Of a stretch of 64,000 bases of DNA, positions 1 to 64,000 are shown in pieces. Numbering within the stretch: the stretch's first letter is position 1; each line of letters begins with the position of its first letter. This DNA is from Acidobacteriota bacterium. GTDB lineage: Bacteria; Acidobacteriota; Thermoanaerobaculia; Multivoradales; Multivoraceae. A program made the translations under genes and the position numbers. Below the pieces are notes generated by a model. It was not told the origin of the DNA. It made no database searches and saw nothing but the letters and a program-made list of their open reading frames with translations. The stretch is from NCBI GenBank assembly GCA_029263415.1, contig JAJCXN010000005.1:124001-188000 (forward strand), written 5' to 3'.

Positions 1-1
1 A

Positions 2-478
2 GCGGCGGAGCAACGCTTCGAGGGTTATTCCTTGATTGGCCGCGAGATCGGCTTCCTACGCCTTCGTCAACACCGATACGACGACGCAGTCACCGCCTTT
101 CGCGGGGCGCTCCGAGGTACGGGAGCCAACCAAGACTGGCGCACATCCGGCAACAGCAAGACCATTGGCGCCTTAGCTCATGCACTAGCGGCCGGTGGCG
201 ATCTCGCGGGCGCTCTCGACCTGGCGGAGCTGCTCGCAACCCGGCGCAACACAGAGTACGTTCCGGCGATGGTGATCGCCCACGCCTACGCAGGTCTAGC
301 TCACGCAGATGGCAGCTATTCGAGCAGAGCATTCGGCGAACTTGAACGGGCCCTGAGCGACCGAGACCCAGGTCTCGTCTACCTCTACACCAAGGCGGGC
401 TTCAGTCGCCTTGACCCCGAGCAGCTCGACTCCGTGGCCCAACGAATCTTCGGTGTAGCTCGCGATCGATCACCCTAA
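2..478 (+). CDS. C-terminal part of a TPR-repeat regulatory or signalling protein (5' truncated by window edge)
   Basis: The frame is open to the left edge of the window, so this is the tail of a larger gene. About 158 residues are visible. They form TPR-like helical pairs (YDDAVTAFRGAL, GDLAGALDLAELLA) followed by a segment with a YVPAMVIAHAYAGL core and RDPGLVYL. That ending is familiar from long TPR regions attached to serine/threonine kinases or winged-helix regulators, where it closes the protein. No catalytic domain lies inside the window, so kinase versus transcription regulator cannot be decided. A TTG at 32 would give a short stand-alone protein, but continued coding upstream makes that unlikely. 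Confidence 0.6.
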   Translation, partial: AAEQRFEGYSLIGREIGFLRLRQHRYDDAVTAFRGALRGTGANQDWRTSGNSKTIGALAHALAAGGDLAGALDLAELLATRRNTEYVPAMVIAHAYAGLAHADGSYSSRAFGELERALSDRDPGLVYLYTKAGFSRLDPEQLDSVAQRIFGVARDRSP

Positions 479-599
479 GGCTCACCCGTCAACTGCAGCC
501 AGAGCCAAGGCTTGCTACCATCAGCACGCCGGGCTCTCGCCAGCGCCGTTGGGCGCCGCGCCTGATCCGAACCACAGAAAGATCAGTAGCCCTGAACCG

Positions 600-2459
600 A
601 TGCCGCCCACGACTCAAGACCCGGCTAGAACGCCCGCGCGCCAAGCGCGGGTGATCCACACGACGGTGCCAAGAGCCTCATCGCCGGAGCGACAAGCGAA
701 CATCCGGGCGCGCATCGGCCGGCTAGTGCTGATGTGCCTGCTCGTCCTCGGCGCCCTGATGACGGTGTTCGCCACTCACTACGTGGAGAAACGCGGCGAC
801 GCAACGCTCGCGCGCGCCCAACGACTGCTCTCCGGACATCCTGTTGCAGACGACCTGATACAGGCTCCCGCCCTGTTACCTATTGCTCTGCGTGAGATGC
901 TGATTGGTGGTCGAACTGAGCAAGCCCTCCTCACCCTACGCCAGCTCCCACAAGCCCAGCGCGCGCAGGCAGCTAAGTTTGAGGTCGCCGCACTGCTCGA
1001 GTCGGGCGACATTGATCGTGCAAGAACGCTTTGGCTGGGTGTCACCGACCTAGGGGGCAAGAACTCGCCCTTTCACCGGCGTATTGGGCGGGGCCTACTC
1101 GCGCTTCAATCCGGCGACCGAGCCGCTCTCTTCGATCGCAACGGTGCGCCGGTTGCCTACCGTTCGGGTGACGGTCGAGTTCGACTCAATGATGAGATCG
1201 ATCCTCATGTGCTACCCGAATCGTCATTGGCTGCTCTTCCGGAACTGGGAGGAGCCCGACTAACACTCGACCTCGCCCTCAGCGAAGAACTGCTGCAAGC
1301 ACTGCGCGATCGCGTCCAGCGGCGAGTGCAAGGTGGTCTGGTCATCCTGGATGCCAACAACGCTGCATTGCTGGCGGCAATCACCACCGCGCCGACTAAC
1401 GGCTCACTCGCTCACGACTTCTTGCTATCCACCCGCGAGCCAGCGTCGATCGCCAAGCTGCTGACCACCAGCGCTGCGCTTAGGGCCGGATTCAACCCCA
1501 ACACAGAGATCAGACGTAACCGCTGTACGGGTGCAGTCCTGCTGGACGGGCAGCCGCTCTATTGCTCAAGAATCGGTGGCAAGCTCAGCGGCCTGAACCA
1601 TGCGATGGCAACTAGCTGCAACGTGGCTTTTGCGCTGCTCGGCAAACGCCTCGGGGCCGGGCGCTTGATCGATGAGTACCGCAGATTTGGTTTCGCTGAC
1701 GACGCCCAGCGTGAACAACCGCTCTACGGCCATCTTCTTGACACTCACCCGAACGAACGCGAGATGGGCGATCTCTCCATCGGCCTCAACCAAGTGGAGA
1801 TCACCCCGCTGCATGCTGCGGTCATGGCTCGCACTTTCGTCGACGGGTACCTGCGGACCCCTCACCTGCTGGTCGCACGCGACGGGCTGTTGGGACTCTC
1901 GCCGCAAACGGCTGAGATCGATCGCGCCAATCGCGACCTCCTGGGCCGCATCCCGGCTCCTCTCGCCTACCGCGACGGCGAACACCCGCTCTTGATTCCG
2001 GAGTGGCTGCCCACGCTTCAGTCTGCGATGGGCGCGGTTGCTGACCCCGGCGGCACCGCCTACGGTGTCGAGCCCAGCGGTTTCGGCGTCGCGATGAAGA
2101 CCGGCACCGCATCCGAGGAAGCTACCGGCTTTCACATCAACTACATCGGTTTTGCACCTCAAGACAATCCCCAGTACGCATTCGCTCTCCGCCTCACCCA
2201 CGGCCGCACGTCAAAGAGAATCCGCCGACAAGCTCAGGCAGCAACTCGGGATATCTTGAGGATCTTGGCTAACTACCAAGGTCACCCGGTTGTCGCGAGT
2301 AGTGAGCGCATCGCGCGCACCCGCGACGCTGGATCGAGAACGAACCCCCTAGCGAAGGACAGCCTCGACAACCAGAGGGGCCTCAATACACAGAGGGGCC
2401 TGAACCCCCAGAAGGACCTGCCCGGTCAGAAGGACAGAGTGGCTGCGGGCGCGGGATAG
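600..2459 (+). CDS. Penicillin-binding protein, transpeptidase type, with an unusual N-terminal region
   Basis: A membrane-anchored D,D-transpeptidase that would cross-link peptidoglycan in the periplasm. The 619-residue form starting at ATG 600 has one membrane segment near residues 41-58. The active-site motifs are all present: SIAK (Ser 283, Lys 286), SCN (339-341) and KTG (500-502). Residues 60-170 look helical and TPR-like rather than like the PBP dimerisation domain of FtsI/PBP2 relatives. The last 40 residues are low complexity, built on an 18-bp repeat. An in-frame TTG at 549 would add 17 residues; no strong ribosome site favours either start. The threonine dehydratase gene follows after 10 bp. 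Confidence 0.85.
   Translation: MPPTTQDPARTPARQARVIHTTVPRASSPERQANIRARIGRLVLMCLLVLGALMTVFATHYVEKRGDATLARAQRLLSGHPVADDLIQAPALLPIALREMLIGGRTEQALLTLRQLPQAQRAQAAKFEVAALLESGDIDRARTLWLGVTDLGGKNSPFHRRIGRGLLALQSGDRAALFDRNGAPVAYRSGDGRVRLNDEIDPHVLPESSLAALPELGGARLTLDLALSEELLQALRDRVQRRVQGGLVILDANNAALLAAITTAPTNGSLAHDFLLSTREPASIAKLLTTSAALRAGFNPNTEIRRNRCTGAVLLDGQPLYCSRIGGKLSGLNHAMATSCNVAFALLGKRLGAGRLIDEYRRFGFADDAQREQPLYGHLLDTHPNEREMGDLSIGLNQVEITPLHAAVMARTFVDGYLRTPHLLVARDGLLGLSPQTAEIDRANRDLLGRIPAPLAYRDGEHPLLIPEWLPTLQSAMGAVADPGGTAYGVEPSGFGVAMKTGTASEEATGFHINYIGFAPQDNPQYAFALRLTHGRTSKRIRRQAQAATRDILRILANYQGHPVVASSERIARTRDAGSRTNPLAKDSLDNQRGLNTQRGLNPQKDLPGQKDRVAAGAG
2373..2444 (+). repeat. Four 18-bp tandem units inside the PBP 3' end
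   Basis: Units start at 2373, 2391, 2409 and 2427, each beginning cagaggggcct or cagaaggac. They encode six-residue repeats of the form Q-(R/K)-(G/D)-L-x-x at the C-terminus of the transpeptidase. The first two units are nearly identical and the later ones are degraded. Confidence 0.8.
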
Positions 2460-2469
2460 CATTCTTGGA

Positions 2470-3516
2470 ATGACCGACACACCCAGCACAACAACCCCCG
2501 GCAAGCCCACCACTGGGGCAGCTCCAAGAACGACCTCAGAAGATCTCGCGGTGAACTTCGCGGAGATTGAAGCTGCCGCCACTCGGCTGCAGGGGATCGC
2601 GCGCCTGACCCCGGTGCATCAATCACGCCAGCTCGACACTGCATGCAACGCACAAGTCATGCTCAAGTGCGAGAACTTCCAGAACACGGGGTCGTTCAAG
2701 TTCCGCGGCGCTTACAACTCGCTGCTCCTGCTCAAGGAAGCGGGGCACGCAGGCGTGGTGGCGTTCTCGTCGGGCAACCATGCTCAAGCGGTGGCTCTAG
2801 CCGGCTCCATGCTGGGCCTGGCCACCACCATTGTCATGCCCAACAACGCGCCGAAGGTGAAGGCCGCGGCGACCCGCGGCTATGGCGCCTCGATCGTGGA
2901 GTACAACCCCTCGACTACTCAGCGCGAGAAGTTAGCTGCTGAGATCGCGGAATCCAGCGGCCTGCCCGTAGTTCCTGCCTACGACTACCCGCACGTGATC
3001 GCCGGTCAAGGCACTGCCGCCAAGGAGTTGTTTGAGGAAGTGGGCGAGCTCGACGTTTTGCTGGTTTGCTGCGGCGGCGGTGGCCTGCTGTCGGGATCCT
3101 GTCTCAGCGCCGCTGCTTTGTCGCCCGATTGTCGAGTGATCGGTGTCGAGCCCGCCCTCGGAGACGACGGTGCGCGGTCTTTTCGTAGCGGCCGAATCGA
3201 AACGGTCCACAACCCAGCGACCATCGCCGACGGAGCACGCACGCCCTATCTCGGCGATCTCACCTTTCCCATCATCCAGCGCTACGCCAGCGACATCGTC
3301 ACCGTATCGGATGCAGCGCTAATCGAAACTCTGCGTTTCCTATGGGAGCGCCTCAAGCTGATCGTCGAGCCCACGGGAGCGCTCGCCCTCGCTGCGCTCT
3401 TGAGCGGCACCGAAATGGGCCACCTTGAGATCGCACCGGGGGCTCGCGTAGGAGTCACGATCTCCGGAGGCAACGTCGACGTGTCTTCTGCCGCGACGCT
3501 CTTCGGAAACGCCTGA
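2470..3516 (+). CDS. PLP-dependent threonine/serine ammonia-lyase family protein
   Basis: A fold-type II PLP enzyme that would deaminate L-threonine, L-serine or a related hydroxy-amino acid to the 2-oxo acid and ammonia. The 348-residue length fits catabolic dehydratases or serine racemases without the ACT-like regulatory domain of biosynthetic IlvA. The PLP lysine is Lys 77 in SFKFRGA. SGNHAQAVA (asparagine loop) and a CCGGGGLLSG phosphate-binding glycine loop follow. The first 30 residues are a Thr/Pro-rich extension. The gene begins 10 bp after the PBP stop, so the two may be co-transcribed. Whether the substrate is threonine, serine or 3-hydroxyaspartate is not decidable here. Confidence 0.85.
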   Translation: MTDTPSTTTPGKPTTGAAPRTTSEDLAVNFAEIEAAATRLQGIARLTPVHQSRQLDTACNAQVMLKCENFQNTGSFKFRGAYNSLLLLKEAGHAGVVAFSSGNHAQAVALAGSMLGLATTIVMPNNAPKVKAAATRGYGASIVEYNPSTTQREKLAAEIAESSGLPVVPAYDYPHVIAGQGTAAKELFEEVGELDVLLVCCGGGGLLSGSCLSAAALSPDCRVIGVEPALGDDGARSFRSGRIETVHNPATIADGARTPYLGDLTFPIIQRYASDIVTVSDAALIETLRFLWERLKLIVEPTGALALAALLSGTEMGHLEIAPGARVGVTISGGNVDVSSAATLFGNA

Positions 3517-3572
3517 ACCTGAAGGCCTGAACCCCGTACGCTTGAACACCTGGCCATGTCCTATCGCGATTC

Positions 3573-4397
3573 TTACTGCGACATATGCCAGCCGCCATTC
3601 GGAGACAGGACCTGCCCAGTCACGAACTTGGCCTCATCCGAGGCTAGATAGACTGCAGCATGGGCGATGTCATCAACGTCGCCAAACCGCAGCATAGGTG
3701 TTTGCGCAGCAAGCACCGGTGCCAAAGGCCCCAAGTTGGACGTCATATCGGTTTCGATCCAACCCGGTGCGATCGCATTGACTCGGATGTTGCGAGTGGC
3801 TACTTCGCGCGCCAGCGCTCGCGTGAACCCTAGAATGCCGGCCTTCGCAGCACAGTAGTGCGAAGCGCCAGCGCCGCCCGCAGTGCCCATGATTGACCCT
3901 AGGTTGAGGATCACACCTGGCGCTGCCCCTTTCCGCATGAGCTTGAGAGCTGCACGGCTGCAGTAGAACGTGCCGTCGAGATGCACTCGCATCATCCGCC
4001 GCCACTTGTCATCACTGAGTTCGATCGTGGTGTCATTGTGTTCCGTGATCGGCTGACCGTTCTGGATCTGCTCCATTTGGCGCATCGACTTCTCGTGCCG
4101 CGCGCTCACGTCTTCACCCTCAGAGCCGTTGATTCCAGCGTTGTTCACCAGAATGTCGAGCCGGCCAACATCAGCGCGAATGGCCGCAAACATGGAATCA
4201 ACCGCAGCGCTGTCGCCAACGTCGCAGGCGTAGTACCGCGCATCAAGCGCCTGAGCTTGCACACTTACCCCGTCCACATTCAAGTCGTTGAGCAGGACGG
4301 TTGCTCCTTCTTGCTGAAATCGACTCGCGATCGCCAAGCCAATGCCCCGGCCCGCACCGGTGATCAGCGCTACTTTGCCTTCAAGTCTCAAGGGCAT
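3573..4397 (-). CDS. Short-chain dehydrogenase/reductase (SDR) with an internal insertion
   Basis: A classical cytoplasmic NAD(P)-dependent oxidoreductase of 274 residues. Visible motifs are TGAGRGIG (13-20) for cofactor binding, NNAG (85-88), the catalytic serine near 168, and Tyr 181/Lys 185 in YCAAK. The C-terminus has the usual ITG-like VTGQVLSPNGG pattern. Between NNAG and the next helix there is an extra charged segment (about residues 91-128) not found in standard SDRs. It is transcribed away from the propeller genes and convergent with the dehydratase gene. Substrate unknown. Confidence 0.85.
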   Translation of the reverse strand: MPLRLEGKVALITGAGRGIGLAIASRFQQEGATVLLNDLNVDGVSVQAQALDARYYACDVGDSAAVDSMFAAIRADVGRLDILVNNAGINGSEGEDVSARHEKSMRQMEQIQNGQPITEHNDTTIELSDDKWRRMMRVHLDGTFYCSRAALKLMRKGAAPGVILNLGSIMGTAGGAGASHYCAAKAGILGFTRALAREVATRNIRVNAIAPGWIETDMTSNLGPLAPVLAAQTPMLRFGDVDDIAHAAVYLASDEAKFVTGQVLSPNGGWHMSQ

Positions 4398-4761
4398 ACT
4401 TTCTCCGATTTCGTTAAACCATCAGCAGGGATCCTGCGAGTCACCTCTGCTACCTATGGGTCGAGGCGCACCAGCTACTTACAGACTGCTATCCTACGCA
4501 GCGAAATTCCAGTTGCAGCATCGCCCTACCAGACAGACCAGACAGACCAGACAGACCCCATCGCAGATCGGTATCTGAGTTCGAATCTCGGACTACCTAG
4601 GAGCAGATGTCCTGCTAGTTGAAACAGGCCAATCGCTCCAAAGGTCTCAATTCGAGATGCAATGGTCTCAGATCGAAGGCCAAGCGCGCCTCGAGCTGCC
4701 TTGCTCCCAATTTGCCACTTCAGGCCAACTACCTCGCTGGTGCGAGAAGAGGATCTCCGTC
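4398..4761. other. Divergent intergenic region between the SDR and the propeller operon
   Basis: No convincing gene was found in these 364 bp. The region holds a 9-bp tandem repeat (4529-4555) and must contain promoters for both directions. I could not pick out confident -35/-10 boxes. Open frames crossing it on both strands are judged to be non-coding. Confidence 0.5.
4529..4555 (+). repeat. 9-bp tandem repeat, three perfect copies
   Basis: The unit ccagacaga is repeated exactly three times (4529, 4538, 4547) in the divergent spacer upstream of the propeller genes. Confidence 0.9.
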
Positions 4762-6918
4762 GTGAATCACAGTGTTTCAAACCTCAGCGTTTCAAACCTC
4801 AACTCAACGCCCGGCCAACGGCTACGCGCGATCCTCGCCGTCACCTTCGCGCTCTTTCTGCTTGGCTCGACCGCGCTACTCGCGCAAGACGAGGCCAAGT
4901 CCACCGACGACGCGGCCACAGAAGACGCGGCCACAGAAGAAGAGTTCACCCTGCCTGACGATGCCGAGCTGTTGATCGAGCCGGCAGAGCTGACCGTAGA
5001 AGTCGGAGAGACGGCGCAGCTCCTGGGCAAAGTCATGTCCGGCGGCGAAGAGATCGAAGGTGCGACCGTGGTTTACTTCTCGCGGGCCCGCCGCAGCCTT
5101 GGCGTCAACGCGGCCGGGATCTTGGAAGCGTTCAAGCCCGGCGAGTTCACCGTCATCGCGCTCGTGCCAAAGAACGCGGAAGATCGTCCGGGCCGTGGCG
5201 AGAGCCTGTTGCGCACCGAGATCACGGTCACCGTGCCCAACCCACCAGTGGCAACGGTCGCCATCAACCCCCTTCCCACCATGCTTTACGCCGGCACGGA
5301 ACTCGAGATCTCCACCCTGGTAACTGACACATCTGATGCGATCAGGGACGACGTTGAAATCAAGTGGGCTAGCTCAAACAACGGCGTCGCCACGGTCAAC
5401 AAGTTCGGCATGGTGGAACTCAAGAGCGCCGGCCGCGCCACCTTGACTGCCAACGGCGAAGACAAGGCTGGCAGCGTCAACCTCAGGGTTCGAGAGAACA
5501 CCGCCGACCGACTCGAGCTACGGACGGATCAGAGTGAAGTTCGCACCGGCGACGTGGTGCAGTTTGAGGCCGTCGCGCTCGACGACCGCGGTCGCGAACT
5601 CGCTGACTACCCGGCCCGTTTCTCGGTCTCGGGCACACCCACCAAGGACATCATCGCTGCCGGCGCACCCGCTGTGGTCTACAAAGACGGCGCATTCGTC
5701 GCCGAACGCTCGGGCATCTTCACCGTGGTCGCTACTGGCGGCAACCTTTCCGCCACGCACAATCTTCTGGTGAGCCCACGCGGCGTGACCAAATCGCTTG
5801 AGTACGTCGGCCAGGGCAAGGTCCGTGATCGTCACACCTCCGACCTGTGGGTTTGGGAAGGTGCTGATGAGCGCGACTACGCAATCACTGGCACATGGGG
5901 CGCCGAAGGTCACGCGTACTTTTGGGACGTCACCAACCCCGAAAACATCGAGTTCATCGATGCGGTCAAGGTCGACGCGCGAACCGTGAATGACGTCAAG
6001 GTCTCAGAAGACGGCAAGATCGCAGTGATCAGCCGAGAAGGTGCCTCCAACCGCAAGAACGGCCTAGTCCTGCTCGACGTCTCAGACCCGATCAACGGTG
6101 TCCGCATCCTCTCGCGCTTTGACGACCAACTCAAAGGCGGCGTGCACAACGTGTTCGTGCACGACGACCACATTTACGCAGTCAACAACGGTCGCAAGTT
6201 CGACATCATCAACATCGAGGATCCGAAGGAGCCCTACCGAGTTGGCGTGTTCGAACTCGACACCCCGGGCCACTCGATCCATGATGTGTGGGTGGTCGAC
6301 GGCGTCGCATTCACCTCCAATTGGGGTGATGGCATCTACGCGGTCGACGTTGGCGGCGGCGGCATGGGAGGCGCACCGAACAAGCCCGTAGCCATGGGCT
6401 CGTACCAATACCCCAGTGGTTGGAACCACGCAGCGTTTCCTTACCGCAGCAAGTCCACCGGCAAGTACTACGTGTTCGGCGGCGACGAAGCCTTCCCGTT
6501 CGGCCTATCCGGCCGCACCGCTGGCGAAGCGCCTCCCCGAGCGTCGGGTTGGATCCACATTGTCGAGTGGGATGATTGGAACGAGCCCAAGGAAGTCGCT
6601 CGCTACCAGGTTCCCGAGGCGGGCACGCACAACCTCTGGATCGAGGATGACATCCTCTACGTGGGCTACTACAACGGCGGTCTGCGCATGGTCGATATTT
6701 CCGGAGAACTGCGCGGAGATCTCTACCGTCAAGGTCGCGAAATCGGCTTCTACTTGCCACTCGATCCCGAAGGCTTCATCCCCAACGCACCCTTCACCTG
6801 GGCGCCGCAGCCGTTCAAAGACCACGTCTTCGTTAGCGATTGGAACTCTGGCCTGTGGGCGCTGAAAGTGGTCGACGCAGAGAAAACGCACAGTCAACTC
6901 CACGGGGAGAGCCGGTAG
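4762..6918 (+). CDS. Secreted protein with Ig-like (BIG2-type) domains and an LVIVD beta-propeller
   Basis: A 718-residue exported protein. GTG 4762 is chosen because gagaagagg lies a suitable distance upstream and the start gives a clean signal peptide (hydrophobic 22-40, ALLA-Q cleavage near 41). An acidic linker follows, then two or three Ig-like repeats with BIG2 character (KWASSNNGVATVN, GRATLTANG) to about residue 340. The second half is an LVIVD-type propeller with recurring blades such as LVLLDVSDP, FDIINIEDP and LRMVDISG. Such proteins act at the cell surface in adhesion or binding; no enzyme motif is visible. The next gene begins directly after the stop codon. A 15-bp duplication encodes the first SVSNL repeat. 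Confidence 0.8.
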   Translation: MNHSVSNLSVSNLNSTPGQRLRAILAVTFALFLLGSTALLAQDEAKSTDDAATEDAATEEEFTLPDDAELLIEPAELTVEVGETAQLLGKVMSGGEEIEGATVVYFSRARRSLGVNAAGILEAFKPGEFTVIALVPKNAEDRPGRGESLLRTEITVTVPNPPVATVAINPLPTMLYAGTELEISTLVTDTSDAIRDDVEIKWASSNNGVATVNKFGMVELKSAGRATLTANGEDKAGSVNLRVRENTADRLELRTDQSEVRTGDVVQFEAVALDDRGRELADYPARFSVSGTPTKDIIAAGAPAVVYKDGAFVAERSGIFTVVATGGNLSATHNLLVSPRGVTKSLEYVGQGKVRDRHTSDLWVWEGADERDYAITGTWGAEGHAYFWDVTNPENIEFIDAVKVDARTVNDVKVSEDGKIAVISREGASNRKNGLVLLDVSDPINGVRILSRFDDQLKGGVHNVFVHDDHIYAVNNGRKFDIINIEDPKEPYRVGVFELDTPGHSIHDVWVVDGVAFTSNWGDGIYAVDVGGGGMGGAPNKPVAMGSYQYPSGWNHAAFPYRSKSTGKYYVFGGDEAFPFGLSGRTAGEAPPRASGWIHIVEWDDWNEPKEVARYQVPEAGTHNLWIEDDILYVGYYNGGLRMVDISGELRGDLYRQGREIGFYLPLDPEGFIPNAPFTWAPQPFKDHVFVSDWNSGLWALKVVDAEKTHSQLHGESR
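4771..4800 (+). repeat. 15-bp direct repeat, two copies, at the start of the LVIVD gene
   Basis: agtgtttcaaacctc (4771-4785) is followed at once by agcgtttcaaacctc (4786-4800), one mismatch. It encodes a doubled SVSNL just ahead of the signal-peptide core. Confidence 0.9.
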
Positions 6919-8244
6919 GTGCGATTGGCGAGCACTGAATCGGTAAGGGCTGAATCGGCGAGGACAGGCAGGATCCGGCCACTGCGCTTGGCTCTAGCAA
7001 TGGCGCTCACTTCGTGTGTGAGCGCAGCAGCGCTGCTTGCCAGTGCAGCTACGCTTCTTACCAGTGACGTCACCCCACCCAGTCGCGACTACTACGCCTA
7101 CATCTGCTCAGAATCGGAAGATGTCGTCTCCTTGGTCCGCTTTGGACCGAGCGGATTTGAGGTGATCAAAGAGATCAAGGTCGGCACCTTCCCGGCTGAG
7201 ATTGAAGGCCCTCATGGCATCAACGTTTCGGCAAGCGGCGAGTACTGGTACGTGTCAATCGCTCACGGTCAGCCCTACGGCCGTATCCACAAGTACTCGA
7301 CCGGCGACGACGAATGGCAGGGCGACGCAGAGGTCGGGATGTTCCCGGCAACGCTCGACATCGCTCGAAGTACCGGCCTCTTGTATGTCGTCAACTCGGA
7401 CTTCTACGGCGAGCACAAGCCGAGCACCATCTCGGTGGTCGAAACGGCGTCGATGACCGAGGTGGCGCAGATCGACACTGGCGCCATGCCTCATGGATCC
7501 CGGCTGACCAAGAACGGCAAGCTCCTCTACTCCGTCAACATGATGGACGACGAGCTGGTCGAAGTCGATGCGTTGCGATTCAGTATCAAGCGCCGCTTAG
7601 ACTTGAGCGCGGAAGCCGCCACCGATCCAATGGATCACCAGTCGGCGAACCACCCGGCGGCGAACCACGAGGCGGTGAACCACGAGGCGATGAACCACGA
7701 GGCGATGAACCACGGGACCGCCGCCAAGGAGTCCACCGATCACGCTGCGATGGGACACGAATCTGCGGCAGAGACGCCCAAGCACTCCATGAAGGCGCCA
7801 ACCGTGGAGCCATCCTGGGTATCCAAGCCGACCGCCTCTGGCAAGCTCTATGTCGCTGCGCTTTCCGGCAACGAAGTGATCGAGATCGACCTCGCCGAGT
7901 GGAAAGTCACTCGCCGCCTGCCGACCGCAAAAGGACCGTACAACCTAGCGGTCAGTGCGGACGAGAAGTTACTGGTCGCTACCTACAAGAAGAGCAACGC
8001 AATCGGTTTCTGGAATCTTGAAACGGGTCAAGAGATCGCAAAACTCGAAACCAGCCGGAGGATCCCTCACGGCGTCGCCATCACCGCCGACGGTCTGTTC
8101 ACGTTCGTCACCGTTGAAGGTGTCGGCGGAGAGCCGGGGACGGTGGAGATCTTTGACAACGTTGCCTTGCAACGCGTCGCAATCTTAGAAGTTGGCAAGC
8201 AAGCGGGCGGAATCGCCTTGTGGAAACCACCGTCCCAGCGCTAG
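6919..8244 (+). CDS. Exported YncE-like beta-propeller with a His/Met-rich insert
   Basis: A 441-residue protein starting at a GTG immediately after the preceding stop, so translational coupling is likely. It has an N-terminal signal or anchor segment (about residues 22-47), then YVTN/YncE-like blades (LYVVNSD, LYVAALSGNEVIEIDL, GPYNLAVSADEKLLVATY). Between blades, about residues 238-295, lies an insert rich in His, Met and Asn with repeated NHEA and DH/GH-M motifs, resembling metal-binding stretches of periplasmic copper proteins. The propeller context suggests an extracytoplasmic binding role with the adjacent LVIVD protein. Copper or other metal binding is inference. No enzyme active site was recognised. 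Confidence 0.75.
   Translation: MRLASTESVRAESARTGRIRPLRLALAMALTSCVSAAALLASAATLLTSDVTPPSRDYYAYICSESEDVVSLVRFGPSGFEVIKEIKVGTFPAEIEGPHGINVSASGEYWYVSIAHGQPYGRIHKYSTGDDEWQGDAEVGMFPATLDIARSTGLLYVVNSDFYGEHKPSTISVVETASMTEVAQIDTGAMPHGSRLTKNGKLLYSVNMMDDELVEVDALRFSIKRRLDLSAEAATDPMDHQSANHPAANHEAVNHEAMNHEAMNHGTAAKESTDHAAMGHESAAETPKHSMKAPTVEPSWVSKPTASGKLYVAALSGNEVIEIDLAEWKVTRRLPTAKGPYNLAVSADEKLLVATYKKSNAIGFWNLETGQEIAKLETSRRIPHGVAITADGLFTFVTVEGVGGEPGTVEIFDNVALQRVAILEVGKQAGGIALWKPPSQR
6935..6964 (+). repeat. 15-bp direct repeat, two imperfect copies, in the YncE-like gene start
   Basis: ctgaatcggtaaggg (6935-6949) and ctgaatcggcgagga (6950-6964) encode ESVRA and ESART at the N-terminus, ahead of the membrane/signal segment. 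Confidence 0.8.
7643..7715 (+). repeat. 15-bp tandem repeat encoding NHEA-type His repeats
   Basis: About five units of the pattern gaaccacgaggcgat run through this stretch, each giving Asn-His-Glu-Ala plus Ala, Val or Met. The last complete copies are identical, which implies recent expansion. Confidence 0.85.
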
Positions 8245-8364
8245 CCAACCCTTATCCCGCTGCGGTTCCAATGAGGCCAGGTCGAGGGCAGTACGTTCCA
8301 ATCGAATCAACCTCACTCAGTTCCCCAACTCTCTTAACTTTCCTGAACGAAGCCCGACCCATCC

Positions 8365-9840
8365 TTGACTGAGACCGCGACCACCGTCCGCACTCCCTCG
8401 TGGGCATCAGTGCTTGCCACCATTGCGCGGAGGCAGCGACTGCGCGTAGCGTTCAAGGACACCGCCGCCGTTTGGGTCGGTGGCACCCTGTCGATCGCAA
8501 CCGCTGGCCTGCTCGGCTTCCTAGGCATCCAAGGGCTGTCTCTTGCGTTCTTTGTGCTTGCTGGTGCTGCGTTCGTGTTCTACGTGCTCTCCAGGATCGG
8601 CCTTGCCCAAGTCCGTCACGCCGATGATCCTGAGCGCGGGGCGGCCATCGTCGATCGTGAGCAGGTTCTCGACGACACGCTCAAGTCCGCCTTAGAAGCA
8701 CCTGCGAAGGTCCACGCCAAAGAGAGTCGAGAGGCGCAGTTCCGAGCGTTCTTGGAGCAGAGTGCAAACGCTGCTGCTGCGTCGCTTGCGCCCAAACAGC
8801 TGGTGCCGCTGCACATCTCAGCAGCCTTTCCGCTCGGCCTCTTGCTGCTCGCAACATCCGTCTTCTTCTTCACTCAGACCGAAGAATTCTCGTTCGCGCC
8901 GGCGGAGTTCGAGGACGTCGCAGCGTTTGAGCCCGAGCTTGAATCTGACGAACTCGATGCTGACCAAGCCGCCTTGGCTGAAGAATTTGCGTTGACCCCA
9001 GAAGAGGTTTTGCAGCTCACCCCCGAGCAACTCGCTCAGCTCAAGCTTCGCCGTGGCGAAGCAGGAGACCTGAGCGAGCTTGAAATCGAAACCATGAGCC
9101 AAGAGGAGCTATCGAAGCTGCTCCAAGAGCTGGGTTCTGGTGGCAGTGCGGAATCGGTGGAAGCTGGCGAAGGAGTCGAACCCGGAGAAGGCGAAGGTAG
9201 CAGCGAGGACCCTGAAGAGGGATCTCAATCCGCAGGCGACAACCAAGGCCTCGAAGAGCTCCAACGCCAGGCAGGAGAGGACCCGTTCGCTCCTCCGCCG
9301 GGAGGCGAACAAGCACAACAGGGCGAGAAGTCCGATGGCAACTCCCTAGCCCCAGGCGACGAGGCCAGCTCGTCCGACCAGGTCCAAAAGATCGAGCTGC
9401 CGCCAATGGCCAACCCCAATGCCAAACAAGCCGAAGGCGGAGAGCCCAGCTCAGCTGTGGCCATGGCCGGAGCCGAAGCCTCGCAGGAGATGGCCATTCC
9501 ACCCGACGCCTCGCAGAGTGGGGCCGGCGGCGGCGAGAGCAGTGGCCCCCAGGGCTCTGAGACCAATCCCCTTGGGGAGATCACCGAAATTGCGGTAACC
9601 CTGGAACTGGCTTTGCTCGAAGCCGAGCAAGAAGCTGAGCGTCCGGTAGAGCGTTCAATCAGGCACCGCGCAAGTGAAGCTCAAGAAGCCAAAGTCAGGC
9701 GGCGAGGAATTTCGGGCGTCAACGAGAGCGCGAACGATGAGACGCTCGCACCTCGGGTACTCTCGGCCAGCGAAGTCGGCAGAATGCAACGCTATTTTGA
9801 TCCGAAGCAATGGCCAAAGGAGCCGCCCAGCTCTCCGTGA
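8365..9840 (+). CDS. Membrane protein with a long acidic Glu/Gln/Gly-rich region, first gene of a MoxR/VWA operon
   Basis: A 491-residue protein with a TTG start; no better start was seen. Two membrane segments lie near residues 34-75 and a third near 148-168 (SAAFPLGLLLLATSVFFF). After that comes a very acidic region of about 220 residues rich in Glu, Gln, Ser and Gly, with LTPEQLAQL-type short helices, ending in a basic tail. No family was recognised with certainty. Its position ahead of MoxR, DUF58 and VWA genes resembles DUF4175-like membrane proteins in such operons, which is inference. The acidic stretch could bind cations or partner proteins in the periplasm. Confidence 0.65.
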   Translation: MTETATTVRTPSWASVLATIARRQRLRVAFKDTAAVWVGGTLSIATAGLLGFLGIQGLSLAFFVLAGAAFVFYVLSRIGLAQVRHADDPERGAAIVDREQVLDDTLKSALEAPAKVHAKESREAQFRAFLEQSANAAAASLAPKQLVPLHISAAFPLGLLLLATSVFFFTQTEEFSFAPAEFEDVAAFEPELESDELDADQAALAEEFALTPEEVLQLTPEQLAQLKLRRGEAGDLSELEIETMSQEELSKLLQELGSGGSAESVEAGEGVEPGEGEGSSEDPEEGSQSAGDNQGLEELQRQAGEDPFAPPPGGEQAQQGEKSDGNSLAPGDEASSSDQVQKIELPPMANPNAKQAEGGEPSSAVAMAGAEASQEMAIPPDASQSGAGGGESSGPQGSETNPLGEITEIAVTLELALLEAEQEAERPVERSIRHRASEAQEAKVRRRGISGVNESANDETLAPRVLSASEVGRMQRYFDPKQWPKEPPSSP

Positions 9841-9998
9841 GCTGCTCTCCCTTTCGGACGCTCGAGCACAATCCGCATCGCATGGTGGCGTGCCCCAGTG
9901 CGGATTGCGTCCCCGCGGCATCTTTGGCCCCAAATCTCTCCCCCTTTCAACTCGGCATCGTCCGAACGCCCAATACCCATCTTTGAGGATTCAACATC

Positions 9999-11006
9999 AT
10001 GACTGCCGATAGCGGTGACGCCCAAAAGGCACAAGACGCGCTGGCCACCTTCCGCGACACGTTTGAGAAGGCAAAAAGCGAGATCTCCAAGATCATCGTC
10101 GGCAACGACGACAACATCGAAGCGATCTTGGTCGCCCTCTTTGCAGACGGCCACGTCCTGCTCGAGGGGATTCCGGGCATAGGCAAGACCAAACTTGTGC
10201 AGACCCTAGGCGATGTTCTGCGCCTCGACTCTTCGCGCATTCAGTTCACTCCGGACCTCATGCCCGGAGACATCGTCGGCACTCAGATCCTCCAGGAAGA
10301 CGAGCACGGCGGCCGCACTCTGTCGTTTCGCAAGGGTCCTGTCTTCACCAACATCCTGCTGGCCGATGAGATCAATCGAGCCACACCCAAGACGCAATCA
10401 GCCCTGCTCGAGGCAATGCAAGAGAAGACCGTCTCGATCGGTGATATCACCCACAAGTTGGCGCCTCCATTCCAGGTCCTCGCGACCCAGAACCCGTTGG
10501 AGATGGAAGGCACCTATCCGCTCCCTGAAGCACAGCTGGATCGGTTCTTGTTCAAACTACGTCTGCTCTACCCGAGCCGCGACGACATGCACGAAATCCT
10601 CGAGCGCACCACTTCGGGGGTCGAGCCCGAAGCGCATCCGGTACTCGAGCGCGAGCAGATTCTCGACCTGCGCCGCTCCGTGCGCGCAGTGTCGACCTCG
10701 CGCGAAGTCCGCGACTACGCCATTCGTCTGACTCTCGCAACACACCCTGACTCACCAGATACCACCGACCGCATTAGGCGCTACGCTCGCTTAGGCGCGA
10801 GCCCTCGGGGTGCACAGGCGTTGCTCTTGGGCGGCAAGGTCTACTCTTTGGTCGAAAGCCGGACCCACTTGGCCTGCGAGGACGTTCGCAGAGTCGCCAT
10901 GGGTGCACTCAGGCATCGGATCTTGCTCAACTTCGAAGCCGAGGCCGAAGGCATCCTCAGCGACGACCTGGTCGCTGAGCTCATCGACCAGACGCCGATG
11001 GCCTAG
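9999..11006 (+). CDS. MoxR-family AAA+ ATPase
   Basis: A 335-residue cytoplasmic ATPase thought to act as a chaperone that activates or assembles partner complexes with VWA proteins. Walker A is GIGKT near residues 60-64 and Walker B/DE is LLADEINR near 120-127. Sensor-type motifs (ATQNPLEMEGTYPLPEAQLDRF) match MoxR closely, with the usual C-terminal lid. ATG start. It is followed after about 50 bp by a DUF58 gene, the standard MoxR partner, and preceded by the acidic membrane protein gene. Confidence 0.95.
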   Translation: MTADSGDAQKAQDALATFRDTFEKAKSEISKIIVGNDDNIEAILVALFADGHVLLEGIPGIGKTKLVQTLGDVLRLDSSRIQFTPDLMPGDIVGTQILQEDEHGGRTLSFRKGPVFTNILLADEINRATPKTQSALLEAMQEKTVSIGDITHKLAPPFQVLATQNPLEMEGTYPLPEAQLDRFLFKLRLLYPSRDDMHEILERTTSGVEPEAHPVLEREQILDLRRSVRAVSTSREVRDYAIRLTLATHPDSPDTTDRIRRYARLGASPRGAQALLLGGKVYSLVESRTHLACEDVRRVAMGALRHRILLNFEAEAEGILSDDLVAELIDQTPMA

Positions 11007-11055
11007 CGGCCACTGACTGACCAATTTCGACTGCTGCTCACGATTGCGTTCTTCC

Positions 11056-12045
11056 GTGCCGCCCACACCTGCCACATCCTCAACCAGCCCACCCTCAACA
11101 GGTGCACCCGTAACAGGCGCGGGCTCTGTTGATGGCCTCTTTGGTCGTGACTTCCTCCGCCGGCTGGAGAAGCTGAAGCTTGCCTCACGTCGACTGGTCA
11201 GCGGGGCGCAAAGGGGAGAGCATCGGTCACGCAAACGTGGGAGTGGCATCGAATTCGCCGATTATCGGCCCTACGTCGAGGGCGACTCTCTGCGCTTCGT
11301 TGATTGGCCCGCCTATCTTCGCTTCGACAAACTCTTGGTCCGTCAATTCGAAGAAGAGGGCGATCTACCGGTCTACCTGCTCCTCGATTGCAGCGAATCC
11401 ATGGCCACACCGATTCGCTCGTCACAAGCGTCTACTACCCCTCGCGACAGCGCCAACCTGACCAAGTTCGACTTCGCTCGTCGTGTGATCGCGGCGATCG
11501 CGGCCTTGGGGTTGGACAACTTGGATCGCATCATCATGGCCGGATTCGCCGGCGGCCTGACCAAGCGCTGTCCACCCATGCGCGGCTCGCGCCAAATCCA
11601 CCGCACTCTCGCGTTCCTCGAGTCACTCGAAACCGGCGCCGACACCAACCTCGAGCTCAGCGTCACCCAGTTCTTCAACGAGCCGCGCCGGCGAGGACTG
11701 GTGGTCGTGGTCTCCGATTTTCTACACGAAGAGGGTGCTTCTCCCCTTACCAAGCTCGCAGGCCTTAGGCATGACCTACTGGCAGTGCGGGTCCTCGATG
11801 GTCGGGACCTGGCACCGCGCCTTCCCCGGCGCGCTCAAGTGATCGACGCAGAGACCGGCAACAGCGTGATCCTCGAGGAACAACCCGATCGCAACGATGT
11901 CTACCGCGAGCTGGTCAAAGACCATGCCGACCAAGTGCGCGACGTCTGCCGCCGCAACGCCTGGTCCTTCGTCGACGCCAACACCGACGCGCCATTTGAC
12001 CAGGTCCTCCTGGACCTGCTGCGCGCGGGACACATGCGACGATGA
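11056..12045 (+). CDS. DUF58 domain protein (VWA-like)
   Basis: About 329 residues from GTG 11056 (a TTG at 11044 is also possible). The DUF58 signature is plain: SGIEFADYRPYVEGDSLRFVDW, then KLLVRQFEEE and LLLDCSESM, the last being a VWA-type metal-site motif. DUF58 proteins are routinely encoded next to MoxR ATPases and are thought to be their substrates or adaptors. The N-terminal 35 residues are Thr/Pro-rich and may be untranslated. The stop overlaps the next start by 4 bp (ATGA), so the BatA-like gene is translationally coupled. Confidence 0.9.
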   Translation: MPPTPATSSTSPPSTGAPVTGAGSVDGLFGRDFLRRLEKLKLASRRLVSGAQRGEHRSRKRGSGIEFADYRPYVEGDSLRFVDWPAYLRFDKLLVRQFEEEGDLPVYLLLDCSESMATPIRSSQASTTPRDSANLTKFDFARRVIAAIAALGLDNLDRIIMAGFAGGLTKRCPPMRGSRQIHRTLAFLESLETGADTNLELSVTQFFNEPRRRGLVVVVSDFLHEEGASPLTKLAGLRHDLLAVRVLDGRDLAPRLPRRAQVIDAETGNSVILEEQPDRNDVYRELVKDHADQVRDVCRRNAWSFVDANTDAPFDQVLLDLLRAGHMRR

Positions 12046-13982
12046 TCTACCTGCTCGGTGCAGCAGTAGCAGTACTGCTGATCTACCTCTTGCGTCCGCC
12101 AGCCCAGAAGATCTTGGTGCCGTCGAGCCTTCTGTGGGAACAACTCGTGGAGCAAACGGCTAACCGGAGGCGACTCCTGCGTTGGCTGCTGTCGCTGTTG
12201 CTGTCAGCCTTGATCGTGCTACTCCTGGTCAGCATGATCTTCCGGCTGGAGCCGAGAGCCGGCTCAGTTCTCGATCCCATCTTGCTGGTCGACAACACCG
12301 GATCCATGGCAAGTCTGAAACGACCGGGCGAGGCCGAAACCCGGCTCGATGTTGCCAAGCAACGGGCCAACGAGATCCTCGATCGGTCGACCGGCACCAT
12401 CACCATTGCCGACTTGGGCGGCAGCGTGGGCCCTGTGCAAGTGCAAAACACGCAAGAAGCGCGCAAGTTGATCGCCTCGATCCGCCTGGCACCCAGTGCC
12501 ACAGCACGCATCCCAGAGCAATTGTTCACCAGCACGAATGTAGGCGCCAACAGCCGCTCTGTGTTTCTGATTTCCGATCAGCAAACAGTGCTCGACGACC
12601 TACAAGCCTTGGCCACTCTGTCGAGCCAGTCAGAAGGTGAGGACGGAGAAGGGAGCCAATCCCGGCAGTCCCGAACGATCGATGTCATCGACGTTTGGCA
12701 GCCAGCGCCTAACGTTGGCATCACTCAGTTCAGCGCCAATAGAAGCATGCCTGACACCCTCAACGCGCTGCCTGATTCAGCCTATCTCGAGATCCTCAAC
12801 GGCGGAGCGGAGTCCATCAGCGCTCGCCTACGCGTTGACGTCTTCCCCACCCGGCTGATCCTCGACGTTAAACAGTCCGGAGCAGCCGCAATCTTCGGCT
12901 CAGACCGCGAGCCGCTATTCGAGCGTGACCTGAGCATCGAAGCGGGTGCCGACTGGAGCGCGGCGCTGGACCTGAAGGTCGCACATCATCGCTTCGGCAT
13001 CGAGCCCGTCGCGGTACGCGCAGCCATCAGCTTGACCAACGATGATGCGCTCGCAGCTGATGCACAACCGCTCGACGACCAAGCGTGGATCGTGCTTGGT
13101 GCCGAACGAACACGCCTGATTGCACCCGGTGGCGCTCGCACTTTGCCCCGCTGGCTCACCCGGATCATTGCAACCAGCGAGCAGCTTGAATTGGTCCGCG
13201 CCCAACCGCAGGCTGCCGCGGCTGGCGTAACGCTCTATCCCGCGGGCACCGCTAACGGCCCCTCCGAAGCGCTGACCACGCCCTGTATGGTGTTACCGCC
13301 AACCCTGAGCGCACAAAGCAGCAGCGCCACCTTGATTGACACCAACTCGGTCACCCTTTCTCTCCCCAACACCACTCCGCTACAGATGCCGTGGACTCGA
13401 GTGGTCGCCGCGGGACCCCTGACCGATCTAGGCCCCACTTCTTGGATGCGAACCGCACCGACCCCATCACCGCCGAATGAACAAGGCGACACCCAGACAA
13501 TGACCTTGCTGCTCGGCCCGAGCCTAGAGTCCCCGTGCCTGCGCTGGTTGTTTGATCCACAAGCCTCACAACTCCAGACCCGTGCCGAGTTCCCGGCTTT
13601 GCTTGAACGCATACTCTCCACCGCTATTGCTAGCCACCACCGACAGCACAACAGTCAAGCCTGGGGCGATACCGACCGTGAACTCGTAAACGGCGCTTGG
13701 AGAGAGTTCGGAAGTAGCAAGCAACCCACTGCGGGTGCGGCGCTCAGGATCAGCGCTGGCGCACTCACGGTCCCCGCTCGGCTGGGCGCGAAGCTCACCT
13801 CGATCGGCACTAGATCCCACGATGCAGCGGGCTCACCAATTCCTGATCAACCATCCTCAGTGAGCGCTCTGAACGATGGCAAACCGCTCCTGCGGTGGCC
13901 CGGGCGGGCCATGCTCGCTGCCCTAGCCATCGTTCTGCTGATCTCAGAAGCCATGACCCGCCTAGCGGGCGTCACCGAGTAG
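12042..13982 (+). CDS. BatA-like membrane protein with VWA domain
   Basis: A 646-residue inner-membrane protein. The start resembles the BatA/aerotolerance N-terminal domain: a first membrane helix (1-20), a short loop with RPPAQKILVPSSLLWE, and a second helix (about 45-68). A VWA-like region follows, with DNTGS as a metal-site variant of DxSxS. The C-terminal two-thirds lacks recognised motifs and ends in a membrane helix near 620-640. It overlaps DUF58 by 4 bp and is followed after 6 bp by another VWA protein gene. Together they fit a MoxR-driven periplasmic or membrane complex. Confidence 0.85.
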   Translation: MIYLLGAAVAVLLIYLLRPPAQKILVPSSLLWEQLVEQTANRRRLLRWLLSLLLSALIVLLLVSMIFRLEPRAGSVLDPILLVDNTGSMASLKRPGEAETRLDVAKQRANEILDRSTGTITIADLGGSVGPVQVQNTQEARKLIASIRLAPSATARIPEQLFTSTNVGANSRSVFLISDQQTVLDDLQALATLSSQSEGEDGEGSQSRQSRTIDVIDVWQPAPNVGITQFSANRSMPDTLNALPDSAYLEILNGGAESISARLRVDVFPTRLILDVKQSGAAAIFGSDREPLFERDLSIEAGADWSAALDLKVAHHRFGIEPVAVRAAISLTNDDALAADAQPLDDQAWIVLGAERTRLIAPGGARTLPRWLTRIIATSEQLELVRAQPQAAAAGVTLYPAGTANGPSEALTTPCMVLPPTLSAQSSSATLIDTNSVTLSLPNTTPLQMPWTRVVAAGPLTDLGPTSWMRTAPTPSPPNEQGDTQTMTLLLGPSLESPCLRWLFDPQASQLQTRAEFPALLERILSTAIASHHRQHNSQAWGDTDRELVNGAWREFGSSKQPTAGAALRISAGALTVPARLGAKLTSIGTRSHDAAGSPIPDQPSSVSALNDGKPLLRWPGRAMLAALAIVLLISEAMTRLAGVTE

Positions 13983-13988
13983 CGATTC

Positions 13989-16550
13989 ATGCCCCATCTC
14001 CTCGACAACCTCCGCGACGAGACAGCCGATCGACGCCAACTGTTCCGCCGTTTCGCTCTGCGAGCCGCCACCATTGGCCTAGTGCTGCTTGCTTTGGTGA
14101 CGCCCAGCTGCGAGCAAGGCGGTGGCGAAGAGCAGCTGGCGGTCTTGGTTGATTTGTCAGGGAGCGTCGCCCTAGGGGCCGTCGGAACAGCCCTCGGAGT
14201 ACTAGAGCAAGCGCCCTCCGACCATGTGCTCGGATTCGCTGACCGCGCCGTCCGCACGCCCCACGTCGCAGGCCTCAGAGGGCTCGAATTGCTCGACCGG
14301 TCCGCATCCGGCCTGAGACGGTCCCAAGCCAGCAACCGCGCTATCGTGCGCGACGACACCAACCTTGAACGCGCGCTTCGCTCGGGACTGGACCTCCTGC
14401 CCACCGATGGATCGGGCCGCATCTTGCTACTGACCGATGGCAACCCCACGGAAGGCAACATCGAAGCCGCCACTCGGCTCGCTCAACAACGCCGAGTCCG
14501 CGTCGACACCGTGCCGCTGGCACCAGCCAAGCAACCGCCCCGGATTACTGCGGTCACTTTGCCAGCACGACTCAGCGTTGGCCCACAGCATCAAGCTTTG
14601 GTGAGCGTCGCGTCAACCGAAGCCGCTCAGATGCTCTTGGAGGTGCGCGCTGGAGAAGGCGACCTCCAACGCCTCTCAGTCACCCACCCAGGCAGTGCCG
14701 GCGAGGACTCGGATCTCCTGGTCGAGGTGGATCTCCGTTTTCACCAAGAAGGCGACCAGCCGCTCAGCTTGCGACTGGTACCGGCTGGCGAAGACAGTTT
14801 GGTATCAACCGGCGCGCCCAGTCGTTGGCGCTCGACCGTGCGCGTCGAGGCCAAGCCAAAGGTCCTCCTGGTCGAAGGAAACACCCCAACCCCCCTACGC
14901 CGCGCTCTCGAAGCACGTGGGCTTGACCTGCGTCGAGTTCGAGCGGAAGCGGCAACGTCAACGCTGGCCGGCTTGGCTGGCACCGACGTTCTACTCCTTC
15001 ACGACGTTGACGCCAACGATCTTGGCTCGCGACGAATGCAGGCCATCAACACTTGGGTCAAAGCTGGTGGATCGCTCGTGTTCGCCTCTGGCGAGAGCTC
15101 CTACGGTGAGGGCGGCTACAACGACACCCCGATTGCCGACATCCTCCCGGTCACCTTCGAAGTTCGTGAAGAGAAGGCAGAAGTGGCGCTCATGATCTCG
15201 CTCGATAAGTCCTACTCGATGAAGGGCGACAAGATGGACCTCGCAAAAGAGGCCACCAAGGCTGCCCTAGGCGAGCTCGAAGACGAGCATATGTTCGGCC
15301 TAGTCGCGTTCGACTGGAACACGTTCAACATCGTGCCGTTGCAGCTCGCCAGCAACCGCGACGACATTCGAGACCAGATCAGCAAGATCGAGGCGAGCGC
15401 TCAAACGAACTTCTATCCGGCTTTGGAATCGTGCTTTCGGCAGCTCAGCGCGATCCCCGATCCCGATGGAAAGATCGTCAAACATGTCATCCTGGTATCT
15501 GACGGCAAGACCTATCCCGACGACTACGAGGGCTTGGTCCGCCGGATGTACGACGCCGACATCACGCTGTCTACAGTCGCGGTCGGCCTCGAGTCGGACG
15601 TCGAACTCTTACAGCAGATTGCTGAGTGGGGTCACGGCCGCAGCTACTTCGTGCAGGATGCGGCACGCGTCCAGAAGATCCTTCTGGATGAAGCTCGCTC
15701 CAAACTCGAGGACACCCTGGTCGAGGAAGACACCAAGGTGAGCGCACGAAACTCTCATCCGGCTCTGCGCGGCATCGACATTGCGACCGCTCCAGCTTTG
15801 AAGGGCTACGTGGCCTACCGCGCCAAGGGCGGCACCGAGGTGGTTTTGGAAACCACTGATGAGCAACCGATCCTCGCGCGACGGCGCATCGGTTCGGGGG
15901 AAGCATGGGTCCTCGCCACCGACCTCACCGATCGCTGGTCGGCTCCTTGGCTGAGCTGGAGCGGCTTCGTGCCGATGGTTTCTCAGATCCTTCACTCAGC
16001 AGCATCAGGCACCTTCTCTGACAACCAACGCTTCTCGATCGAACGTCGCGGGCACGAACTATCACTTGAGGCCGAACTCCACGGCTCGAGCACGGCTAGG
16101 GCACCGGGCGCACCGCTCAACGGTGCCCGCGTCGAGGTCAACATCGGCGGAGCCAGCGCCCAACAGACGATACCGCTGCTGCAAGGCGCTCCCGGTGAGT
16201 ATCGGGCCGCTGCGCAACTCGAGCCGGATCCGAGCGGAGACATCCGCTTGGAACTCTTGGTAAACGGTCAAGCAATCGCATTGCGCTCGCTCTACTACCC
16301 CGGCACCGACGAGCTTGACCCCGCACCCGCAAACACCCGCTTGCTCCAAGACACCGCCACCACCACCGGCGGAATCGCGTGGACCGGCGATGACCTCGCC
16401 CAGGCGCTCGCCAGAAGACCACAGGAAGTCCGACGAACGGTCGAGCTGTGGCGATGGTTCCTTGCTGCCGCAGCGCTCTTGTACCTGCTTGAGCTGGTAC
16501 TGCACCGCCTAGGCAAACTCGATCGCCCGTTCGATCAAACCCTGAGTTAG
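13989..16550 (+). CDS. Large membrane protein with two VWA domains and a glutamine-amidotransferase-like domain
   Basis: An 853-residue protein, last gene of the MoxR operon. Order: a membrane helix (about 18-36); a first VWA-like domain with LVDLSGSV near 45-55 and LLLTDGNP later; a GATase1-like Rossmann segment around 290-370 (KVLLVEGN, DVLLLHDVDAND, GGSLVFASGE) with no obvious catalytic cysteine; a second VWA domain around 395-560 with an intact-looking metal site (DKSYS, a TN pair, VSDGKT); and a C-terminal helix near 822-842. This layout matches large membrane VWA proteins found with BatA-like genes. The role is probably structural or regulatory, not enzymatic. Confidence 0.85.
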   Translation: MPHLLDNLRDETADRRQLFRRFALRAATIGLVLLALVTPSCEQGGGEEQLAVLVDLSGSVALGAVGTALGVLEQAPSDHVLGFADRAVRTPHVAGLRGLELLDRSASGLRRSQASNRAIVRDDTNLERALRSGLDLLPTDGSGRILLLTDGNPTEGNIEAATRLAQQRRVRVDTVPLAPAKQPPRITAVTLPARLSVGPQHQALVSVASTEAAQMLLEVRAGEGDLQRLSVTHPGSAGEDSDLLVEVDLRFHQEGDQPLSLRLVPAGEDSLVSTGAPSRWRSTVRVEAKPKVLLVEGNTPTPLRRALEARGLDLRRVRAEAATSTLAGLAGTDVLLLHDVDANDLGSRRMQAINTWVKAGGSLVFASGESSYGEGGYNDTPIADILPVTFEVREEKAEVALMISLDKSYSMKGDKMDLAKEATKAALGELEDEHMFGLVAFDWNTFNIVPLQLASNRDDIRDQISKIEASAQTNFYPALESCFRQLSAIPDPDGKIVKHVILVSDGKTYPDDYEGLVRRMYDADITLSTVAVGLESDVELLQQIAEWGHGRSYFVQDAARVQKILLDEARSKLEDTLVEEDTKVSARNSHPALRGIDIATAPALKGYVAYRAKGGTEVVLETTDEQPILARRRIGSGEAWVLATDLTDRWSAPWLSWSGFVPMVSQILHSAASGTFSDNQRFSIERRGHELSLEAELHGSSTARAPGAPLNGARVEVNIGGASAQQTIPLLQGAPGEYRAAAQLEPDPSGDIRLELLVNGQAIALRSLYYPGTDELDPAPANTRLLQDTATTTGGIAWTGDDLAQALARRPQEVRRTVELWRWFLAAAALLYLLELVLHRLGKLDRPFDQTLS

Positions 16551-17008
16551 CGCTGCTCGCCTCTGTCGGTCGGCCGGACTGGCTCGGTTGATGCCCGTCC
16601 CCCTTGGGATGGATCGCGCACACGCTGTGGACGCGTAGCCCGGCCCGACCGCTCCAAAGTCCTACCGCACTCCGGCCTAGCCCTCGCAACAAGACTTCCC
16701 CACACTGGCAGCCCACCCCACAAACAGGTGTGCCATTGGCTTTGCACTAGGTGTCCGCTTGGGCGCACAATGTAGAGCAACTACTAGTCGCGGCCCTGTC
16801 GCGGCCAAATTGGTATCTGGACATCGGCCCATGGTGCTATCCCATCAGCCAGCCCTGAACTTGCCCTCAAGCCCGACCTCGCGATCTCAAACGGTGCCTC
16901 CCTCGCCCGGCATTCTCTTCACCCTCCTGGTCGTTCGGTTAGCCGCGAGGCCCCCTCATCTAGGCCCGCTTCTGAGCGGCCACCGTGCCCTACGGACGCG
17001 TGCTGGTC
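16551..17008. other. Intergenic region without a recognisable gene
   Basis: These 458 bp separate the convergent MoxR operon and the DUF4832 gene. I see no coding signature, RNA gene or clear T-tailed hairpin. A 138-residue open frame across it runs into the antisense of the neighbouring gene and looks spurious. Confidence 0.5.
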
Positions 17009-18691
17009 TCAAGGAGCTGAGAAGGTCCAAGCTGAGGTATCGCCCAACTCGAAGTCGTCACAGAAGATCGACAACGCGGTCACGTCGATCGAGCCAAGCA
17101 TCAGCAGATCTCCGATCTGAGCAACATTGGCAAACAGCAAAGGCAAGCCACCCACCATCGGATTCGGCACTCTGAGTGCAAGATCATAGTTACCCGGTTG
17201 CAGGCCGTGATGCACAACCTCAGCAGCAAAATCCACAGGCGTCGCGTCATCGACGAACCTTAGATCGACAGCATCGTCGATCGAGTAGCTGGCGACCTCG
17301 GTGGCACCGTCTAACACCACTAGATCGACTGGCATGTCGTAGGCCAACGGTGCGACGCCCCGATTCTCAATCCGCAGAATCAAGCCCAGAGGTTCACACG
17401 CCTCAAGCGTTTCTGGCAAAGCAACCTCTGACATGTAGAGCTGAAAGCCCATGTTCCGAGATGTCTCTTGAGCGTTGACGATCTGCATCGCCGGGGTTGA
17501 AGGTCCTGGTACTTCGAACAAGCTGTAGTCGAGCAACCAGCTGGCATGAACTGTGTCCACCGCGGTATCGAGCTCACCGGTGTCGAAGTCGTCAGGATCT
17601 GCCGGTGCACAGTAGAGCGCATCATCGTCAGCGTGGATTGCCTCTTGAATCGAGGGTTGCACTTCTCCCCCGATCGACAGCGATCGCCAGTCGTTGTCGA
17701 GCGAGTGGAACGCTGATCGCGCGGCGTATCCATCGGTTGGATCACAGACGGTGCTTGCGGCAAAGTCGTCATCGTGAATGCCGATTGAGCGCAGGAACGA
17801 GACCCCATCCGTGTTCGCGCCGTTGCCGTCGAAGTGTAGTTGGCACTGCAGAACATCGGCCGAAACCACTACACGAGTCTTAGTGAAGCTACCCTCGGTT
17901 GCATCAAAGACATTCAGCACACGATCCATCGCGTCATGCACCGAGAACTGCCCCACACCACACGCCAACGGATCCGAAGGATGCAGAAAAGTGTGCCATT
18001 CGCCCCAGTGCCCCAAGAAGCCAACTTCAATGTAGGCAATCCTCGGGTCATTGCTCGAGCCGCTGCCTGGGAAACTGTCGTACTCAGCATCGATCGCCGC
18101 CATCAACAATTCGATCTCGGTCAGCAAGGCGCTGCTTGTGTAGTCGGGACTGAAACCAAACGTGTCTTCAGGAACGTTGCAGTAGTCAGTAATCGAGGTC
18201 GTCGAAATTAGGAACTCCGGCAAAGCAAAGTTCGCCCACACCGCGGCCGCTGCTTCTCGGGCAAGCTGGTCTGGATACATTGGGCACCCGGACTGCGGCA
18301 CAGCCTCAGGGAAATCGATGAAGATCCGAAATACCGCTTGGCGCCCACGCGAGGCGATGTCGCTGAGTTCCAGCTCGAGCGCGGTGAAATCTGCAGCCTC
18401 GATGGCCAGCGATTGCGGAGTGGAGTCGTAGAACTCGTCCATCCCAATGTAGAAAAACTCAAGGCTGTGAGGAAACTCTTCACTTCCCGGATCCTCGCCT
18501 GCCGAGTAGTCCATGAAGCCCTTGTATGGGTTCACGATTGGTGGCGTGGTGTCGTAGGCGAGGTTCTGCCAGACCAGCTGGGCGGCGGCCGGCGCGGCGC
18601 ACCACAGCGCGAGCGCTAACGCAGCGCTACAAACAGCCATCAGCGAGAACGGGCGCTGCCGAAGACGCAACATGAGCGGAAAACAATTCAT
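17009..18691 (-). CDS. Secreted DUF4874/DUF4832-type protein
   Basis: A 560-residue exported protein with a clear signal peptide (hydrophobic 16-32, AAA-Q cleavage near 37). Near the mature start it has NPYKGFMDY, matching the NPxRGF opening of DUF4874. It continues with a TIM-barrel-like DUF4832 pattern (VFRIFIDFP, IAYIEVGFLGHWGEWH). A beta-sandwich region (LILRIENRGVAPLAYDMPVDLVV) follows. The end, FCDDFELGDTSAWTF, resembles a recurring C-terminal motif of secreted proteins in several Gram-negative groups, possibly a sorting or anchoring tail (inference). These domains suggest polysaccharide binding or hydrolysis, unproven. GGAG lies about 10 bp before ATG 18691. Confidence 0.8.
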   Translation of the reverse strand: MNCFPLMLRLRQRPFSLMAVCSAALALALWCAAPAAAQLVWQNLAYDTTPPIVNPYKGFMDYSAGEDPGSEEFPHSLEFFYIGMDEFYDSTPQSLAIEAADFTALELELSDIASRGRQAVFRIFIDFPEAVPQSGCPMYPDQLAREAAAAVWANFALPEFLISTTSITDYCNVPEDTFGFSPDYTSSALLTEIELLMAAIDAEYDSFPGSGSSNDPRIAYIEVGFLGHWGEWHTFLHPSDPLACGVGQFSVHDAMDRVLNVFDATEGSFTKTRVVVSADVLQCQLHFDGNGANTDGVSFLRSIGIHDDDFAASTVCDPTDGYAARSAFHSLDNDWRSLSIGGEVQPSIQEAIHADDDALYCAPADPDDFDTGELDTAVDTVHASWLLDYSLFEVPGPSTPAMQIVNAQETSRNMGFQLYMSEVALPETLEACEPLGLILRIENRGVAPLAYDMPVDLVVLDGATEVASYSIDDAVDLRFVDDATPVDFAAEVVHHGLQPGNYDLALRVPNPMVGGLPLLFANVAQIGDLLMLGSIDVTALSIFCDDFELGDTSAWTFSAP

Positions 18692-19053
18692 ATCAGGAGA
18701 ACTCCAGGCGTGACGCGGGGCGCCAGCAACGGCTTCCCCTAGAAATCATACCTGAACGGAAGCGCCTCTCAAGGTAGTGGCACAGTTGGTTTTCTGAGAG
18801 CCGATCCCAGCAAGTCGACGGGCCAGCTCATCGAGCGAAGTCTTCAGATGAAGTGCGCCTGGCCGAGGGAAGATGTCGACACTTTGGCGGCGCCTGGCGG
18901 CGCCCTAAGATTGCCGCGCGTTGAGCGAGGTTTTCAACAGAGCATTAGCGTCCGCTATTGGAACACTTGATCCAAACCTGGACGCTCGTTTCTCTTGCGG
19001 CCACTCCTTGCCTCTGCGAGCTCAACGAGCGCTTCTGCAAGGGTGCACCGATC
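18692..19053. other. Intergenic region with a GC-rich 10-bp duplication
   Basis: No gene is supported here. The only structure I see is tggcggcgcc repeated at 18885 and 18895; each copy contains the self-complementary core ggcgcc. Confidence 0.5.
18885..18904 (+). repeat. 10-bp tandem repeat, two perfect copies
   Basis: tggcggcgcc occurs twice back to back in the spacer upstream of the DUF4832 gene. Confidence 0.9.
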
Positions 19054-19326
19054 TCATTTGAAGAATTTGGCGGCTTTGGGTCGGCGATGCGGACAACCAG
19101 GCCAACAGCACGGAGTCTTCTTGCCCTCACGCAGGTCTTCGGCGGTGCGCTTGCGCCGCTTCTCACGAGTTGCCGACTGTTTCGCCATGGTCGTCCAACA
19201 GATCCACTCATTGCGTTGGATCTCGGTCAACGAGTTCCAAGTCTCAACAAGAGCTTCATCCACAGCAAGCTCAACCCGAAGCTCATCGCTTAGTTCATGA
19301 AATGCTGACGTCGTCGCTATTTCCAT
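19054..19326 (-). CDS. Small YdeI/OmpD-associated (OmdA)-like protein
   Basis: A 90-residue protein from ATG 19326. It keeps the C-terminal part of the YdeI/OmdA family: a helix with LSDELRVELAVDEAL, then WNSLTEIQRNEWICW and AKQSATREKRRKRTAEDL, then a PCCWPGCPHR motif typical of one branch. The family is named for bacteriocin protection and OmpD association, but its biochemical role is unclear. The protein is shorter than usual because the N-terminal domain is missing, so it may be a compact variant or a remnant. A longer frame from 19413 has weak codon sense. It stands alone in its neighbourhood. Confidence 0.6.
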   Translation of the reverse strand: MEIATTSAFHELSDELRVELAVDEALVETWNSLTEIQRNEWICWTTMAKQSATREKRRKRTAEDLREGKKTPCCWPGCPHRRPKAAKFFK

Positions 19327-19720
19327 GCCATATTCTACCGCCAGTGGGTAAACGCAGCGGCCAAGGGCCTTAGGGGAACAGGCATGAGCACTAGCTGGGG
19401 TAGCCTGTTCCAAGACGGCCTAGAAACCGGTTCTCACCTGCCTGCGCTTCCTCTCGCACTAGCGCTGCTTCTCCGGCCTTCCACCATTGTGCTCTACTTC
19501 TGGCAGAAGCGAGAGCAGATCTTCAACGCTGCACTGCCGCTCACTCACTCCCGCAGCCACCGCACCGGGTGATTCGGTGGTTCCGCTCGGTAGCCAGTGT
19601 CTGATGAGCGCGGCAGAAGTTGTAGTAGGCGAATCGCAGCGAGACGGCCGCAGCGTGGTCTACCTGCGAAGGCTGGGCCAGAAATCAGCTAATTGAGCCA
19701 GTACCCCTCAAGGCGAGCCC
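19327..19720. other. Intergenic region, no gene recognised
   Basis: About 394 bp between the OmdA-like gene and the ThrE-like gene. Short open frames of 60-70 codons exist on the plus strand but show no family features or ribosome sites. No RNA gene was recognised. Confidence 0.45.
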
Positions 19721-21010
19721 TCACAGCCTTTGGCGCGGCGGGACCAACGCGTTCGCGACAAACAGACCGGTGGCGATCGCGACCGCTATGAAGGCCATCG
19801 TCGTGACCAGCTCAACCCCGCCCACGGCGTCATTGACGCTGAACAGAGCTACTGCGCGAAACCCGAGGGAACCAGGCACCAGATGCATCATGGCTGGAAC
19901 ACGAAGCACCAGCGCCGGACGACGGCGAAGCCGTGCCCAGAAATTGGAAGTCAGGCCAGTGACTATTGCACCAGCGAACGCGGCAAAAAGCGGCGCCGAC
20001 TCTGGATCAGGCATCAAGGAGAGCGTCGTGCGTGCTGTTAGGAAAGTTGCCAAGCCGCACACGGCGATCGGAAGAAAGTGACGCGGCTCAGCTCGAAACA
20101 TGACCAGAAAGCTTAGTGACGTCACCAGTACCGCTCCGACCAAGACCTCAAGCGGCAGGTGTCTCGGTGCACCAGCCGCCGCCTGTTCGCCAAGAACGCC
20201 AGTGGCCAATGCCGACCCCAAGACTGCGCCGAACGCCAACAACAGAAACACCGATACGGCTCCAAACAATCGCGACGTACCAGAAACCACATTGCGCTGC
20301 GCGAGCTCGGTCACTGCCTGGGTGAAAGTCAGCCCGGGCACCAACACGATCAACCCAGCCAGAATCACCGTTGGCGCCGAGATATCGATCCATTGGCTCA
20401 AAAAGGGAACCGCACCAGCCAGCACGAAGGCAGCGAGCGGCTCAAACAGGTCACTGCCCCGTCTACCTTCACCGACGGCCAACGCCAGCAAACCGATCAG
20501 TAGGCCTGCTGCCCCCGCAGCAGCAACCTCGAGCCACTGAGCACCGAGGAAGCAAGCAAAGCCAGCTGACGATGTCGCAAACGCCAAGACGTGCAAGGCG
20601 GCGTGGTACCGGGCTGGTTGCTGGTCAATCTGGGCCACTCGAGCCGTCGCCTCGGGCACTTCGATTTCGCCTGCGATCGTCAAACGCGCTAGCTCGTCTA
20701 ACTGCGCCAACTTGCCAAGATCAACAGTGCCAGAGTTCTGCCGCTGCAGATGCGTCTTCTGATCATCCTCAATCTCAGCGGTACTCATCAGCGAGGTTGG
20801 TGTCGCGAGGAAACTAGCGCGCAGCCCCAACGACCGCGCGATCTCTTCAAGCGCAATCTCGAGTCGATGGACCGGTGCACCATACCGATGCAGCCCGCTG
20901 CCGATCGCCACTACGAACCTAAACGCGGCGTGCTCAGACGATGCCGGTCCAGATCGCGGCGCCGTGGATGAAACCGTGGATGAAGTGGTGGTTGAACTGG
21001 TGTGATTCAT
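19721..21010 (-). CDS. ThrE-type threonine/serine exporter family membrane protein
   Basis: A 429-residue integral membrane protein. ATG 21010 is preferred because it overlaps the ROK stop codon (ATGA); an upstream start would add 48 residues of antisense-like sequence. The N-terminal half matches the cytoplasmic/first membrane domain of ThrE (HRLEIALEEIARSLGL, GLTFTQAVTELAQRNVVSGTSRL) and is followed by a second group of hydrophobic helices, so both halves (DUF1212 plus ThrE-2-like) are fused in one chain. It would export small hydroxy-amino acids across the inner membrane by proton exchange. Coupling to a sugar kinase gene is unexplained. Confidence 0.85.
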   Translation of the reverse strand: MNHTSSTTTSSTVSSTAPRSGPASSEHAAFRFVVAIGSGLHRYGAPVHRLEIALEEIARSLGLRASFLATPTSLMSTAEIEDDQKTHLQRQNSGTVDLGKLAQLDELARLTIAGEIEVPEATARVAQIDQQPARYHAALHVLAFATSSAGFACFLGAQWLEVAAAGAAGLLIGLLALAVGEGRRGSDLFEPLAAFVLAGAVPFLSQWIDISAPTVILAGLIVLVPGLTFTQAVTELAQRNVVSGTSRLFGAVSVFLLLAFGAVLGSALATGVLGEQAAAGAPRHLPLEVLVGAVLVTSLSFLVMFRAEPRHFLPIAVCGLATFLTARTTLSLMPDPESAPLFAAFAGAIVTGLTSNFWARLRRRPALVLRVPAMMHLVPGSLGFRAVALFSVNDAVGGVELVTTMAFIAVAIATGLFVANALVPPRQRL

Positions 21011-22038
21011 GACTCGATGTTCTCGGTGTTCACAGTGGCAGTCCCGGCCAGGACCAGGCCTCCAAGGAGCCCCGCTCGATCTTCCAATGCTGATGTCGCG
21101 ATGGTCAAAGCGTCGAGCGGCACCATGTGCACACGCTCCCGAACGATGCGCCACATCGGAGACACCAATCGCTCCTCGAGCGCAGAAATCCCGCCGCCTA
21201 GAACGATGAAGTCAGGTGCAAGAATATGCATCAGGTTCGCCGCAAGGATGCCAAGTGCAGAGGCCGCACGATCAAGCAGCTCGACCAGTGCATGATCCCC
21301 GGCCCGTGCGGCGCGGGCTATCAGCTCAACGCCGAAGCCAGAGTCCGGGTCATCTCGCTCTTCGAGCAAGCGACTGAGATGGGGTGCTGCACCAAGGTCA
21401 CGCAGCTGCCTGGCGGCGCCCACTAGCGCCGCCCCGCCCGCCACCGTCTCGACGCAACCGCGGCCGCCGCACAAGCAGGGCTCGCCCTCAGGATCAATCA
21501 CCACATGACCGATTTCTCCGGCCGCGCCGAATCGCGCTGAACCACCAACGCCGGGGCCCGTAAGCAGCTCACCGTTGACCACGACACCACCACCAACCCC
21601 GGTGCCAAGCCCGATGTAGACCATGGTTGTGCACGATCTGCGCTGCGCATCCACCAATCCACCGAACGCGAACTCCCCGAGCGCCGCCACTCGCGCGTCG
21701 TTGCCAACCGCCACCGGCAGCCCGGTTCGGTTTGAGAGCTCGCCTGCGATCTCGAGACCTTGCCACTCAGGGGACAGGTTGGGAGCCTTCTCGACTCGCC
21801 CCTCAGCATCTAACAGGCCAGGAAAGGAAAAACCTGCGGCGGTTCCCTCAACGCCGAAACCGTCGATAGCACTGGCAACGAAGTCCAGGACCTGTCGCGG
21901 CTCAACCAGTTCGTGATCGCAACCATCGCCGTGCCGCCCGACCATTTGCGAACTGACTTTGTCGAGCCCACCCGAGATGGTGCCATGCCCCACGCGCACG
22001 CTGGAACCACCAAGATCAACACTGAACAGACGACTCAT
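21007..22038 (-). CDS. ROK-family sugar kinase (glucokinase-like)
   Basis: A 343-residue cytoplasmic kinase. The N-terminal phosphate loop is VDLGGSSVRVG and the second glycine loop is YIGLGTGVGGGVVVNG. The ROK zinc site is present as GH followed by CLCGGRGCVE. It most likely phosphorylates glucose or another hexose, since there is no DNA-binding domain as in NagC/XylR-type ROK regulators. ATG 22038 was chosen over the 14-residue longer frame because MSRLFSVDLGG is the normal ROK opening. The stop overlaps the ThrE-like start by 4 bp. Confidence 0.9.
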   Translation of the reverse strand: MSRLFSVDLGGSSVRVGHGTISGGLDKVSSQMVGRHGDGCDHELVEPRQVLDFVASAIDGFGVEGTAAGFSFPGLLDAEGRVEKAPNLSPEWQGLEIAGELSNRTGLPVAVGNDARVAALGEFAFGGLVDAQRRSCTTMVYIGLGTGVGGGVVVNGELLTGPGVGGSARFGAAGEIGHVVIDPEGEPCLCGGRGCVETVAGGAALVGAARQLRDLGAAPHLSRLLEERDDPDSGFGVELIARAARAGDHALVELLDRAASALGILAANLMHILAPDFIVLGGGISALEERLVSPMWRIVRERVHMVPLDALTIATSALEDRAGLLGGLVLAGTATVNTENIES

Positions 22039-22103
22039 CTTCACAAACCCCAATGACACCACAGTTCGGATGAACGGCACCTGCCGACTGAGGGGAAACC
22101 CTC

Positions 22104-22409
22104 TTAGGAGCTTGCTGCTGACAAAACGGCCGAATCTTCGCTCGCCGCCTCGTCCGGCGTCAGCGCTTCGATTCGGTCGACGGCGTGAACCGGAGCCCGC
22201 TCGCCCTTCATTAGGCCCTTGATCGCTCCTAGAACCAGGCGCTGTTTGCTAAGGGTGTTCTTGCCGACGAACTGCTCAGCGACCACTCGAATCTCGAAAT
22301 GGCCCCCCATCCCTTGAGCGCTGATCGAAGCTCCCGGGAGCGCCTCACCGAGCAAACGTTCGATGTGCTCGACGGTCTCCTGCGGTGGCCGATTTATTTG
22401 CAATGCCAT
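22104..22409 (-). CDS. BolA/IbaG family protein
   Basis: A 101-residue protein with the BolA fold signature GGHFEIRVVAEQFVGKNTLSKQRLV and RAPVHAVDRIEAL. BolA-type proteins bind CGFS monothiol glutaredoxins and [2Fe-2S] clusters. Here the gene lies 66 bp downstream of a CGFS glutaredoxin fusion on the same strand, which strongly suggests a functional pair in iron-sulfur cluster handling. The Thr-Pro-Asp-Glu-Ala C-terminal tail is extra to the core fold. Confidence 0.9.
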   Translation of the reverse strand: MALQINRPPQETVEHIERLLGEALPGASISAQGMGGHFEIRVVAEQFVGKNTLSKQRLVLGAIKGLMKGERAPVHAVDRIEALTPDEAASEDSAVLSAASS

Positions 22410-22475
22410 TCGTTTGGTCCCGGAATTCGTTTTGGTCCCGAATCAAGTCTTCGCGGCCTCGGCCGCAACCGACAG

Positions 22476-23483
22476 CTAGTAGCGTTTGATGTTCGAGTCG
22501 ATCTCGGTTGCCCAAGAATCGATCCCACCAGCGAGGTTGTACACGTCGGTAAAACCTAGCGCAGCAAAGTGTTGAGCTACCCGTTGCGACCGACCACCGT
22601 GGTGGCACTGAAACACGATGAGCTCGTCTTTGCCAGAGGCTTCCAGCGCCTCCTGGTTCTGATGCAACCACTCGGCTCCTTCAATCGAAGCGGTCTCGCG
22701 CTCGCCTTCAGTCCGCACGTCAACCAACCGATGCGGCGCACCCGCCTTGCGCAACTGGTCGAGTACCGCAACCGTCATCTGGGGAATCCCATCAACGACA
22801 TCGTGCTCAGGACCTCCAGCAGCACTCTCAGACTTAGTCCCTGCTGGATCTTGAGGAGCGTTGGGGTTGTCGATCATCAAACCAGAGCCCTCGGGTCCCG
22901 TGCGTACGTCAATGGACAGCCCGTTTGCCCGCGCCGCTGAGTCTGGATCCATCAGCACCTTGATGCCATTGGCCTCAATCACAACACTCTCGTGAGACAT
23001 CGGACCGAACGCCAGCGAGTGATGGAACCGAGCGTCGACACCCAGATGCACTTCACCGCCGTCGTATTGAACTTTGGCTTCCTCAAGCAACGTCACCGCG
23101 GCGTCGCTGATGTTCAGCACCACGCCATCCGTCTCGGGGCGTTCTTGGCCTAGGGCCTGATGCAGCTCACCGTTCGCGTACATCTCGCGCACAATGTCGC
23201 AACCGCCCTGGAACTCGCCGCCAACATAGAGCTGAGGGATCGTTGGCCAATCGGAGAACTCCTTGATCCCATTGCGAATTTCTTCGTCCTGAAGGACGTC
23301 TTGCGTTCGATAGTCCGGAAGGACTCGATCCAGAATCTGCACCACTTGCGCCGAGAAACCGCACTGTGGAGCTCCTCGATCGCCCTTCATGAACAGCACC
23401 ACTGGTGCTGAACCCACCAGCGAGGCAAGGCGTTCGTTCAGCTCTGTAGAGAGACCAGAATCTTCTGTTGGGGTGTCAATCAT
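22476..23483 (-). CDS. CGFS glutaredoxin / cysteine-less A-type-carrier-like / rhodanese fusion protein
   Basis: A 335-residue cytoplasmic protein in three parts. Residues 12-115 are a Grx4/GrxD monothiol glutaredoxin with the CGFS site at Cys 41 and WPTIPQLYVGGEFQGGCDI. Residues 120-210 align by eye with HesB/IscA A-type carriers (LNISDAAVTLL, GIKVLMDPDSA, GSGLMIDNPNAP), but all three cluster-binding cysteines are absent. Residues 235-335 are a rhodanese domain with Cys 293 in QCHHGGRS. The gene precedes bolA. The combination suggests sulfur or Fe-S transfer, with the middle segment now a scaffold; that role is inferred. Start ATG 23483. Confidence 0.85.
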   Translation of the reverse strand: MIDTPTEDSGLSTELNERLASLVGSAPVVLFMKGDRGAPQCGFSAQVVQILDRVLPDYRTQDVLQDEEIRNGIKEFSDWPTIPQLYVGGEFQGGCDIVREMYANGELHQALGQERPETDGVVLNISDAAVTLLEEAKVQYDGGEVHLGVDARFHHSLAFGPMSHESVVIEANGIKVLMDPDSAARANGLSIDVRTGPEGSGLMIDNPNAPQDPAGTKSESAAGGPEHDVVDGIPQMTVAVLDQLRKAGAPHRLVDVRTEGERETASIEGAEWLHQNQEALEASGKDELIVFQCHHGGRSQRVAQHFAALGFTDVYNLAGGIDSWATEIDSNIKRY

Positions 23484-23782
23484 CTATGCTTACCGATTCT
23501 TCCCGCCAATGGATTGGCGAACGACCATATGTGCAGCTGCTGCTCATTCGAACGCAGCCCGCTAAGTGGCCCTAAGTCTACAACCGGAACGTGGTCTCGA
23601 TGTGCTTTAGGGCCGAAAGCAACCCTTCCCCTCCAGCTCGGTTCACTCTGAGGCTCAATCAGAGCACGCGTTGACACACCTTCGGCCAAATCGGGGAGCA
23701 CCCCCTCGAAGTGCGCAAGGGCCTCGAATCGCACTCCACTGCCCTTGCTTCGAATTCATCACCGGACCAACAGGACAACACA

Positions 23783-24262
23783 ATGAACCTACGCAGAGGC
23801 AGCAGTGCGAGACGCCTCATCATAATCGCGATCCTCCTGGGGATTTTCGCCGTCCGCTGGATGGATCGAGACGAGAACTCGCCGTCCCAAGCGGAAAGCG
23901 CGGGAAGCAGTGTATTGGCGGGCTCAAATCCGATCTCAGCTGCCTTCGAGGAGCAAAGGTCCGGGGTTTGGCTCGAAGGCTCAGGCGTGATCGATCGCCT
24001 ACTGCAAGATGATCTGGAGGGCGATCGCCATCAACGCTTTATCGTCCGAGTGAGCCGAGATCGCACCGTATTGATCAGCCATAACATCGACCTCGCTGCA
24101 CGGGTGCAGGTGGACCGAGGCGATGAGATAGCCTTCCGAGGACGTTACGAATGGAATGACCTTGGCGGTGTTGTTCACTGGACGCACCATGATCCGCAAG
24201 CTGGACATAGCGATATGGCCAGGGGCGGTTGGCTCAGGGCCAACGGGAAGCTGGTTCGGTAG
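23783..24262 (+). CDS. DUF3465 family protein with N-terminal membrane anchor
   Basis: A 159-residue protein from ATG 23783, which has AGGA 8-9 bp upstream. A hydrophobic stretch (about 12-25) anchors or exports it. The remainder matches DUF3465: EGDRHQRFIVRV, VLISHNIDLAARV, FRGRYEWNDLGGVVHWTHHDP and GGWLRANGK. DUF3465 is OB-fold-like and its function is unknown; the conserved WTHHDP and HQRF suggest a metal or nucleic-acid site, unproven. The PilZ-like gene begins 84 bp later on the same strand. Confidence 0.8.
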   Translation: MNLRRGSSARRLIIIAILLGIFAVRWMDRDENSPSQAESAGSSVLAGSNPISAAFEEQRSGVWLEGSGVIDRLLQDDLEGDRHQRFIVRVSRDRTVLISHNIDLAARVQVDRGDEIAFRGRYEWNDLGGVVHWTHHDPQAGHSDMARGGWLRANGKLVR

Positions 24263-24345
24263 TCGGCCCGCGACGAGTCAATCTGAGACAGCAGAAGGCG
24301 AACGCGGAACTTCATCGGTTCCGGACTTCTTGGGGAAGTGGACCT

Positions 24346-25233
24346 GTGGTAGAGAAGAGATCGTTTGGACGCAAACCCGCCCGACTCAAGGTGAGGTTTT
24401 GGCGAGCAGGATCACCCGACCGCGTTTTCACCGGCTACACAACGAATATCTCGCGCAGCGGCTGTTTTATTCAGACCGAGCACCCCATCGGTACTGCAGG
24501 CAGGTTGCAGCTTGAACTCTCGAGCGACGACCTCGGCTTCGTTTGCGAAGGCGTGGTTGCCCGTTCGATCAAGGCCCCGTACGAGCTGCGCCAGGTGAAG
24601 CCCAGCGGCATGGGCGTCCGCTTCTTGACGATCGAAGAACTCGTGCGCGCAGTCGTACCGGGGAACCTAGACGCTCACGACTCAGCAAACAAAGCGCTCA
24701 AGGAACGCGAGCCATCCGATGACCAAGGCCCAGACTCGCACCCAGCCCCGAAACCCGAAACGCCCGTCGTCAGCCCACGAATCACTGACTTCGAAGCGGC
24801 CTCGCCCACGGCGATGCGTGCCGCCAGCAGACATCCGGCAGCACGACCTCTCCCGCCCACCGAACAACAGCAGGCACAGTCCGAACCGAAAACCGCGGCT
24901 GCCAAGTCGGATCAACCGAAACCAGACCACGCCTTTCGCATCGCACCTCCCACCATCGAACGGCTCGCCGCGTTGTACCATGCCGAGCTACAGAAAGACC
25001 GCCTGTTCATACCATCGAGCAAGGCGAGCAGAGTGGGAGCCACGGTGCGGGTCGAACTGGTGTTACCCACGACCGGAGGGACGGCCGCTTCAAAGAGCGT
25101 CGAGCTCCACGGTGTCGTCCGGAAGCAATGGAGCAAAGGCGACCGTACGCCTAACATCGAAGGCCTTGGCATCAAACTGCTTAACGCAACCAGCGCAAAG
25201 AAGACAATCGGCACGCTCATTGCGAACGCGTAG
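24346..25233 (+). CDS. PilZ domain protein with a second PilZ-like C-terminal domain
   Basis: A 295-residue protein. GTG 24346 is chosen because ggggaag lies 7 bp upstream. The N-terminal PilZ domain has RKPAR (residues 9-13) and NISRSGCF, the two c-di-GMP contact motifs, plus PSGMGVRFL. A Pro/Gln/Ala-rich linker of about 90 residues follows. The last 90 residues (LYHAELQKDRLFIPSS, VGATVRVELVLP, GLGIKLL) look like a second, degenerate PilZ-like barrel without the arginine motif. Probably a c-di-GMP effector. The ECF sigma gene starts 21 bp downstream, so the two may be one operon. Confidence 0.8.
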   Translation: MVEKRSFGRKPARLKVRFWRAGSPDRVFTGYTTNISRSGCFIQTEHPIGTAGRLQLELSSDDLGFVCEGVVARSIKAPYELRQVKPSGMGVRFLTIEELVRAVVPGNLDAHDSANKALKEREPSDDQGPDSHPAPKPETPVVSPRITDFEAASPTAMRAASRHPAARPLPPTEQQQAQSEPKTAAAKSDQPKPDHAFRIAPPTIERLAALYHAELQKDRLFIPSSKASRVGATVRVELVLPTTGGTAASKSVELHGVVRKQWSKGDRTPNIEGLGIKLLNATSAKKTIGTLIANA

Positions 25234-25254
25234 TATCGACCGCGCAAACAGCCC

Positions 25255-25860
25255 ATGACTCCATCTCGACAGTCCCCAAACCCAAGGCCCGAACCTAAGG
25301 CCATCGCCGACCTGCTCGAGCGCATGCGCAACGGCGACAAATACGCTCTAGACCAGCTGCTTCCTCTGGTCTATCGCGAACTTGCCAGCATCGCGCATGG
25401 TCAGCGCCTACGGATCGGCGGAACCGGCGTCAACACAACTGCATTGGTTCATGAGGCGTACCTCAAGATCTCCGCGAGCAAACCGCGGGCGTTCGAAGGC
25501 CGCGGACACTTCTTTGCCGTCGCTGCCACAGCCATGCGTCAACTTTTGATCGATGAAGCCAAGAAGCACTCAGCGCAAAAGCGTGGCGGTGGTGTGCGCC
25601 CAATTTCACTGGAAGACGTTGAAATCGGCGTCGACACTCAAGCCGAGAGCTTGCTCCAACTCGACCGAGCCCTAGAAGCACTTCATACCGTCGATCCTAG
25701 ACTGCTCAGGGTCGTCGAGTGCCGCTTCTTCGGAGGACTGACCGAGCAAGAGACAGCCGAGGCGCTTGGCATCACCGATCGAACGGTGCGCCGAGACTGG
25801 GTCAAGGCTCGCGCCTGGCTAGCAGTGCACATGGGAGCCGAAGAAGCCGACGACAGTTAG
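25255..25860 (+). CDS. ECF RNA polymerase sigma factor (Acidobacteriota/Planctomycetes-type, TIGR02999-like)
   Basis: A 201-residue sigma-70 family protein. Region 2 includes LLPLVYRELASIAHGQRLR and ALVHEAYLKI, then GRGHFFAVAATAMRQLLIDEAKK. Region 4 is TEQETAEALGITDRTVRRDWVKARAWL. This arrangement is typical of the ECF group found in Acidobacteriota and Planctomycetes, often controlled by a TPR-linked kinase rather than an anti-sigma factor. No anti-sigma gene is adjacent; the PilZ-like gene lies immediately upstream. It would direct polymerase to an unknown regulon. Confidence 0.9.
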   Translation: MTPSRQSPNPRPEPKAIADLLERMRNGDKYALDQLLPLVYRELASIAHGQRLRIGGTGVNTTALVHEAYLKISASKPRAFEGRGHFFAVAATAMRQLLIDEAKKHSAQKRGGGVRPISLEDVEIGVDTQAESLLQLDRALEALHTVDPRLLRVVECRFFGGLTEQETAEALGITDRTVRRDWVKARAWLAVHMGAEEADDS

Positions 25861-25880
25861 TCCGGCTTGGCTTCATCCCA

Positions 25881-25901
25881 CGCATCCCGCATCCCGCAGC
25901 C
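25881..25901 (+). repeat. Heptamer tandem repeat, three copies (last with one change)
   Basis: cgcatcc, cgcatcc, cgcagcc lie between the convergent sigma-factor and beta-barrel genes. Confidence 0.8.
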
Positions 25902-25932
25902 GCCGCATCTCACGCGCTCGGCCCAAGAGCGG

Positions 25933-26505
25933 CTAGAACGCCCAGCGAACCCCGACCGCAACCGAGTAGCCGTCGACGGCGAACACGTCCCGATCGGTCG
26001 AAGACAAGCCGTCGAAAAGATCCAATTCGGCGTCGCCATATCCGCGATAGAGCGCCTCGGCGAAAAACTTCGGCCCAATATCATCGCCGAGCTCCGCACC
26101 AAACACAGCGTAGCCGCCGACCAACGCGTTTCCCTCACCTATCTTGGTGTCGAACTCGAGCACCGACAATCCCAATCCCAGATACGGGCTGAAGCCGTCA
26201 GAGTCGCCAAAGTGGTATCGAACCCCGAAATCGAAAGGAATGAAGGTAATTTCTTCCATCACCTGCACGCTCACCAAGTCTGTGTTCAACACCACATCGG
26301 CGGCCTCGTGATACGAAACGGCGAAGTCGAAACTCCAGCTAGAGGAGAGCGCGACATCGAAGCGCAATCCCAGGCCTATCGCAGGGTCCGGCTTATCCAA
26401 ATCCAAGTACGAGCCAAACAGCGAGAAACCCGCTGCCGAAGCTGGCGTTGCACCGACCATCAGAATGGCTGCGATGATCAGGAGTACAAAAAGGCGAGTC
26501 TTCAT
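25933..26505 (-). CDS. Outer-membrane beta-barrel protein (OmpW/OmpA-barrel-like)
   Basis: A 190-residue exported protein with a signal peptide (1-24, PASA-A). The mature part alternates polar and aromatic residues in eight or so beta-strands and ends in Phe, as outer-membrane barrels do. GFSPYLGLGLSVLEF and GPKFFAEALYRGYG are typical barrel strands. It is convergent with the ECF sigma gene. The exact family (OmpW-like or generic porin-like) and its substrate cannot be told from sequence alone. Confidence 0.75.
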   Translation of the reverse strand: MKTRLFVLLIIAAILMVGATPASAAGFSLFGSYLDLDKPDPAIGLGLRFDVALSSSWSFDFAVSYHEAADVVLNTDLVSVQVMEEITFIPFDFGVRYHFGDSDGFSPYLGLGLSVLEFDTKIGEGNALVGGYAVFGAELGDDIGPKFFAEALYRGYGDAELDLFDGLSSTDRDVFAVDGYSVAVGVRWAF

Positions 26506-26705
26506 AAGCGTTTCTCCAAATGAGCGTTCTCCGATCTCGGAGAGAACTTCCCGGCCACGCGGCGAAGGCCCACGGTTCGCGAAGGAATGGTGTCAGTGTG
26601 CGCTAACTTGCAGAGCATTGTATGGCGGTTTGCCCTAAGTGCAATCATGCCAACACTTCCGACCCATGAGAAACGCCATCCGACTACTTCAGCATCGAGC
26701 ACCGT

Positions 26706-27926
26706 GTGAGTGATCCCGAACCCAAAGGCCAGATCGAGCTACGCACCGAACAGCGTCTCCTTGAGCTTGATCGAGCTGCCTGGCAGAGGCTCGAGGGTAC
26801 CGAGCACCCCTTCCTAGCTTGGGACTTCCTCTCGGGCCTAGAGACCACAGGCTGTGTCTCCCCTGAGCGAGGCTGGTACCCGATGCACCTGACAGCCTGG
26901 CTCGACGGCACGCTGGTCGCGGCCGCGCCGGCCTACATCAAAGGCGATGGCATGGGTGACTTCTCTCGTGATTGGGGCTATCAAGGTGCACTGCAGCAGC
27001 TCGGCGGTCACGCCTACCCCAAGCTGGTGGTGGGTATCCCTTTTAGTCCAGTGACGGGGCCCAGGATCTTGGTCGCCCCAAATTTCGATCACTCGCTCGC
27101 AGCGCGTCTATTGATGAATCTCGCGCGAGAAGCCGCCCGCTCTATGGAACTGGGTTCGATCCAAGTGCTGTATCACTCGGAGGCCGAGGTCGAGTCTCTT
27201 GCCAACGCCGGAATGGCCACGCGAACCTTGATGCAGTATCACTGGCGCAACTACGACTACAGTGGACCCGAGAGTTGGTTGGATCGACTGCCTGGGCGCA
27301 AGCGCAAACAGATTCGGAAGGAACGACGAGCACCAGCGAGCCAAGACATCGCTATTGAGACCTGGCGACATGCCGATCGAGTCGAGCGCAACGCGAGCGG
27401 CGAGGGTCCTGAGCTGGATTTCCCTGACATCGCCTTCGAGCTCTACCGCACCACTTGCGAAAAATACATGTGGGGCGGCACCTACCTCAATCGCGACTTC
27501 TTCGAGATTCTGTTCACTGACCCGGCACTCTCCCAGTCGGTGGAGTTGGTGACCGCGCAGCGCCCCGGCGCCGGGGCGCCTGCAGAAATCGTGGCCGGTG
27601 CGATCAACATCGCCTCGCCGACCCATCTCTATGGTCGCTACTGGGGATGTCACGAAGAGCATCGCTTCTTGCACTTCAACGTATGTCTCTACCACTCCAT
27701 CGATGAGTGCATCGCACGAGGCCTCGAAGTTTTTGAGGGCGGCGCCGGCGGCGAGCACAAGATCTCGCGAGGCTTCGAGCCCACCCTCGTTTACCACTCA
27801 CTCTGGTTTGCACAAGATCACATTCAAAACGCCTTGACCCAAGCTCTAGCTCGCGATGCAGACGAACATCGAGCTGGCATCGAACGTTGGAAGGCTCAGA
27901 ACGGACTCGATCGAGACCGCAGCTAG
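26706..27926 (+). CDS. Peptidogalycan-biosynthesis/GNAT-type acyltransferase (DUF482/FemAB-like)
   Basis: A 406-residue cytoplasmic protein with a GTG start. It shows the hallmarks of the DUF482 (peptidogalycan biosynthesis, FemAB-like) family: HPFLAWDFLSGLETTGC, GWYPMHLTAW, FSRDWGYQGA near the N-terminus, and RKRKQIRKER, TYLNRDFFEI, YGRYWGCHEEHRFLHFNVCLY in the second half. Members carry a double GNAT-like fold, but the acyl donor and acceptor are unknown. The clpS gene follows on the same strand after about 115 bp. Confidence 0.85.
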   Translation: MSDPEPKGQIELRTEQRLLELDRAAWQRLEGTEHPFLAWDFLSGLETTGCVSPERGWYPMHLTAWLDGTLVAAAPAYIKGDGMGDFSRDWGYQGALQQLGGHAYPKLVVGIPFSPVTGPRILVAPNFDHSLAARLLMNLAREAARSMELGSIQVLYHSEAEVESLANAGMATRTLMQYHWRNYDYSGPESWLDRLPGRKRKQIRKERRAPASQDIAIETWRHADRVERNASGEGPELDFPDIAFELYRTTCEKYMWGGTYLNRDFFEILFTDPALSQSVELVTAQRPGAGAPAEIVAGAINIASPTHLYGRYWGCHEEHRFLHFNVCLYHSIDECIARGLEVFEGGAGGEHKISRGFEPTLVYHSLWFAQDHIQNALTQALARDADEHRAGIERWKAQNGLDRDRS

Positions 27927-28009
27927 CGTGATTGCGGACGGGTTCGGCCACACTGCTATTGTTCATCGCTCGCTGAAGCCGCAAACCGCACACCACTCCA
28001 AGAATCCAA

Positions 28010-28053
28010 ACCCAGCGCAGACAAGGACCCAGCGCAGCCAATGACCCAGCGCG
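28010..28053 (+). repeat. 17-bp repeat in three register-exact copies across the clpS start
   Basis: The core acccagcgca starts at 28010 and 28027, and acccagcgcg at 28044, each 17 bp apart. The third copy lies inside the clpS coding region, just after ATG 28041, giving T-Q-R at the protein start. Confidence 0.9.
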
Positions 28054-28424
28054 ATCCCCACGAAGATCAAGACGGCAAGGTCTTAACCCGCAGCAAGCCG
28101 AAGCAACGCATCAAGCGCCCTCGGATGTATCGAGTGCTGCTACACAATGACGACTTCACCCCGCGGGAGTTCGTCGTCTTGGTACTCAAGCATGTGTTCG
28201 CTAAGGGTGAAGCCGAGTCCACCGCACTCATGCTGCACGTACACAACAACGACGTCGGTGTTGTTGGGCTGTATCCCTTCTCGGTCGCTGAAACCAAGAT
28301 CGCAGAGGTCACCGCTCTTTCGGAAGAGTCGAACTTTCCGCTCCTGTTCACCATGGAGCCTACCGACCCCGACGATGGAGCGGACGGATCAGGCGATCCC
28401 AACGATCCCGAAGCCCCCCGGTGA
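28041..28424 (+). CDS. clpS: ATP-dependent Clp protease adaptor ClpS
   Basis: A 127-residue adaptor that delivers N-degron substrates to ClpAP. The ClpS core is clear: RMYRVLLHNDDFTPREFVV with the N-end-rule binding NDD, VFAKGEAESTALMLHVHNNDVGVVGLYPFSVAETK. The acidic C-terminal tail (about 15 residues, Asp/Pro-rich) and the basic N-terminal arm are longer than average. ATG 28041 is embedded in a 17-bp repeat. clpA begins about 50 bp downstream. Confidence 0.97.
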   Translation: MTQRDPHEDQDGKVLTRSKPKQRIKRPRMYRVLLHNDDFTPREFVVLVLKHVFAKGEAESTALMLHVHNNDVGVVGLYPFSVAETKIAEVTALSEESNFPLLFTMEPTDPDDGADGSGDPNDPEAPR

Positions 28425-28476
28425 CTCGTAGCTCCTCAACCACTTCATCTGCAAACACCCTGGGAGACGATCCACT

Positions 28477-30897
<2,421 letters not shown>

Positions 30898-31005
30898 TAG
30901 CTTGTTGAGAGCGGCCCGTGGTGCTCGTTTGGTCAAGCACCCAATCATGCCATTCCGCCGTGTCGTCACGCGGAAGGCAATGCACCAGAGCAAGCTCCTA
31001 GCAAC

Positions 31006-32574
31006 TCAGCTCCGCCGCAGTCGATGACGGGCAGATTCAGCGTGCTCTGCGACCCGATCCTCGGTTAGCTCGAGCCACTCACAGACCTTGGCTCTCGTCT
31101 GCCGCGGATCGATCAAGTCGTGAACCGCGAACGACTCGGCGCGCGGGAACGGCGTGCGCCGAGCTGCGAACTGTTCTTCAAGTTCTGCGCGCCGTTGGTC
31201 CGGATTAGGCGCTGCGGCAATCTCACGCCTGAAAGCGACCGCCACACCACCTTCAACCGGCAAGGCACCGGTGTCTGCAGACGGCCAAGTGTAGACCCGA
31301 CCCTGGTTGCCGAAGTGTGCTGCCGCAGCCACTCCGTAGGCTCGCCTGACCACTACTGACACCCACGGTACGGTTGACTGCACCACCGCTGCGATCGCCT
31401 CCATGCCGTAGCGGATGGTCCCAGCTCGTTCTGAAGCGCTGCCAATTAGGAACCCCGGTTCATCGACCAAACTCACGATCGGCAGGTGGAAGGTCTGGCA
31501 GAAATTGATGAATCGCCGCACCTTCTGCGAACCCTGAGCGTCCATCGCCCCGCCCAGCACCTTGGGATCGTTGGCCAATACGCCCACCGAGCGACCGCTA
31601 AACCGAGCTAGTGCCGTGATCTGGGAACCTCCGAAGCCAGGCGTCATCTCAAACAGCGAGTCTCGATCAACAATGAGTTTGAGCAGGCGTCGCATGTCGT
31701 ATAGGCGTCGCCGATCGCGCGGAATGATTTCCAGCAGCTCTTCTTCTGCTCGCTCCACTGGATCGGCACTGACAGAACTCGCCCGTGGCGCAACCTCGCC
31801 TGCGCGCTGCGGCAAGTACGACAGAAACTGACGAGCGATCACCATGGCGTGCTCTTCGTCGTCAGCGACCAGATCAACCACTCCGTTGACCTCGTGCACC
31901 TCTGCTCCGCCCAGCTCTTGCTTGGTCTTCTTCTCGCCTAGTGCGCGTTCGACCACCGCCGGGCCAGCGATCAGTACTTGCGAGGTCGACCTGCTCATGA
32001 TCGCCAAGTGCGATGCCACCAGGCGCGCCGCTGGAAACCCTGCGACCGCACCACAGGCCACCGATACCACCGGTGCAACGCCGAGCAGTTGCGCGATCGA
32101 CAGAAAGCGTGGTGTTGAGTACACCGGATCCCCCACCGGGGCCTGCGTACCCTTGCCGCCCGAGCCGGTCACGCTGCCTCCGCCGCCCTCCAAGAACCGC
32201 ACCAGCGGCAGGCGCAGCTGCAACGCTAGGCTTTCCGACCAGACGCTCTTCCTCAAGCCCGCCGGAGTCGGCGAACCACCCCGTTGGGTGAAGTCCTCAC
32301 CCCCCACCACGCAACGCCGCCCACCGACTCGGCCTAAGCCGACCACATAGTTGGCCGGAAGAAATGACGTCACCTTGCCCGCCTCGTCGACCTCCGAGTA
32401 TCCCGCCTGGGGTCCTTCTTCAACAAACGAGCCGGCATCCACCAGCGATGCCACCCGTTCGCGCACCGTCAACTTTCCGCGTGCATGGTGTCCGGCAACA
32501 GACTCCTCCCCACCCATCTCCTTCGCCAATCGATGGCGTTGATCGATCTGTTGGACTTCGTCGTTCCAGGTCAT
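31006..32574 (-). CDS. Acyl-CoA carboxylase beta (carboxyltransferase) subunit
   Basis: A 522-residue carboxyltransferase that would move CO2 from carboxybiotin to propionyl-CoA, methylcrotonyl-CoA or a similar acyl-CoA. ATG 32574 has ttagga and ggag upstream. Crotonase-fold motifs include the N-terminal LTVRERVASLVD and VVGGEDFTQRGGS, and in the second half VGVLANDPKVLGGAMD and VSLVDEPGFLIG. Substrate choice among propionyl-, methylcrotonyl- and geranyl-type is open. No biotin carboxylase or BCCP gene is nearby, so its partner is elsewhere. Confidence 0.85.
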   Translation of the reverse strand: MTWNDEVQQIDQRHRLAKEMGGEESVAGHHARGKLTVRERVASLVDAGSFVEEGPQAGYSEVDEAGKVTSFLPANYVVGLGRVGGRRCVVGGEDFTQRGGSPTPAGLRKSVWSESLALQLRLPLVRFLEGGGGSVTGSGGKGTQAPVGDPVYSTPRFLSIAQLLGVAPVVSVACGAVAGFPAARLVASHLAIMSRSTSQVLIAGPAVVERALGEKKTKQELGGAEVHEVNGVVDLVADDEEHAMVIARQFLSYLPQRAGEVAPRASSVSADPVERAEEELLEIIPRDRRRLYDMRRLLKLIVDRDSLFEMTPGFGGSQITALARFSGRSVGVLANDPKVLGGAMDAQGSQKVRRFINFCQTFHLPIVSLVDEPGFLIGSASERAGTIRYGMEAIAAVVQSTVPWVSVVVRRAYGVAAAAHFGNQGRVYTWPSADTGALPVEGGVAVAFRREIAAAPNPDQRRAELEEQFAARRTPFPRAESFAVHDLIDPRQTRAKVCEWLELTEDRVAEHAESARHRLRRS

Positions 32575-32648
32575 TCCTAATCTCCAGTATTGACTCAAGG
32601 AAGACTACCGCCAACCCGCCGCACTGGCTCCTACCTACACCCCCCACA

Positions 32649-33512
32649 CTACCCAGGGTACACAGCCTGAATTGCCCGCGGTGTCACGCGCATGAGATTG
32701 GCGGAAACGTCCGCCTCGGTATCGCGCAACACCCACAACGTACCGCCAGCGACACATCGCCTTAGAACGTCGCCATCCCAGCCATCCAGTTCGTATCCAA
32801 GACCTGAATAGAAAATCCGACCCTTGCCGTGGTAGCGCAACCAGGTCAAGGGATATGGCGGCCGCTGGTACAAGTCACCCTCTAGCTCCGCCGTTTCCTG
32901 GACCATGATGACGTGCATCTCCGGGTCAAAGTTCTTGAGCGTCAACCAGCGCTCTTCGAGTTCGAATCCGCTCCGTAGCTGCGTCATCCCGGGAACGCTT
33001 CGATCGGCCATCCTGATCCGCCCGGTTCTTGCCGCTAGCGAGCCAAAGCTCTCTCCGCCCAACATCTGGACCCAACTGCTGCGTTTCGCTTGGTTACGAA
33101 GCCGTGCACCGCCTGAGGGCGCGATGCCCGCAGCCTCGTGCAAAGCCACCATCCCGGCGCCCTTCTTGATCGCCTTGCTCAGCACCTTCATCGCTCGATC
33201 GCTCAGCGGTGACCAACTCGATGTAGAAGCACTCAACCCCGCACCGTAGACGAAGAATCCACCCATAGGGCCGAAGTCGCCAGCCTCTAGCTCCGGCTGA
33301 CTCAACTCTTCGACGCGGAATCCGTAGCGCTCGCCGAACCCCGCGATCTTCCCTCGAACAGTGGCTATCCGCTGCGCTTCAGATGCCGGCCCAAAGCCAA
33401 TGAAGCCCATTTTCGGGTCCATCGACGGATCAATCCTGGGCTGTAAGCCACTTGCCAACGATGCAGCCCCAAGACCGCCGAGTCCAGCTAAGAACCGCCT
33501 TCGATGTAGCAA
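32649..33512 (-). CDS. ThuA-like domain protein with Tat-type signal
   Basis: A 287-residue protein with a twin-arginine-like start, LHRRRFLAGLGGLGAASLA, predicting export. TTG 33512 is preceded by gggagag. The body matches ThuA/trehalose-utilisation-like amidotransferase folds: GAGMVALHEAAGI, PGMTQLRSGFELEERWLTLKNFDPEMHVIM, then PLTWLRYHGKGRIFYSGLGYELDGWD. Such proteins are associated with periplasmic sugar metabolism, but the reaction is not established. A 138-bp gap separates it from the DUF72 gene upstream on the same strand. Confidence 0.75.
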   Translation of the reverse strand: MLHRRRFLAGLGGLGAASLASGLQPRIDPSMDPKMGFIGFGPASEAQRIATVRGKIAGFGERYGFRVEELSQPELEAGDFGPMGGFFVYGAGLSASTSSWSPLSDRAMKVLSKAIKKGAGMVALHEAAGIAPSGGARLRNQAKRSSWVQMLGGESFGSLAARTGRIRMADRSVPGMTQLRSGFELEERWLTLKNFDPEMHVIMVQETAELEGDLYQRPPYPLTWLRYHGKGRIFYSGLGYELDGWDGDVLRRCVAGGTLWVLRDTEADVSANLMRVTPRAIQAVYPG

Positions 33513-33650
33513 ACCGGCTCTCCCTTACTGCCTCACAATGGAATCGACGCGTGCCTAGCCACTCTACCGGCTTCTCTCGCAGACCGCTGCGATCACAGCT
33601 CCAGGCCTTTGGGATGAACCGCTCTCGTGCGCTCACACCAAGGCGCCCCG

Positions 33651-34361
33651 TTAGCGCTCGAACTCATCCTTGAAGACTTTGGCCAGTCGAGGCCCGGCCC
33701 CCGCATCCTCGTGCTTCAAGAAAACATAGACATCCTCCCACTGAGCGGCCATCTCCTTTCTCACACGCTGCGCCCAACTCTCAACGTCGCCATCGGCGTA
33801 GTCCTCGCGCCGCAACCGCAGATAGCCAAAATCGGCCGTAGCGACCACCGGCGCGTCCATGTCGGTGCCAGATTCGGCGATGCACAGCGCTGCACCGGCG
33901 TTCCGCAGAACATCAAAAACTTCGTCTTCAAACCAGGTGGGATTGCGAAATTCGATCGCAATCCTCTCTTGCGGTGGCCAGATCTCGAGAAAGGTCTTCA
34001 AGCGTTCAACCGCGATCTTGAAGTTGGGTGGCAACTGCAAGAGAAAGGGACCCCGACGCTGCCCTAGTGCCCTTGCCATTTTCACCAGGTAGTCGACGTT
34101 GTCCTCACAGTCGACCAATCGCTGAAAGTGCGAGATCCGACGATTGGCCTTGAGTACAAAGCGGAACTCCTCTGGCACCGTCTCCGCCCACTTTTCGAGC
34201 AACTCCGCCTTTGGCATCCGATAAAAGGTGTTGTTGATCTCGACTGCGGCGAGCTGGTTCGAGTAGTACTCGAGAAAGTTCTTCTGCGCGAGCTTGTCCG
34301 GATAGAAGCTCCCCTTCCACTTCGGGTAGGAGAAGCCGCTGGTCCCCTCGTAAAGCTTCAT
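33651..34361 (-). CDS. DUF72 (YecE-like) protein
   Basis: A 236-residue cytoplasmic TIM-barrel protein. ATG 34361 has gagga upstream. The family signature is KLYEGTSGFSYPKWKGSFYP and AAVEINNTFYRMP at the start, then RFVLKANRRISHFQRL, QLPPNFK, IAIEFRNPTWF and YLRLRREDY. Function of DUF72 is unknown; some members have been considered nuclease-like or Fe-S/redox-related, without proof. Confidence 0.9.
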   Translation of the reverse strand: MKLYEGTSGFSYPKWKGSFYPDKLAQKNFLEYYSNQLAAVEINNTFYRMPKAELLEKWAETVPEEFRFVLKANRRISHFQRLVDCEDNVDYLVKMARALGQRRGPFLLQLPPNFKIAVERLKTFLEIWPPQERIAIEFRNPTWFEDEVFDVLRNAGAALCIAESGTDMDAPVVATADFGYLRLRREDYADGDVESWAQRVRKEMAAQWEDVYVFLKHEDAGAGPRLAKVFKDEFER

Positions 34362-34709
34362 TGTTGTAGGTCCTCATCGGTTGGATCATCGAATGAACTG
34401 TGAATCGAATTACGAAAGTTTAGCCTGAGGCTGCTCACGGAGGACGCGGCGTGACCGGCAAAGTAGGCCCGGCCGGTGGACTCTGCGGCGCACGCACGCG
34501 AAACGTACTTGCATCGTGGGAATCGGCGAACATCCACCAGGGCGTCCGACAGATGAGCGGCACCTGCGGTCGCTGTATTCGAAAGGCAACTGCACCGCCC
34601 ATCGGGGAAAGCACCTGCGGTGCCCTTTGGGGGGAGGGCACCTGCGGTGCCCTTTGGCGTTTCATGAATACCCGAAGAATGGGCGCTCTTGATCAGCTAC
34701 GCTTGGCGA
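34362..34709. other. Divergent intergenic region between DUF72 and DUF819 genes
   Basis: The region holds a repeated short hairpin sequence (34611-34657) and must carry promoters for both flanking genes. No protein gene or RNA family was recognised. Alternative plus-strand start TTG 34689 for the DUF819 gene lies within it. Confidence 0.5.
34611..34657 (+). repeat. 20-bp direct repeat whose core is a 13-bp hairpin
   Basis: gcacctgcggtgccctttgg occurs at 34611-34630 and 34638-34657. The first 13 bases, gcacctgcggtgc, form a stem of gcacc/ggtgc with a tgc loop. A third partial copy, gcacctgcggt, lies near 34560. The pair ends about 50 bp before the DUF819 start. Confidence 0.85.
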
Positions 34710-35936
34710 ATGCTCAACGCACTTAGCCTCGGCGCTCTTCAAGGCGCAGCTCCATCGACCGCGGTCCTTGGAGCAATCCCGTTCTCACCCGCTCTGTTCA
34801 ATGGTCCAGTGGCGCTGATAGCAGTCCTCTGCTTGTGCGTGGTGGTCAGTGAGTTCCTCGCTCTCAACACGCCACTGCGCCACGCGGGCACCGCGCTGAC
34901 CGTGATCGTTTTGACTGCGGTAGTGGCCAACCTCGGCATCATTCCAACCAGCACTGGCACCAACGCAACCTACGGCGCGCTCTTTCACGAAGTTGCTTGG
35001 CTTGCGATCTTTTGGCTCTTGCTTGAAGTCGACCTCAAACGCATCTGGAAGGGTGCGCGGTCGCTCCTGCCGCTGTTCCTCTTAGCCTGTGCCGCAACCA
35101 GCGTCGCAGCGCTGCTGGCCAGCTTGATCTTCGATCTTCCAGGCCAGATCGACGACTACGGCGCTGCCCTCACCGGCATGTTCACCGGCACGTACACCGG
35201 CGGCAGCGTGAACTTCGTTGCCTTAGCCTCACACTACGAAGTGAGCGACGGCGTGCTGATGGCGGCCGCGAATGCCGTCGATGCCGCACTCACAACGGTT
35301 TGGATGGCGGTAACCCTGTTCATCCCCAAGGTCTTGCGCAGCGCACGAACAATGCGCACCAAAACGAGCGCTCCGACCCGCGCGATCGAAGGCGACGGCC
35401 GATTGTCGACCACCAGTTTGGGACTGCTTGGCGGCCTAGGGCTGGGGACGGTCTGGCTGGCAGACACATTGCCCGGCTGGATCGAACCCATGCTCGGCTT
35501 CAAGGTGCCCGGAATCTTGGTGCTGACGACCATCGCCCTGATCCTTGCGCAGCTACCGATCGTCTCGAGGTTACGCGGCTCACGGCTATTGGGCATGTTC
35601 GCGGTCTACCTCTTTCTCGCAGTGATCGGCGCCCTGTGTGATCTCGACGCCCTACGTTCAAGTGGTGATGTAGCGATTTTAGTCGCCAGCTTCGCTGTCA
35701 CCCTGCTCTTGATCCATGGTGTCGTTCTGTTCGGCAGCGCCAAACTCTTAGGCGGCGACATCGAGGCAGCTTCGGTCGCCAGCCAAGCTGCGGTGGGTGG
35801 CGGTGCCACTGCGTTGGTCCTAGCCCGCAGCCTCAAACGGGAGGATCTTGAGTTGCCATCGATCTTGGTGGGCGCACTGGGCAACGCCCTGGGTACCTAC
35901 CTTGGTTTGCTCGTGGTTTTCATCATCCAGAGCTAG
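34710..35936 (+). CDS. DUF819 family membrane protein
   Basis: A 408-residue integral membrane protein with about ten to twelve hydrophobic segments. DUF819 features include FWLLLEVDLKRIWKGAR, GMFTGTYTGGSVNFVAL, AANAVDAALTTVWMAV, and SQAAVGGGATALVLA near the end. DUF819 proteins are thought to be transporters; the substrate is unknown. ATG 34710 is used; TTG 34689 would add seven residues. The next gene starts 6 bp downstream, so they are likely an operon. Confidence 0.8.
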   Translation: MLNALSLGALQGAAPSTAVLGAIPFSPALFNGPVALIAVLCLCVVVSEFLALNTPLRHAGTALTVIVLTAVVANLGIIPTSTGTNATYGALFHEVAWLAIFWLLLEVDLKRIWKGARSLLPLFLLACAATSVAALLASLIFDLPGQIDDYGAALTGMFTGTYTGGSVNFVALASHYEVSDGVLMAAANAVDAALTTVWMAVTLFIPKVLRSARTMRTKTSAPTRAIEGDGRLSTTSLGLLGGLGLGTVWLADTLPGWIEPMLGFKVPGILVLTTIALILAQLPIVSRLRGSRLLGMFAVYLFLAVIGALCDLDALRSSGDVAILVASFAVTLLLIHGVVLFGSAKLLGGDIEAASVASQAAVGGGATALVLARSLKREDLELPSILVGALGNALGTYLGLLVVFIIQS

Positions 35937-35942
35937 GTCGCC

Positions 35943-37385
35943 ATGGCAATACCAAGAGAGCCTCACGTCGTGGTCCTGGTGCCCGACGGCGTTGGCTATC
36001 GCAACTTTGTGCTCGGCCGGCTGTGGCAGTCGCTGCCTGGACCCATCACGATTCTTCACAGTCTGAACGAGGCGGATCTCGACCGCTGCCATCTGAAAGC
36101 GGAGATCGACTCCGGCCGAATCCGGTTCAAACGACTACCACCCTTTCGCGAAACACCGCTCGTCCGCTGCCTGCGCGAGGCGAAGAGTCTCTCGCAGCTC
36201 TATCGCCACGACCAAGACGACGCTGGCACCGAACAACTCGCTCGACTGAAGGCGCGAGGTGGATTGAAGAGTCGAGCACTCATCGCCACCGCACGAATGC
36301 TGGCGAACCTCGGTCACCGTAACCCCGGTCGATTCGACGCACCACTACGACGCGCCGTCGCTCGTAGCGAATCCACCTACCAGATGACGCAGTGGCTCAA
36401 GCGTGAGAAGCCAAGCGTGGTCTTCTGCACTCACCAGCGCGCCAGCGCCGCACTGCCTGCGATGACGGCTGCAAGAGCGCTCGGCATTCCGACAGCGACT
36501 TTCATCTTCTCCTGGGACAACCTGCCCAAAGGGCGGATGCCCATCGAGGCCGATCGTTACTTGGTCTGGGGCTCATCGATGGCCCGCCAGATGGCTAGGT
36601 ACTTTCCCAACCTCGGTCCAGCAGCCGTGGTCGAAGTCGGTACCCCACAGTTCGAGCCGTACCTCGACCAAAACCGTTTCCAAAGCAGGACCGACTTCTG
36701 CAGCGAACTCGAACTGGACCAGGACCGCCCCATCGTCTGCTTTTCAGGAGACGACACGGCCACCTCCCCCAAGGATCCGACCTTTCTGCGCGATCTAGCC
36801 AAAGGGCTCGCCGACGCTGGCTGTCATTTGCCATCCGACCAGCAACCGCAGATCCTCTTTCGCCGTGCGCCCGTCGACCTGTCGGATCGCTATGACGCGG
36901 TCCTCCGAGATTTTCCGCAGATCAAGCAGGCTCCACCACGGTGGCTGATGAGCACCGAAGGGGTCGGTGGAGACTGGCAAGGAATCTTGCCCACGAAAGC
37001 CGATGTCGATCACTTGGTGAATCTGGTGCGCCACTCAGACCTTGTGGTCAACCTTGGATCGACCATGGCCATGGACTTCGCACTGTTCGATAAGCCTGCG
37101 GTGTTCCTCAACTACGAACCGGACGGCCCGACCGACCCCAGCTGGAACACAGCCGCCGCATATCGACTGCCTCACTTTCGAACAGTTCACGCTATTCAGC
37201 CCGTGCACTGGGCGAACAGCGCCCAGGAACTGGGGCGGGTCGTGCTCGAGTGCCTCAATCAACCGCAGGCTTTGAGTGAACAGCGGCGGCGTTGGATCGA
37301 CGCCATCTGCAAGCGACCCCTCGACCAAGCCAGTGAGCGCTGTGCCCAGGCACTGATTGCCCTCGGCATCGACCACGCACAGTAG
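35943..37385 (+). CDS. GT-B-like glycosyltransferase family protein (putative)
   Basis: A 480-residue protein that reads like a two-domain GT-B fold. The N-terminal half ends in VVFCTHQRASAALPAMTAARALGIPTATFIFSWDNLP, close to the SWDNL pattern seen in some surface-polysaccharide transferases. The C-terminal half has PIVCFSGDDT, QILFRRAPVDLSDRYD and VNLGSTMAMDFALFDKPAVFLNYE, where GSTMAMD resembles the C-terminal nucleotide-sugar or acceptor site. No signal peptide. The donor and acceptor are unknown. It follows DUF819 by 6 bp. Confidence 0.65.
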   Translation: MAIPREPHVVVLVPDGVGYRNFVLGRLWQSLPGPITILHSLNEADLDRCHLKAEIDSGRIRFKRLPPFRETPLVRCLREAKSLSQLYRHDQDDAGTEQLARLKARGGLKSRALIATARMLANLGHRNPGRFDAPLRRAVARSESTYQMTQWLKREKPSVVFCTHQRASAALPAMTAARALGIPTATFIFSWDNLPKGRMPIEADRYLVWGSSMARQMARYFPNLGPAAVVEVGTPQFEPYLDQNRFQSRTDFCSELELDQDRPIVCFSGDDTATSPKDPTFLRDLAKGLADAGCHLPSDQQPQILFRRAPVDLSDRYDAVLRDFPQIKQAPPRWLMSTEGVGGDWQGILPTKADVDHLVNLVRHSDLVVNLGSTMAMDFALFDKPAVFLNYEPDGPTDPSWNTAAAYRLPHFRTVHAIQPVHWANSAQELGRVVLECLNQPQALSEQRRRWIDAICKRPLDQASERCAQALIALGIDHAQ

Positions 37386-37492
37386 TCATGGCTGTTCCAT
37401 GGGCGTGTTCGCCGGCGGCCCGCCATCTCGGCTGCTAGCCTGGCCGCACTCACCACATTCCTTAGCCTGCCGCTACTTCCAGGAGAGATTCC

Positions 37493-39373
37493 ATGCGCAT
37501 TGCTCGCTTGCGTCGACCCCTCATACTCGCAACGCTCGCCGGCGGTGTCTTCATCTTTGGGGCGCTCTCCTTTGGGTGCGCAGCACCGGAGACTGCTTCC
37601 TTGGTGTCCAACGAACGCGAGCGCCCAGCTCCTAACCCCAACCGCGACGCCTTCTTCGGTGATCTGCACGTGCACACCCGCTACTCATTCGACGCCTTCA
37701 TCTTCAACGTGCGTGCCTCCCCTGATCAGGCCTACGAGTACGCCAAGGGTGCGCCGATCGAACATGCTGGCGGCTTCGACATCCAGCTAGAGAGCGGAGC
37801 GTTGGATTTCATGGCGGTCACCGACCACGCGACCTACCTAGGCGTTCTCCCCGCAATGTCTGATCCGCAAAGCGAGCTCCACGGTCTAGATGTCGCTGCA
37901 GAAATGCGCGGCGACACTGGCATGACCATCCGTGAACGCTTCTACGGCATGATCGATTTCATGAATTCCGATGACCCCGGCTTTGACCCCGACCCCACTC
38001 GAGCCTCGGCATGGGCAAGCATCGTCGAATCGGCAAATCGCCACAACGATCCCGGCCACTTCACTGCGTTCGTAGGCTATGAGTACACCGCTTCTCCTGA
38101 TCGCAACAACATGCATCGCAACGTCATCTTCCGAGGATCTGAAGCGCCAGCCCTACCCTTCAGCCGTGTTGACTCGGCGAACGCAGAAGACCTTTGGGAT
38201 TGGATGGACGCTCAACGTGCCCAGGGCATGGAAGCGCTTGCGATTCCGCACAATTCAAACGGCAGCGGGGGCCAGATGTTCAAGCTCTCGACCTTCGACG
38301 GCACACCGTTCGATGCCGCATACGCCGACCAACGGATGCGCAACGAGCCACTGGTCGAGATCAGCCAGGTCAAGGGCACATCGGAAGTACACCCGCTGCT
38401 CTCACCCAACGACGAGTGGGCTGACTTCGAGATCATGCCGTTCAAGATCGCCACGACCATCCTCAGCGAGCCCACGGGTAGCTACGTTCGCGACGCGTTA
38501 CGCAACGGTCTTGCCTTCCAAGAAGAGCAAGGCTTTAACCCCTTCGCCTTCGGCATCATGGCTTCCACCGACACTCACAACGGCGCGCCCACGCCGGAGG
38601 AATCGAACTACCACTCCAAAGTCGGTCTACGCGATGCCACCGGACAGCTGCGCGGCTCGGTCCCGCTCGACGAACCCAACGAAGACGGTTCCTTGTACCT
38701 CGATACCTACTACAACACCTGGGGTGCATCGGGACTAGCTGGTGTCTGGGCCGAAGAGAACACCCGCGACTCACTGTACGGTGCGTTGCGTCGCAAGGAG
38801 ACCTTTGGCACCTCAGGGCCGCGCATGCGCATTCGTTTCTTCGCTGGCTTCGACTACGACGACGGCATCCTTGAATCAGCAGACATGATTACCGGTGCCT
38901 ACGCTGGCGGCGTGCCCATGGGTGGCGACCTGATCAACACCGATGGGGCCACACCCAAGTTCCTAGCCTGGGCAACACGTGACGCACGCAGTGCACCACT
39001 GCAGCGATTGCAAATGATCAAGCTGTGGATTGACGATGATGGTAGTCACGAAGCGGTGATCGACGTTGCGTGTTCTGACGGACTTATGCCAGAGAGCGGC
39101 CGTTGTCCTGACAACGGAGCGACAGTTGATCTCAGCGACTGCTCGATCTCAGCAGGCCTCGGCGCCAAGGAGCTCAAGGCCGTGTGGAGTGATCCCGACT
39201 TCGATGCCCAAGAACGAGCTGCCTACTACGTTCGCGTGCTCGAGAACCCCGTCTGCCGTTGGTCGACTTGGGATGCGCTGAGAGCGGGAGTCGCGCCTTC
39301 GCCAGCCCTCCATTCAACCATTCAAGAGCGCGCCTGGAGTTCCCCCATTTGGGTCATGCCCGCAGGCGACTAG
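37493..39373 (+). CDS. DUF3604 domain lipoprotein-like exported protein
   Basis: A 626-residue exported protein from ATG 37493, with aggagag upstream. It has a hydrophobic signal (about 10-28) ending LSFGC, an imperfect lipobox (Phe at -2), so lipidation is possible. The DUF3604 domain begins with FFGDLHVHTRYSFDAF and contains DFMAVTDHATYLGV, a PHP-like metal-binding pattern, and ends with PIWVMP. DUF3604 proteins are common in marine and soil bacteria and may be PHP-type phosphoesterase-like hydrolases; the substrate is unknown. Heptamer repeats begin in the last codons. Confidence 0.85.
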   Translation: MRIARLRRPLILATLAGGVFIFGALSFGCAAPETASLVSNERERPAPNPNRDAFFGDLHVHTRYSFDAFIFNVRASPDQAYEYAKGAPIEHAGGFDIQLESGALDFMAVTDHATYLGVLPAMSDPQSELHGLDVAAEMRGDTGMTIRERFYGMIDFMNSDDPGFDPDPTRASAWASIVESANRHNDPGHFTAFVGYEYTASPDRNNMHRNVIFRGSEAPALPFSRVDSANAEDLWDWMDAQRAQGMEALAIPHNSNGSGGQMFKLSTFDGTPFDAAYADQRMRNEPLVEISQVKGTSEVHPLLSPNDEWADFEIMPFKIATTILSEPTGSYVRDALRNGLAFQEEQGFNPFAFGIMASTDTHNGAPTPEESNYHSKVGLRDATGQLRGSVPLDEPNEDGSLYLDTYYNTWGASGLAGVWAEENTRDSLYGALRRKETFGTSGPRMRIRFFAGFDYDDGILESADMITGAYAGGVPMGGDLINTDGATPKFLAWATRDARSAPLQRLQMIKLWIDDDGSHEAVIDVACSDGLMPESGRCPDNGATVDLSDCSISAGLGAKELKAVWSDPDFDAQERAAYYVRVLENPVCRWSTWDALRAGVAPSPALHSTIQERAWSSPIWVMPAGD

Positions 39374-39440
39374 CGACTAGCGACTAGCGACTGGGACCGG
39401 CGACTGAAACTGGCGACTGGCGACTGGCGACTGGCGACTG
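39366..39440 (+). repeat. Heptamer tandem repeat (gcgact + a/g), about nine units
   Basis: Units gcgacta/gcgactg run from 39366-39393 (four), 39400-39406 (one) and 39413-39440 (four), separated by short degenerate spacers. The array starts in the final codons of the DUF3604 gene and covers its stop, then fills the spacer before the convergent hydrolase gene. Confidence 0.9.
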
Positions 39441-39499
39441 GCACCAAGAGATCACGATAAAGAACTTCGGCCCTCAACAGCTGGAGGGCAAACCAAGCT

Positions 39500-40159
39500 T
39501 CAATCTTCAGAGAATTTGCCGGTTTGAAAGAAGTGCACCGCGTGCTCGAGAGCATCGCGACTGTTCATGATGAAGGTGTGTCCCGAGGTCACTTCGACTA
39601 ACGGTGCTTCGCCCACCCGCACCTCGTTGACCGCGACGGTGCCGTCGTTCGTCCACCCAGCTTCCGGTTTGCCGCGTAGCGCGCGTTTGTAAATCCCAAC
39701 CGACCGCGTTCCCGCGATCAAGCCGACCTCTTTCGGCAACGGCAGCTCGGAAATCGCCGCGCCCTCAACCGCTCTGATCTCCTGACCAGCCTCGCCGAAC
39801 AGGAACTGATGAAGCCGACGGTCTCCCACAGCCTCACCCAACAGGCTGCCCTGGTTAGGCGGCGCGAGCATGACCGCGCGCCCCTGCTTCCACGAGGCAG
39901 CGATGGTCCCTTCGGCAATCAGCGCGCACAGCTGTCTTAGCACCACACCGCCCATGGAGTGGGTCAGAAAGTGAACGCGTCTCGGATCCGTGCCAAAGCG
40001 CCGCTCGAGTTCTACGGCCAAGCCATGAGCCAACTCTGCCAGCGGTTGCTTGCGTGACGGATAGCCAATGTTGTGCGGCTCGTACCCTTGGCTCGCGAGC
40101 CAACGAGCTGGAATGCTCATCGAGCGAGGCGTGCGAAACAGGCCATGGAGCAACACCAC
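39500..40159 (-). CDS. Alpha/beta-hydrolase (lipase/esterase-like)
   Basis: A 219-residue hydrolase. It opens directly with VVLLHGLFRT, the oxyanion-hole strand, from GTG 40159; no start lies further upstream before the in-frame TAG, so the usual extra N-terminal strand is missing. The nucleophile elbow is THSMGG with Ser 68, and a late His lies in TSGHTFIMN. It ends SED. Family likely a PGAP1/lipase-like esterase. The Nudix gene lies upstream on the same strand, 70 bp away. Confidence 0.8.
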   Translation of the reverse strand: MVLLHGLFRTPRSMSIPARWLASQGYEPHNIGYPSRKQPLAELAHGLAVELERRFGTDPRRVHFLTHSMGGVVLRQLCALIAEGTIAASWKQGRAVMLAPPNQGSLLGEAVGDRRLHQFLFGEAGQEIRAVEGAAISELPLPKEVGLIAGTRSVGIYKRALRGKPEAGWTNDGTVAVNEVRVGEAPLVEVTSGHTFIMNSRDALEHAVHFFQTGKFSED

Positions 40160-40228
40160 CGGCTCCGGTGCTGCACGACCTGACGCTAGGGCCTTGCGAG
40201 ACCTGGGCGAGGTAGAAACGGCGATCCC

Positions 40229-40657
40229 CTACTGCGGCCCTGTGATCGAGTGGGCGTGCGACTCGAGATCGCGAATTGCCGACGCCTCGAACCCGGTGTG
40301 CAGCTGGCCCGCCACTTCGGCACTCTCGATTTCGCTCAGCGAATGCCAGCGGGCCGCCGCAATCTCGGCTTCGTCCCATCGCTCGATCCCGCCTTCGTAC
40401 TCAGCGGCAAATACCCGGTGCCAACAGTCTTTGTAGCGGTAGCGGCCCACGGCGACGAATTCTTCGATGTCGATGAACAGCTCTTCCATGAGTTCGCGCC
40501 GTAATGTAGCCCTGGCGGCTTCACCGAGCTCGAGCCGACCACCGGGCAACCCCCACTTGCCGAGGTTCTGCGCACTGCAATTGGAGTGCTTCACCAGCAG
40601 GTAGCCTTCCGGCCCAACCAGGATGCAGCGAGCGGTCTTGTCGTAGTGATCGTTCAT
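40229..40657 (-). CDS. Nudix hydrolase
   Basis: A 142-residue pyrophosphohydrolase that would cleave a nucleoside diphosphate linked to another moiety. The Nudix box runs from Gly 40: Glu 46, then Arg 54 Glu 55 Leu 56 and Glu 58 Glu 59, with the usually conserved Gly replaced by Phe 61 (EELFI). Metal-binding acids remain. ATG 40657 is preferred over an upstream GTG at 40693 because the family begins about eight residues before the first strand. Substrate unknown. Confidence 0.85.
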   Translation of the reverse strand: MNDHYDKTARCILVGPEGYLLVKHSNCSAQNLGKWGLPGGRLELGEAARATLRRELMEELFIDIEEFVAVGRYRYKDCWHRVFAAEYEGGIERWDEAEIAAARWHSLSEIESAEVAGQLHTGFEASAIRDLESHAHSITGPQ

Positions 40658-40917
40658 ATGACTTTCGAGCGGGAGCGGCACGCTTCTCGTCACAAGAAGG
40701 CACTCGTCACCGGAAGGCTATGGTCTCAGTGGCCGATTCGCAAATCCAAACTTGGTGACCTCTCCAAAGGGCAATGAACCGTCGATGAGCATCGTCAACG
40801 CTGACTCAGAGGACCATCTGCGAGGGCGCTTTCGGTAGGATTGCCGGCCGTACGCGCTGCGCTGCCTGCGTAGCCCAGACCTTTCCGATCTCAAGCCCAG
40901 AAAGGGCCCAAACAGAG

Positions 40918-43482
40918 ATGCCCGAATTTAGCTACCGACCGAGTGATATCGAAGGCAAATGGCAAGACGCCTGGGAAGACCAGAACGCATTTGTTGTTTC
41001 CAACGATCTCGAAGAGCTGCGAAAGAAACCCAAGGTTTACGTGCTGGACATGTTCCCGTACCCCTCTGGGGCTGGCATCCACATCGGTCATCCTGAGGGC
41101 TACACCGCCACCGATGTGTACTCGCGGATGAAGCGCATGCAAGGTTTCAACGTCCTGCACCCTATGGGTTGGGACGCCTTCGGACTCCCGGCGGAACGCG
41201 CAGCCGTGCGCGAGAACATTCACCCATCGATCATCACCACGCGCAACGTAGACAACTTTCGAGGCCAAATCAAACGCTTGGGCTTCTCGTACGACTGGTC
41301 GCGCGAAGTCAGCACGTCGTCAGTTGACTACTACCGCTGGACCCAGTGGATCTTCCTGCAGCTCTATGAGCGCGACCTCGCGTACATGGCAGAAGTGCCA
41401 GTGTGGTGGTGCCCAGCTTTAGGCACCGTACTCGCCAACGAGGAAGTCAAAGATGGCGCCTACGTAGAGACGGGTGATCCCGTCGAGCGGCGCACCATGA
41501 AGCAGTGGATGCTCAAAATCACGGCCTACGCCGATCGCCTGATTTCAGAAATCGACGATGTCGACTGGCCCGAACACGTCAAAGAAATGCAGCGCAACTG
41601 GATCGGCAAATCGCGAGGCGCTGAGATCACTTTCCGCGTCGACGGGCACGACGATGCGTTCACCGTCTTCACCACTCGGCCCGACACCCTGTTTGGCGCC
41701 ACCTACTGCGTCTTGGCCCCTGAACATCCGTTGGTTGACAAGATCACTTCAGACGTTCAACGCGATGCAGTGGCCACCTATCGCGAGGCAGCTCGCAACA
41801 AGAGTGAACTGCAGCGCACCGACCTCGCCAAAGAAAAGACCGGGGTCTCGACGGGCGCAGAGGCCATTCACCCTGCCACCGGCAAACCCGTTCCCATCTG
41901 GATCGCCGACTACGTCTTAGCGTCGTATGGGACCGGTGCGATCATGGCGGTTCCGGGCCAGGATCAACGGGACTGGGACTTCGCCAAGGAATTTGATCTG
42001 CCGATCGTGCGCACCGTCGAACCGCCTAGCGACTTCGATGGTGAAGCGTTCACCGGTGAAGGAGCTGCGATCAATTCCGATTTCCTCGATGGATTGGAGA
42101 TCGCCGAAGCCAAGAACACCATGATCTCCTGGCTCGAAGAGAACGGTCATGGCAAAGGACGGATCGAGTACCGGCTGCGTGATTGGCTGTTCTCCCGTCA
42201 GCGCTATTGGGGCGAGCCCTTCCCGGTGGTGCACGTGGTCGACGAGACCGGTGAACCAACCGGCGAAGTGGTCACCGTGCCAGTCGAAGATCTTCCGGTC
42301 GAGCTACCCAAGGTCGACGAGTACAAACCAACCGCCGACGGTCGTCCGCCACTTGCCCGCGCCGAAGACGATTGGCTGATGGTCGAACTGCCCGACGGCC
42401 GACGAGCCATGCGCGAAACCAACACCATGCCGCAATGGGCTGGTTCGTGTTGGTACTACCTGCGCTACATCGACGCCAACAACGATCAAGCCGCCTTCGA
42501 CCCCGAACTCGAGAAATACTGGATGCCGGTAGATCTCTACATCGGCGGCGTCGAGCATGCGGTGCTGCATCTCTTGTACGCACGGTTTTGGCACAAGGTG
42601 CTGTACGACTGCGGTCTGGTGTCAACCAAAGAGCCGTTCCAACGACTGTTCAACCAGGGCATGATCCTGGCTGCGTCGTTCCGAGACCAGAAGGGCAAGT
42701 ACATCAGTCCCGAGGACACCGAAGAGCGCGACGGCGAGTTCTTCCTCACCGGCACTGATTCGAAGCTCGACACTCGTGTCGAGAAAATGTCCAAGTCGCG
42801 ACTCAACGTGGTGAACCCGGACGATGTCATCGCCGAGTACGGCGCAGATGCGCTCAGGCTCTACGAGTTGTTCATGGGCCCGCTCGAACAAGTCAAGCCT
42901 TGGTCGACCAAGGACGTTGAAGGGGTGTATCGCTTCCTGCAGCGCTGTTGGCGACTGGTGGTTGACCAAGACACCGGACAGCTGGCTTCGAAACTGACAG
43001 ACGCACCCGGAAGCTCAGAAGACGAACTTTGGCGACAACTGCACAAGACCATCAAGAAGGTGAGCGCAGACATCGAAGCGCTGGCAATGAACACCGCCAT
43101 TTCGGAGATGATGATCTGGGTCAACGCGGCCACCGCCGCCGAGACACTGCCCAAAGAGAGCGCCTCGATGTTCGTGCGTATCTTGTCTAGCTTCTCGCCT
43201 CACATCGGCGAGGAGCTGTGGCAACGCCTCGGCAACGAAGGCCTGGTCGCTCTTGCGCCTTGGCCCGAGCACGACGAAGCATTGACCGTGGATGATCAGA
43301 TAGAACTGGTCATCCAGGTCAATGGTAAGAAGCGCGCAGCGCTTCAGGTCGCCAAGGACACCGACAAAGAGACCCTAGAACGCCTGGCGCTGGAGACCGA
43401 AGCAGCAACACGCTTCCTCGACGGTCGTGAACCGAAGAAGGTGATCGTTGTACCTGGCCGTCTGGTGAACATCGTTGGTTAG
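40918..43482 (+). CDS. leuS: Leucyl-tRNA synthetase
   Basis: An 854-residue class I aminoacyl-tRNA synthetase, full length. HIGH-type motif [16 protein letters not shown] near 47-62, editing domain (CP1) with [21 protein letters not shown], and KMSKS at about 623-627. The C-terminal anticodon-binding and tail domains are intact ([24 protein letters not shown]). Single essential gene, ATG 40918. It stands alone, downstream of a 260-bp spacer. Confidence 0.98.
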
Positions 43483-43496
43483 GCCCCAGCGGGCCT
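43481..43496 (+). terminator. Possible hairpin overlapping the leuS stop (no T-run)
   Basis: aggccc (43481-43486), loop cagc, gggcct (43491-43496) form a 6-bp GC-rich stem that begins within the stop codon. It lacks a following T-run, so a Rho-independent terminator is only a weak possibility. Confidence 0.25.
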
Positions 43497-43857
43497 GAGG
43501 CTGGTAGCCCCGGTCCGTCGAAACAGGTCACGAAGTTCTCGGCAGCGAGCGCGAAGACTCGGCATGCTGGAGAGCGCCACGAATTGCCATCGCCTGAGGC
43601 CTGCCCGCTGTAGTGGCTGGCTCTACTGGGTGGTTCTACTGGGTGGCTCTGCTCGGTGCTCCCGCTGAGTCAATTTCACTAGGTTGATCCCGCCTGATCC
43701 TGCTGAGTCGGGCCCCGCCGGAGTGAACGCTTTGCATGAGTTGTGGCAAGCCTCAAACATCGGCAAGGACGACGTTCCTCGATTAGTAGTCCTTAGCCAC
43801 AGTGGGCAGCGTCACGTAAAGTAGCTCACCTCACACCAACTGACTCTGGATGAACCG
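43483..43857. other. Intergenic region upstream of the CoA-transferase operon
   Basis: No gene is supported. It holds a 13-bp tandem repeat (43619-43657). A promoter for the CoA-transferase operon is expected in its right-hand part, but no confident boxes were found. Confidence 0.5.
43619..43657 (+). repeat. 13-bp tandem repeat, three copies
   Basis: ggctctactgggt (43619), ggttctactgggt (43632) and ggctctgctcggt (43645) lie back to back. The second differs at one base and the third at two. Confidence 0.9.
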
Positions 43858-46365
43858 ATGCCACCCGCAACGCCAACGGATTCGACCCCGCCTGCCAACG
43901 ACGCTGATCAGTGCCGCCCGTTCTCTGGGACCCGCGTGCTCGAACTCGGGAGCTTTGTCTCGGCGCCCTATTGCGGCAAGCTGCTCGCTGACCTAGGCGC
44001 AGATGTCATCAAAGTCGAAGCGCCGGGTGGCGACGATGCACGGCTCGACGGCCCCTTTCCAAAAGGGCACGTAGGCGACCCAGAGCGGTCCGCGCTCTTC
44101 TTGTACCTCAACACCAACAAGCGCAGCGTCGTTTGCGATCCGAGCAGCGACGCTGATCGTGAGCAACTGAAGGAGCTCCTACGCTGGGCCGACGTGGTGA
44201 TCGACAACCGGCGCGCCACCGAACTGCCCGAGATCTTGCGGTGGGAGTCGCTGCAATCGATCAATCCATCGCTGGTGTCTGTATCGATCACGCCGTACGG
44301 TCTGATGGGGCCCGCTGCCGACATGCCCGGCGATGAACTGACCGCAATCCACGCGGGCGGCTTGGCCAACTTGTTCCCGACCAGGTGCCGCAGCATCGAG
44401 TCTCCACCGGTCAAGCTCGGCGGCTATCAAGCGAGCTACCAAAGCGCGATCTTCGCCGCTTTCGTCACCGCTTCGACCCTGTTCGGACAGCGCAACATCG
44501 ACGCTGCCAAAGGCCAACTGATCGACGTCTCGATGCAAGACGTGGCCATGGCGCTCGCCTCGCCTGCCGTGGCGCTATGGCGCTACAACGACTTGTCGTG
44601 GCGTCGAGTACCAGACCGTCCTCCTGCCATGGGACGCATGGAAACCTCCGACGGCTACATCATTCTCAATGCCTTCGACGACCATCACTTCGAGATCTTC
44701 CGCGGCATCATGGGCAACCCCGAATGGTGCAGCGGCGACGAGTGGAAGTCGATGGCCTATCGCAATCACCATCTGATGGACATCGCTCCGATGATCGATG
44801 CGTGGGCTCTGACCCAAGAGAAGGAGGCTCTCCACCGACGCGCTGGAGAAGCGCGCATTCCCAACGGCCCCATCAACGACGCAGCCGACGTGCTGGCGTA
44901 TCGCCAGTATGCCGCGCGCAACTACTTCGTAGACGTTGATCATCCCGTGGCGGGCACTCAACGCTACCCGGGCTTGCCTTACAAATTCTCAGGCGCGCCC
45001 TCGCTGCCACTGAAGCCGGCACCACAGCTCGACGAGCATCAAGACGTAGTCAAGACTCTTGTGGGCAACACAACTCCAGCTCCATCGTCCGAAGAGTCGT
45101 CATCGCCCGCAGAGTCTTCATCGGTGCAATCCGCAGTAGCCACTACCAAGCTCCCGCTCGACGGAGTGCGGGTTCTCGAGTTTGCCTGGGTCTGGGCCGG
45201 CCCCTACGCTGGGCTGTTGCTCGCGAGCCTAGGTGCCGAAGTGATCAAGGTCGAAAGTCACAAGCGCCAGGATCTCATGCGCAGATCGTTCGTCTGGCCC
45301 TTGCCCGACTCAGCGCCAAGCTCAATCCCGACCAACCAGGGCATGGCCTACAACGCGATGAATATGAACAAGAAGGCGATCACTCTCGACCTCTCGACCG
45401 AGGCAGGGGCGCAGTTGGCCCTTGATCTGGCCAAGACAGCAGATGTGGTGTTCGACAACATGCGCCCGGGAGCACTCGATCGTTTGGGCCTGGGCCAAGA
45501 AGCGCTCCGGGCGCTCAACGACCAGTTGATCGTCGCCTCAAGCTCCGGACGCGGTCACGGTGGTCCTGAGACCGAGTACCTCGGCTATGCCATGCCACAT
45601 CAAGGCATCGGCGGCGGCGCCTACATCACCGGACATCCAGACGAACCGCCCTGCCATTCACTCGGCGATATCGACATCATGAACGCAGCAACCCTGGCCT
45701 ACTCCATCGTTGCGGCGCTGAACCATCGAGAAAGCACTGGCCTCGGCCAATTCATCGACTACTCACAATGTGAGGGTGTCACGTCTTTGCTAGGCGAAAT
45801 GCTGATCGGTTTCCAGATGACCGGCGAAACCCCCGAGCGCATCGGCAACCGCCACCATCGTCACGCTCCTCACAACGTCTACCCCGCCTGGGGCGTCGAT
45901 CGCTGGCTGGCGATCTCCGTGCATTCGGACCCAGAGTTCGAAGCCTTCACGGCAGTCCTGGGTCGCCCTGAACTGGCAACCGACGAACGCTTTGCCAATG
46001 CCACCGCCCGCAAGCAGAACGAAGATGCCCTCGATGCGCTGATCGCAGAATGGACCCGAGAACGCGACCGCGACTGGATAGTCGATGAATTCCAGAAGGC
46101 GCAGGTTAGAGCAGCACCTTCCCGAGAAGCCCGAGACTTGTGGGTCGACGGTCATCTCAGAGCCCGCGGCGCGTTCAAGACCGTCGAGCACCCAGAGTTG
46201 GGCAAGATCGACCTGGTGGATGCGCCCTTTCGCATCGAAGGCATCGAGCATCGAGCAACCACAGCGCCGCAGCTCGGACAGCACACCGACGCAGTCTTGA
46301 GCGAACTCCTAGGGCTGAGCGCGGCTGCCATCGATCAACTGCGTACTGACGAGATTATCCTCTAG
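43858..46365 (+). CDS. Fused double family III CoA-transferase (CaiB/BaiF-like)
   Basis: An 835-residue protein made of two tandem family III CoA-transferase modules joined by a Ser/Pro-rich linker around residues 400-430. Each module begins with the family pattern, GTRVLELGSFVSAPYCGKLLADLGADVIKVE near 24 and GVRVLEFAWVWAGPYAGLLLASLGAEVIKVE near 437. In the C-terminal module a catalytic-type aspartate is present in SLGDIDIMNAA. The N-terminal module has KLGGYQASYQSA at the matching place, without aspartate, so it may be structural. It would transfer CoA between carboxylates. It heads an operon with NCS1 and NCS2 transporters. Confidence 0.85.
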   Translation: MPPATPTDSTPPANDADQCRPFSGTRVLELGSFVSAPYCGKLLADLGADVIKVEAPGGDDARLDGPFPKGHVGDPERSALFLYLNTNKRSVVCDPSSDADREQLKELLRWADVVIDNRRATELPEILRWESLQSINPSLVSVSITPYGLMGPAADMPGDELTAIHAGGLANLFPTRCRSIESPPVKLGGYQASYQSAIFAAFVTASTLFGQRNIDAAKGQLIDVSMQDVAMALASPAVALWRYNDLSWRRVPDRPPAMGRMETSDGYIILNAFDDHHFEIFRGIMGNPEWCSGDEWKSMAYRNHHLMDIAPMIDAWALTQEKEALHRRAGEARIPNGPINDAADVLAYRQYAARNYFVDVDHPVAGTQRYPGLPYKFSGAPSLPLKPAPQLDEHQDVVKTLVGNTTPAPSSEESSSPAESSSVQSAVATTKLPLDGVRVLEFAWVWAGPYAGLLLASLGAEVIKVESHKRQDLMRRSFVWPLPDSAPSSIPTNQGMAYNAMNMNKKAITLDLSTEAGAQLALDLAKTADVVFDNMRPGALDRLGLGQEALRALNDQLIVASSSGRGHGGPETEYLGYAMPHQGIGGGAYITGHPDEPPCHSLGDIDIMNAATLAYSIVAALNHRESTGLGQFIDYSQCEGVTSLLGEMLIGFQMTGETPERIGNRHHRHAPHNVYPAWGVDRWLAISVHSDPEFEAFTAVLGRPELATDERFANATARKQNEDALDALIAEWTRERDRDWIVDEFQKAQVRAAPSREARDLWVDGHLRARGAFKTVEHPELGKIDLVDAPFRIEGIEHRATTAPQLGQHTDAVLSELLGLSAAAIDQLRTDEIIL

Positions 46366-46410
46366 AGCGCCCTTATTGGATGACTCGCGGCAACCTCTAC
46401 TGAGATCCCA

Positions 46411-47882
<1,472 letters not shown>

Positions 47883-47886
<4 letters not shown>

Positions 47887-49232
47887 CCCAACCGCAACAG
47901 CTGCGCTACGCGATCGAAGAGCGACCAAAGGGCTTGGAAGCAATCCTCTACGGTTGGCAACACACGCTGGTTGATATCTCGCCCTTCATCCTTCCGCTAC
48001 CGATCGCAGCGGCCATGGGTTTGAGCGCTGCCGACAGCGCCTCGTTCATCAACTTCGGGCTGGTGGCGATGGGGCTTGCCACGCTCTTGCAAACCACGAT
48101 TGGCAATCGCTTGCCCATCATTCAGGGGCCATCGGCCACCTTCGTCGGCACCATGGTGCCCCTTGCAGCCAAGGCCGGTGGACCGGCGATGTGGGGTGGC
48201 ATCTTGGTCGGTGGCATCATCGAGGCGCTGCTCGGCGCAACGCGACTGGTGGGACTTCTCCGCCGCTTCTTGCCAGCCCGGGTCTGCGGCACATTGATCG
48301 TAGTGATCGGTTTAAGCCTCGGTCAGCTGGCGCTCCGGCTGTCGGTCGGTTCGGGGCGTTCGGTCGAGATTTCGCTTGCCGTGGCTGTGATCGTCATGGT
48401 GTTCCTATTGCAGGTGGCTCCGCGCTTTTTGCCAATGCAGGCGAGTGAGCGCACCAAGCGCATAGTGGGACTGATCAGCGGCGGTTCGATCTTCTTTGCG
48501 ATCTGGACGGTTGGGCTCGGGGCCGGCGGCCTCTTAGGACGCGTCGATTGGGCACTGGTTCAAGACAAGCCGTGGTTCGCACTGCCCAAGCTCTTTCCCT
48601 TTGGTGGCCCAGGATTCGGATGGGAGTTCCCGATTGCTGCCATGCTCGTCATCCTGGTCGGCTACCTTGCCTCGATGGTTGAGTCGGTCGGCGACTACGC
48701 AGCGACCTGCAACGTCGCAGGAGTCGAATACACCGAACAGCACATGAACCGCGGCATCTTCGCAGAAGGCCTGGGAGGAATCATGTGCTCTGCCATGGGC
48801 GCCGTTCCCTGCACCAGCTACACCCAGAACATCGGCATCATTGCCACTACGCGTGTAGCCAGCCGGTTCGTCGTCCAGATCGCTGCGCTGATCTTGATGC
48901 TCTACGGGCTATGCCCGAAATTTGGCGCTCTGTTGGTGGCCATGCCACGGTCAGTACTGGGCGGCGTCTTTGTGATCGTCTGCGGCATGATCGTCGCTTC
49001 AGGCTTTCGTTTGCTGCAAGCCAACGAGGCCGACAACTCCGACGGCTGGGTGATCGGCATCACATTGGTGGTCGCACTGAGCGTTCCAGGGCTTATGCAG
49101 AGTGCTGCCCTAGCACCCAAGGTTGCAGAGCTTCCACTCGCCGTTACGCTACTCCTGACCAACAGCATCGTGCTTGCAGTCTTGCTCGGCATCGTGCTGG
49201 AGCAAGCAGCGAGGCTGCTGGCCAGAACTTAG
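47883..49232 (+). CDS. NCS2 family (uracil/xanthine permease-type) transporter
   Basis: A 449-residue inner-membrane protein of the nucleobase-ascorbate transporter family. Features include QHTLVDISPFILPLPIAAAMGL in helix 1, GLATLLQTTIGNRLPIIQGPSATFVGTMV, and GYLASMVESVGDYAATCNVAG near the substrate-site loop. The Glu-Ser-x-Gly-Asp-Tyr pattern (ESVGDY) matches the NCS2 signature that carries substrate-binding residues. It overlaps the NCS1 stop by 4 bp (ATGA). It is convergent with the amidase gene 60 bp downstream. Likely imports a purine, pyrimidine or related heterocycle. Confidence 0.9.
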
Positions 49233-49292
49233 GGCCTCGGACCGCACCGCGACGCACGGCGCCAGACCGCGCCGCGTCGCACGGACAACGCC

Positions 49293-50696
49293 CTACTCGG
49301 GCAAACCAATCGGAGCGACTTGCTGCACGCAATGCGCCGCACCCAACACCCGGTCTTCCGAGAACGCGGGCCCGACGATCTGCAACCCGCAGGGCAGACC
49401 CATGCCATCGAGACCACACGGAACCGACGCGACCGGCAAGGCGGTCAGGCTCAACACAAAGGTCGGCGCGATCCAGTCGACGTAGGTCTCCATCTCGCGA
49501 CCGCCCACGGTTGCAGGAAAGTTCTCGGTCACTGGGAAGGGCGAGACCGCCATGCTCGGAGTGATCAAGAAATCAACCGACTCGAACAGGCGTCTAAGGG
49601 CATCGATCAAGCGAGCTCGATCATGCTGAGCGCGCGCGATCTCGAGCGCGGTCACCCGCAAGCCCGACTCCACATTGCCTCGGAGGTTGTCGCCGAATTG
49701 CTCGAGTGATTCCAGGTTCTGCAATTGCTGGGTGACCATCCACAAGCCACGCAACGTCATAAACGCTTGCTTCGCAAAGGCAGCGTGAAACTCGATCTCT
49801 TGAACCTCGGCACCGAGCTGACGAAGCTCGAACGCGGCCTTGCGACAAACCTGTTCGACATCGGCATCGATGCCGACGTCCGCAATGTCTGGGCAATAAC
49901 CAAGGCGCTTCCCGCTCAGAGCAGTTTCGTTTATGCCTTCGAGGAAGCTACGGCGCTTGTTGGGTTGATGCACCGGCACCCGGTCACTGGGTCCGTGCAG
50001 TGCGTCCAGCGAAAGGGCGATGTCTCGAGCGCTGCGGGCCATGGTCCCAGTCACCTGCATATCGTCGGCGAGGAACTCCGACGGCCAAGTGGGGATCAAC
50101 CCGGGTGACGGCCGCAATCCCACCACGCCACAGAACGACGCAGGAATCCGTAGCGAACCCCCCAAGTCAGTGCCCTCTGCCAAAGCGATCATGCCGCTAG
50201 CCAAGGCGCAGGCGCCGCCGCCGGTCGAACCACCCGCTGACATCTCAGGATTCCACGGATTGCGAGTCCTACCGAACACCGGGTTGAAGGTGTTGCCGCC
50301 GGTGGCGAACTCAGGGGTATTGGTCTTGCCCAAGATCACCGCACCTGCCGCTCGGAACCGCTCGACGACAAGAGCATCTACAGTCGCAACGTTGTCTCGG
50401 TAGAGCTCCGAGCCGTAGGTTGTTCGCAAGTCCTTGACCGGCGTTACATCCTTGATGCCCACACCCAACCCGTGGAGGGGGCCCAGGGCGTCGCCTCGAG
50501 CTTGGGCAACGTCCAATGCGCGCGCATCATCCAAGGCGCTTTCGTTCAGGGTCACCACCGCGTTCAACACCGGGTTCGCCTGCTCGATGCGAGCCAAAGC
50601 AGCACGAGTGAGTTCCTCTGCAGAAACCTCACCCGCAACCACCAGATCGAGCTGTTCGGTCGCGGTCAGCCGACAAAGATCGCCAGTGCCGCTCAC
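49293..50696 (-). CDS. Amidase-signature family hydrolase
   Basis: A 467-residue amidohydrolase. The Ser-cisSer-Lys triad is visible: Lys 82 in VGIKDV, Ser 157 in GGSTGGG and Ser 181 in GTDLGGSLR. GTG 50696 avoids overlap with the upstream cyclase-family gene; a longer form from 50801 would overlap it by about 80 bp. It would cleave an amide to a carboxylic acid and ammonia. It is the last gene of the minus-strand catabolic operon and lies 60 bp from the convergent NCS2 gene. Confidence 0.9.
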   Translation of the reverse strand: MSGTGDLCRLTATEQLDLVVAGEVSAEELTRAALARIEQANPVLNAVVTLNESALDDARALDVAQARGDALGPLHGLGVGIKDVTPVKDLRTTYGSELYRDNVATVDALVVERFRAAGAVILGKTNTPEFATGGNTFNPVFGRTRNPWNPEMSAGGSTGGGACALASGMIALAEGTDLGGSLRIPASFCGVVGLRPSPGLIPTWPSEFLADDMQVTGTMARSARDIALSLDALHGPSDRVPVHQPNKRRSFLEGINETALSGKRLGYCPDIADVGIDADVEQVCRKAAFELRQLGAEVQEIEFHAAFAKQAFMTLRGLWMVTQQLQNLESLEQFGDNLRGNVESGLRVTALEIARAQHDRARLIDALRRLFESVDFLITPSMAVSPFPVTENFPATVGGREMETYVDWIAPTFVLSLTALPVASVPCGLDGMGLPCGLQIVGPAFSEDRVLGAAHCVQQVAPIGLPE

Positions 50697-50718
50697 GCGA
50701 TGCCCACGCGCCTGCGCA

Positions 50719-51513
50719 TCAACCCGCGTCAGCGTCAGGAAACGCGACCACTCGGGAGAACGCAGCCTCGCCACCCTTGAACTTCCAAGGGAAGCAGCCA
50801 ATCACCACCCGCTCGTTCTGCAGCTCATCGGCGAAGATGTCGCCACCCAAGTTCTCGATGTGCATGCAGTTGTGCGGGAAGAGCGCGTTGTGGGTGAGTT
50901 GATAGGCACTGTCCGGGAACAGTTCTTCCATTCCCTCCGCGCCGAACTTCTCCTCACACAGCGCACGTACGCGATCGCAATGACCGTGCATTCCTTTGCC
51001 CAAGAAGCGTCCAATGGGCAGGTTCATCGGGTGATCGGTGGAGATGCAGTCAACGCCCCAGATCTTGATCTTCTTCTCCAGTAGCCAGTCGACCATGCCC
51101 GGGTGCGCTCCTGGGTGCAGGTGAATATAGCGCTCCTCATCCGGCGTCTTGCCCCACTGCGCAAACCGTTCCCAACCCGTGTGCAGGATCAGCAGATCGC
51201 CATCCTTGACCTCGACTCGATCCTCGATCATCTTCGGCGTGTAGGCCGCCAGGTCGTCCATCTCGTCTCGAAGATCAACCACCACGCCCGGACCACACAG
51301 CCACTCCAGCGGAATCTCATCGATGGTCATGCCACCTGTCACGAAGTGGCGGGGTGCGTCCAAATGGGTACCCATGTGGTTCGACGTCTGGATGTACTGA
51401 GCGTTCACTCCGTGCTCGGCCTTGCGTTTGATGTACTTGACTTCGAACGGGGGGTAGTACGGCCAGAAAGGTGCGTCTTGATTCAGAGGCTGAGATAGAT
51501 CGATGCAACGCAT
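50719..51513 (-). CDS. Cyclase-family metal-dependent hydrolase (kynurenine formamidase-like fold)
   Basis: A 264-residue hydrolase of the cyclase (PF04199-type) family. The metal-binding motif is SNHMGTHLDAPRHF, with His 46, His 50, Asp 52 and His 56. HTGW, WLLEKKIKIWGVD, and a C-terminal GGEAAFSRVVAF complete the pattern. Relatives hydrolyse formyl-kynurenine, isatin or cyclic imides/amides. ATG 51513 has aaggag 5 bp upstream. Its place between a molybdenum hydroxylase and an amidase suggests a hydrolytic step after hydroxylation. Confidence 0.85.
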   Translation of the reverse strand: MRCIDLSQPLNQDAPFWPYYPPFEVKYIKRKAEHGVNAQYIQTSNHMGTHLDAPRHFVTGGMTIDEIPLEWLCGPGVVVDLRDEMDDLAAYTPKMIEDRVEVKDGDLLILHTGWERFAQWGKTPDEERYIHLHPGAHPGMVDWLLEKKIKIWGVDCISTDHPMNLPIGRFLGKGMHGHCDRVRALCEEKFGAEGMEELFPDSAYQLTHNALFPHNCMHIENLGGDIFADELQNERVVIGCFPWKFKGGEAAFSRVVAFPDADAG

Positions 51514-51559
51514 GGATGCTCCTTGAATTGAGGTGGAAACTGAATGGTGAATGTCGAAA

Positions 51560-52456
51560 TCAGGCTTGCTCTGCGGCCCCTGCGGAGACTGCGGCGCGAG
51601 CGAACGCGCGAGTTAAGGTCCGCTCCACCAGAACCCGGGCTAGATGCCTGCGGAACCTTGCCGAAGCGTGGATGTCGCCTTCAGGATCAATGTCATCGCT
51701 AGCGGTCGCGGCGGCCGCATCGGCGATCGTCCGTGTGGTGGGTCGCTCTCCGATGAGAGCGGCTGCGCACGACGTGCTCAACACGGGTCCTGGACCTACG
51801 CTCAATAGGCTGACCCTGGCCTGCTGGCAGACGCCTGAAGCATCGCACTGAACACTCGCTGCAACGCCCACCAGCGCGTAGTCGCCGTGGCGGCGTGAGA
51901 CCTCTGCGAAGGCGAAGCCTGAACCGGGTACGGCAATCGGCAGATCGACGCGCACCAAGATCTCGTCGGCTTCAAGAGCGGTGGTCAACAGATCGACGTA
52001 GAAGTCTGACGCTGCGATCGATCGAGAACCTCGGCTACTTGTGACCTGCAAGGTCGCCGATAACGCGACCGAGATTGCGGGCAGCTCGGCTGACGGGTCA
52101 GCGTGAGCGATACTGCCGCCAAAGGTCCCGCGATTGCGAATCTGTGCATGAGCAATGAACGGCATGGTCTCGGTCACCAACGGCACGTGAGCGCTCAGGA
52201 CGCTAGACCGTTCGGCACTGCGTTGCCGCGTCATGGCGCCAACCTGCACCATTCCGTCAACACGCTCGATTCCGCTGAGCGCACCAACTCCGTTGAGATC
52301 GACCAACACCGCAGGCTGGGCCAAACGAAAGTTCATCGCTGGCACCAAGCTCTGACCGCCTGCAAGGATCTTGGCTTCGTCGCCATGCTCAACCAGCACC
52401 GCGAGCGCGTGCTCCAGAGATTCCGCCTTGACGTACTCGAAAGAGCAGGGTTTCAC
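51560..52456 (-). CDS. Molybdenum hydroxylase FAD-binding (medium) subunit
   Basis: A 298-residue FAD subunit of a xanthine dehydrogenase/CO-dehydrogenase-like enzyme. The FAD loops are ILAGGQSLVPAMNFRLAQP and NRGTFGGSIAHADPSAELPA, and GDYALVGVAA lies in the C-terminal half. It would pass electrons from the Fe-S subunit to NAD or another acceptor. The GTG start overlaps the large-subunit stop by 4 bp (GTGA), so the three subunits are translated together. Order is small, large, medium on the minus strand. Confidence 0.9.
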   Translation of the reverse strand: MKPCSFEYVKAESLEHALAVLVEHGDEAKILAGGQSLVPAMNFRLAQPAVLVDLNGVGALSGIERVDGMVQVGAMTRQRSAERSSVLSAHVPLVTETMPFIAHAQIRNRGTFGGSIAHADPSAELPAISVALSATLQVTSSRGSRSIAASDFYVDLLTTALEADEILVRVDLPIAVPGSGFAFAEVSRRHGDYALVGVAASVQCDASGVCQQARVSLLSVGPGPVLSTSCAAALIGERPTTRTIADAAAATASDDIDPEGDIHASARFRRHLARVLVERTLTRAFARAAVSAGAAEQA

Positions 52457-54825
52457 TGGGACCCTCCTCCACTGTTCTCGTCCGAACCAGTGCCATGCAC
52501 CAGCTCAAACAGGCGATCCGGTGAGAGCGGAATCTCGGCAATCGTGAGGTCTGGCACTAGTGGACGCAGCGCGTCTTCGATCGCTTGAGCGAACAACGCA
52601 CCGACCGGAATGGCGCCCGCCTCGCCCGCTCCTTTGACCCCAAGCGGGTTGAGAGGCGACGGCGTTTCGATGTGGTGCGACTCGATCTTGGGAACGTCGG
52701 TCGAGGTCGGCAACAAGTAATCCATGAACGAAGCGTTGAGCAACTGACCGTCTTCATCAAACGCCAGCTTCTCGTAGAACGCGTTGCCAATGCCTTGCGC
52801 CACTCCGCCCACGATCTGCCCTTCGAGAATGAGCGGATTGATCACGATGCCGCAGTCGTGCACTACAACGTAGCGTTTGATCTCGACTTCGAAAGTGGCC
52901 GGATCCACCTCGACGATCATTGCGTGCACACCTGAAGCGGTGGTGCCTCGATCAGGCCCGAAGTAGCGCGACGATTCGAGACCGGGCTCAGTCCCGGGAA
53001 TCACGGCGCCACGCATGGGATTGGCCAGAACCGCCAACTCTCCAAGAGTCATCGCCCGATCCGGAACCCCCTTGACCCGAACCTCGCCGTCCAGCAACTC
53101 CAGATCCTCGACCGCCGCCTCGAACTGCTGGCTCGCCAGATCAAGAATCTTGCGGCGCACTTCAAGGGCAGCCGCATGGCAAGCGTTGCCAGCAACCACA
53201 GCACCGCGACTGGCGAACGTGCCAGTGCCCCAGTGAAACTGATCAGTGTCGCCGGTGGTCACGCGAACCTTGGCCACTTCAACACCGAGTTGCTCGGCAA
53301 CCACTTGGGCAAACGACGTGAAGTGCCCCTGTCCTTGGGTACCAACGCCGGTGGCGACATTGACCGTACCGTCCGATTCGAGCGTCACCCGCGCGCCCTC
53401 ATAAGGACCAATGCCAGTGCCTTCGACATAGGTCACCAGACCAATGCCAACCAAGCGTCCATCGGCTCGCATCTGTGGCTGTTCGTTCGAACGGAAGGTG
53501 GCGAATCCGATCTCGGTAGCGGCCTTCTCCAACGCCTCGGGATAGTTGCCGCTGTCGTACTCGAGTTCGGTGAAGTCTTGGTAGATCAACCCGTGTTTGT
53601 GAGGGAATTCCTCCGGGGTCAACACGTTGCGACGTCTGATTCCCACCGGATCGATGCCGAGCTTGGCCGCTGCTAGATCAAGCAAGCGCTCCATGACAAA
53701 CACACCGTGCTGGCGCCCAGCACCCCTAAAGGGCGTCACTATCGGCAGGTTGGTGTAGATCGCTTCAAACGAGCTCGAATAGGCGGGAACTCGGTAGCAA
53801 CCCAGCAGAGTGCACTGACTGTTGATCGGCACCGTCAGGCCATACGGAGCGTAGGCACCGGTGTCGTGAAGGAAGTGGTCCTTGACGCCAAGAATGCGAC
53901 CCTCTTCATCGATCGCCATCTCTGCATGATGGATCTGGCTGCGCTCTTGGGTGGTCGAGAAGAAGCTCTCTTCGCGATCTTCGATCCACTTGACCGGACG
54001 ACCTAGCTTGAGGGCCAGCCACGGAATCAAGACCTCGTCCGGATAGAACATCATGATTTTCGGACCAAAGCCGCCACCGATGAAGGGAGCCACTACGCGC
54101 ACCTGCGCCTCTGCCAGCCCTAAGAGACCGGCTAATCCAGAACGCAGCGGAATCGGCGCCTGGGTGGTATCCCACACCGTGAGTCGGTCCGAGCGATCGT
54201 CCCAACGGGCGACGATGCCTCGGTTTTCCATCGGCGCAGAGGCGCCGTGGTCGTAGAAAAAGCGGCCTGAGACGACGTGCGCGGCAGCGGCCTTGGCTTT
54301 TTCGTAGTCCCCTTTGTCCTGCCGCACGCGCGCCGCAACGTTGCTAGCCAGATCATCGTGCACCTTGGGAGCATCGGCCGCGGCAGAAGCCTCGAGATCG
54401 ACTGCGGGGTCGAGTGGTTCGATATCAACGAAGACATCATCGCGCGCATCTTCAGCTAGGTAGCGGCTCTCAGCAACGATGATTGCCACCGGCTCGCCGA
54501 CATGGCGCACTTTGCCCTTCGCCAGCGGCACCTGGGTTCGGTTGTTGAACTCGATGTCCTTGATCGGCGGCGGCGGAACCAGTAAGGGCCCAGGGCTCCA
54601 ATAGTCGCCAAGATCTTCTGCGGTCATCACCGCGACCACACCGTCTCGGGCTCGGGCGGCATCGACATCGACGCTACGAATCTTGCCATGGGCGAATGAA
54701 CTGCGCACAAAGGCCACGTGCAGGAGATCGGGGAAGTCCACGTCGTCTACGAACAGCGCCTTGCCCTTGAGCAACCGTGGATCTTCCAGGCGCCGGATCG
54801 GTTCACCAAAAACTCGTGTCGACAT
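52453..54825 (-). CDS. Molybdenum hydroxylase large (molybdopterin) subunit, form II-like
   Basis: A 790-residue catalytic subunit of a xanthine dehydrogenase family hydroxylase. ATG 54825, with gaggg upstream, gives the normal start STRVFGEPIRRLEDPRLLKGKALFVDD; longer upstream frames run antisense to the 2Fe-2S gene. Molybdopterin contacts include GGGFGPK (250-256), and the active-site loop is PFRGAGR (365-371), matching the AYRGAGR of form II CoxL-like/aldehyde-type enzymes and not the AYxCSFR of CO dehydrogenase. The catalytic Glu is in GVKGAGEAG (Glu 735). Substrate is probably an N-heterocycle or aldehyde. Confidence 0.93.
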   Translation of the reverse strand: MSTRVFGEPIRRLEDPRLLKGKALFVDDVDFPDLLHVAFVRSSFAHGKIRSVDVDAARARDGVVAVMTAEDLGDYWSPGPLLVPPPPIKDIEFNNRTQVPLAKGKVRHVGEPVAIIVAESRYLAEDARDDVFVDIEPLDPAVDLEASAAADAPKVHDDLASNVAARVRQDKGDYEKAKAAAAHVVSGRFFYDHGASAPMENRGIVARWDDRSDRLTVWDTTQAPIPLRSGLAGLLGLAEAQVRVVAPFIGGGFGPKIMMFYPDEVLIPWLALKLGRPVKWIEDREESFFSTTQERSQIHHAEMAIDEEGRILGVKDHFLHDTGAYAPYGLTVPINSQCTLLGCYRVPAYSSSFEAIYTNLPIVTPFRGAGRQHGVFVMERLLDLAAAKLGIDPVGIRRRNVLTPEEFPHKHGLIYQDFTELEYDSGNYPEALEKAATEIGFATFRSNEQPQMRADGRLVGIGLVTYVEGTGIGPYEGARVTLESDGTVNVATGVGTQGQGHFTSFAQVVAEQLGVEVAKVRVTTGDTDQFHWGTGTFASRGAVVAGNACHAAALEVRRKILDLASQQFEAAVEDLELLDGEVRVKGVPDRAMTLGELAVLANPMRGAVIPGTEPGLESSRYFGPDRGTTASGVHAMIVEVDPATFEVEIKRYVVVHDCGIVINPLILEGQIVGGVAQGIGNAFYEKLAFDEDGQLLNASFMDYLLPTSTDVPKIESHHIETPSPLNPLGVKGAGEAGAIPVGALFAQAIEDALRPLVPDLTIAEIPLSPDRLFELVHGTGSDENSGGGSQ

Positions 54826-54830
54826 AGGTG

Positions 54831-55367
54831 CTACGCGCCCTCGGCCGCACAGGTACCAGCGGAGTTGCCAGTCGAGGTGCCAACGGAGTTGCCAGCGGAG
54901 TTGCCAGCGCCGCCACTCATCTTGGTATGCGCAAGTCGTACTGCTTCGACAATGTTCTGGTAGCCCGTGCACCGGCAAAGGTTGCCACCCAATGCGTCGC
55001 GAATCTCGTCGTCCGTCAATGCTCCGGAGTCGCGGCGTTCTTCGAGGAAAGGCAAGAGACTCATCAGGAACCCTGGGGTGCAGAAGCCACATTGCAAGGC
55101 ATGCGCCGCCTGAAAGGCCTCCTGTAGAGGATGCAGTTCGCCGTCCTCGGCCGCTAAGCCTTCGACGGTGGTCACCTCGGCGCCTTCGCATTGAACAGCA
55201 AACACTAAACAGGATCGAACAGCCTCGCCATTGATCAACACAGTGCATGCGCCACAAACCCCATGTTCGCAACCGACGTGGGTCCCGGTCAGACCGAGCT
55301 CGTGACGCAGGAAATCACTCAGTAGGTGGCGCGACTCAGCGCTACCACGTCTAGCGCGACCATTCAC
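54831..55367 (-). CDS. Molybdenum hydroxylase 2Fe-2S (small) subunit
   Basis: At least 178 residues carrying two [2Fe-2S] clusters: CEHGVCGACTV, then a distal Cys, and the C-terminal pair CGFCTPG and CRCTGY. The annotated GTG 55367 falls inside the normal first beta-strand (LRVNG), so the true start is probably earlier. A strong GGAGG at 55412-55408 lies 10 bp before an in-frame ATT at 55397-55395, which would supply the usual IQEQNQIKLRVNG opening. The C-terminus has an added Gly/Asn/Ser/Thr tail from a 12-bp repeat. It passes electrons from the Mo centre to FAD. Confidence 0.9.
   Translation of the reverse strand: MNGRARRGSAESRHLLSDFLRHELGLTGTHVGCEHGVCGACTVLINGEAVRSCLVFAVQCEGAEVTTVEGLAAEDGELHPLQEAFQAAHALQCGFCTPGFLMSLLPFLEERRDSGALTDDEIRDALGGNLCRCTGYQNIVEAVRLAHTKMSGGAGNSAGNSVGTSTGNSAGTCAAEGA
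54855..54914 (-). repeat. 12-bp tandem repeat in the small-subunit 3' end
   Basis: On the plus strand the units begin accagcggagtt at 54855, then gccagtcgaggt, gccaacggagtt, gccagcggagtt and a degraded copy. On the coding strand they give the Gly-Asn-Ser-x repeats of the C-terminal tail. Confidence 0.85.
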
Positions 55368-55397
55368 TCTAAGCTTGATTTGATTCTGTTCTTGAAT

Positions 55398-55778
55398 TGG
55401 TCGTGATCCTCCAGCAGCGTTCAGCCTTACAGCCGGTGTTTGGCTGAAACAACGACTCGATAGCGAGTCGCTCCCTAGTGTACTGGCGCACCCTGCCTTT
55501 CACGATCCCGGCAGCCGATCTTCTGTTTCACCGACGTAGCGAAACCGGACCAACTCTTCTTTGGCTCCCAGCCACCATCCGCGCCCGCACAATACGCAGC
55601 TGCCAACCGACCTTGTGGCACGCATCGCCTACTTGGCATCGCTGCACTCCATCAACCGCTATCGCCGGTGTTAAAGCCGTTCGAGAACAGACCCATACAT
55701 CGGCTGCCGCTAAACCCCGCAAGCGACTCGATCTCCGCAAGCTCGAGAACTCGCATAGAGCACGCTACGAGTGCTCTT
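55398..55778. other. Intergenic region upstream of the molybdenum hydroxylase operon
   Basis: About 380 bp between the aminotransferase stop and the proposed small-subunit start. It should contain the hydroxylase promoter. No gene, RNA or confident promoter motif was recognised; the small-subunit frame remains open into it without a standard start. Confidence 0.45.
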
Positions 55779-57107
55779 TTATGCGATGCCCTTCTTCACG
55801 GCCCGTTCCATCAGCTCGGCAAATCGATCGACCTCTTCGATGGTCGAGTACACGCTCGGGGACACGCGGATGCCCTCGAACTCTGCATGCTTGATTCCCA
55901 CAGTAAAGATCCGGTGATTGTTCCATAGATGATCGGCCAACTCGCGAGAGTCGATGCCCTCAATCTGCACCGTTGCGATCCCGCAGGCAAGGCCGTCATT
56001 GAGGCTGGTGTGTAGCTTGACGCGCGGATTCTCCAAGATTCGCTTGGCCCAACGATCCCGGAGGTATACCAAGCGCGCGGCCTTGTTCTCAGGCCCTATG
56101 CCTTGATGAAAGGTGAGCGCATCAGCTATCGCTAGGTAGTGCGGACAAGGATGGGTGCCGATCTCCTCGAACTTGCGAATGTCGTCATCTTGCTTCTCGT
56201 TCGCGGCCATCAACGGCCACAGCCCCGCGATCTTGTCCTTGCGAACGTACAGCATGCCGGTCCCGATGGGGGCGAACAACCACTTGTGCAAGCTCGACGT
56301 GTAGTAGTCGCAGTCAAGGTCTTCATGGCGAAAGGGAAAGTGTGCAAACGCATGCGCGCCATCGACGAGTACTGGTACACCATGCCTGCGACCCATTGCC
56401 ACGATCTCTTTGATCGGCATGATCTGACCGGTAATGTTGATCATGTGGGTGGCGAGAATCAACTTGGTCTTGCTGGTGATCTGCTCCTCGTACAAGCGGA
56501 CAACTTCAGCGGTGTCTTCGGCCGGAATTGGAATCTGAAACTGCACCAGCTTGATCCCGTCGCGCCGCTCGCGTTGCTTGAAGGTGGTCACCATTCGGCC
56601 GTAGGCTTGGGTGCTGGCCACGACCTCGTCGCCGGGCTCGAAATCGAAGCCCAGTTGGCAAATCTGCAGGCTCTCCGATGCGTTGCGGGTGAAGGCCATT
56701 TCTTCTTTATCGCAACCAAAATAGCGCGCCATCCGCTCGCGCACAGTTTCCTTCTGCGGTTCGAGCACCCGCCACATGGTGTATGCCGGCGCTTCATTCG
56801 CGAAGGCGAGATTGCGTGCTAGCGCCTGTTGCACCACCGCTGGCGCCGGACTCACTCCACCATTGTTGAAGTTAACGATGCTGCGATCGATGGTGAAGGC
56901 CTGCTGCACATCGAACCAGTAGGACTCGTCTCGGGCGATGTCTTGTGGGCTCCGCCCACCGGTCTCAGACGGTGTGAACGCAGTGGCTGCAGGCACACCA
57001 CCGGCCGCACCTTGGGCCGGTCGCGCACCCGCGGTTGCCCACGCAGCCAACGTCGATAGCGCTACCGGGGCGTGGAAGAGAAGGTTCCGTCGATTCAAGG
57101 GAGCCAT
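55779..57107 (-). CDS. Tat-exported class V aminotransferase (isopenicillin N epimerase-like)
   Basis: A 442-residue fold-type I PLP enzyme. The start MAPLNRRNLLFHAPVALSTLAAWA is a twin-arginine-type signal, which would place a PLP enzyme outside the cytoplasm. The mature part has NFNNGGVSPAP, AFTRNASESLQI, VDGAHAFAHFP and the PLP lysine in SSLHKWLFAP (Lys 275). Relatives include isopenicillin N epimerase and cysteine desulfurase-like proteins. ATG 57107 has ggag upstream. Its reaction is unknown. It lies upstream of the hydroxylase operon on the same strand with a 380-bp gap. Confidence 0.85.
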   Translation of the reverse strand: MAPLNRRNLLFHAPVALSTLAAWATAGARPAQGAAGGVPAATAFTPSETGGRSPQDIARDESYWFDVQQAFTIDRSIVNFNNGGVSPAPAVVQQALARNLAFANEAPAYTMWRVLEPQKETVRERMARYFGCDKEEMAFTRNASESLQICQLGFDFEPGDEVVASTQAYGRMVTTFKQRERRDGIKLVQFQIPIPAEDTAEVVRLYEEQITSKTKLILATHMINITGQIMPIKEIVAMGRRHGVPVLVDGAHAFAHFPFRHEDLDCDYYTSSLHKWLFAPIGTGMLYVRKDKIAGLWPLMAANEKQDDDIRKFEEIGTHPCPHYLAIADALTFHQGIGPENKAARLVYLRDRWAKRILENPRVKLHTSLNDGLACGIATVQIEGIDSRELADHLWNNHRIFTVGIKHAEFEGIRVSPSVYSTIEEVDRFAELMERAVKKGIA

Positions 57108-57344
57108 CGCGTCTCCAGGGTTCTGTTGGGGGAATGTCTAACCTAAGGGTAGCACCGGTGGGTCAATCCGATTCGCACGAGGCCAACCGAGCCATTCTTC
57201 CTGGTTCTCTTCCCCCAAATCCTCGGCCAAATCCGTCAGAATTGCAGCCGCATTCCGAGCGGGAAGAGCTTGGGTGGTGCATCGAACCTCCTCGACAACG
57301 CTTTTCAAGTCCTCGAACCTCTCATCACCCCGAGCTGAACTCTC

Positions 57345-58460
57345 TTGACCACTTCCGAACGCAACCTCCCACGCATTCTGACCCTGACAGTGCTCCTGCT
57401 CGGCGTTTTGTATGCGTTCTTCGTCGGCCTCGACATGATGGGTATCGCTTTCAAGGGCTTCGGCAAGGGCCTGGCCGAGACCTTGATGAACAGCACCGCC
57501 AACCCGTTCGTCGGCCTGTTCATCGGCATACTGGCAACCTCATTGGTGCAGAGTTCCTCCACCACCACATCGATGACGGTCGGCATCGTCGCCGCTGGCG
57601 GCCTGAGTGTTGAGGGCGCGATTCCGATCATCATGGGCGCCAATATCGGCACCTCGGTGACCAACACGATTGTTGCGCTCGGCCACGTGACCCGCAAAGA
57701 AGAGTTCCGGCGCGCATTCGCGGGCGCCACGTTGCATGACTTTTTCAACTGGCTCGCAGTCCTGGTACTCCTACCGCTAGAGATGGCCACCGGCTATCTC
57801 GCCAAGAGCGGCATGTACCTCGCCGACTTGATGGCGGATCAAGGCGCGGACAAGATGCTCAATCCACTGAAGATCATCGTGCGACCTGCCGCAGAGTGGC
57901 TTGGCAGTCTTGTTGGCGACAGTCCCGGCCTTTCACTCGTCCTGGGCCTGGTTCTGCTGTTCCTCGCATTGCGCTACCTAGTCAAGATCCTACGCTCGCT
58001 GGCATCGGGTCCGGCAGAACAGATGTTGAGTCAAACAGTCTTCCGCAACCCAGCAATCGCGATGATTGCAGGCGCTGTGATCACCATCGGTGTACAAAGC
58101 AGCTCGATCACAACCTCGGTGGTCGTACCCCTCGTGGGAGCCGGCGTTGTGACCCTGCATCAGCTGTTCCCCATGACCGTCGGGGCCAACATCGGCACAA
58201 CCGTCACCGCCATGATTGCCGCGCTCTCAACTGGTAGTAGCGCCGCGATCACCATCGCCATTTGCCACCTATTGTTCAACGTATCGGCAATGGTGCTGAT
58301 CTACATTCCCCCGTTCGTGCGTCGGATCCCGATACTGATGGCCGAGAGGATCGGTGATCTCGCGGCCGAGAGTCGAACCCTGGCACTGGTTTACATCGCC
58401 GGAATGTTCTTCGTATTGCCATTGCTGCTGCTCGTGGTGACCGGTGGCATGAAGTTCTAG
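57345..58460 (+). CDS. Na+/phosphate cotransporter family protein (NptA/PF02690-like)
   Basis: A 371-residue inner-membrane protein with the duplicated NptA repeat: VQSSSTTTSMTVGIVAAGGL with GANIGTSVTNT in the first half and VQSSSITTSVVVPLVGAG with GANIGTTVTAM in the second. The QSSS motifs are the transport-site signature of Na/Pi cotransporters. TTG start at 57345. A PhoU-like gene follows 165 bp downstream; in many bacteria the PhoU domain is fused to this transporter, so they are likely partners. Confidence 0.9.
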   Translation: MTTSERNLPRILTLTVLLLGVLYAFFVGLDMMGIAFKGFGKGLAETLMNSTANPFVGLFIGILATSLVQSSSTTTSMTVGIVAAGGLSVEGAIPIIMGANIGTSVTNTIVALGHVTRKEEFRRAFAGATLHDFFNWLAVLVLLPLEMATGYLAKSGMYLADLMADQGADKMLNPLKIIVRPAAEWLGSLVGDSPGLSLVLGLVLLFLALRYLVKILRSLASGPAEQMLSQTVFRNPAIAMIAGAVITIGVQSSSITTSVVVPLVGAGVVTLHQLFPMTVGANIGTTVTAMIAALSTGSSAAITIAICHLLFNVSAMVLIYIPPFVRRIPILMAERIGDLAAESRTLALVYIAGMFFVLPLLLLVVTGGMKF

Positions 58461-58625
58461 CCACGCCGGCGTCTCAACCACTCCTGCGCTCCCTAACTGG
58501 TCTTACTGGCTCCCCTACTCGCTCCCCCTTTTGCCCACTACCTCAATTGACACCTAGCCAAGCTAAACATTAGATCGACCCAAGATAGCGCTCTCGCTTC
58601 GCAGCGAAAGGACTCGCACAAAACC

Positions 58626-59285
58626 ATGTCATTTCTCGAAAACCTCTTTGCGACCAAGCAAACCTCAACTCTCATCGACTCTGCGTTCGGCGACATCGAG
58701 GGCATGCTCAAAGACTCCAAGCGCATGCTCGAGATCGCGCTCGACACGCTGATCGACAATGCGCCCTTGACCGAGGACCTCGACCGCCTCGACGACGAGG
58801 TCGACAAGGGCGAGCAACTGGTTCGCCGTGCTGTGCTCCAGCACCTATCGGTCAATCCGGGAAATGACCTTGTACCAAGCCTGATCTTGGTCAGTATTGT
58901 CCAAGATTGTGAGCGCATCGGCGATTTCGCTCGCGGCCTGGGAGACATCGTTGGCCTTGCGGCCTCCGACCGAGAAGGTGTCTTTCGCGCCGAACTTGCA
59001 AGCACTCGCGAGCTGATCCTGCCGATGTTCGATCAAGCGTCCGCCGCCTTTGTAGGAGCAGACTCTGCCAAGGCCCAGGGCGTGGTCGACGCTGCGACCC
59101 AGGCCAAGACAAAGCTATCTGCACTGGTCGCAGCAGTCGCTGCCAGCGACGAGAGCGCCGATATGGCGGTCGTCTACTCTGCATCGGCGAGGATCTTGAG
59201 CCGGGTGGCGTCTCACCTCTCCAACGTGTGTTCAACCGTCACCAAGCCCTACGATCTCATGCGTCACGGGGATGAGAGCGCATAG
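58626..59285 (+). CDS. PhoU-like phosphate-transport regulator
   Basis: A 219-residue helical protein with a PhoU pattern: LDRLDDEVDKGEQLVRRAVL and LILVSIVQDCERIGDFARGLGDIVGL, in which the E/DxxxD clusters bind metal. It is longer than one PhoU repeat pair and probably has an extra helical hairpin. It follows the Na/Pi transporter and is expected to modulate it rather than the Pst system, since no pst genes are near. ATG 58626, with aaagga upstream. Confidence 0.85.
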   Translation: MSFLENLFATKQTSTLIDSAFGDIEGMLKDSKRMLEIALDTLIDNAPLTEDLDRLDDEVDKGEQLVRRAVLQHLSVNPGNDLVPSLILVSIVQDCERIGDFARGLGDIVGLAASDREGVFRAELASTRELILPMFDQASAAFVGADSAKAQGVVDAATQAKTKLSALVAAVAASDESADMAVVYSASARILSRVASHLSNVCSTVTKPYDLMRHGDESA

Positions 59286-59314
59286 GCCGCTTCACGTTCC
59301 CTTTGCACATCACC

Positions 59315-59384
59315 CAGTTCTCAGTTCTCAGTTCTCAGTTCTCAGTTCTCGGTGCTCGGTGCTCGGTGCTCGGTGCTCGGTGTT
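59315..59384 (+). repeat. Heptamer tandem repeat, ten units in two blocks
   Basis: cagttct is repeated five times (59315-59349), then cggtgct four times and cggtgtt once (59350-59384). It fills the spacer between the convergent PhoU-like and GNAT genes. The second block looks like a point-mutated form of the first that expanded in its turn. Confidence 0.95.
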
Positions 59385-59401
59385 CAGAGAACTCGGTGAG
59401 C

Positions 59402-59914
59402 TCAGAGCACCTTCTGCATCGCGCAACGACGCGAGCCTTCGAGGCCTGACTTCACTTCGTCTTCGAGCACCTTCACCAGGCGCGCTTCCATTATGGACGG
59501 CTCTAGGACCGCGAATCCTTGTCGTTGGTAGTAGGGCTGGTTCCAGGGCACGTCTCGAAAAGTAGTGAGTACTAGGCGCCCCACGCCGTGAGCCGCCGCC
59601 CACTCTGTCGCGGCCTCCAAGAGCCGAGTACCGATCCCCCGCCGTTGGTACTCCCTACTGACGGCTAGCTCCCAAACATGAAGAGCATCGTGGAAACGTT
59701 GCGCACTCAAGAAACCCACGATCCGAGAGTCTCGCTGCTCAGCGACCCAAGTGGTGCCGTCGCGGATTCGGGGCGCGTGATCCTCTACTTGCATCACCGC
59801 GTCAGCGGCAATCCAGGCGAGGTCGGGGATAGCCAAAAAACTCTGACCCGCGGATCGCTCCACATCAGGAAGCTCTACCGCATCGTCCTTGGCTGCTGGG
59901 CGGATGAAAGTCAT
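59402..59914 (-). CDS. GNAT family N-acetyltransferase
   Basis: A 170-residue acetyltransferase. The acetyl-CoA loop is RRGIGTRLLEAATEWA, preceded by HVWELAVSREYQ, and the fold closes with PYYQRQGFAVLEP. The N-terminal FIRPAAKDDAVELPDVERSAG is the usual GNAT opening. Acceptor unknown. ATG 59914. It is convergent with the PhoU-like gene. Confidence 0.85.
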   Translation of the reverse strand: MTFIRPAAKDDAVELPDVERSAGQSFLAIPDLAWIAADAVMQVEDHAPRIRDGTTWVAEQRDSRIVGFLSAQRFHDALHVWELAVSREYQRRGIGTRLLEAATEWAAAHGVGRLVLTTFRDVPWNQPYYQRQGFAVLEPSIMEARLVKVLEDEVKSGLEGSRRCAMQKVL

Positions 59915-60026
59915 TAGCGCAACCTACCGAAGACCATCGCCATTCGTCGAGGGCTGTAGGTTAACGTGTGTCATCTAACGCCAGAACTGCCCGGACCACC
60001 GCTAACCTAAAAGGGACGATTTCCCG

Positions 60027-61100
60027 ATGACCGCAGACTCCTCAACCGCCGCAATCCGCATCACTCTGAGTCTCGCCGTGCTGATCTTGTTGCCACAGAT
60101 CTCGCACACGCAAAGCAAAACCTACGCCGAGCGCCTTGGCTGGGGCCCAACCGACAAGATCGCGATCTTCCATGTCGATGACGTCGGCATGTCGCACGAG
60201 TCCAACCTCGGGGCGATCCGCTCGTTGGAGGCCGGCATCGCGACGTCCCTCAGCATCATGATGCCGTGCTCGTGGGTGCCTGAGTTCTTCGGCTACCTCA
60301 AAGACCATCCCAACACCGATGCGGGACTTCATCTAACCTTGACTGCCGAATGGGACAACTATCGTTGGGGCCCCCTAGCGGGCGGCCAGACGACGCCCGG
60401 TTTGATCGACAAGCATGGCTACCTCCACGACAACGTGGCACAGGTGGTTCAGAACGCGACCGCCGACGAAATCGAACTCGAGATCCGTGCCCAGGTTGCC
60501 AAAGCGCGAGCCATGGGGTTTGAGCCAACCCACCTCGACTCCCACATGGGCACCCTGTTTGCCACGCCGGAGTTCTTAGAGCGCTACATCAAGGTCGGGG
60601 TAGAAACGCAGATTCCAGTCATGTTCCCAGGAGGACACAACACACTGCTGACCCAGCAGTACCTGGCGCCGACCATCGCGCAGTTGAAAGCCAAAGGCGA
60701 GTGGCACGGACAAGAACTACCGACTCCAGCCCCACTAGTGGGCTCTCGCGACATTGGGCAGACGATTTGGGCAGCAGGCCTCCCCGTGCTGGATGACCTA
60801 CACAACACCAGCTATGGCTGGCGGCTTGATTCAGACGCTGAAGTCACCGATCAAGCACTGAGCGAAATGAAAGTCGCCCGCTATAGCGAAGCAGTGCGCT
60901 CACTCGAACCAGGCGTCACCATGATCATCCTGCACGCGAGCGATGCAGGACTTGCCTTCGACTCCATCTCAGGATCTGGTCAAACCCGTCGCGGCGACAT
61001 GTTGGCGATGCTCTCACCAGAACTCCGCCGAGTGATCGAGGCTGAAGGCGTCATCCTCTCAACGTTCCGTGAGCTCAAGCGCCGCCGAGCACTCCACTAG
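60027..61100 (+). CDS. Exported YdjC/ChbG-type carbohydrate deacetylase-like protein
   Basis: A 357-residue protein with a signal peptide (hydrophobic 11-23, cleavage near HTQS). The YdjC (ChbG/HpnK) domain has FHVDDVGMSHESN, with Asp 51/Asp 52 as metal ligands, DAGLHLTL and THLDSHMG, and a late TMIILHASDAG. Members deacetylate N-acetylated oligosaccharides or lipids. Export to the periplasm or surface is less usual than the cytoplasmic ChbG. ATG 60027. It is convergent with the HD-GYP gene. Confidence 0.85.
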   Translation: MTADSSTAAIRITLSLAVLILLPQISHTQSKTYAERLGWGPTDKIAIFHVDDVGMSHESNLGAIRSLEAGIATSLSIMMPCSWVPEFFGYLKDHPNTDAGLHLTLTAEWDNYRWGPLAGGQTTPGLIDKHGYLHDNVAQVVQNATADEIELEIRAQVAKARAMGFEPTHLDSHMGTLFATPEFLERYIKVGVETQIPVMFPGGHNTLLTQQYLAPTIAQLKAKGEWHGQELPTPAPLVGSRDIGQTIWAAGLPVLDDLHNTSYGWRLDSDAEVTDQALSEMKVARYSEAVRSLEPGVTMIILHASDAGLAFDSISGSGQTRRGDMLAMLSPELRRVIEAEGVILSTFRELKRRRALH

Positions 61101-61119
61101 CCTGGCCCCCGATCGGCCA

Positions 61120-62931
61120 TCAGTCGGCGGACTGCACCTTGCTCTGTTGCAGGAACTGCAGGAACTGCAGGCCGATCTCCGGATCAAACTGAGTTCCGCA
61201 TCCGGCAAGCACCATCTCGGTGGCCTTGATCTCCGGAAAGGCAGGGCGATAGGGCCGAGGGGAGGTCAACGCGTCGAACACGTCTACCACAGCCGTCACC
61301 CGCGCAAGGTAGCCGATGCTCTTTTCGCGAATCCCCATTGGATAGCCGCTGCCATCCCACCATTCATGGTGTTGCAAGGTGATCCCCAGTACGGCTTGGA
61401 ATCCGGGTAGGGGTTCAAGAATCTGATGGCCGATGGCCGGGTGGCGCCGCATGTCAGCCATCTCGGTGTCGCTCAACGCACCCGCCTTGTCGAGCACGGC
61501 GCGGTCGATACCAATCTTTCCAATGTCATGAACCAGTCCACCCTGTTTCAGCGCCTCCACGTCGTCTTCACCGAGCCCCAGAAACAAGGCAAACTGATAC
61601 GCCATCTTCGAAACCCGCTCGGAGTGCCCGCTGGTCCATGGCGACGATGCATCAATGGCCCGAGCGAGCGCCCCCATCGAGCCGGCAGAATACAGCTCGA
61701 GTTTCTCGGTTCGTTCGATCTTCGATAGTGCCAGCTCGAGTTGTCGGGCAAGGCTGCGACCAAGTCGCTTGCCTTCCTCAAATGCAGCATCGCGGCTCCG
61801 CCAGTCGGCCCAGATCACTGCACGGCTCACACCGTCACAGCGCACCAAAAAGCGGGCTCGCTCTTGATCTCCGGTGGGCACACTCTCGAACTCGAACGGA
61901 CCTGAAAATGCTTCAAACGTCGCTCGGTCTCGCAGCCGCTCTAGGTCTTTTTGCCCCACTTCTACCGGTGACGAAGGCCCATGGACGTCGATCCCGGTTG
62001 CGAACCCGCCCGACTCTGCGATCACTCGAGGCAGTAGCACACATCCAATCCCGGTACAGCGAAGCACCTTCGGCGCCGCTCGTAGAACCGTAAGAACCAC
62101 ATCCTCCTCTCGAGGGGTTGCCTCCATCTGCTCGCCCACATCCTCGAAAAGCTGGAGCGATTGACCTCGTTGATCATGGGAGCGCGACAACTGGTCCAAG
62201 CTACTGAACAGAGATCTGTATTCTTTGTATCGAGGGACCGGCAACTCCGATTCGGACTCACCCCGAACTATGCTCGCGGTATGGCCTTGAAGCGTCGCCA
62301 GCGGTTCGAGTCGACGCCGAACCAACGGAATCACCAGTAGCAGGTTCCCCAAAACGCCGGCCGCCAGCAGCAGAATTGCGCGACGTCCGAGAACAGACAT
62401 TGGTGAGTCGTTCATCGGTTCTGCAATCACCAAGACCAGGCCTCGTCCCCGCTCGGCTCCCACCGGCAGGTTGGACCGCGTGAAACGGAACCCACTCTCC
62501 TCAAGCACGCCCTCAGTCTCCAGGAGGGATAGGACCGGCACACCCCGCAACTCGGCCCCCACGGGCGCCCGCGTGGAGAACGAAGCATAAGCACGCACTC
62601 CGGCTTGGTCAAAAACGAAGAGCGACATCTCCGGAGGCAATGTTGAAGTCTCTAGCGAGCCCCAAACCAGTGCCGGCCAATCGAGTGGCACGTCTGGGAG
62701 CACCGGCGCTGACTGGTATGTGCGCCTCAAACGCTCCACCGTGTTGTAGGCATACACCTTGGTGAGCTCACGCAGGTGCTTCACACGAGCCTGCTGATGC
62801 TGCTCCTCCGCTCGGAGCAAAAGGAGGCCACCGACCAACAGGGCTGGAACAGGCGCAGCCAGGGCGAACGAACGGACCAGCGACCAGTTGAGTGAGCGTT
62901 TCGTGGGTGTGCTGACTCCGTCAGAAGGCAT
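61120..62931 (-). CDS. HD-GYP domain c-di-GMP phosphodiesterase-like sensor
   Basis: A 603-residue membrane protein. ATG 62931 overlaps the GspG stop by 11 bp (atgccttctga), so it is translationally coupled. Membrane segments lie near 22-40 and 184-203, framing a periplasmic sensor region. A HAMP-like linker and a GAF-like region (about 275-400) follow. The C-terminal HD-GYP domain is intact: GHSERVSKMA, HDIGKIG (His 468/Asp 469), HHEWWDGSGYP (HHE 521-523, GYP 529-531). It would hydrolyse c-di-GMP. Its coupling to a pseudopilin gene is unusual. Confidence 0.95.
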   Translation of the reverse strand: MPSDGVSTPTKRSLNWSLVRSFALAAPVPALLVGGLLLLRAEEQHQQARVKHLRELTKVYAYNTVERLRRTYQSAPVLPDVPLDWPALVWGSLETSTLPPEMSLFVFDQAGVRAYASFSTRAPVGAELRGVPVLSLLETEGVLEESGFRFTRSNLPVGAERGRGLVLVIAEPMNDSPMSVLGRRAILLLAAGVLGNLLLVIPLVRRRLEPLATLQGHTASIVRGESESELPVPRYKEYRSLFSSLDQLSRSHDQRGQSLQLFEDVGEQMEATPREEDVVLTVLRAAPKVLRCTGIGCVLLPRVIAESGGFATGIDVHGPSSPVEVGQKDLERLRDRATFEAFSGPFEFESVPTGDQERARFLVRCDGVSRAVIWADWRSRDAAFEEGKRLGRSLARQLELALSKIERTEKLELYSAGSMGALARAIDASSPWTSGHSERVSKMAYQFALFLGLGEDDVEALKQGGLVHDIGKIGIDRAVLDKAGALSDTEMADMRRHPAIGHQILEPLPGFQAVLGITLQHHEWWDGSGYPMGIREKSIGYLARVTAVVDVFDALTSPRPYRPAFPEIKATEMVLAGCGTQFDPEIGLQFLQFLQQSKVQSAD

Positions 62932-63391
62932 GCGCCGGGCCAAAGTACGCGCCATCCGCGGCCCGCACAATATCGTCATGGCTCATCGGATTTGCCAACG
63001 GTGGCCTGCTCTCACCGTCAGGCCCTCTGCTATACAAGTCGTAGTCGTTGTTGAGCGGCACTAGGAACCGATCCTTGCGCGCGGATCCTCGCCAGCCCGG
63101 GCCGCGCTGCACTTGATACATATAGGGGTTGCCCCATGGGTCAGGCGGGATCGGTAGGGGCAGAAGTTCCAAGGCGTCGGGAGTTCGATCGTTGAGACGG
63201 GCAAAGGCAGTGATCTCGTAATCGAGAACCCGGATATCGCTCACCGCCTTGTTGATCTTCGTTTGGAGGAGCACATCGGAGAAGTCAGGTAGGAATAGAC
63301 TCAACAAAACCGACACCAACGCCAACGTAATCAAGAGTTCCACCAGCGTGTACCCCAGTGTTCGAAAACGGCTGTGCCACGAATCTCTCAT
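62921..63391 (-). CDS. Type II secretion GspG-like major pseudopilin
   Basis: A 156-residue prepilin. ATG 63391 has gggag upstream. The prepilin peptidase site is FRTLG-YTLVELL, followed by a hydrophobic helix. The body matches GspG: LELLPLPIPPDPWGNPYMYQ and YDLYSRGPDGE, including the calcium-loop region, though longer than usual between them. No other gsp genes lie in the window. It overlaps the upstream membrane-protein gene by 4 bp and the HD-GYP gene by 11 bp. Confidence 0.9.
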   Translation of the reverse strand: MRDSWHSRFRTLGYTLVELLITLALVSVLLSLFLPDFSDVLLQTKINKAVSDIRVLDYEITAFARLNDRTPDALELLPLPIPPDPWGNPYMYQVQRGPGWRGSARKDRFLVPLNNDYDLYSRGPDGESRPPLANPMSHDDIVRAADGAYFGPAHAF

Positions 63392-63795
63392 CGTTCGCTC
63401 CCGCCTCGAGCGGTCTCGCGCTGCCGCTGAACCCAAGTCGAGGCGGGCTTGTTGGCCAGTCGTAGGTTGCCCCGGGCATCGAGCATCACGGTCAACGAGC
63501 CGGGCGACGGCTCACTAGCGAACTCCAATCGATACTTGCGATAGGAGCCACCGCCAGGCACCCGATGGACTCCGCGCAAGGGGCCACCGTCAACCACCAC
63601 TCCATCGACGCGCAGTTCTACCCGCGCACGATCGATTCGCAACGAGCGGCCCTTGTGTGGTCCATCTTGTGCGTACCACTGAGCGAAGATGCCTACCGGG
63701 GGCTGCGCCACCGGCTCTTCGGTCGGACGAGCTAGGGCCCACAGGAATCCCGCGATACAACCGAACGCAAGGAGCGCGATGAAAAATCTGGACAT
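63388..63795 (-). CDS. Small membrane-anchored protein of unknown family, upstream of gspG-like gene
   Basis: A 135-residue protein from ATG 63795 with one N-terminal hydrophobic segment (MSRFFIALLAFGCIAGFLWA) and a periplasmic beta-rich domain (RVELRVDGVVVDGGPLRG, KYRLEFASE, SLTVMLDARGNLRL). It could be a type II secretion accessory component, because it overlaps the pseudopilin start by 4 bp (ATGA), but no family was recognised. A longer frame begins at 63963; the later ATG is preferred since it opens directly with the membrane helix. Confidence 0.6.
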   Translation of the reverse strand: MSRFFIALLAFGCIAGFLWALARPTEEPVAQPPVGIFAQWYAQDGPHKGRSLRIDRARVELRVDGVVVDGGPLRGVHRVPGGGSYRKYRLEFASEPSPGSLTVMLDARGNLRLANKPASTWVQRQRETARGGSER

Positions 63796-64000
63796 GAGTA
63801 CAAGCGTTGAAAGCCGAGTTGGCAGATTCTGAATGGCAAGCCTTAACCGTACAAAAAGGCCACGAGAACCATGGGCCCTCGATATCAAGCACGCCCCAAG
63901 GGCTCTCTCGCCCCTGGCTATCGCGATCACACAAGCAGTCAGTATAGGGTCAGCATTACACACAACTCAAAACGAATCGAGATCCAAGATGATACGGACG

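Follow-up and report, generated by a model that had tools for sequence, protein, structure and literature searches.

The closest described systems belong to Fe-S cluster trafficking. The heterodimer of BolA and the CGFS glutaredoxin (Grx) GrxD holds a cluster (PMC8593673), and Escherichia coli GrxD donates its cluster to ErpA, which it loads well, while SufA is loaded poorly (PMC11327457). NfuA of the E. coli type joins a C-terminal Nfu domain carrying a CxxC motif to a degenerate A-type carrier (ATC) domain that contacts clients (PMC11327457; PMC8593673) and targets NfuA to apo-proteins (PMC8593673). In addition, Alves et al. 2009 (PMC2679010) described CGFS "frataxin-rhodanese-GRX" proteins restricted to bacteria, for which a link to Fe-S clusters was proposed, and did not find a Grx fused to rhodanese alone.

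We analyzed a gene located in a 64,000-nucleotide stretch of an Acidobacteriota genome (the window), which encodes a CGFS Grx, a degenerate ATC domain and a rhodanese in a single chain (Table 1). The preliminary description had placed the gene correctly at 22476-23483, but its strand had to be changed: a 335-residue open reading frame fills exactly these coordinates on the minus strand, and on the plus strand this region is interrupted by stop codons. The two sites that had been described as intact, Cys41 of the CGFS motif and Cys293 of the rhodanese, are both present, and the bolA gene announced next to the fusion was confirmed by its profile match.

Table 1. Features of the fusion gene and of its surroundings, with positions in the window
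Feature	Positions	Strand	Basis or remark
Whole gene: CGFS glutaredoxin, degenerate A-type domain, rhodanese	22476..23483	-	335 aa
Grx4-type (CGFS) glutaredoxin domain, residues 13-112	23148..23447	-	TIGR00365, PF00462, fold
CGFS cysteine Cys41	23361..23363	-	kept in 117/117 distinct proteins
Degenerate (cysteine-less) ATC domain, residues 121-210	22854..23123	-	weak PF01521, profile matches, modelled fold
Asp150, at the first cluster-cysteine position of A-type carriers	23034..23036	-	alignment
Fusion-specific motif A183-x-R185-A186	22926..22937	-	alignment of 117 proteins
Linker, residues 211-232	22788..22853	-	model confidence low at 217-224
Rhodanese domain, residues 233-335	22479..22787	-	PF00581, E 3.7e-14
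Rhodanese active-site cysteine Cys293	22605..22607	-	kept in 89/89 three-domain proteins
bolA, same strand, starting 66 nt downstream of the fusion	22104..22409	-	PF01722, E 1.1e-9
ROK family protein	21007-22080	-	ordinary neighbour
ThrE-type exporter	19721-21154	-	ordinary neighbour
DUF3465	23711-24262	+	ordinary neighbour
PilZ domain	24229-25233	+	ordinary neighbour
ECF sigma factor	25255-25860	+	ordinary neighbour

Both outer domains of the window protein were called by Pfam (Glutaredoxin at residues 28-91, E 5.8e-20; Rhodanese at residues 239-326), and its full-length model had a pLDDT of 91.7 and a pTM of 0.68. The Grx part scored 130.5 bits against the NCBIfam model of the Grx4 family (TIGR00365; cut-off, 117.1), and the modelled fold of this domain matched AtGRXcp (3ipz) and E. 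coli Grx4 (2wci). It is probably an iron-sulfur cluster carrier. The fusion resembles Grx4/GrxD in having a CGFS domain above the curated cut-off and bolA as a neighbour but, unlike the single-domain GrxD, it harbors two further domains. No promoter-like and no terminator-like site was found between 21900 and 23900 (shuffled sequences gave 0.3 and 1.7, respectively).

The middle segment had been compared by eye with IscA/HesB proteins. In the window protein, PF01521 (Fe-S_biosyn) matched residues 125-209 with 21.0 bits; a match was thus obtained, but it stayed below the curated cut-off of 26.3. Scanned alone, the segment reached 25.5 bits (E 1.7e-5). The same cut-off was passed by the fusions of some relatives and missed by those of others, and 33 of 40 members, i.e., the window protein and 39 relatives, matched PF01521 at E <= 0.1. 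A search profile built from these 40 sequences found solved A-type chains at E values from 6.8e-9 to 1.1e-5 (HI1723, 6.8e-9; AQ_1857, 5.9e-7; IscA 1x0g, 1.1e-6; YfhF/IscA 1r94, 1.1e-5). Modelled alone (pLDDT 84.5), the ATC domain matched IscA 1r94_A best (Z 12.7, rmsd 2.2 over 91 residues; Foldseek E 2.8e-6), followed by DsrR 2k4z (Z 12.5, rmsd 3.3, 100 residues), SufA 2d2a_B (Z 11.6, rmsd 3.0, 99 residues) and YneR/PdhI 9a4q_B (Z 8.9, rmsd 3.0, 84 residues). Since the profile finds solved A-type chains and the fold agrees, the A-type match goes beyond what chance would give. Because the model matches IscA, DsrR, SufA and YneR/PdhI, the middle domain is, by its modelled fold, an A-type domain, and the kinship suggested by eye holds at the level of both profile and predicted structure. 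We also considered frataxin: its profile matched none of the 40 members at E <= 0.1, the top fold matches were A-type proteins, and no frataxin fold was present among the structure matches listed. Another candidate, 6mxv as a solved ATC-rhodanese relative, was rejected since both matched stretches are rhodanese.

The fusion's ATC domain shares its fold and a PF01521-like sequence with ErpA, IscA and SufA but, unlike them, has lost all three ligand cysteines. To place these positions, we collected 123 fusion proteins, of which 117 were distinct after removal of six duplicates (89 three-domain and 28 Grx-ATC proteins), and aligned them with genuine A-type carriers taken one per genome from 29 genomes that carry a fusion (L163, whose parse was faulty, was left out of this set, and L026, with its broken frame, out of all alignments and of the dN/dS analysis). 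While all three cysteines were present in 29/29 carriers, the window protein has none at the ligand columns, as previously claimed. The first ligand column, a cysteine in each of the 29 carriers, is occupied by Asp in 66 of the 89 three-domain fusions and by Asp150 in the window, not by the histidine that had been proposed. Histidine as a replacement ligand was therefore rejected; at the positions of window residues His154 and His155, His was found in only 1 and 36 of the 89. At the second ligand column, 82 of the 89 three-domain fusions have a gap, and at the third, 87 do. Counting cysteines at the columns where the window has a residue, no column of the ATC region held more than 3 among the 117 proteins. 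The ATC domain and linker together contain no cysteine in 105 proteins, one in 11 and two in one. Among the 117, no fusion with intact ATC cysteines, which would be an intermediate, was found. The middle domain cannot act as a cluster carrier of the usual type.

Residues 183, 185 and 186 are Ala in 115, Arg or Lys in 116 and Ala in 112 of the 117 fusions, respectively, whereas genuine carriers have Tyr (26/29) and Leu (27/29) at columns 185 and 186. In the Grx part, the CGFS cysteine is present in all 117 proteins, which were picked for the CGFS motif or profile, and W79, T81 and P83 are invariant. The ATC domain has the lowest mean pairwise identity of the three domains (0.395, compared to 0.589 for Grx and 0.535 for rhodanese), and in the proteins of g2, a genus of the window's family, most of the NPN end is also gone. 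Nevertheless, among 19 sequences of g2, the median dN/dS was 0.126 for both the Grx and the ATC parts, indicating purifying selection on both (pairs with dS between 0.05 and 1.5 only: 168 of 171 for Grx, with values up to 0.371, and 166 of 171 for ATC, up to 0.273). From these alignments, we read the A-x-R-A pattern as a putative new constraint rather than as decay.

We then asked whether the fusion is confined to one assembly, and found that it is widespread. In the window's family, the Grx-ATC part was present in 22 of 23 sampled genomes, including L026, where it is broken across frames; one genome of genus g2 (G019) had no Grx match. Genera g3 and g4 carry the rhodanese in the same chain, and in g2 it is absent from the 20 loci read and from the 19 distinct proteins kept. 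Throughout the window's phylum, 46 of 396 genomes matched at E <= 1e-20; 15 of them belong to the family and 31 lie outside, the latter aligning only up to query residue 133 of 213, which is the Grx part. Fifteen of these 31 were read, and two, L044 and L045, from another family of the phylum, are two-domain proteins made of a CGFS Grx and a rhodanese without ATC domain, contrary to the statement of PMC2679010 that this combination was not found.

In a scan of genome contigs, 39 three-domain proteins were present among the best 80 of 182 loci (the start of L096 is cut), mostly from Myxococcales/Deltaproteobacteria and Gammaproteobacteria and two from the window's family. Of 187 genomes from the phylum that includes a Kofleriaceae genome (L072), 48 matched essentially the whole profile; the same sample held one more match cut at a contig end, 8 Grx-ATC proteins and one ATC-rhodanese protein, and in 4 more genomes the Grx by itself gave E <= 1e-50. 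Of 121 genomes from the order to which a Lysobacterales genome (L095) belongs, 108 had a full or nearly full match and one had Grx-ATC, compared to 5/274 full matches in the class, the centre genome included. The fusion is thus the usual Grx4 of the Lysobacterales order and is rare in the class. Separately, we observed that an ATC-rhodanese protein, L257, which lacks a glutaredoxin, has Gly at the position of the rhodanese cysteine.

Gene neighbours were surveyed in 98 distinct contexts, after six duplicate and six non-fusion loci had been set aside. Among these, bolA lies directly downstream in the three loci of the window's family with their own or named DNA; a separate reading of 23 loci of the family, these three included, showed a BolA motif directly downstream in 23/23. 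In the Kofleriaceae-phylum sample, bolA adjoins 17 of the 26 three-domain loci and 5 of the 8 with two domains, and among the other named loci it is adjacent in 3 of 22. It adjoined none of the 20 loci of the Lysobacterales-order sample, none of the 4 of the class sample and none of the 15 named loci of the gammaproteobacterial type. In 10 of these last 15, a gene for a Cys-bearing A-type carrier is located directly upstream (within 150 nt); no such gene stood beside the fusion in any of the other groups, among them the order (0/20) and class (0/4) samples, the other named loci (0/22) and the Kofleriaceae-phylum loci (0/26 and 0/8). In five loci (L063, L066, L068, L070 and L097), two genuine A-type carrier genes were seen in a row upstream, about 1 kb apart. 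Given the CGFS motif of the 117 proteins and the bolA gene adjoining the fusion at the loci of the window's family and at 17 of the 26 three-domain Kofleriaceae-phylum loci, a link to Fe-S trafficking is reasonable.

The genomes carrying the fusion have further Fe-S genes. All 33 genomes scanned (of 39 loci) gave a strong PF01521 match outside the fusion; 30 such loci were opened, and all three cysteines were present in 29, the thirtieth not being parsed. The window's genome encodes an ErpA-like A-type carrier that retains all its cysteines, an NfuA-like protein with an A-type domain devoid of the usual ones, two SUFBD-family matches for ordinary cluster assembly and, with GCS2 and GSH-S_ATP matches, the GshA and GshB families of glutathione synthesis.

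By analogy, the closest functional parallel of the middle domain would be the docking domain of NfuA. Like E. coli-type NfuA, the fusion joins what we infer to be an Fe-S carrier domain to a ligand-less A-type domain. Unlike in NfuA, this carrier domain is an N-terminal CGFS glutaredoxin and not a C-terminal Nfu domain; the Nfu domain and its CxxC motif are missing from the window protein, which has a rhodanese in this place. The two plans were found together in one protein of 413-425 residues (L269 and L272, which are the same, from the genome of L085): its four-domain frame (1-1239 in L269) contains a CGFS Grx, an ATC domain with SARRAQG, an NfuA-type ATC domain and Nfu. Pfam called Glutaredoxin, a single Fe-S_biosyn stretch (223-319) and NifU in this chain and did not call the first ATC domain. 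Among 193 genomes of that phylum, we also found, in a second genome, the chain with its CGFS motif lost (L274) and, in a third, an ATC-ATC-Nfu protein without Grx (L273). A sister-group relation between the ATC domains of the fusion and of NfuA was seen, but it is weak (SH-aLRT 83, few columns) and was not retained; one of the five NfuA rows, on a long branch, falls elsewhere in the tree.

We thus give an even chance to the hypothesis, built on the analogy with NfuA, that the fusion is an Fe-S trafficking protein in which the ATC domain serves as a docking module steering the cluster of the Grx. We take it as a carrier with a built-in docking domain because the A-type domain of NfuA targets that protein to apo-proteins (PMC8593673). 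The CGFS glutaredoxin would hold a [2Fe-2S] cluster with glutathione, either in a homodimer or in a pair with the neighbouring BolA. The ligand-less A-type domain would dock it to Cys-bearing A-type carriers (ErpA-like) or to their clients, and the cluster would then be handed over to the carrier or client, this direction of transfer being presumed. The rhodanese would be an optional addition, possibly acting there as a source or a sink of sulfane sulfur. The hypothesis is favoured by the retained CGFS site, the IscA-like fold without ligands, the A-x-R-A motif, the purifying selection, the persistence of the ATC domain where the rhodanese is missing, the Cys-bearing carriers of the same genomes, the glutathione synthesis families, the adjoining bolA or carrier genes, the published parallels and the Grx-ATC-NfuA chain. 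Against it speak the low conservation of the ATC domain, the PF01521 score under the cut-off, the groups of loci in which bolA or a carrier gene does not adjoin the fusion, the weak kinship with the NfuA domain and the rarity of the fusion in the class (5/274). A narrower proposal, which we consider possible but doubtful, is that the cysteine-less ATC domain pairs through its A-x-R-A face with a Cys-bearing A-type carrier in an asymmetric heterodimer, and that the tethered Grx passes its cluster directly to this carrier, a cis-acting docking that would have evolved in parallel to NfuA.

A first alternative gives the rhodanese a central role: its persulfide would supply sulfide to build or repair the Grx cluster, so that sulfur supply would be coupled to delivery. 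A coupling of this kind had been put forward in the preliminary description, and the invariant rhodanese cysteine of the 89 three-domain proteins as well as the Grx-rhodanese proteins without ATC domain (L044 and L045) speak for it. However, in a tree of the Grx and ATC columns with 88 rows, the rhodanese is absent from 14, which requires 8 changes, and it is missing from the 19 distinct g2 proteins. At nine two-domain loci, no rhodanese motif was found within 450 nt downstream. Furthermore, the window's genome has its two SUFBD-family genes for ordinary cluster assembly. Because the rhodanese comes and goes while the cysteine-less ATC domain stays, the coupling is unsupported, and we regard it as unlikely.

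The 88 rows are a subset of the 96 chosen for a broader tree, which included 5 of 19 g2 and 6 of 19 order-sample sequences (L229-L247) and left out the near copies L082 and L083. In the broader tree, the window protein groups with its family and three Kofleriaceae-phylum sequences in a starred set of 11, and 24 rows of the gammaproteobacterial type form another starred set. As both are quick trees rooted at the midpoint, they do not tell gain of the rhodanese from its loss; loss is the likely direction, with the root set in this way rather than inferred.

Similarly unlikely is a persulfide enzyme in which sulfane sulfur would move from the rhodanese to the CGFS cysteine and on to glutathione, the Fe-S link being secondary. 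Natural sulfurtransferase-Grx fusions have been noted in some prokaryotes, and transpersulfidation via a Grx cysteine has been proposed for sulfurtransferase-Grx pairs (PMC11763069). Glutathione synthesis families are also present in the window's genome. However, CGFS glutaredoxins are generally poor oxidoreductases, Fe-S trafficking is indicated both by the A-type domain and by the bolA genes next to the fusion in several lineages, and the rhodanese is absent from many tree rows.

Still less likely is a role outside cluster transfer, in which the degenerate A-type domain would bind some other enzyme and regulate or inhibit it; this would be suggested by its similarity to DsrR, the second fold match, and to PdhI/YneR. 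DsrR is reportedly IscA-like and lacking Fe-S binding, as the title of its study has it. PdhI inhibits the E1 component of pyruvate dehydrogenase (PMC10090944). Both share the fold of the ATC domain, and no carrier role is reported for them, but unlike the ATC domain they are stand-alone proteins and not fused to a glutaredoxin. In contrast, the ATC domain is fused to an intact CGFS glutaredoxin in the 117 proteins, a set selected by that motif or profile, and additionally to NfuA in L269; one Grx-less protein was seen (L257). Finally, a mere structural or dimerisation spacer left over from an ancestral carrier could explain the conservation of the ATC domain, which is lower than that of the other two, and the loss of most of its NPN end in g2, but it is very unlikely in view of the nearly invariant A-x-R-A motif, the low dN/dS and the retention of the domain where the rhodanese is absent.

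The fusion invites comparison with the proteins described in 2009. Like "frataxin-rhodanese-GRX", it consists of a CGFS Grx, a rhodanese and a third domain; unlike in that description, where the third domain is called frataxin, it has an IscA fold here and 0/40 frataxin matches. Compared by description, the two probably represent one set of proteins (PMC2679010). Besides this paper and a general remark in PMC11763069, no other study of the architecture was found in the literature searched, as far as the accessible texts go, and neither "fusion" nor "fused" was found in the accessible part of PMC7144353. If the proteins are the same, the architecture was known, and the novelty would lie in the A-type identity of the domain, its loss of ligands and its A-x-R-A motif, and also in the parallel with NfuA and the distribution. 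The identity of the domain called frataxin in 2009 may thus be corrected. More generally, a large natural family in which the Grx carries its own A-type-like domain, extended in one genome by NfuA, would offer a single-chain system in which the recipient choice of CGFS glutaredoxins could be probed through the deletion or alteration of one domain.
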